From a virus: DNA of 20,429 nucleotides. The stretch is from the IMG/VR virus record IMGVR_UViG_3300034018_001553, positions 1 through 20,429 of that record. One strand, given 5' to 3'. Positions 1 to 20,429 of the stretch are shown piece by piece (position 1 is the first letter of the stretch; every line of letters starts with the position of its first letter). Position numbers and translations under genes: made by a program. The notes below the pieces were generated by a model, which was not told the DNA's origin, made no database searches, and saw nothing but the letters and a program-made list of their open reading frames with translations.

Positions 1-779
1 TTTAATTCAAGGTCGCTTTTTCCTGATACGTGCAAACTTCGGTTTGATAATAATTTCTTTTCAATATCCTCACGCTCGGTTGTTGATAGTCCATTAACTT
101 GTAACTGCATATCGTCTTTTCCCGCCTTTTGAAATAATAAGAACTTTTGTAAAAAGTGTAAATTTATATTTTTGCTGTCAAGGCCGCTTTCGCTATTGCT
201 TACAACTTTACGAATAGCATCTAAAGACTTATCATTTTTGTACCAATATTGCGTTGGTGGCTCGTTATGTATGATAATTACATCTTTTAACTTAATCTCT
301 TGCTTTTTATCACCATAATAAATAATATGATTTTCTTTTGGCAAATTTTCGCTAAATATTAATTTCTTTTCAAAGTCATCAAAATACTTTTTTGTTTTTT
401 GGTCGAACTCTTTATAATCTAAAAAGTAATGAGCGTTAAAACTTCCTAATGGGTTTTTGTACATATAAACCGTGCCTAAACTAATTCTATAAAGATAATC
501 CTCTATAAAATCAGTCCATGACTGAAATACGTTTGGTTTGTTTTGGTAGAAATAAAGATAGTTTTTTTGCTTTAACTTATTATTTTCGTATAAGTTTATG
601 TTTGCGAGTTTGCCAGTATCAGCAATGATTTTAATAACGGTTTTTAAAGCGTATTGGTCTATACTACAATCATTGTAAATAGCTTTGCCATTTTTCATTT
701 CGTAAACCCAATTACCCATGCTATCACGAATAACTGATATTGGTTTATTTAAGTTGCGAACCCATGAGAGTAAACTCAT
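1..779 (-). CDS. Phage portal protein, N-terminal 259 residues (cut by window edge)
   Basis: The reading frame opens at ATG 779 and stays open to the window edge, giving 259 residues without a stop; the C-terminus lies outside. It begins MSLLSWVRNLNKPISV and carries the portal-type stretch NKPNVFQSWTDFIEDYLYRI followed by LGTVYMYKNP. This matches the HK97/SPP1-type pattern of a short acidic or Asn-Pro segment before a helix ending in a 'GNAY'-like turn. Portals form the dodecameric ring through which DNA enters the capsid and on which the terminase docks. The position directly downstream of terS-terL is the usual packaging order and supports the call. TTTAAAC lies about 9 bases upstream of the ATG. 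The gene has its own promoter-leader-terminator region (798-927), so it may be expressed separately from terL. The family is assigned from pattern and context; the assignment as portal is fairly secure, the exact subfamily is not. Confidence 0.8.
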   Translation of the reverse strand, partial: MSLLSWVRNLNKPISVIRDSMGNWVYEMKNGKAIYNDCSIDQYALKTVIKIIADTGKLANINLYENNKLKQKNYLYFYQNKPNVFQSWTDFIEDYLYRISLGTVYMYKNPLGSFNAHYFLDYKEFDQKTKKYFDDFEKKLIFSENLPKENHIIYYGDKKQEIKLKDVIIIHNEPPTQYWYKNDKSLDAIRKVVSNSESGLDSKNINLHFLQKFLLFQKAGKDDMQLQVNGLSTTEREDIEKKLLSNRSLHVSGKSDLEL

Positions 780-797
780 TAATTTTTAAGTTTAAAC

Positions 798-832
798 AAA
801 AAAACCCTTGACTGCAATTAAGCAATCAAAGG
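798..832 (-). terminator. Intrinsic terminator between terL and portal
   Basis: On the minus strand an 11-bp stem (832-822 with 815-805, two G-U pairs) closes a 6-base loop and is followed by seven T (804-798). It would end the terL transcript. It also lies downstream of the promoter at 899-927, so any portal transcript must read through it. Confidence 0.8.
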
Positions 833-862
833 CTTTTCTGTGAAATTAGTATTGTCGTTCAT
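818..862 (-). CDS. Putative 14-codon leader peptide overlapping the terminator
   Basis: The minus-strand ORF MNDNTNFTEKPLIA starts at 862 and its TAA stop (820-818) lies inside the terminator loop. Its ATG overlaps by ATGA the stop of a 6-codon ORF (MHETKK, 859-879). A ribosome translating it would cover the first terminator arm. No database family is expected for so short a peptide. This is inferred from position only; chance occurrence in AT-rich DNA is possible. Confidence 0.35.
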   Translation of the reverse strand: MNDNTNFTEKPLIA

Positions 863-898
863 TTTTTGGTTTCATGCATCTTCACATGAATATCGTTG

Positions 899-927
899 CA
901 AATATACAAATTTTTTTAATATGCAAA
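899..927 (-). promoter_or_regulatory. Bacteroidota-type promoter upstream of the portal leader
   Basis: The minus strand carries TTTG (927-924), a 17-base spacer and TATATTTG (906-899), matching the TTTG / TAnnTTTG consensus. The box sits in the 13-mer TTTGTATATTTGC, which recurs at 7201, 12086 (last base T) and 13660. Expected start of transcription is around 893. Confidence 0.7.
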
Positions 928-934
928 CTTTTTT

Positions 935-2254
935 TTAATTATATTTAATCAACCCCGCTTTATACAAAAATAATGATATATTCCTTGCGCAGTCAATTGT
1001 ATGGTTATTCTTGTCAATATATTTGCCGTCAATAAATCCCTCTCGGTCGCTGTCGTTTGTGTAATTATTAACCTCAAAGTCGATATTTTCCCCAATATAA
1101 TAAACGTTTATTGATTTTAATATCTCTATACCTAAATGAATACTATTTGGTGCTTTTAATGCGGGCGTAACATTGTAGCCGTTATCTAATAATTTAGCTA
1201 TTTTAAAGTTGTTTGATGAGTAGTTATTCCTTGCTCCGCCATTATCGCAAATAGTAAACATCTGCTTCGGGTGGTTAATTAAATTAGCAATGTATAATAA
1301 AATTGATCCGTCGTCTTTTTTATAATTAACACTACTATCTAACTCAGCTAAAACATCATTTTCAGATTTATAAAATATTTCTCTTAAATATAGGTTTTGA
1401 GTGCCGTCATCTAAAACTTCATACTTCCAATTAAGGACTGCCATCGGGTCTGAAGCTCCAAAGTCAATTGATGAGTTTTCTTTTGCTTTAACTTGCGTGT
1501 AGGTTAATAAGTCGGTTTCTTTCCAGTCTTTGAAAACTTGACCCTCCACATCTTTAACCCACTCACCTAAAACAACATGATTATATTTTTTGATGTTTTT
1601 TTCTTTTAGCTTGTTGTAATAAGATAGGATATTTGTAGGCACTAATTTTGTTGGCAAATCTAAATAAGACGTATGAATAAACATCACATTGTCAACTATT
1701 GTATTTTCCCCGCCTCTTAATCCTTTGTCTTTATAAAACTGCTTAAAAATCCAGTGTTGAACACTCGATGGATTTAACGATAAAATAGTTATATTTCTTT
1801 TGCTTAGGCTTCTAATTGATAAAAATACCTTTTCAAAAGTTTCATAATCTGGCATTTCGTCTGCTTCATCAACCACAAAAGCATTAAACTGCTCCAAAGA
1901 TTTAAGGTTTGCTGTTTGTTGATAAGAGCCTGTTTTTATACCTTTAAAAGCTATGCGTTCCTTTCCTCGTTCAATGTGTGTAATGGTGTTGTTAACATAC
2001 CTTTCAAAACCTAATAACTTAATTTTATCATCAACATTTGGCTTAATACTATCTACAATTGAAACGTTTGTGTATCTTGTGAATAGTACAGAATAATCAT
2101 AGTTAACGAGTGCTATTGTTGACCACAAACCAATATTATAAGACTTTGCAGAGTAACGCCCACCTGTAATAATAACCGTATCAACCTCTGGATGTTTCCC
2201 CTCTAATAGCTGAAATAATGGTAAATACTTAGGGTGTATAACAACATCACTCAT
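935..2254 (-). CDS. terL: Terminase large subunit (ATPase and nuclease)
   Basis: This is the motor that translocates DNA into the prohead and cuts concatemers. With ATG 2254 it has 439 residues, normal for the Terminase_3 (PBSX/SPP1-type) family. The ATPase domain shows a Walker A-like GGRYSAKS (about residues 31-38) and Walker B VVDEAD (about 127-132), followed by SLNPSS as the coupling motif. The nuclease half starts at SSIDFGASDP, where Asp264 is the probable first metal ligand, and ends near DGKYIDKNNHTIDCARN, which holds later acidic ligands. A longer start would use TTG 2269; ATG 2254 is preferred because it overlaps the terS stop as ATGAGTGA, typical of translational coupling. The terS gene lies immediately upstream and portal downstream. 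No anomaly was seen. Confidence 0.93.
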   Translation of the reverse strand: MSDVVIHPKYLPLFQLLEGKHPEVDTVIITGGRYSAKSYNIGLWSTIALVNYDYSVLFTRYTNVSIVDSIKPNVDDKIKLLGFERYVNNTITHIERGKERIAFKGIKTGSYQQTANLKSLEQFNAFVVDEADEMPDYETFEKVFLSIRSLSKRNITILSLNPSSVQHWIFKQFYKDKGLRGGENTIVDNVMFIHTSYLDLPTKLVPTNILSYYNKLKEKNIKKYNHVVLGEWVKDVEGQVFKDWKETDLLTYTQVKAKENSSIDFGASDPMAVLNWKYEVLDDGTQNLYLREIFYKSENDVLAELDSSVNYKKDDGSILLYIANLINHPKQMFTICDNGGARNNYSSNNFKIAKLLDNGYNVTPALKAPNSIHLGIEILKSINVYYIGENIDFEVNNYTNDSDREGFIDGKYIDKNNHTIDCARNISLFLYKAGLIKYN

Positions 2255-2654
2255 TTTTTGGTGCTTCAAATATGATTTTTGGCGGTTGGTTTATTGTTTG
2301 TCCATCTGTGGTGTGGTCTATTTGTTGTTTGTCTCCAAACATTTTAGGATAAAATTTAGCCATTTTCCATTTAATTGTTTGGGCTAAAGTGTTATATGTA
2401 GATGGGTCTATTTCTTTACTTAAAAGCATTTCTTTTAATTCGTCAAGTTCATTATCTAAACTTTCCGCCTTGTCTTGTATGCTGTTTATATACAGGTTGT
2501 ATAATTCTTTGTGTTCACGCTTCCAACGACACCATGTAGAAAAATCAGGATATGAGTTCTTTTGTTTTAAAACTGCTTTGATATTTAAACCATCAGCAAC
2601 TTGTAAACATATTTCTTCACACATTAAAAAATCATACTCACTTAGTCGTGCCAT
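2247..2654 (-). CDS. terS: Terminase small subunit
   Basis: The 135-residue protein should recognise the packaging site and feed DNA to TerL. It has the layout of the Sf6 gp1-type small terminase: an N-terminal helical DNA-binding region (EEICLQVADGLNIKAVLKQ), the segment YPDFSTWCRWKREHKELYNLY, then the alpha-helical oligomerisation part with NTLAQTIKWKMAKFYPKMFGDK, where the tryptophan-lysine and 'P-K-x-[FY]-G-D-K' signature is typical. The C-terminal tail is polar and ends in KNE. It overlaps terL by 8 bases and the preceding 81-aa gene by 17 bases, indicating one tightly packed operon. Confidence 0.88.
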   Translation of the reverse strand: MARLSEYDFLMCEEICLQVADGLNIKAVLKQKNSYPDFSTWCRWKREHKELYNLYINSIQDKAESLDNELDELKEMLLSKEIDPSTYNTLAQTIKWKMAKFYPKMFGDKQQIDHTTDGQTINQPPKIIFEAPKNE

Positions 2655-2883
2655 TATTAAAAATCTTATCTAAAAATATTAAATCATCTTTTGAAACGTC
2701 ATTAATAGTTGCGTCAATTTTTACCTCTTGGTTTACAAAAAATCCTGTTTCCGTTACCCAAGTTGTTTTGACAAATATTTTACCCTTTTGCCATTGTTGG
2801 CTAATAAAATCACCATGATAATGCTTTTTAAACTCCTCGAAGCCTAAAGATACTAATTCCGACATTGTGAGGTGTGTGGTCAT
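2638..2883 (-). CDS. Hypothetical protein, 81 aa
   Basis: I do not recognise this family. The protein starts MTTHLTMSELVSLGFEEFKKHYHGDF and continues with a strand-rich stretch (GKIFVKTTWVTETGFFVNQEVKI), then an acidic helix ending NNGTTK. It has no membrane segment or cysteines. It overlaps the upstream small membrane protein gene by ATGA and terS by 17 bases, so it is very likely translated from the packaging operon. A second Met at residue 7 is a possible alternative start. Confidence 0.7.
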   Translation of the reverse strand: MTTHLTMSELVSLGFEEFKKHYHGDFISQQWQKGKIFVKTTWVTETGFFVNQEVKIDATINDVSKDDLIFLDKIFNNGTTK

Positions 2884-3095
2884 GGTTTCTGTTTTTTATT
2901 AAATAAACGTCTTATAACATATCCTCGAATAAACGATACAATAAAAAAAACAAAAGTAATAAATATATTTTGATTAATTGTAACTTTTATTCCTAAAAGT
3001 GGATAAATCCATAATTGAATTAAAAAAGACGTTAACAAACCAACTACGACATTGGTAACGCTTTCAAGTGCTGAGTGCTTTTTAGTTTGGCTCAT
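2880..3095 (-). CDS. Small two-helix membrane protein (DUF7220-like)
   Basis: The 71-residue protein has a short cationic N-terminus (MSQTKKHSALESVTNVVVG), two hydrophobic segments (about residues 17-35 and 42-59) and a basic tail (RRLFNKKQKP). The order SALESVTNVVVG...PLLGI...VSFIRGYVIRRLFN matches my memory of a small membrane-protein family widespread in phage genomes (DUF7220-like); function unknown. A role in lysis is possible for any small two-helix phage protein but nothing here shows it, and the gene sits next to packaging genes rather than the lysozyme. TTTAAACACATG lies at the start codon. It overlaps the next gene by ATGA. Confidence 0.75.
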   Translation of the reverse strand: MSQTKKHSALESVTNVVVGLLTSFLIQLWIYPLLGIKVTINQNIFITFVFFIVSFIRGYVIRRLFNKKQKP

Positions 3096-3106
3096 GTGTT
3101 TAAAAA

Positions 3107-3196
3107 TTAATCATGTTCCGGCATATCCTTTGCCGTTGCTATGCCGTAAATAAATAAAGCTATGCCTACTATTAAAATAATTGCTATTGCTCCCAT
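3107..3196 (-). CDS. Single-span mini-membrane protein, 29 aa
   Basis: The ORF encodes MGAIAIILIVGIALFIYG followed by IATAKDMPEHD: one hydrophobic helix and a short charged tail. It overlaps the upstream 56-aa ORF by 13 bases and ends 12 bases before the ATG of the next gene, consistent with the packed operon. It is too short for a family call; the membrane prediction is by eye. Confidence 0.5.
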   Translation of the reverse strand: MGAIAIILIVGIALFIYGIATAKDMPEHD

Positions 3197-3354
3197 TTGT
3201 TAAATATTTCTTTGTTCATTCTTTTTGCTTGGTCAATAGATACTCCAGCCCAATACAATTGATGCTTAAATATCTGCGTGCCTTGTTTGTTGTAATACCT
3301 ATAACCCATTAATTGGCTATGGTATTCTTGGTAACTTAATTCGTATCGTGTCAT
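3184..3354 (-). CDS. Hypothetical protein, 56 aa
   Basis: The ORF encodes MTRYELSYQEYHSQLMGYRY and ends AKRMNKEIFNKWEQ. It is rich in Tyr, Gln and Lys with no membrane segment and no motif I recognise. It is the first gene after the terminator-leader at 3370-3489, and its ATG follows TTTAAACACATAAACACC, the start-region pattern used by many genes in this window. Its 3' end overlaps the 29-aa ORF by 13 bases. Real translation is supported by spacing and start context, not by homology. Confidence 0.6.
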   Translation of the reverse strand: MTRYELSYQEYHSQLMGYRYYNKQGTQIFKHQLYWAGVSIDQAKRMNKEIFNKWEQ

Positions 3355-3369
3355 GGTGTTTATGTGTTT

Positions 3370-3396
3370 AAAAACCGCCTCAAGCCGTAAGGCGGT
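3370..3396 (-). terminator. Intrinsic terminator before the packaging operon
   Basis: The minus strand reads ACCGCCT, a 9-base loop, AGGCGGT and then five T. It is downstream of the promoter at 3455 and upstream of the ATG at 3354, so it can end the upstream operon and also attenuate the packaging operon. Confidence 0.8.
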
Positions 3397-3427
3397 GTGT
3401 AATTAATAACTCTAAATTATAAATCAT
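3380..3427 (-). CDS. Putative 15-codon leader peptide overlapping the terminator
   Basis: The ORF MIYNLELLITHRLTA begins at 3427, about 25 bases after the expected transcription start. It runs through the first arm of the terminator and stops (TGA 3382-3380) at the border of loop and second arm. This is the same geometry as the portal leader ORF. Supported by position only. Confidence 0.35.
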   Translation of the reverse strand: MIYNLELLITHRLTA

Positions 3428-3454
3428 GAAAAGAACGTTGTCGGCTTGATTTGA

Positions 3455-3489
3455 CAAATGTACTAATTAAAATTTAAACTGCTTTCAAA
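3455..3489 (-). promoter_or_regulatory. Probable promoter of the packaging operon
   Basis: TACATTTG (3462-3455) fits TAnnTTTG; a TTTG lies at 3489-3486 with a 23-base spacer, at the long end of the accepted range. It overlaps the 3' end of the HTH gene. Confidence 0.5.
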
Positions 3490-3672
3490 AATCTGAAAAA
3501 TTTCTGTTTTTTTTCTGTTGCTAAATTTCATCAAATCACTTTTTAAAAAAAATAACTCCCCTTTGATGTTTTTTGAGTAGATTTTTTTTGAAGCAACCAA
3601 ATAATCAAACTTACCTTTGTTGATTTTTAAAAATATTTTTGCTTCCGTTTTGGTTAGAATTTCGTCGGTCAT
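3463..3672 (-). CDS. Excisionase-like helix-turn-helix protein
   Basis: The 69-residue protein has the layout of an HTH_17/MerR-like excisionase domain. ILTKTEAKIFLKINKGKFDY forms the helix-turn-helix, ASKKIYSKNIKGELFFLKSDLMKF gives the wing and the closing helix, and a short basic tail follows. Such proteins bend or bind DNA as recombination directionality factors or small transcription regulators. With no integrase in the window, a regulatory role is as likely as excision. The gene follows the methyltransferase with almost no spacing (stop 3674, start 3672) and ends the operon that begins at 7169. It is unusually rich in Lys, Phe and Ile. Confidence 0.65.
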   Translation of the reverse strand: MTDEILTKTEAKIFLKINKGKFDYLVASKKIYSKNIKGELFFLKSDLMKFSNRKKTEIFQIFESSLNFN

Positions 3673-3673
3673 T

Positions 3674-4702
3674 TTAGAAAAGTTCTATTTGTTTTGATTT
3701 ATTATTGTCATTAAATCTTTTCTCGGCTTCTTTCATGTTTAAAATAGCTTGTTTGTAATAACTATCTTTTAACTCTATTCCGATTGCCTTGCGACCCATT
3801 GAAACAGGACTAAAAACCTCACTACCTACACCCATAAAAGGCGTTAAAACAACTTCATTAGGATTTGAATATAATTCTACTAATCTGTCAATTACATCTA
3901 ACTGCAAAGGGTGCACATGCTTTTCGTCATCCTCTTCTTTGCTATCTCTAAATGGTAAAACATTATCAATACGAATGTCATCCCAAACGCTCGAGGCGTA
4001 TCTTTGCCAAATGTAATGATTTAATTTTGTAATTTTATCGTCCTCGTTAATATTGTTTAAATGCTTCCATAACTCGGCTTCGTTTAAATCTGAATTATTA
4101 GCATTATTCCACGCTCTTAAAATGTTTGGTAAAATTGGCACTTCTCCAGCATAATGATTAATTCCAAAAGGATGCGTTACGGGTGTTTCGTTTTCACCTT
4201 TTTTAGTAAATACCAAAACATAATCAGGCATAGCGGTAAAACATTTTGTACTATCCTCAACTATAAATTTATGCATTAAACTTTGTACCATTGTGCGCAT
4301 ACGAACTTTTAAAGGCTCTTTCCAAATTGTTATACGGTTGCGATATTCAAAACCATGTTTAGTATGAAGTCTTATTATTTCATTTGGAAAATCCCATAGT
4401 CTACAAGTGTTGTCAAATACATCTGTGCAATGTACGGCAGTTATACGACCTTTTTTTGTAACCCTTGCAATTTCTTTAATCAAAAATTCGTATTGTTCTA
4501 AAAATTGCTCTTTGCTTTCACAATTACTAAAGTCATTTTCTGAACTTGAATAATTATATAAACCAGCAAAGGGAGGGCTATAAATTGACAAATCTATACT
4601 TTCGTTTGGAAGTGTTGGCATTACTAACATGCAGTCGCTATTATAAATTGCATAGCGGTCTGTTACTAATTGGTCTTTTACTTTGTTTTCTGTGCTTTTC
4701 AT
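3674..4702 (-). CDS. DNA amino-methyltransferase (N4-cytosine or N6-adenine), beta-class order
   Basis: This S-adenosylmethionine-dependent methyltransferase of the N6_N4_Mtase family modifies exocyclic amino groups in DNA. The catalytic motif IV appears first as SPPF (residues 42-45, in LSIYSPPFAG) and the SAM-binding motif I appears late as TPFMGVGSEVF (from residue 287), followed by GIELKDSYY. That is the beta-class order. SPP[YFW] is more common in N4-cytosine enzymes than the DPPY of adenine enzymes, so m4C is slightly favoured. The middle region (about 100-280) holds the probable target-recognition part. The length of 342 is normal. The SNF2-type helicase gene lies immediately upstream with 2 bases between, so the pair is probably co-translated and may act together. 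No cognate nuclease gene is next to it. It may protect phage DNA from host restriction; that role is inferred. Confidence 0.85.
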   Translation of the reverse strand: MKSTENKVKDQLVTDRYAIYNSDCMLVMPTLPNESIDLSIYSPPFAGLYNYSSSENDFSNCESKEQFLEQYEFLIKEIARVTKKGRITAVHCTDVFDNTCRLWDFPNEIIRLHTKHGFEYRNRITIWKEPLKVRMRTMVQSLMHKFIVEDSTKCFTAMPDYVLVFTKKGENETPVTHPFGINHYAGEVPILPNILRAWNNANNSDLNEAELWKHLNNINEDDKITKLNHYIWQRYASSVWDDIRIDNVLPFRDSKEEDDEKHVHPLQLDVIDRLVELYSNPNEVVLTPFMGVGSEVFSPVSMGRKAIGIELKDSYYKQAILNMKEAEKRFNDNNKSKQIELF

Positions 4703-4704
4703 GT

Positions 4705-6072
4705 TTATAAAAAATTAGGTGTTAAAATTGGTTTATTAAATTCTTTTACTTTATTTTCAAAACTACGATTAACATTTTCAGTTAAATTTTTATGTAGTTG
4801 TATTGCTTTTTGTGTTTTTTGTTCTAACGCTTCTAATACTCTTGTTTGACCATCTGAAATTACCATATCAATAGTAACGTCGTTTTTTTGACCAAACCGC
4901 CAAAAGCGTCTTATAGCTTGGTAATATTGCTCATAACTCCATGTAGGAAAAAATACAGAATGATTACAATGTTGCCAATTTAAACCCATTGAAGTCATTT
5001 TAGCTTTTGTGATTAATCTTTCTATTTCTCCATTTGCAAACGCTAATAGTATTTCTTCTTTTTTGTCTATGCTTTGACTTCCAATTATCTCAACTGCATT
5101 TTTATCTGAATGTTTTAATATTGAACTTTCGTTGTTGGTATTACACCAATAAACCGACGTTTTACCTTGTGCTAATTCAATAGCTTTTTCACATCTTTTT
5201 TCTTCTGTTTGCTTTTGCTCATGTCTAACTTCTGTCATTGACTTTGCTATCGGTGTAAACATTTGTATTTGTCCGTTTACATCTATTAAAGATTGGTTTT
5301 CTACAATATGCCTATTAATAACAAGTTCAGGCAAATTATACCTTTCATTGCTAAATCCTAAATCGCTCGGCATTTTAGCCATAATTGACCATTGGTTAAC
5401 CCACGCAAAAAAATCTTTTTCAGCATGAGGTTTTAAATAAAACTTTTCGCCAATGTTTCTATTATTACTATCTACTGAATTTTGATTGTTTTTAAAAAAC
5501 TTTCCTAACATATCCATATACCCCATATAACCGAGTGCTTCGCTACTTGTGCCTAATTCTATAAAATCGTTCGGACTTGGTGTGGCGGTGCTTAAAAATC
5601 TGAATGGTATTTTTTTAACAAAGGTTGTTACCTCTTGTTTTATTTTACCATCAAAGTTTTTTAAAATACTGCTTTCGTCTAAAATTACGCCTTCAAAATC
5701 TTTTTCATTAAAATAATGCAGTCGCTCATAATTGCAAACAATTATTTTTTTAGTGTGCTTCCCATCTTTTGAATATTCGATGTCATCAATACCTAATTTT
5801 TCGGCTTCTAAAATAAATTGAAAAGCAACTGCCAAAGGTGTTAAAATTAAAACTTTTTTATTTGTGTGGTTAACAATATTTTTAGCAAGTGCTAATTGTA
5901 CCAAAGTCTTACCAAGTCCAGTATCTAAAAATACTGCGCTACGACCTTTTAAAATAGCTTTTTCAATAACAAATTTTTGAAAATCAAAAGCTATTTCAGG
6001 GATATAATTTGCCTCAAACCCAAAATTGCCTATTGAATGTTTTTTGTTATTAATAAATTCCTGATATTCCAT
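4705..6072 (-). CDS. SNF2-type SF2 helicase/translocase
   Basis: The 455-residue protein is an ATP-driven DNA translocase of the SNF2/RapA type. Visible motifs are I, DTGLGKT (50-56); Ia, LILTPLAV; II, LDESS (131-135), in place of DEAH; III, STATPSPND (161-169); and VI, QAIRRFWRFGQ (385-395), which carries the arginine fingers and the RxGQ signature of SNF2 enzymes. The second RecA domain includes KTSVYWCNTNNES and a TSMGLNWQ motif V. No zinc finger or nuclease domain is fused to it. The methyltransferase gene follows after 2 bases, a coupling that suggests a joint function such as strand separation or scanning for modification. A separate SF2 DEAH helicase (10395-12044) and an SF3 helicase make three helicases in 8 kb, so this one is probably not the replicative motor. 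Confidence 0.88.
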   Translation of the reverse strand: MEYQEFINNKKHSIGNFGFEANYIPEIAFDFQKFVIEKAILKGRSAVFLDTGLGKTLVQLALAKNIVNHTNKKVLILTPLAVAFQFILEAEKLGIDDIEYSKDGKHTKKIIVCNYERLHYFNEKDFEGVILDESSILKNFDGKIKQEVTTFVKKIPFRFLSTATPSPNDFIELGTSSEALGYMGYMDMLGKFFKNNQNSVDSNNRNIGEKFYLKPHAEKDFFAWVNQWSIMAKMPSDLGFSNERYNLPELVINRHIVENQSLIDVNGQIQMFTPIAKSMTEVRHEQKQTEEKRCEKAIELAQGKTSVYWCNTNNESSILKHSDKNAVEIIGSQSIDKKEEILLAFANGEIERLITKAKMTSMGLNWQHCNHSVFFPTWSYEQYYQAIRRFWRFGQKNDVTIDMVISDGQTRVLEALEQKTQKAIQLHKNLTENVNRSFENKVKEFNKPILTPNFL

Positions 6073-6085
6073 GTGTGTTTAAAAT

Positions 6086-6418
6086 TTAGTTGTTAATCTT
6101 TTTAGCTATCCCTAAAATTGACTTTCTATCCTTTTGAAAAGCCTTTAAAATAAAAGCTATTTCTCCAAAGTGTTCAATACCTATCTCTGACATTGTTTTA
6201 ATCATTGCCTCAAATGCGCCTTGAACGTCATCAACTGCGTTAAACTCACGATTAAACATTTCGTCTGCGACCTTTAATTTGTTGGCTAAATTTAGCTTAA
6301 AATTTTTTAGGTTGCTTTTTTCTTTGCCTGTAAATATTCCTGCAGGCTCAATCGTCTGTACGCAAAAGTCTAAACTTATTAAACTTTCTAAAACTGCTTT
6401 TTGTTGTTTAGGGCTCAT
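6086..6418 (-). CDS. Hypothetical protein, 110 aa
   Basis: I do not recognise this family. The protein starts MSPKQQKAVLESLISLDFCVQ and looks all-helical, with long amphipathic stretches (NLKNFKLNLANKLKVADEMF; QGAFEAMIKTMSEIGIEHFG) and a basic end (KDRKSILGIAKKINN). It has no membrane segment. It sits between the SGDDGEDS-motif protein and the SNF2 helicase with spacings of 4 and 13 bases, so it belongs to the operon from 7169. Confidence 0.7.
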   Translation of the reverse strand: MSPKQQKAVLESLISLDFCVQTIEPAGIFTGKEKSNLKNFKLNLANKLKVADEMFNREFNAVDDVQGAFEAMIKTMSEIGIEHFGEIAFILKAFQKDRKSILGIAKKINN

Positions 6419-6422
6419 GGTA

Positions 6423-6749
6423 TTAATTAGTTGTTAATGCATCTAAATCATATTTTAGTCTTGAAACCAAACTATCTTCTCCATCGTCTCCAGAAAGATA
6501 CCAATCAATTCTTTGAGCATATATCTCAGCTTTTTTTAATATTTCAATTCCGTCTTTAAAAATTTGCTGTACATCTTCTCTATAAACGTGTTCAAATCGG
6601 TCTTCGGGATATTTTTCAAAATATTCTTTATCGCAATATATTAAATCTTCTTTAGATTTTTCTTTACCTTGTTTATCTAATTCTTCTTGAATATTCTCCC
6701 AAATTTGTCTTATTTTATACTGATTGTAATCAAAAGATCCTCCACTCAT
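6423..6749 (-). CDS. Conserved phage protein with WYLSGDDGEDS motif, 108 aa
   Basis: The N-terminus MSGGSFDYNQYKI and the C-terminal stretch RIDWYLSGDDGEDSLVSRLK are two hallmarks that I recognise together from a small protein common in phages and prophages of many hosts; its function is unknown. The middle is charged and helical (QEELDKQGKEKSKEDL; DVQQIFKDGIEILKKAE). The family is often found near early or accessory genes, as here. It is spaced 4 bases from the next gene and 9 bases from the previous one. Confidence 0.75.
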   Translation of the reverse strand: MSGGSFDYNQYKIRQIWENIQEELDKQGKEKSKEDLIYCDKEYFEKYPEDRFEHVYREDVQQIFKDGIEILKKAEIYAQRIDWYLSGDDGEDSLVSRLKYDLDALTTN

Positions 6750-6758
6750 AATGTAATT

Positions 6759-6983
6759 CTATTTAAAATTTTGTAAATCCCTTCCAAACTGCTCAAACAA
6801 ATCATTTAACTGCTCATTTTTCGGCTCTATTATAAACTGCTTTAAAGTAAGCAATTCAATAACTACTTTACCATAACCGAGTGCATTGTGCAAATCTTTG
6901 GTGTTAATGCAGTGATATTTTAACTGCTCATTTTCTTCAACCATTTGGTCAATTTTACTGATAATCTCTTGTGTTGTTTTCAT
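6759..6983 (-). CDS. Hypothetical helical protein, 74 aa
   Basis: The protein starts MKTTQEIISKIDQMVEENEQLKYH and continues with leucine-rich helical segments (KVVIELLTLKQFII; EQLNDLFEQFGRDLQNF) that could form a short coiled coil or dimer. I recognise no family. The ATG is preceded by TTTAAACACATAAACAC, the same arrangement as at 3354. It is second in the operon that starts at 7169. Confidence 0.65.
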   Translation of the reverse strand: MKTTQEIISKIDQMVEENEQLKYHCINTKDLHNALGYGKVVIELLTLKQFIIEPKNEQLNDLFEQFGRDLQNFK

Positions 6984-6995
6984 GTGTTTATGTGT

Positions 6996-7169
6996 TTAAA
7001 AAATTAATAAATGCGTTCCATTGTCGATTACATTAAAAACCTCATATTGGTTTTCTTTTGCATAAAGAAAATCTCTGCTTTCTTTGTTTGTCATTTCGTC
7101 TGAACCAATAACAGTGTATTTGTTTGTTTCAAATAAAATTCTTCTGATTTCTCTGACTGTTGTTTTCAT
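6996..7169 (-). CDS. Hypothetical protein, 57 aa (first gene of the operon)
   Basis: The ORF encodes MKTTVREIRRILFETNKY, then VIGSDEMTNKESRDFLYA, and ends FNVIDNGTHLLIF. The pattern 'DEMTNKESRDFLY...FNVIDNGTHLLI' looks like a small conserved phage protein, but I cannot name a family or function. TTTTAAACACATG lies at the start, and the promoter at 7202 is about 33 bases upstream. The protein is probably soluble. Confidence 0.65.
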   Translation of the reverse strand: MKTTVREIRRILFETNKYTVIGSDEMTNKESRDFLYAKENQYEVFNVIDNGTHLLIF

Positions 7170-7201
7170 GTGTTTAAAATTTCAGTGTTATAATTATAGG
7201 G

Positions 7202-7268
7202 CAAATATACAAATGTTATTTTAATAAATTATAATGTTATAAAAAAATTTAAGAAAGTTTTAACATTT
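7202..7268 (-). promoter_or_regulatory. Promoter with shared 40-bp upstream element (copy 1)
   Basis: TATATTTG (7209-7202) lies in the recurrent 13-mer TTTGTATATTTGC. No TTTG -33 element is present. Instead TTATAATGTTATAA (7229-7242) covers the place where it would be, followed eight bases on by AAGAAAGTTTTAACATTT (7251-7268). The same block occurs at 15026-15065 with 35 of 40 positions identical. Confidence 0.65.
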
Positions 7269-7270
7269 GG

Positions 7271-7411
7271 TTATATCTGCAAACATTTATAAGTCCATTC
7301 AGGTTTTTTATTAAGTTTTAACCATTCACCAAAAGACATCGTTTTTTCAATTTTTTGGTCGGTTACCTTATGCCATGCAATAACCTTAACTAATGTTTCT
7401 TTGGATAGCAT
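7271..7411 (-). CDS. Hypothetical protein, 46 aa
   Basis: The ORF encodes MLSKETLVKVIAWHKVTDQK and ends KKPEWTYKCLQI. Its start lies inside the end of the VRR-NUC gene (26-base overlap) and its stop lies just before the 7202 promoter element, so it would be the last gene of the primase operon. No family is recognised. Support comes from filling the space between nuclease and promoter with a continuous frame. Confidence 0.5.
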   Translation of the reverse strand: MLSKETLVKVIAWHKVTDQKIEKTMSFGEWLKLNKKPEWTYKCLQI

Positions 7412-7715
7412 CTTGAAAGTCTTTTAAATTTCTAATTAACCAATATTCATAACCAAGTGCCTCAACTCTTTTTTGAAAGTCTTTTTGTGCTTCTGATTGC
7501 GTGCCTTTATCGGTTTTGTTTTCTACAAAAAAAACTTTATCTTTAATGACCACAATACAATCTGAGGCACCTTTTTCAATAACTGCGCTTTTATCTTTAT
7601 AAGTATATTCATTTGGGACCGGAATAATAATTCCAAGTCCTTTTCTTTGATATTCGTTTCTAAACCATGCAATTATATTAATCTGTAAAGTGTGTTCTTT
7701 AAAATGGCGAGTCAT
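7386..7715 (-). CDS. VRR-NUC domain nuclease
   Basis: With start ATG 7715 the protein has 109 residues and consists of one VRR-NUC fold, a PD-(D/E)XK-type nuclease found in phages as a stand-alone Holliday-junction or flap-type enzyme. The core is GASDCIVVIKDKVFFVENKTDKGTQSEAQ: Asp52 and the Glu65-x-Lys67 pair are the expected metal and catalytic residues, followed by the conserved Gln-rich helix (Q73, Q77). The domain ends with GYEYWLIRNLKDFQDAI, the typical 'Y-x-x-[VI]-R' strand and helix. A longer frame reaches 7817 but overlaps the primase-helicase end by over 100 bases; the start at 7715 overlaps by 17 bases and is preferred. Phages often place VRR-NUC next to a VirE/D5-type primase-helicase, as here. 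Confidence 0.85.
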   Translation of the reverse strand: MTRHFKEHTLQINIIAWFRNEYQRKGLGIIIPVPNEYTYKDKSAVIEKGASDCIVVIKDKVFFVENKTDKGTQSEAQKDFQKRVEALGYEYWLIRNLKDFQDAIQRNIS

Positions 7716-10053
7716 CTTCAAATATTGTTTGTTTGTTTGTTTTGTAAAAAATCCATCTAACTGAATGGCTTCTGCCTTGCTCAGTTTCAATTTTGTAAAA
7801 TTTACCAAAAGTTTCAAGCCATAAAGTAAATTTCTTTTGTGTTAACCATTTTTTAAAATCGGGATAGTCATTTGTGAATTTTACAAAATACTCAGATTTA
7901 TCTAATCTTTGGCCTTTTGGTAAATTTTCATCATCCTGGCTCCATTCGTAAAACTCAAAAGATGTTTCTTTTATAAATTTACGAACTTCTAAATTATTAA
8001 AATTGTGAGATACTAAACCTTTTTCTAAATAATATTGAATGCAATTAATCATAAAATTATCAAACATTAACCATTCATTATTATCCCAATCACTAAAAAG
8101 CATATGACCAAATTCATCAAGCGGTGTATGTTTGTAGCTAAAATAATCTGACATTTCAACTTCAAATTTTCTACGTTCATGCGAACCACCAACGCCACCA
8201 AGTGTATAATTTGTAGTTATTAATATTTTCGGTGATTTTTCAACCGGAATAGTTATTGCATCCTGCCCTTTATATTCAAGTGTAATACCTTCAGTTATTA
8301 AACTAAAAAGACTTTCAAAATTAAAATTTTTCTTAACGTCATCAAATACTAAAACTTGCGTATCTGTTGAAACGGTTTGATATGGAAATGATTTTGTAAA
8401 TTCAAATGTTTTACCATCAATCCGGTCAACTTTTTTCATATGCTTTAATGCATTCCAAAATAAACCCTTACCACTTCCACCATTAGGATTTTCTGAAACG
8501 GTGCAATCATTAAAAATAACTGCTTTGTTATCTGCTGAGGTTTTAAATGAATGCATTAAATATCCTATTACTGTTTTAAATGAATTGTATTTTTGAACAT
8601 CTTTACCGGAAATTAACCAAAGAAATGTTCTAAACTCGGCTTTGTGGTGGTCCATTGTTTTAAAATCACGGTCAATTATTTGCCTTTTCCAAATATATCC
8701 ATCGACATCTAAATATTCAATTTTTTCAAAAGTATCTTTAGTTATTTTAACAACGCAATTTCTGTAATATAAAAAACATTCGTCTTTGTTGTCTTCTTTT
8801 ATTTTTACGTCTGTTGTTGAAAGCATAGATAAAAAATCAGATTTAAAATAACTTGTATTTGATGCCATAAAGTCATACGGACCATAACCAATATTTGAAC
8901 GGTCCAAAATATTATTTAAAACATAATCTTTTATTCTTTTCTCATTTGTTTCTTCAAGTAAATTTTGTTCTTTTTTAATAAATGTAAATGTATTTGAATT
9001 TTTTGAAGGATAGTATTTAAAAAAATTATTTTGTTCTAACCAAAACTTAAATTTATGAATTGACAATTGTATTTTGCCTTTATCATTATAATACCAAAAT
9101 TCATCAATATCAATATTTTCTCTAATTTTAGATATATCAACTTCTTTAAATTCCTTTTCAATATCTTTTTTATTTTTTCCTGATCGTATTAATTTTTCAA
9201 TCTTTTCTTTTTTAGATACGTCTTCAAAAGATTTACAAGCACTTTGTTTTTTGTATGCTGAATTTACAATGCCTTCAATTTCTTTTTCTGTAAAATCTGT
9301 ATTAATAAATTTTTTACATTCATGCAACGCGTCTGTTTTATCAACTTCAAAATCATTAAAAGCACAAGCTAATTTAAAAAGATTATTATTTCTACTACCT
9401 TTGTTTGCACCATATTTTTTTTGCCACCATGTCAAAAGATTTTGAATAATTTGATTTGAAGACGTTAATTTTACAATTGGCTCAAAAACTCCTATATCCT
9501 CAATTTCGGGTTCCTCTAATTCAATCCAAATATCTGAATTTTCATTTATGTAAATATCTGGGTCGTAACTTTCAAAACAAAATCTTGAAACATCTGAGCC
9601 ACTTTCATCCCAATATTTTGAGTCAAAGTGTTTTTCAAGTGTTTTAAAATATCCTTTGTGATTTTCTTTTAATCCTGGCACTTTTACTAATACCTTTACA
9701 CCTTTTCCACTTGGTGAAATCCATGCTGAAAAAATAAAGTTATCGTCACAAATAGAATTTTTAAAGTCAATAGCATTTTGTTTATTTTCAAACTTATCAA
9801 AATCTAAAATAATTAAACCTGAATGTTGCAATAAACCATTAATTGACCTATTTTGAAATTTACCATTAAAACACACTCCCGGTAAATTGCTTTTATTTTT
9901 TTGATAGTCATCATCTGACATTTCTCTAAGTTGTTCAACAAGTGTTTTTGATTTACCTGTTTTAATTCTATCGAGTGCATAAAACACATTTTTGTGAAAA
10001 GGAGTGTTTGGGTCCTTTACCGATTTAAAAATTGAAATAATTGCTGTTGTCAT
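7699..10053 (-). CDS. Replicative primase-helicase (VirE_N-like, PriCT, SF3 helicase)
   Basis: The 784-residue protein probably opens and primes the phage origin. The N-terminal 170 residues resemble the BT4734/VirE_N primase-like domain (LQHSGLIILDFDKF; SAWISPSGKGVKVLVKV; ESGSDVSRFCFESYDPDIY). A primase C-terminal type region follows (GSRNNNLFKLACAFNDFE...KEIEGIVNSAYKK). The SF3/D5-like ATPase has Walker A GGSGKG (525-530), Walker B VLVFDD (567-572) and sensor ILITTN (610-615). It ends FEDDSPF, like an SSB tail. ATG 10053 was chosen because TTTAAAC precedes it; the longer frame to 10092 would start with GTG and read through the terminator. Its leader carries a terminator and the iteron region lies just upstream. 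The VRR-NUC gene overlaps the 3' end. Confidence 0.88.
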   Translation of the reverse strand: MTTAIISIFKSVKDPNTPFHKNVFYALDRIKTGKSKTLVEQLREMSDDDYQKNKSNLPGVCFNGKFQNRSINGLLQHSGLIILDFDKFENKQNAIDFKNSICDDNFIFSAWISPSGKGVKVLVKVPGLKENHKGYFKTLEKHFDSKYWDESGSDVSRFCFESYDPDIYINENSDIWIELEEPEIEDIGVFEPIVKLTSSNQIIQNLLTWWQKKYGANKGSRNNNLFKLACAFNDFEVDKTDALHECKKFINTDFTEKEIEGIVNSAYKKQSACKSFEDVSKKEKIEKLIRSGKNKKDIEKEFKEVDISKIRENIDIDEFWYYNDKGKIQLSIHKFKFWLEQNNFFKYYPSKNSNTFTFIKKEQNLLEETNEKRIKDYVLNNILDRSNIGYGPYDFMASNTSYFKSDFLSMLSTTDVKIKEDNKDECFLYYRNCVVKITKDTFEKIEYLDVDGYIWKRQIIDRDFKTMDHHKAEFRTFLWLISGKDVQKYNSFKTVIGYLMHSFKTSADNKAVIFNDCTVSENPNGGSGKGLFWNALKHMKKVDRIDGKTFEFTKSFPYQTVSTDTQVLVFDDVKKNFNFESLFSLITEGITLEYKGQDAITIPVEKSPKILITTNYTLGGVGGSHERRKFEVEMSDYFSYKHTPLDEFGHMLFSDWDNNEWLMFDNFMINCIQYYLEKGLVSHNFNNLEVRKFIKETSFEFYEWSQDDENLPKGQRLDKSEYFVKFTNDYPDFKKWLTQKKFTLWLETFGKFYKIETEQGRSHSVRWIFYKTNKQTIFEDDSPF

Positions 10054-10059
10054 AAGTTT

Positions 10060-10116
10060 AAAAAAAAATATTCCAAAAAATCCACTGCTCACTACTTCAG
10101 TTTCATTTTTGGAATA
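10060..10116 (-). terminator. Terminator-like hairpin in the primase leader
   Basis: On the minus strand TATTCCAAAAA (10116-10106) pairs with TTTTTGGAATA (10079-10069), with an inner CAGT/ACTG helix inside the 26-base loop, and nine T follow (10068-10060). The first gene downstream starts at 10053. The loop contains GTAGTGAG, complementary to the expected RNA 5' end (10146-10139). A 4-codon ORF MKLK (10106-10092) starts at the end of the first arm. Confidence 0.65.
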
Positions 10117-10150
10117 CTATAATATTTTCCTTTTGATTGTAGTGAGTATG

Positions 10151-10158
10151 CAAATATA
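10151..10158 (-). promoter_or_regulatory. Possible -7 element of the primase operon
   Basis: TATATTTG followed by C matches the -7 box seen elsewhere, but no TTTG lies at the expected -33 position. Expected transcription start is near 10146. Confidence 0.45.
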
Positions 10159-10177
10159 AAACTTTATTTTTAATATA

Positions 10178-10564
10178 AGCGTGTTTTATCTGTTTTTTTT
10201 TATTTTTGATGTGACACGCTTAAAGTACTAATAAAATAAAGGGTTTTAATTGTTTTGCGTCGTATCGGCTACATTTTTTACCTTAAATGAAAATAAAAAA
10301 AACGTTTTTATCAAAAATGCTTTTTTTTACATATAAGTACTGAGTAGTTTTTTTTTCGATGTGACACGCTAAAAATAGCTTAATATGTTGTTTTTTAATA
10401 GTTTAATGTTTTTTTGATGTAACACGCTTTAAGTTTTGTTTTGATTTTTTCAAGTAAATATTCGTATGTACGCGGTTGACCATGTTCTAATTTGTTTACA
10501 AAACCATAGTTTTTTTTCAAATATTCCATAATTTTAAATTCTAACATCCCCGATGTGACGCGTT
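10178..10564 (+). repeat. Iterated GATGTGACACGCT repeats: candidate origin or operator array
   Basis: The 13-mer GATGTGACACGCT occurs exactly at 10208-10220 and 10358-10370, with one change at 10416-10428 (GATGTAACACGCT) and as GATGTGACGCGTT at 10552-10564, all in the same orientation. A degenerate inverted copy (10 of 13) is at 10178-10190. The stretch 10130-10394 has no gene, is very AT-rich and includes the palindrome AAAAACGTTTTT (10298-10309). It lies between the DEAH helicase and the primase-helicase, where a phage origin is often found. The last two copies lie inside the helicase 3' coding end. Confidence 0.6.
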
Positions 10565-12044
10565 TTTGATAAATTTCTTCTTCTACATTATTTAATTTCC
10601 AAAGGTCAATATACTTATCAATTAAAATTTTATAGTAATCGTTTTTATTGTTTGTGGTCCTTTTAACAAACTCAGCTATTTTTCTACCGTTTGGAATAGG
10701 TACAACTGAAACTCTTTTTGTCATTTTATCTACCTTTTCAACTTCCGGGTCTTTTGAACCATGCGGGTTTAAAATTTTATTCAAATGATTTATGTTTGAA
10801 TGACCACAATCCGGGCATGGCTCCCCTTCGCATCCAATAAAATTATATTCGCATTTTTCACATTGTACCAAAACTTCTTTTTTTCTTTTTTTAGGTTTTA
10901 AACCTTTAAAAAAAATATGTAACCAATTTATATCGTCACTCCATTGACCTAAGCGTGCGACATTGCCCCCTAAATCAATTACAATAAAATTATCTTTAAA
11001 TATTAAATCACTTGGTCGCGCACCTCTTCCAATTATTTGAAGCCAAAGACTTAAAGACGTTGTTGGTCTGTTAACAATTATACATTCCACTTCTTTAACA
11101 TCAAACCCGGTTGTAAACGTTCCGGTGCTAACTAAAATAGCACCATTTGTATTTCTAAACCATTTTACTATATCCTGGCGTTCGGTGTTTTCATTATTAA
11201 CACTATCATATGACTTTATAGGATAATCTTTAAAAGTTTCAACTAAAGATAAATTTTGTTTTGTTGATGCGGTGAAAATCATTGTTTTTTTTCCAAGTGC
11301 TTTATCTATGTATTCATCTAAAACATTTTGGTCATGCTTAACACTTTCTTTTGCAATATCATTTTCATCAAAATCATCATTTTCACCCGCTTCTAAATTT
11401 GAATAAAAATCGTAACAATAAACAAGTTCATCAATTAAACTACCTTCATCAATTAATTCTTTTATAGGCACGCCTACAATTATATTTTCATATGTTTCTG
11501 ACATTGTTACTGGCTTTGACCATTTTGCCATATGGTCCCCAAAACAACAAATTTCTCTTATTTGGCTTTGCTTATTACATACGTCACATTCAAAATAAGA
11601 TATTCTTTTATTTATAATTGGCGTTGCAGTAAATCCTACTCTTTTTGCATTTTTAAAAAAATCAAAAGTTTTAACATGAATTTGCTCATGTGCTTCGTCA
11701 ACAATTAATAAATCAATATCAATATTTATTTTTCTGGCGTAAATAGTTTGGGTCATTCCTACAAAAACATTTTGATTAAAATCAGGTTTTGATTTTGCAG
11801 TTATTTGTTGGTTTAATATTCCAAATTTAGCAAGCGTTAATGATGTTTGCTCAACAAGTTCTTGCCGGTGTACTGAAACTAAAACTTTTTTATGTTGATT
11901 TAAAGATAGCCATTTTTGTATAAATGCGCACATTATTACGGTTTTACCGCTTCCTGTTGCTGATTGTATTAATACAGAATTTATACAAGTTAATTCTTTA
12001 AAAATATTTTCAATTATTTCTTTTTGGTATGGTCTTAATGTCAT
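10395..12044 (-). CDS. SF2 DEAH-box helicase with zinc-binding motifs
   Basis: The 549-residue protein is an ATP-dependent DNA helicase of the UvrB/RecG-like 'type III restriction' group that many phages use in recombination-dependent replication. Motifs seen: I ATGSGKT (29-35), Ia SVHRQELVEQ, II DEAH (116-119), III FTATP (138-142), V TTGFDVKEVECII and VI QIIGRGARPS. A small Cys cluster (C153-x2-C156...C166, C167) is inserted after motif III. The C-terminal third carries CEKC...CPDC, a zinc ribbon (about 405-430), then a helical tail. It stands alone between a terminator-promoter (12058-12117) and the iteron region. CTCACTAC lies just before its ATG and recurs in the primase leader. Two repeat copies fall in its 3' end. 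Confidence 0.9.
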   Translation of the reverse strand: MTLRPYQKEIIENIFKELTCINSVLIQSATGSGKTVIMCAFIQKWLSLNQHKKVLVSVHRQELVEQTSLTLAKFGILNQQITAKSKPDFNQNVFVGMTQTIYARKINIDIDLLIVDEAHEQIHVKTFDFFKNAKRVGFTATPIINKRISYFECDVCNKQSQIREICCFGDHMAKWSKPVTMSETYENIIVGVPIKELIDEGSLIDELVYCYDFYSNLEAGENDDFDENDIAKESVKHDQNVLDEYIDKALGKKTMIFTASTKQNLSLVETFKDYPIKSYDSVNNENTERQDIVKWFRNTNGAILVSTGTFTTGFDVKEVECIIVNRPTTSLSLWLQIIGRGARPSDLIFKDNFIVIDLGGNVARLGQWSDDINWLHIFFKGLKPKKRKKEVLVQCEKCEYNFIGCEGEPCPDCGHSNINHLNKILNPHGSKDPEVEKVDKMTKRVSVVPIPNGRKIAEFVKRTTNNKNDYYKILIDKYIDLWKLNNVEEEIYQKRVTSGMLEFKIMEYLKKNYGFVNKLEHGQPRTYEYLLEKIKTKLKACYIKKTLNY

Positions 12045-12057
12045 TGTAGTGAGGTTT

Positions 12058-12085
12058 AAAAAAAGCCCTATTAATTTAGGGCTTT
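12058..12085 (-). terminator. Intrinsic terminator of the recombination operon
   Basis: The minus strand has a perfect 9-bp stem AAAGCCCTA / TAGGGCTTT with loop AATTAA, then seven T. It lies between the SSB-like gene and the helicase ATG. The promoter at 12087 would start RNA inside the first arm, so it should stop only the upstream transcript. Confidence 0.85.
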
Positions 12086-12086
12086 A

Positions 12087-12117
12087 CAAATATACAAAAC
12101 TTTTTTAAAACGGCAAA
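12087..12117 (-). promoter_or_regulatory. Promoter of the DEAH helicase gene
   Basis: TTTG (12117-12114), a 19-base spacer and TATATTTG (12094-12087) match the Bacteroidota consensus well. The -33 element overlaps the last codons of the SSB-like gene. Confidence 0.75.
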
Positions 12118-12437
12118 TCATCTGAAAGATTTTCTTTTACCTCAACCGCTTGGTAAACTGGTATATCATTTAACCAAATTGTTGAAAAGCCCTCACCAAT
12201 ATAAATGGTCGGTGCTTTTGCATCTCGTTCTTCCTTTGTTTGAACTACACAAGCGAAATGCGTTTTATCAATTCTCATGTTGTCCTTTGTAAAAATTGTT
12301 TTTGGCTCTTTTACTGCTACAAGTTCAAATTTGACTTCTTGCAGTTCTACGTCTTGACCTTCTTTATTTTTGTAGGTTCTTTTTGTTACAAGGTTGCGCA
12401 ATTTTTGCGCGTCTAGTGTTACTTGGATTTTACTCAT
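12105..12437 (-). CDS. SSB-like single-stranded DNA-binding protein
   Basis: The 110-residue protein is compact, strand-rich and ends NLSDDLPF, the acidic tip with terminal Pro-Phe through which SSB proteins recruit replication partners. The body (IQVTLDAQKL...LQEVKFELVAV...FACVVQTKEE...TIYIGEGFSTIW) fits an OB-fold but is unlike Escherichia coli SSB in sequence, so the call rests on the tail, the size and the place in the recombination operon with an annealing protein and an exonuclease. It may bind DNA as an oligomer at forks. It starts 2 bases from the exonuclease stop. An unrelated OB-fold protein with a coincidental tail is the main alternative. Confidence 0.65.
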   Translation of the reverse strand: MSKIQVTLDAQKLRNLVTKRTYKNKEGQDVELQEVKFELVAVKEPKTIFTKDNMRIDKTHFACVVQTKEERDAKAPTIYIGEGFSTIWLNDIPVYQAVEVKENLSDDLPF

Positions 12438-12438
12438 A

Positions 12439-13026
12439 TTATAATTGTTTTAAAAAGTTACGACATTCAATTACTTTATTTTGCAGTGTTTCAATTATTT
12501 CAGCATCAAAATCAAAAGAAAACGTTTTAATTCGCGTTTTGTCATCAATTTTGTACTCATGCCCTATTTGTTTGTTATCTAAAAGCACATATGTTAAAAC
12601 TGCTTTTCTGCATCCTGTTAAAGCCATGTATGTTTGCAGTTGGTAAAAATAATCGCTATTTGGTATTTCCTTTTCAAAATAAGGAAAAGTAAACGCGCTC
12701 CAACTGCATTTAATATCATACACCGTATCTCCAACAATTAAATCAGGCGTTCCAATAAAGAAATCATTTTCAAAAGTTTGCTCATTTTTCAAAACAAAAG
12801 GCATATCTAAAACTTGAATAGCGAAGTCAATTGCTTTATCTTCGTCTTGCAGTCCGCGCTCGGTGTACTTGCTTTTAATTTCGTTTCTTACACCAAATAT
12901 GCGTTCTGTTGCCCATTCTTTTAAATAACTTTTTGTTGTTTCTGAAAGTGTTTCAGATTTCGCGCGTGGGTTTGTCATCAACTTACCGCTCGCGCTGGCT
13001 CGACATTTAAAGTTTTGATAATTCAT
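12439..13026 (-). CDS. YqaJ-type recombination exonuclease (PD-(D/E)XK)
   Basis: The 195-residue protein resembles YqaJ/lambda-exonuclease-family enzymes that resect double-stranded ends for strand annealing. The N-terminus carries RASASGKLMTNPRA, a typical 'R-x-S-x-x-G-K-[IL]-x-x' start. An early acidic helix has YTERGLQDEDKA (Glu57). The core FIGTPDLIVGDTVYDIKCSW gives Asp95 and the D-x-K triad (Asp104, Lys106; Asp where many relatives have Glu), and YFYQLQTYM (Gln129, Gln131) is the trailing helix. It overlaps the Rad52-like gene by 20 bases, the usual exonuclease-annealase pairing, and the SSB-like gene follows. Confidence 0.85.
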   Translation of the reverse strand: MNYQNFKCRASASGKLMTNPRAKSETLSETTKSYLKEWATERIFGVRNEIKSKYTERGLQDEDKAIDFAIQVLDMPFVLKNEQTFENDFFIGTPDLIVGDTVYDIKCSWSAFTFPYFEKEIPNSDYFYQLQTYMALTGCRKAVLTYVLLDNKQIGHEYKIDDKTRIKTFSFDFDAEIIETLQNKVIECRNFLKQL

Positions 13027-13633
13027 TTTCTGCGCTTTCAGTTAGATTGTACTTTGTTTTAACTTGGTCTAAAGTTGCTGTTTTGTCTTTTATGGCTTGC
13101 ACTACTTTTGCCCAATTAGGGTGGTCTTGGTCTAATGGTATTAAAGTCAAATCTAATGAATAAGAAATTAAATCTTTTCTATTTAAGTCTGATCCAAACA
13201 ATTTGCCAAAATGGTCGCAAGCGTCTTTTATAGCTATGCTTTTTGCATTTGGAAAAGCCATAGACAATGCACCATTGTTAATATTTGCCAAATCTGCGGG
13301 ACTTGTACCCTTTGCCGTTTGCAATTGGCTCGCACCTATGCCGTCATGAAATTGCCATTCACCGCTAATTGGGTGCAAATAATGCACTCTAACAGTTACC
13401 CAAACCCCATTAAAAGATTGGCCTTGTCCAGTAATTTCAATTTTGTATTGTTTAAAAATTGTCTTTAAAAGGTGTTCAATCCTTTCAATAGGCAGATATT
13501 TATAACCTCTAATAAAAGGGTGTTCTTTTACCCATTCAGGTTTTGGTAGTTGGTTTATGAGCGTTAAAAACGCATCATTTTTTTGAACAACTTGTAAATC
13601 TTGATACAAGTCTTTAATACTTGGTAAACTCAT
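13007..13633 (-). CDS. Rad52-like single-strand annealing protein
   Basis: The 208-residue protein looks like a phage Rad52/Sak-type annealing protein. The core includes GYKYLPIERIEHLLKTIF, the strands VWVTVRVHYLHPISGEW, the glycine-rich HDGIGASQLQ and the helix NAKSIAIKDACDHFGKLFGS, which corresponds to the conserved 'AxTDAxKRAxxxxG' helix of Rad52. Such rings pair complementary single strands made by the exonuclease. It is the first gene of a three-gene recombination operon with the YqaJ-type exonuclease and the SSB-like protein. Its ATG is preceded by TTTAAACAC and a promoter at 13660. The family call is by pattern; RecT or Erf types fit less well. Confidence 0.78.
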   Translation of the reverse strand: MSLPSIKDLYQDLQVVQKNDAFLTLINQLPKPEWVKEHPFIRGYKYLPIERIEHLLKTIFKQYKIEITGQGQSFNGVWVTVRVHYLHPISGEWQFHDGIGASQLQTAKGTSPADLANINNGALSMAFPNAKSIAIKDACDHFGKLFGSDLNRKDLISYSLDLTLIPLDQDHPNWAKVVQAIKDKTATLDQVKTKYNLTESAENELSKL

Positions 13634-13659
13634 TTTATTTTGTGTTTAAAATTAATACT

Positions 13660-13672
13660 GCAAATATACAAA
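13660..13672 (-). promoter_or_regulatory. Possible promoter of the recombination operon
   Basis: TTTGTATATTTGC is identical to the boxes at 898 and 7201. There is no TTTG at -33; a TTATAGTTTTATAA lies at 13673-13686, overlapping the end of the XRE gene. Confidence 0.5.
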
Positions 13673-13680
13673 TTATAGTT

Positions 13681-13884
13681 TTATAATTTAATATATTTAT
13701 CAATTATTTTTAGATATTTTTCATACGTTCCCTCAAATGGTACTTGACGAACTGTTAAATGGTTGCTTAATGTTTGCGGATTTATACCACAAATTTCTGC
13801 AAGTTTCTGTTGTGTCATTCCTTTGCGGACCAGTGCCACTTTTACCTCTTCAGCCATTAATTCGGCTTTTTCTACTTTGCCCAT
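13681..13884 (-). CDS. XRE/Cro-C1-type helix-turn-helix regulator
   Basis: The 67-residue protein has one HTH_3-like domain. VKVALVRKGMTQQKLAEICG is helix 1 to the start of the turn, and INPQTLSNHLTVRQVPFEGT includes the recognition helix, followed by a helical end (YLKIIDKYIKL). This size fits a Cro-like regulator. It is the last gene of the small-gene operon starting at 14974, overlaps its predecessor by 13 bases and ends directly in front of the recombination operon promoter, which it might control. The N-terminal MGKVEKAELMAEE is a charged lead-in. Confidence 0.8.
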   Translation of the reverse strand: MGKVEKAELMAEEVKVALVRKGMTQQKLAEICGINPQTLSNHLTVRQVPFEGTYEKYLKIIDKYIKL

Positions 13885-14057
13885 TGTTTTCTTATTTTTT
13901 CGCCCAAGTCATAGTTGTTTGGGTTTTGGTTAATAAAATCTTTGTGCATTTCGGCAATAAATTTGCCTAAAATTTCACGCTCTGAAAAACTCATTTTCTC
14001 AAAAGGCTTTTCGTTAACGTGCCATTTAGCGTTGATTAATTCAATAGTTAGTTTCAT
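13872..14057 (-). CDS. Hypothetical protein, 61 aa
   Basis: The protein starts MKLTIELINAKWHVNEKPF and continues FSEREILGKFIAEMHKDFIN, ending EKIRKQWAK. It is probably a strand plus helices; I recognise no family. It overlaps the 34-aa membrane ORF upstream by ATGA and the XRE gene downstream by 13 bases, so it is well embedded in the operon. Confidence 0.65.
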   Translation of the reverse strand: MKLTIELINAKWHVNEKPFEKMSFSEREILGKFIAEMHKDFINQNPNNYDLGEKIRKQWAK

Positions 14058-14158
14058 GTTAAATTGGTTTTAAAAATTTTGTTTACTTTTTTGTCTTGCT
14101 TGCGAAAAAATCGCAAAGATTTTATTATGAAAATCAGGATTAATATTGATAGTATCAT
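14054..14158 (-). CDS. Possible 34-aa membrane peptide
   Basis: The ORF encodes MILSILILIFIIKSLRFFRK and ends KVNKIFKTNLT: one hydrophobic helix and a strongly basic tail. Its TGA overlaps the next ATG as ATGA, which is the main argument that it is real. No family can be assigned. Confidence 0.5.
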   Translation of the reverse strand: MILSILILIFIIKSLRFFRKQDKKVNKIFKTNLT

Positions 14159-14215
14159 GGTTAAAATTGTTAAAGGTTCGTAAAGCTAAAATCTAATGCA
14201 GTTGTTAAGTAATAA

Positions 14216-14563
14216 CTAATACCCATAGACATTATATTTTTCTATTTCATTTACTTTTAAATAAACAGAACAAGAATTTGTATATTCATCAACTCCGTTT
14301 ATTTTGTGTTTAATTTTAAAAGTTGTCGTAATTATATCTTCAACTTCAAAAACAACAGGTATATTTCTATTTGAAAGAAATGTTTTAATTTCTTCGCTTA
14401 AATCACAGTATTGAATTAAGTTTATTTTTTCCCCAATCAAGGGGCATCGAAATAAATTAAATGAAATGCTATAATTGTCTTTTATAAAACCACGTTTTTT
14501 AAATGTTTTATAAATTTTATTTTTTGGATTTATAAATAATGTAATGTTAAAAATTGTATTCAT
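14216..14563 (-). CDS. Hypothetical protein, 115 aa
   Basis: The protein starts MNTIFNITLFINPKNKIYKTF and appears strand-rich throughout (INLIQYCDLSEEIKTF; IPVVFEVEDIITTTFKIKHK; SCSVYLKVNEIEKY). It has no membrane segment and no motif I recognise. It lies 5 bases after the 49-aa ORF in the operon from 14974; about 57 bases without a gene follow before the 34-aa ORF. Confidence 0.65.
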   Translation of the reverse strand: MNTIFNITLFINPKNKIYKTFKKRGFIKDNYSISFNLFRCPLIGEKINLIQYCDLSEEIKTFLSNRNIPVVFEVEDIITTTFKIKHKINGVDEYTNSCSVYLKVNEIEKYNVYGY

Positions 14564-14568
14564 TTTAT

Positions 14569-14718
14569 TTAATTTTTACAAAATTTATATTTAACTTCAA
14601 AAATCGTCTTTTCAAAATTTGGATCGTGTGCCAAATTGTAAACCGACAAATCAATTTTATTTGGTTTAAAAGCGGGTTTGTATATTTTACCCGCTTGTTG
14701 GTGGTTTGTTTTATTCAT
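14569..14718 (-). CDS. Hypothetical protein, 49 aa
   Basis: The ORF encodes MNKTNHQQAGKIYKPAFKPN and ends EVKYKFCKN. It is basic and probably soluble; no family recognised. It overlaps the end of the 87-aa gene by 8 bases and is 5 bases from the next ATG, consistent with translational coupling. Confidence 0.5.
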   Translation of the reverse strand: MNKTNHQQAGKIYKPAFKPNKIDLSVYNLAHDPNFEKTIFEVKYKFCKN

Positions 14719-14974
14719 TTGTGTAAATTATTTTTTGGTTGTTTAAATACTCACTAATATTTGGACACCCTGTTATTTCAATATTTTCAGCCAAATAATC
14801 AGCGTAAAATCTACCGCTTTTTATTTTGTCAATATCAAAACTGATACCTGTGTCAGTTTCGATATTTTCGCTTCCCCAATATTCCTCATCAGGGTGGTCG
14901 CTCAACTTTTCTAAAACAACCTCTTGCATCTTTTCATAAATGCTATTTTCTAACTGCTTTAAGATTTTTTTCAT
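14711..14974 (-). CDS. Hypothetical acidic protein, 87 aa (first gene of the operon)
   Basis: The protein starts MKKILKQLENSIYEKMQEVV and is acidic in the middle (SDHPDEEYWGSENIETDTGI), then FDIDKIKSGRFYADYLAENI and a short end NQKIIYTNE. I do not recognise the family. It is the first gene behind the regulated promoter at 15001, and its ATG follows TTTAAACACACAATATC. The first position suggests an early protein. Confidence 0.65.
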   Translation of the reverse strand: MKKILKQLENSIYEKMQEVVLEKLSDHPDEEYWGSENIETDTGISFDIDKIKSGRFYADYLAENIEITGCPNISEYLNNQKIIYTNE

Positions 14975-15000
14975 GATATTGTGTGTTTAAAATTATAGTA

Positions 15001-15065
15001 CAAAGATACACCTTTATTTTAAATATTATAACATTATAATAAATTTTAAGAAAATTTTAACATTT
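15001..15065 (-). promoter_or_regulatory. Promoter with shared 40-bp upstream element (copy 2)
   Basis: TATCTTTG (15008-15001) fits TAnnTTTG. Upstream, TTATAACATTATAA (15026-15039), eight bases and AAGAAAATTTTAACATTT (15048-15065) repeat the block seen at 7229-7268. A second -7 box and a terminator lie further upstream (15071-15134). Confidence 0.65.
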
Positions 15066-15070
15066 AACAG

Positions 15071-15105
15071 AAAACCCCCGATGTCTTTTGGTAGACTATC
15101 GAGGG
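15071..15105 (-). terminator. Intrinsic terminator after the C5-methyltransferase gene
   Basis: The minus strand has CCCTCGAT-A-GTCT pairing with AGACATCGGGGG (one bulged A, one G-U) around a short loop, followed by TTTT and C. It should end the 17278-15155 operon. Confidence 0.8.
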
Positions 15106-15113
15106 CTTAACAT
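15096..15113 (-). CDS. Putative 5-codon leader ORF at the terminator
   Basis: MLSPR starts at 15113, directly after GTGTTTAAA, and its TAG (15098-15096) lies in the first terminator arm. It may be a chance ORF; it is listed because three other promoter-terminator leaders in the window have a short ORF in a similar place. Confidence 0.2.
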   Translation of the reverse strand: MLSPR

Positions 15114-15126
15114 TTTAAACACAGGG

Positions 15127-15134
15127 CAAATATA
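15127..15134 (-). promoter_or_regulatory. Possible -7 element between methyltransferase and terminator
   Basis: TATATTTG followed by CCC matches the box at 7202, but no clear TTTG is seen upstream. RNA from here would meet the terminator after about 15-50 bases. Confidence 0.4.
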
Positions 15135-15154
15135 CGATTATTTTTTAAATAAAA

Positions 15155-16231
15155 TTAGATTTTTGATAACCATTGTTCATATACTTGTTTTGCTATTTGT
15201 GCAGTCATTACTGGCGGAACACTCATACCACATGCGTAACTTATATTTAATGGTGTTGGCTCATAATCTAATGGAAAAGTTGATGCTAACATAATTTCTC
15301 TTTTTGTCAATGTTCTTAATTGTTCATAATGAAATGCACCGCTTCGGCTTTTATCATGTGGGGTTAATGTTTTTAACACTTCATTTGGGTTTGTTTTATA
15401 GCAACCAAAGAAATGTCCTTTTGGGTGTGCTGTTCCAAAGTTATCACCTACCTTAACTTTATCATATAAATCAACATAGCTTGGTGGCGGGGTGTACATT
15501 GGTTCTGCATTATTACCACACTCTATTTCTTTATAAGGTATTTCAGCTTCTTTAAATTGCAACTCCAACTTTGGCACTATTGTAAACATATCAGCATTAT
15601 ACAAAAATGGTTCAGCTAAATCTTTACGCAAAGCAATAAAAAACACTCTTTCTCTTTTTTGTGGCACTCCCATTTTTGAAGCATCTAACAACCAATGTTG
15701 CACATAATAACCAGCCAAATCTAATTCCCTATAAATTTGTCTTACATATTGCTTTGCATCACCTAAAATTAACCCTTTCACATTTTCAGCAATTACTACT
15801 TTAGGTTGTAACTTTTTAGCCAAATCAATAAAATCAAAAAACAAAGTATCTAAAACCTGCATTGCTTGTCCCTCTCTAAATACTTTGTCTTTACCCCAAT
15901 CTTTTTCACGATTTCCAGCCATTGAAAAACTGCTACAAGGTGGCGAACCATCCAAAATATCTAAATTGTAAAGTTCATCAGGCAAATCAGTCCTTAATTT
16001 AAAGGTCTGTATTGGCTCTAAATAAGCATATTTTGGATTATGGTTAGCTTTGTATGCTTCAATCATTTTAGGGTCAATCTCATTGCATCCTAATACATCA
16101 AATCCAGCCAATTTATAACCCATAGTTGAACCACCGCCACAAGCAAAGCAACTAAAAACTTTACCTTTGTCTTTTGTAAATACCGCATCCTTTAAAGTCC
16201 ATTTATAAGGGAAGTTATGTTTATTTATCAT
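15155..16231 (-). CDS. DNA cytosine-C5 methyltransferase
   Basis: The 358-residue enzyme transfers a methyl group from SAM to cytosine C5 in DNA. Motifs in order: I, VFSCFACGGGSTMGYKLAGF (from residue 25); II, NEIDP (50-54); IV, DGSPPCSSFS with catalytic Cys99; VI, AENVKG (148-153); VIII, QKRERVFFIA (191-200); IX-X near LTPHDKSRSGAF and ISYACGMSVPPVMTAQIA. The PCSSFS form instead of PCQPFS is common in phage enzymes. The target-recognition region lies between about 205 and 290. No endonuclease gene is adjacent, so it is an orphan enzyme, likely for protection from restriction; with the gene at 3674 the phage encodes two chemically different modifications. It is the last gene before the terminator at 15071. 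Confidence 0.93.
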   Translation of the reverse strand: MINKHNFPYKWTLKDAVFTKDKGKVFSCFACGGGSTMGYKLAGFDVLGCNEIDPKMIEAYKANHNPKYAYLEPIQTFKLRTDLPDELYNLDILDGSPPCSSFSMAGNREKDWGKDKVFREGQAMQVLDTLFFDFIDLAKKLQPKVVIAENVKGLILGDAKQYVRQIYRELDLAGYYVQHWLLDASKMGVPQKRERVFFIALRKDLAEPFLYNADMFTIVPKLELQFKEAEIPYKEIECGNNAEPMYTPPPSYVDLYDKVKVGDNFGTAHPKGHFFGCYKTNPNEVLKTLTPHDKSRSGAFHYEQLRTLTKREIMLASTFPLDYEPTPLNISYACGMSVPPVMTAQIAKQVYEQWLSKI

Positions 16232-16235
16232 ACTC

Positions 16236-16769
16236 TTAAAATTTAAATCTATACCCTACAACTATATTATTAACATTATTTATTCTCAAATAATCAACTT
16301 CAATATTTTTAAAACCTACACCCGCTTTTAATATAGGCGTGGTGGCGTTTAAATCTGAACCGATACCAACACTCAAAGAAAAGTTTTTCGAGCGTTCTGG
16401 CTTAATTATATAGTCTAATTCAATATGTTTTACTTCTCCAGTAGTAATGCCTTTTATGTTTGCAATTAAATTGTCATCACTTGTGGCCCATTGAAATTGT
16501 TTAGGCTCGATAGTTTGAGAATAAACACTATCTTTTTTAGTACATGGCAAATCTACAAAAATCGTTTGTAAGCTATCCTTTTGTTTTTGCCAACGTGTAA
16601 CGTGTTTTGTTATTAATCTGTCTTTAAACTCGCTTATTTTAATCGTATCGTGCTTTATTTCTATTTCTTTAGAAATTAACGTGCCTTGTTTCGGCTCATG
16701 TCTACAAGTTTGCATCAATAAGAATACAATTGCACCACCTAAAAATAAATAAATTAATGGTTGTTTCAT
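16236..16769 (-). CDS. Membrane-anchored protein with beta-rich C-terminus (DUF6808-like, spanin candidate)
   Basis: The 177-residue protein has an N-terminal hydrophobic helix (about residues 4-20) followed by CRHEP, then a polar helical linker (about 30-100, with KHDTIKISEFKDRLITKHVTRWQKQKD), and a C-terminal part of alternating strands (FSLSVGIGSDLN; ILKAGVGFKN; IEVDYLRINN; IVVGYRFKF) ending in an aromatic Phe, as in outer-membrane beta proteins. The layout resembles what I recall of DUF6808 proteins of Bacteroidota and their phages. An inner-membrane anchor, a periplasmic linker and an outer-membrane-like end would suit a spanin; this is inference. The Cys at 22 is not in a clean lipobox. 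It overlaps the upstream gene by ATGA and lies 4 bases before the methyltransferase start. Confidence 0.6.
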   Translation of the reverse strand: MKQPLIYLFLGGAIVFLLMQTCRHEPKQGTLISKEIEIKHDTIKISEFKDRLITKHVTRWQKQKDSLQTIFVDLPCTKKDSVYSQTIEPKQFQWATSDDNLIANIKGITTGEVKHIELDYIIKPERSKNFSLSVGIGSDLNATTPILKAGVGFKNIEVDYLRINNVNNIVVGYRFKF

Positions 16770-16975
16770 TTTATAAGTTTTAATTGTTCAACATTCGCTT
16801 GCGGAATCAATCCAATAACAGCATCAAAATTAACTCTTTTTCCGTTAATAAAAACGTATGTATATTTTCCGTTTTTAGTTTTAGCAACTTTTTTGAAATA
16901 TAGCATTCTCAAAGACTTTTCGCAAAATCTTTTCAGTCTGTAAATCTCGTTGTTATGTTTGACGTAGTTTTTCAT
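16766..16975 (-). CDS. Hypothetical basic protein, 69 aa
   Basis: With ATG 16975 the protein starts MKNYVKHNNEIYRLKRFCEK and continues with basic strands (KKVAKTKNGKYTYVFINGKR), ending NVEQLKLIK. A longer frame to 17014 would need TTG and is not preferred. It has a strongly positive charge and may bind nucleic acid; no family is recognised. It overlaps the next gene by ATGA. Confidence 0.55.
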   Translation of the reverse strand: MKNYVKHNNEIYRLKRFCEKSLRMLYFKKVAKTKNGKYTYVFINGKRVNFDAVIGLIPQANVEQLKLIK

Positions 16976-17014
16976 TTGTAAATTGGGTTGCGTATATTTA
17001 CGAGTTAGTAGCAA

Positions 17015-17278
17015 TTATTTTTTGCTACGTTCTGCACAAAATTTACAGTTCCCTTTATGTGTCATCATTTGTGAGTAACCAACGCCCGATATTAAGTATT
17101 GGCAACTATCAAATTCTATTATTGATATTTGATAACCATTAACTTCTACTGCTGTTTTAAATACTTTCGAGCGTTCTTCTGCTCTATTCATATCATCGCA
17201 ACCGCAAAAAATAACAGCTACTAACAGCACATAAGCAAAAGCAAAGGTTCTGTGGTAAATTGATGTTTTCGTTTTCAT
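17015..17278 (-). CDS. Small lipoprotein with HKGNCKFC motif, 87 aa
   Basis: The N-terminus MKTKTSIYHRTFAFAYVLLV is a signal sequence leading to VIFCGCDDM, a lipobox-like site with the Cys at residue 27 as probable lipid anchor, followed by Asp-Asp. The mature part is short and ends GYSQMMTHKGNCKFCAERSKK. The 'H-K-G-N-C-K-x-C' end with two cysteines resembles a small family seen in Bacteroidota genomes and their phages; function unknown. It is the first gene of the operon that also encodes the membrane-anchored beta protein, so an outer-membrane partner role in lysis is possible. No promoter was found directly upstream; the cassette at 17344-18399 may have separated it from its original one. 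Confidence 0.65.
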   Translation of the reverse strand: MKTKTSIYHRTFAFAYVLLVAVIFCGCDDMNRAEERSKVFKTAVEVNGYQISIIEFDSCQYLISGVGYSQMMTHKGNCKFCAERSKK

Positions 17279-17343
17279 ATTATATTCTGTTTTTAAGTTA
17301 AAATTTTCGTTTCTAAATCTTTGCCTTCGCTTATCTGCGAAAC

Positions 17344-18399
17344 GTTATATGAAATGCCTCGCTGACCGTTTCCAATTAAAGTTCCGTGAAGGAAAAACAA
17401 AAAGAAAAAAGCCACCGCATTTTTAAATATCTCGTGTATCAAAGTTAATTTCATTTTCAGTTTCTATTCTTGGGTTCAAATCATTTGTTCCGCAAAAACC
17501 GTTACATTCAAATAAAGGTTTTACTTCTTGTGGTTTCATATCTGCCAAGCATTTTAATTCAGGATATTCAGGATGCTTTTTTAGAAATATAAATTGCTTC
17601 CATTTAACACCGCTTTCTTCAACTATTGATTTAGCTTCTTTACTTTGGTCTTTCAGCATCGTTACAGGCTCTCCACGCAAAGCAGTTAGTTTGTGTTCCA
17701 TTTCTGCCATTGCATTAAACTTATCAATGAAATCTCGTTCCATCTTTTGCCAATATCCAATACCGCCTTGAACGCATCCAGTCTTAAAGCAATTATTATT
17801 TCTAAATCCTAATTGATACATTTTAGGTATTTCAATTCCAGCATCTTGCACAATTCGTAAGCAATCATCTTTATCGTATGCCATCATAAGTAATGGATAA
17901 ATACCTTTTGCTTTCGGGTGGTTTTTATGGAGTCCTAATGCTCTGTTACATTCTTTTTTATCAAACTCAAATCCGAATACTTGATAATCATATTCATTTT
18001 CTTCTTGCCATTTTTCACGCACCCTTCTTTTTAATTGAGTTGAACAAATTGCACCAGTAGCCACATTTAGAGATTTGTGTTTAGTCCAAACATCTTGTAT
18101 GTTTTCATAATCTTTTCCTATTTCGGTTATCAGTTCAATTTCTTGACCATACCATCTTTCGCAATCTGCAAAAAACCTATAAGTATCTTCATCTTCATTG
18201 TAGGTGTCAATCATCACTATTCTGCATTCGTTTTTGCCTTTAAACAAATCCAATGCAATTTTACAAGCTACGGCAGATGTAATTCCTCCACTCCACCAAC
18301 AAATTATTTTTTTATTTTCCATCCCTTTTTTTCTTTTTGTTTTTCTGTTTAGTGTTTCAATTCAAGTTTTGTACTAAATAAGTCGGCACTTCATATAAC
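17344..18399 (-). mobile_element. Putative gene cassette bounded by 15-bp inverted repeats
   Basis: GTTATATGAAATGCC (17344-17358) and its near-exact inverse, GTTATATGAAGTGCC on the minus strand (18399-18385), bound a unit of about 1.06 kb with one gene. Next to the right end is a long imperfect palindrome (18393-18476) that resembles an integron attC site. Next to the left end are short inverted repeats (TTCGC/GCGAA at 17327-17342). The flanks are visibly richer in G+C than nearby phage spacers. There is no transposase or integron integrase, and no clear target-site duplication. Confidence 0.5.
17423..18322 (-). CDS. PP-loop ATPase / PAPS-reductase-family protein
   Basis: The 299-residue protein belongs to the adenine-nucleotide alpha-hydrolase/PAPS-reductase-like superfamily. 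It opens with ICWWSGGITSAVACKIALDL, where SGGITS (11-16) is the PP-loop, followed by the strand IVMIDTYNEDEDTY. Further features are NVATGAICSTQLKRRVREKW (Cys93), FGFEFDKKE and NNNCFKTGCVQGGIGYWQKM (Cys178, Cys183), which could bind a metal or carry a thiol. Close look-alikes occur in Bacteroidota and phage genomes with unknown substrate. Sulfonucleotide reduction, nucleotide or tRNA thiolation and DNA modification are all conceivable; none can be chosen from sequence. It is the only gene in the inverted-repeat cassette and has its own promoter at 18485, so it is probably an acquired accessory gene. Confidence 0.8.
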   Translation of the reverse strand: MENKKIICWWSGGITSAVACKIALDLFKGKNECRIVMIDTYNEDEDTYRFFADCERWYGQEIELITEIGKDYENIQDVWTKHKSLNVATGAICSTQLKRRVREKWQEENEYDYQVFGFEFDKKECNRALGLHKNHPKAKGIYPLLMMAYDKDDCLRIVQDAGIEIPKMYQLGFRNNNCFKTGCVQGGIGYWQKMERDFIDKFNAMAEMEHKLTALRGEPVTMLKDQSKEAKSIVEESGVKWKQFIFLKKHPEYPELKCLADMKPQEVKPLFECNGFCGTNDLNPRIETENEINFDTRDI

Positions 18400-18476
18400 A
18401 CGGGTTTGGCAAAATGGCTTTCCGACACACAAGCCAACGCACAAAAGCCACTTCGCCAAGCCCGATACCGTTAAAT
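18393..18476. repeat. attC-like imperfect palindrome
   Basis: A 21-bp pair of arms (18401-18421 and 18444-18464, 18 of 21 complementary) encloses a 22-base loop. Outside the arms lie ATATAAC (18393-18399) and GTTAAAT (18470-18476), close to the RYYYAAC / GTTRRRY boxes of integron attC sites, with 1 and 5 unpaired bases between box and arm. Total size, 84 bases, is in the attC range. Confidence 0.5.
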
Positions 18477-18484
18477 TTACTCCA

Positions 18485-18516
18485 CAAAAATAATACATTT
18501 ACAAATAATTTACAAA
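18485..18516 (-). promoter_or_regulatory. Promoter of the PP-loop gene
   Basis: TTTG (18516-18513), a 20-base spacer and TATTTTTG (18492-18485) fit TTTG / TAnnTTTG. The RNA would carry the attC-like hairpin in its leader. Confidence 0.55.
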
Positions 18517-18572
18517 TCAAAAACGCAATTGATTAATATTTTAAAGTGTTTTGTGTGTTTTGGTTTAAATTA

Positions 18573-18788
18573 TTAATCAACAACTAACAAACTAACATCT
18601 AAAATCAACCATTGCATAGTTATGTTAATCGCATATTTAGACATATTTGTTTTTTTTCTTAAATAGTTTTCGCTCCATTCTATCCACTCGCTTTGTTGGT
18701 CTGCAGTCATTGTGTATTGTTGAAACCAATTGTCTTTTCGTTTCAAAACATCATTAAAAGTAATATCATGCTTTGATATTTCAAACAT
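18573..18788 (-). CDS. Conserved small phage protein, 71 aa
   Basis: With ATG 18788 the protein reads MFEISKHDITFNDVLKRKDN, then WFQQYTMTADQQSEWIEWSE and the end MQWLILDVSLLVVD. The pattern 'WF..YTMT..Q..EW..W...YLRK' is one I recognise from small phage proteins without known function. A longer frame needs TTG 18824 and overlaps the previous gene by 20 bases; the ATG start leaves a 16-base gap. It is the last gene before the cassette. Confidence 0.65.
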   Translation of the reverse strand: MFEISKHDITFNDVLKRKDNWFQQYTMTADQQSEWIEWSENYLRKKTNMSKYAINITMQWLILDVSLLVVD

Positions 18789-18804
18789 TTTATTGATAAT
18801 ATCC

Positions 18805-19800
18805 TTATACAATTGCGTTTTCAATTATTCTAATATTTTTTACTTTATAATTGCCATTGTTGTCGGTTGTAATGTGTGCGAAGCCATGGTTCCACTTATT
18901 AAAAGGATAGTAATCTGGTTTTAATCCACACAAACAACCAACAGACCATGCCGTTACTACTACACCGCTTAAAGACTTTTCAGAATGTTCACTACTTTGA
19001 TGGTGATGACCTATGATGCTACTTTCTTTTGATCGCATATATAAGCCTCGAGCGGGATTTACAGGACTAAAAACACTATGACCAAACTCATGTCCATGTA
19101 GCATTGCGAGTTTGCCGGCATAAGCCATTTGTTTGCCGTCTATAAGTTGGATATTTTTTTCTTTAAGTCTTAAAATACTCGCAAAATCAAAATCACCAAC
19201 GCCTAATAATTCGGGTGCATTTTGTTTTATATAGTTTTCGTATCTGTCCTCATGATTGCCAATCTTATAAAAAATATCTGCTTTCAATTCCTTTTTAAGA
19301 TAGTCTAAAAAATCACGCCCCATTTCTATTTCACTTGCAAAGTCCCTCAATCGTCTATCTTTTGTAAACCTTGATAACTGATAAAAGTCTAAAATATCCC
19401 CATTTAAATAAACCGTATTGACTTTGTTTTCTTTGCCGTATTTGATTGCCAAATCAACTGCATTCATATCATGATATGGCAAATGAATATCACTTAAAAA
19501 TAAAATATTGTTATTTTTTTTAGGCAAAATAAAAGGCTTCAACTCTTTATAATCTGACTTTAAATATCTGTTTAGTGCTTGTTTTTTTTCCATTGGTGTG
19601 CGTTTAAAATTAGTGTTATCTGTTTTTGTTTTTTTGCCTTTTTTTTCGTCTCTATGCGTTCGTACTATATCCCTTGCGTTTTCAAAACTTGTAAACTCGC
19701 TCGGGTAGTCGTTATGCATTAGCCTTGCTATACCGCTTGTGGTGTGTTTAGGATATTTTGTCAAATACTCTATTGCAATTAGTCCTTTTGATGTTATCAT
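18805..19800 (-). CDS. Metallophosphoesterase with N-terminal winged-helix-like domain
   Basis: The 331-residue protein has a calcineurin-like phosphoesterase domain from about residue 97. Metal-binding motifs are SDIHLPYHD (Asp104, His106), NGDILDF (Asp135), GNHED (about 180), MLHGHEFGH and GHHHQSSEHS. Such enzymes cleave phosphomono- or diesters and often process nucleic-acid ends or nucleotides. The first 60 residues (LIAIEYLTKYPKHTTSGIAR; FENARDIVRTHRDEKKGKK) look like a winged-helix unit ending in a basic linker, which suggests DNA binding and therefore DNA or RNA as the substrate. Phages use similar proteins near replication or packaging genes. The substrate is unproven. It begins 9 bases after the 55-aa gene. 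Confidence 0.85.
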   Translation of the reverse strand: MITSKGLIAIEYLTKYPKHTTSGIARLMHNDYPSEFTSFENARDIVRTHRDEKKGKKTKTDNTNFKRTPMEKKQALNRYLKSDYKELKPFILPKKNNNILFLSDIHLPYHDMNAVDLAIKYGKENKVNTVYLNGDILDFYQLSRFTKDRRLRDFASEIEMGRDFLDYLKKELKADIFYKIGNHEDRYENYIKQNAPELLGVGDFDFASILRLKEKNIQLIDGKQMAYAGKLAMLHGHEFGHSVFSPVNPARGLYMRSKESSIIGHHHQSSEHSEKSLSGVVVTAWSVGCLCGLKPDYYPFNKWNHGFAHITTDNNGNYKVKNIRIIENAIV

Positions 19801-19809
19801 ATAATAAAT

Positions 19810-19977
19810 TTATTTGCTAAACATTTTAAAAATTGTGTTCACTATGTTATCTTCTTGTTGTATTTTGTAAAATATAATGTCTCTAAAAACTTTTGCCTTT
19901 GCCTCAGCAACGTTTTCGGCATTAACTCGTTTCATTAGTTTTTTGCCGTACATTTCAAAATATACTTTGAAAATCAT
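19810..19977 (-). CDS. Hypothetical protein, 55 aa
   Basis: The ORF encodes MIFKVYFEMYGKKLMKRVNA, then ENVAEAKAKVFRDIIFYKIQ, ending NTIFKMFSK. The strand plus helix layout with 'V-x-A-x-[NS]-x-x-x-A' is common to many short phage proteins of unknown function. Its ATG overlaps the lysozyme TGA as ATGA, good evidence for coupled translation. Confidence 0.65.
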   Translation of the reverse strand: MIFKVYFEMYGKKLMKRVNAENVAEAKAKVFRDIIFYKIQQEDNIVNTIFKMFSK

Positions 19978-20423
19978 GTTTTAAAATATAAGTTTGCCTC
20001 TGCTTCACGTCTTAATGTCAAACCCCTTAACACTTTGCCACCCGCTCTATTCCAACGCATAAATTGCGCTCTTATATTTGGGTCGTTTGGGTTTGCATTT
20101 ACTAATCTTAAAAGCGTGGATTTACCAACTGCACTAATACCTATATTATAAGCCAAACAAACTAAAGCGCTAAATTGATTGTTATTTATTTTAGCTTTTA
20201 ACAAAGTTCTTAAAGGCGTGGCAAATCTTTGCTCAACAATATTATTAAATAGTTCGTTTGCCCTTTGCTTTGTAATTTTGTCACCTTGTTTTACTTTAGC
20301 GCCATTCTCATAAAAGGTATTGCCATAACCAATTGTCCATACGTTTGCTGGACATAAATAAGCGTCTAATCTCAGACCCTCGTATCGGTGCATTAAGTCA
20401 ATTGCATCTTGTGTTATTGTCAT
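19974..20423 (-). CDS. Phage lysozyme, GH24 family (endolysin)
   Basis: The 149-residue endolysin hydrolyses the glycan strands of peptidoglycan. The catalytic part is YEGLRLDAYLCPANVWTIGYGNT: Glu15, then eight residues, Cys24, then five residues, Thr30. This is the E-8-(D/C)-5-T arrangement of GH24, in the Cys variant rather than the T4 Asp. The rest follows the family: KQRANELF, NNQFSALVCLAYNIGISA, STLLRLVN and the end FMRWNRAGGKVLRGLTLRREAEANLYF. No signal peptide or signal-anchor helix precedes the domain (MTITQDAIDL), so release should need a holin, which is not recognisable in this window. It is the first complete gene at the right edge; its upstream region lies outside. Confidence 0.93.
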   Translation of the reverse strand: MTITQDAIDLMHRYEGLRLDAYLCPANVWTIGYGNTFYENGAKVKQGDKITKQRANELFNNIVEQRFATPLRTLLKAKINNNQFSALVCLAYNIGISAVGKSTLLRLVNANPNDPNIRAQFMRWNRAGGKVLRGLTLRREAEANLYFKT

Positions 20424-20429
20424 AGTTAG

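Follow-up and report, generated by a model that had tools for sequence, protein, structure and literature searches.

Two one-gene units in a phage genome

The window, by which we mean the whole stretch of DNA analysed here, is a 20,429-base IMG/VR virus record carrying terminase, primase and endolysin genes together with a weak portal match, and its closest cultured relatives are Flavobacterium phages. These genes bear out the original prediction in placing the unit of interest inside a phage. Towards the right end of the window lie a lipoprotein-like gene and a PP-loop gene, each within a putative integron cassette. The exchange point in the crossover triplet is written here as G/TT. The features are as follows.

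16980..17006, plus strand: attI-like site at the left edge of the array, aaattgggttgcgtatatttacga/GTT, with the crossover after G17004 (matrix match)
17004..17344, plus strand: putative cassette 1 in attC orientation, its gene antisense; found alone in other viral contigs
Ends of cassette 1, plus strand: GTTAGTAGCAAT and ACAGCTACTAAC (R'' at 17214-17225)
17015..17278, minus strand: lipoprotein-like gene of cassette 1, 87 aa (ORF; homologs in L131-L139)
17219..17350, minus strand: putative attC of cassette 1, core from AAC 17223 to GTT 17346, 124 nt (palindrome scan; bottom-strand fold)
17344..18470, plus strand: putative cassette 2 in attC orientation, its gene antisense; exchanged as a block in phages whose right flank is 96-98% identical
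Ends of cassette 2, plus strand: GTTATATGAAAT (17344-17355) and ACTTCATATAAC (18388-18399), R' and R''
17423..18322, minus strand: PP-loop/PAPS-reductase-like protein, 299 aa (ORF; PHROG and Pfam matches)
18393..18476, minus strand: putative attC of cassette 2, ATATAAC ... GTTAAAT (bottom-strand fold; repeat search)
18470..18476, plus strand: right edge of the array, G/TTAAAT, with fixed phage DNA beyond (homology of L127, L128 and L129 stops at 18469)
18516-18485, minus strand: promoter-like motif TTTG-N20-TATTTTTG, facing into the array at its right edge (sequence)

The PP-loop assignment made earlier is upheld by matches of the 299-aa protein to PHROG 424 (E 1.4e-44) and to Pfam PAPS_reduct PF01507 (E 6.5e-6), and a solved relative is PDB 21fy, 'PptA' (E 5e-38). 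The 15-bp inverted repeats said to bound this one-gene unit are in place and complementary at 14 of 15 positions (GTTATATGAAATGCC at 17344-17358 and GGCACTTCATATAAC at 18385-18399), and a repeat search likewise recovered the 84-base palindrome at 18393-18476, whose 21-nt arms (18401-18421 and 18444-18464) match at 18 of 21 positions (86%), as had been claimed. Folded as single-stranded DNA, its minus strand reaches -16.9 kcal/mol (z -4.1), a value equalled by none of 200 shuffles. Within the cassette, a perfect 19-bp A/T-rich inverted repeat (GAAAAACAAAAAGAAAAAA at 17392-17410 and TTTTTTCTTTTTGTTTTTC at 18327-18345) flanks the PP-loop gene and is nearly conserved in L004-L006; perhaps it is a candidate for pairing between the 5' and 3' UTRs.

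The 87-aa protein begins with what was judged by eye to be a signal peptide followed by Cys, and it matches PHROG 19356 (function unknown). Its cassette occurs singly in viral contigs L132-L134 and L136-L138, where homology breaks at about 17004 and at 17347-17355. The start codon and signal peptide of the gene fall within the attC of cassette 1. Such overlap of attC with a gene start is seen in some cassettes, the hairpin arm then encoding the signal peptide or N-terminus (17214-17278 in the window; L127:2976-3101), and the example in L127 and L128 is a 96-aa protein. Moreover, window positions 17222-17355, comprising the attC and codons 1-27 of the lipoprotein gene, are 93% identical to L139:3811-3945, where other sequence is joined and the homology break falls at the R'' AAC. 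Elsewhere in the window, a second small repeat family is hinted at by an 80-bp interval (7188-7268) that matches elsewhere in related phages at 83% identity (also at L127:6895-6973).

Hairpins, unit ends and gene orientation

The palindrome is not unique to this phage. The exact 18-mer ATATAACACGGGTTTGGC of the hairpin is present in 37 viral stretches, and a 17-mer of it in 63 genome stretches, nearly all of them from Bacteroidota; searches of plasmids and of Rfam gave no match for the hairpin. Among its copies the outer arms are constant and the inner stem varies with compensation, complementarity of the inner stem being 5.69 of 6 over 29 distinct arm pairs, compared with 4.17 after permutation. 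The ends of the units match beyond GTT and AAC as well, with a mean of 5.2 of 9 positions in 105 viral units against 3.66 (sd 0.13) when permuted, and 33 of these 105 units show 8/9 end matches, where about 1.6 would be expected. Both units of the window consist of one gene and an attC, and their R' and R'' match at 10-11 of 12 positions. With respect to the R-box consensus (RYYYAAC / GTTRRRY), GTTAAAT at the right edge conforms, whereas ATATAAC and GTTATAT do not strictly do so; the core common to all units is YAAC and GTTR. A conserved A.C mismatch in the unit ends of about 12 bp (GTTNNNNSCAAT and ACTGSNNNNAAC; in the window, 17344-17355 and 18388-18399) marks polarity in phage and chromosomal arrays.

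Both putative attC of the window are bottom-strand-selective hairpins with asymmetric unpaired bases, and their minus strands share one layout, namely a 5-bp R stem, a 4-nt one-sided bulge, 3-4 bp, a 1-base mismatch and then a 16-17-bp stem; on its plus strand, the 17219-17350 hairpin does not take up this layout. Among 75 phage attC the bottom strand is the more stable one for 58 (p 1e-8), and among 60 chromosomal attC for 38 (p 0.004). As the fold energy of the 17219-17350 hairpin is unexceptional (z -1.2), its position and layout are the evidence that it is an attC. The original prediction had described a weak hairpin and nothing more at this 3' boundary of the PP-loop unit; the structure there is better read as an attC that has the minus-strand layout of its neighbour and terminates exactly at the G/TT of cassette 2.

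The 84-base palindrome, in turn, had been taken for the attC of a preceding cassette. The polarity given by the GTT crossover, the bottom-strand fold and the conserved end marks makes it cassette 2's own attC, with the PP-loop gene antisense to it. With polarity taken from the unit end marks, the gene is antisense to attC in 102 of 105 viral-contig units and in all 19 Moomin phage units (121/124 together), counts that do not represent independent events because related phages share units; in Flavobacterium chromosomal arrays, the gene is sense to attC in 88 of 91 units. Antisense orientation would make the phage cassettes a pool apart from that of the host. The PP-loop gene was found in none of 150 Flavobacterium genomes (a search run without a positive control), a result that a separate phage pool would also predict.

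Orientation also bears on expression. The promoter-like motif, which we take to be of the Bacteroidota type on general knowledge of the consensus, had been thought to travel with the unit. It falls outside the cassette, in the fixed flank common to L127-L129, and so is not brought by the cassette. Transcription of the antisense cassette genes would then start in the fixed phage DNA that borders the array on its far side.

Exchange of units, the attI-like site and a recombinase class

Phages 91-99.7% identical to the window hold other cassettes inside the same edges, with breaks at G/TT, and DNA methyltransferases are among the replacements. Identity to the window is 98.4% in the right flank and 99.6% in the left flank for L127, 97% and 91%, respectively, for L128, and 96.5% in the right flank for L129, whose contig ends within the array. 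Homology reaches up to 18469 in all three and resumes at 17344-17355 in L127 and at about 17007 in L128. The intervening one-gene units have the form GTT-gene-AAC-hairpin-GTT and include two different DNA methyltransferases. Because near-identical phages have other units between the same edges, the window can be divided into two cassettes, 17004-17344 and 17344-18470; nor do all related phages carry the PP-loop gene, and none of the refuting conditions of the original prediction that were checked holds. The search for an empty site proposed there yielded no perfect one, and the exact sequence TTTACGAGTTAAATTTACYCC has no match in IMG/VR. A more distant relative, L142, was rejected as an empty site, since it lacks the whole stretch including the promoter and the neighbour gene.

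Unit arrays are also present in cultured Baltic Flavobacterium phages, which are virulent (Nilsson et al. 2020, PMC7077304); in hemulen6-1, 11 palindromes were scored from 2705 to 9079. Differences of a single unit separate mumin6-1 from mumin6-3 (506 bp), sniff9-1 from sniff9-2 (439 bp) and snork6-1 from snork6-2 (342 bp). Over the 14 kb that were compared, a 2-base block is the only other difference within the sniff pair. The junction in each of these gain/loss events falls exactly on G/TT at the right attC end, which fixes the polarity of attC, and in the sniff and snork pairs the R'' AAC lies entirely within the differing unit. The repeats at these junctions are short (6-12 bp). Thus single units have been gained, lost or replaced at G/TT both in the three cultured pairs and between L127-L129 and the window.

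At the left edge, an attI-like site can be recognised on sequence grounds. A matrix trained on only 22 Flavobacterium chromosomal junctions between a recombinase and its first cassette (consensus GCGCATATATACAA/GTT) ranks position 17004 first among 897 GTT sites in the window, at 14.6 bits with the next at 5.5, and this best site coincides exactly with the array's left edge as read in attC orientation. The same edge is found, identical, in L127 and L128. In 1.36 Mb of viral loci, counting both strands, the matrix finds 12 distinct sites of 7 bits or more, and a unit starts directly at 6 of them (background 5.8%); further matrix sites at array edges in L005 and L007 were noted by eye. In a new sample across the class, with the unit finder tuned on the same data prior to this out-of-sample test, 16 of 20 loci have their best attI site 80-160 nt past the stop codon of the recombinase. 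The matrix fails to mark the array edges of the Moomin phages and of the recombinase-bearing viral records, which indicates that phages have more than one type of attI site. Chromosomal attI sites in Flavobacterium, among them those of L190, L202, L208 and L213 some 100 bp past the recombinase stop, contain inverted as well as direct repeats that are specific to the species, such as GCGCTAC..GTAGCGC in CATATATACAA/GTT.

No integrase adjoins the attI-like site of the window, where the left-edge neighbour is an 82-aa ORF (16766-17014). The profile of the canonical integron integrase (TIGR02249) found no member in 43 viral records, 150 Flavobacterium genomes or 148 Flavobacteriales genomes, and one above the cut-off among 47 hairpin-bearing genomes; its match in G070 indicates that the search for canonical IntI works. 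In two viral records, a tyrosine recombinase of 277-289 aa lies at the array edge, and a scan for relatives gave four viral recombinases that share 40% identity or more; the start of each lies some 45-60 bp from the R'' of the terminal cassette. Relatives occur in 133 of 150 Flavobacterium genomes at 1e-25, a count that includes Xer proteins, and roughly half have the close form of about 350 aa; at 1e-70, a relative is found in 59 of the 198 genomes from the class (~30%). Of the 35 Flavobacterium loci in which the sequence extends far enough, 24 have a cassette beginning 80-160 nt past the stop codon, most commonly at 100-104 nt, as compared with 0 of 19 control tyrosine recombinases; behind the chromosomal recombinase the cassettes form chains of as many as 12. 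Many draft contigs stop just past the recombinase gene, as repeats would cause them to do.

The catalytic R, K, HxxR, H and Y are all present in these recombinases (R125, K150, H214, R217, H240 and Y249, invariant in alignment A2). The IntI-specific insert is absent from 10 of 10 aligned recombinases and present in the true IntI of L156, and their scores of 155-219 bits lie below the TIGR02249 cut-off of 265 bits. Their best profile is NF040815, with scores that straddle its 220-bit cut-off. The enzyme appears to act like an integron integrase but falls outside IntI as defined by the insert and the TIGR02249 cut-off. The viral recombinases form a clade (98/95) separate from the main chromosomal one. 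The viral records that carry them are fragments in which no terminase was found with phrog_2, so their phage nature rests on few genes, namely those for endolysin, exonuclease and a DnaB-type helicase. L118, L120, L122 and L123 (Bacteroidota) encode related recombinases, 475-603 aa in size, in which one or several repeated domains of some 60-70 aa stand at the N-terminus. Several near-identical copies of a 320-328-aa tyrosine recombinase were seen in G228 (C1, ~997054-1014829) and G135 (C1), those of G228 within a few kb of each other and near an integron-type recombinase.

The integron reading, its alternatives and known systems

The original observation of a PP-loop gene in an integron-cassette-like unit within a phage is confirmed. 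Its interpretation as an integron cassette is supported by the boundaries of the units and their attC structure, the matching of R' and R'', the replacement, gain and loss at G/TT, the match of the left edge to chromosomal attI, and the linkage of recombinase genes to arrays. All of these are read from sequence, and on this basis we class the window units as probable integron cassettes with an attI-like site and without an integrase. The explanation that we consider highly probable is an integrase-less phage integron of two cassettes (17004-18470) that is served in trans by a Bacteroidota recombinase. Such an array would comprise the attI-like site followed by two circularisable cassettes, each ending in an attC that folds from the bottom strand. 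The enzyme acting on these phage sites would most likely be a Bacteroidota IntI/XerA-like tyrosine recombinase of about 280-350 aa without the IntI-specific insert, of the kind that appears in many host chromosomes and a few phages, there adjoining an attI and a cassette array of its own. As the window contains no recombinase, service in trans is inferred, and either the host or a co-infecting phage may supply the enzyme. Exchange at the G/TT of attI and of the right end of attC would allow a cassette to be gained or lost by the phage with its other genes untouched. Weighing against this explanation are the lack of a perfect empty site, the array edges that the attI matrix leaves unmarked, and the failure to find the PP-loop gene in Flavobacterium genomes, although the last would fit a separate phage pool as well.

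Alternatively, genes and hairpins might be swapped as modules solely by homologous or strand-slippage recombination, general or phage-encoded, in which no site-specific recombinase takes part. The phages do have recombination functions (a NinG-like protein), and the repeats at the gain/loss junctions measure only 6-12 bp. In addition, the PP-loop unit in L004-L006 keeps its own ends with different hairpins adjoining it. That both hairpins vary among relatives is evidence against a simple integron cassette, which keeps its own attC, and it suggests that homologous recombination also shapes the arrays. As the sole cause this process seems unlikely, since all three joins fall exactly at G/TT, the unit-specific 12-bp end matching is not needed for homologous exchange, and the edge carries an attI-like site matching chromosomal ones, with recombinase genes at array edges. 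It is distinctly improbable that these are ordinary cassettes moved by the canonical IntI of another host and captured as a passive CALIN, given the counts of canonical integrase reported above and the match of the window's attI-like site to sites beside the non-canonical recombinase; yet the attC of a Polaribacter phage recombine with IntI1 (Qi et al. 2023, PMC9892861), its units have a similar layout, and one hairpin-carrying Kapaibacterium genome encodes a true IntI. A reading of the hairpins as transcription terminators or regulatory RNAs rather than recombination sites can hardly be correct. They do lie between co-oriented genes, and attC are thought to be weak terminators, and termination could be an added role, but Rfam gave no match, and such a function leaves unexplained the 12-bp matched ends, the precise gain and loss of units, the attI-like site, and the strand-selective fold with its conserved asymmetric bulge. 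A hairpin transposase of the IS200/605 type was also considered and set aside, as none was recognised in the ORF list of the window and the matched GTT and AAC ends and the attI do not fit.

Taken more broadly, the integron reading makes it probable that Bacteroidota own a widespread integron class, Xer/IntI-like, without the IntI-specific domain and missed by current models, from which phages that have attI and cassettes without an integrase borrow the host enzyme to swap anti-restriction and other genes through a separate antisense pool, a few phages carrying the integrase themselves. If so, a lytic phage can change accessory genes such as those for DNA methyltransferases and PP-loop proteins cassette by cassette by means of a gene-capture machine of its host, and cassette exchange would be a fast route around restriction. 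Plating differences have been noted in the cultured Baltic phages (Nilsson et al. 2020, PMC7077304) and may trace to their methyltransferase genes. A group in which, among Bacteroidetes proper, IntegronFinder 2.0 reported a complete integron only in Salinibacter (PMC9024848) would also gain a kind of integron that about 30% (59/198) of the genomes sampled from the class possess. A further question becomes testable, that is, whether the IntI-specific domain defines integrons, or whether an Xer-type enzyme without it handles single-stranded attC.

Phages carrying integron cassettes had been regarded as little described. One report already describes integrase-less attC clusters in virulent phages, including a Polaribacter phage with methyltransferase cassettes, and the use of such sites by IntI1 (Qi et al. 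2023, PMC9892861); cassettes in phages, Bacteroidota phages among them, are hence not new. In the open literature (subscription papers lay outside the scope), we found no account of the recombinase class, the Flavobacterium chromosomal arrays or a phage attI of this kind, and the attI, the recombinase class and the antisense pool appear to be new. The CALIN of P12002L, in which our palindrome scan was near background and units were read by eye, is like the window in belonging to a virulent flavobacterium phage, in having attC-bounded one-gene units that often encode DNA methyltransferases, and in lacking an integrase; its genes are likewise antisense to GTT...AAC. In contrast to that report, which assayed IntI1 and in whose accessible parts this attI type does not figure, the window has an attI-like site matching host chromosomal attI, and the present comparison adds gain and loss between isolates, a pool that is consistently antisense and a recombinase of another class. 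Sedentary chromosomal integrons share with the arrays described here an integrase, attI, tandem one-gene cassettes with attC, the G/TT crossover and bottom-strand folding. They differ in that the recombinase of our arrays does not have the insert specific to IntI and falls short of the integron-integrase cut-off, and in that the array begins about 100 bp past the integrase stop in the same direction, with the phage genes antisense. The extra integrase-binding sites of attI1 resemble the repeats of Flavobacterium chromosomal attI. With XerA, XerC and XerD (NF040815, TIGR02224/5) the recombinases have their best profile, NF040815, in common; unlike those proteins, their gene adjoins a cassette array, and they fall into clades distinct from the Xer-type recombinases of the genomes themselves.
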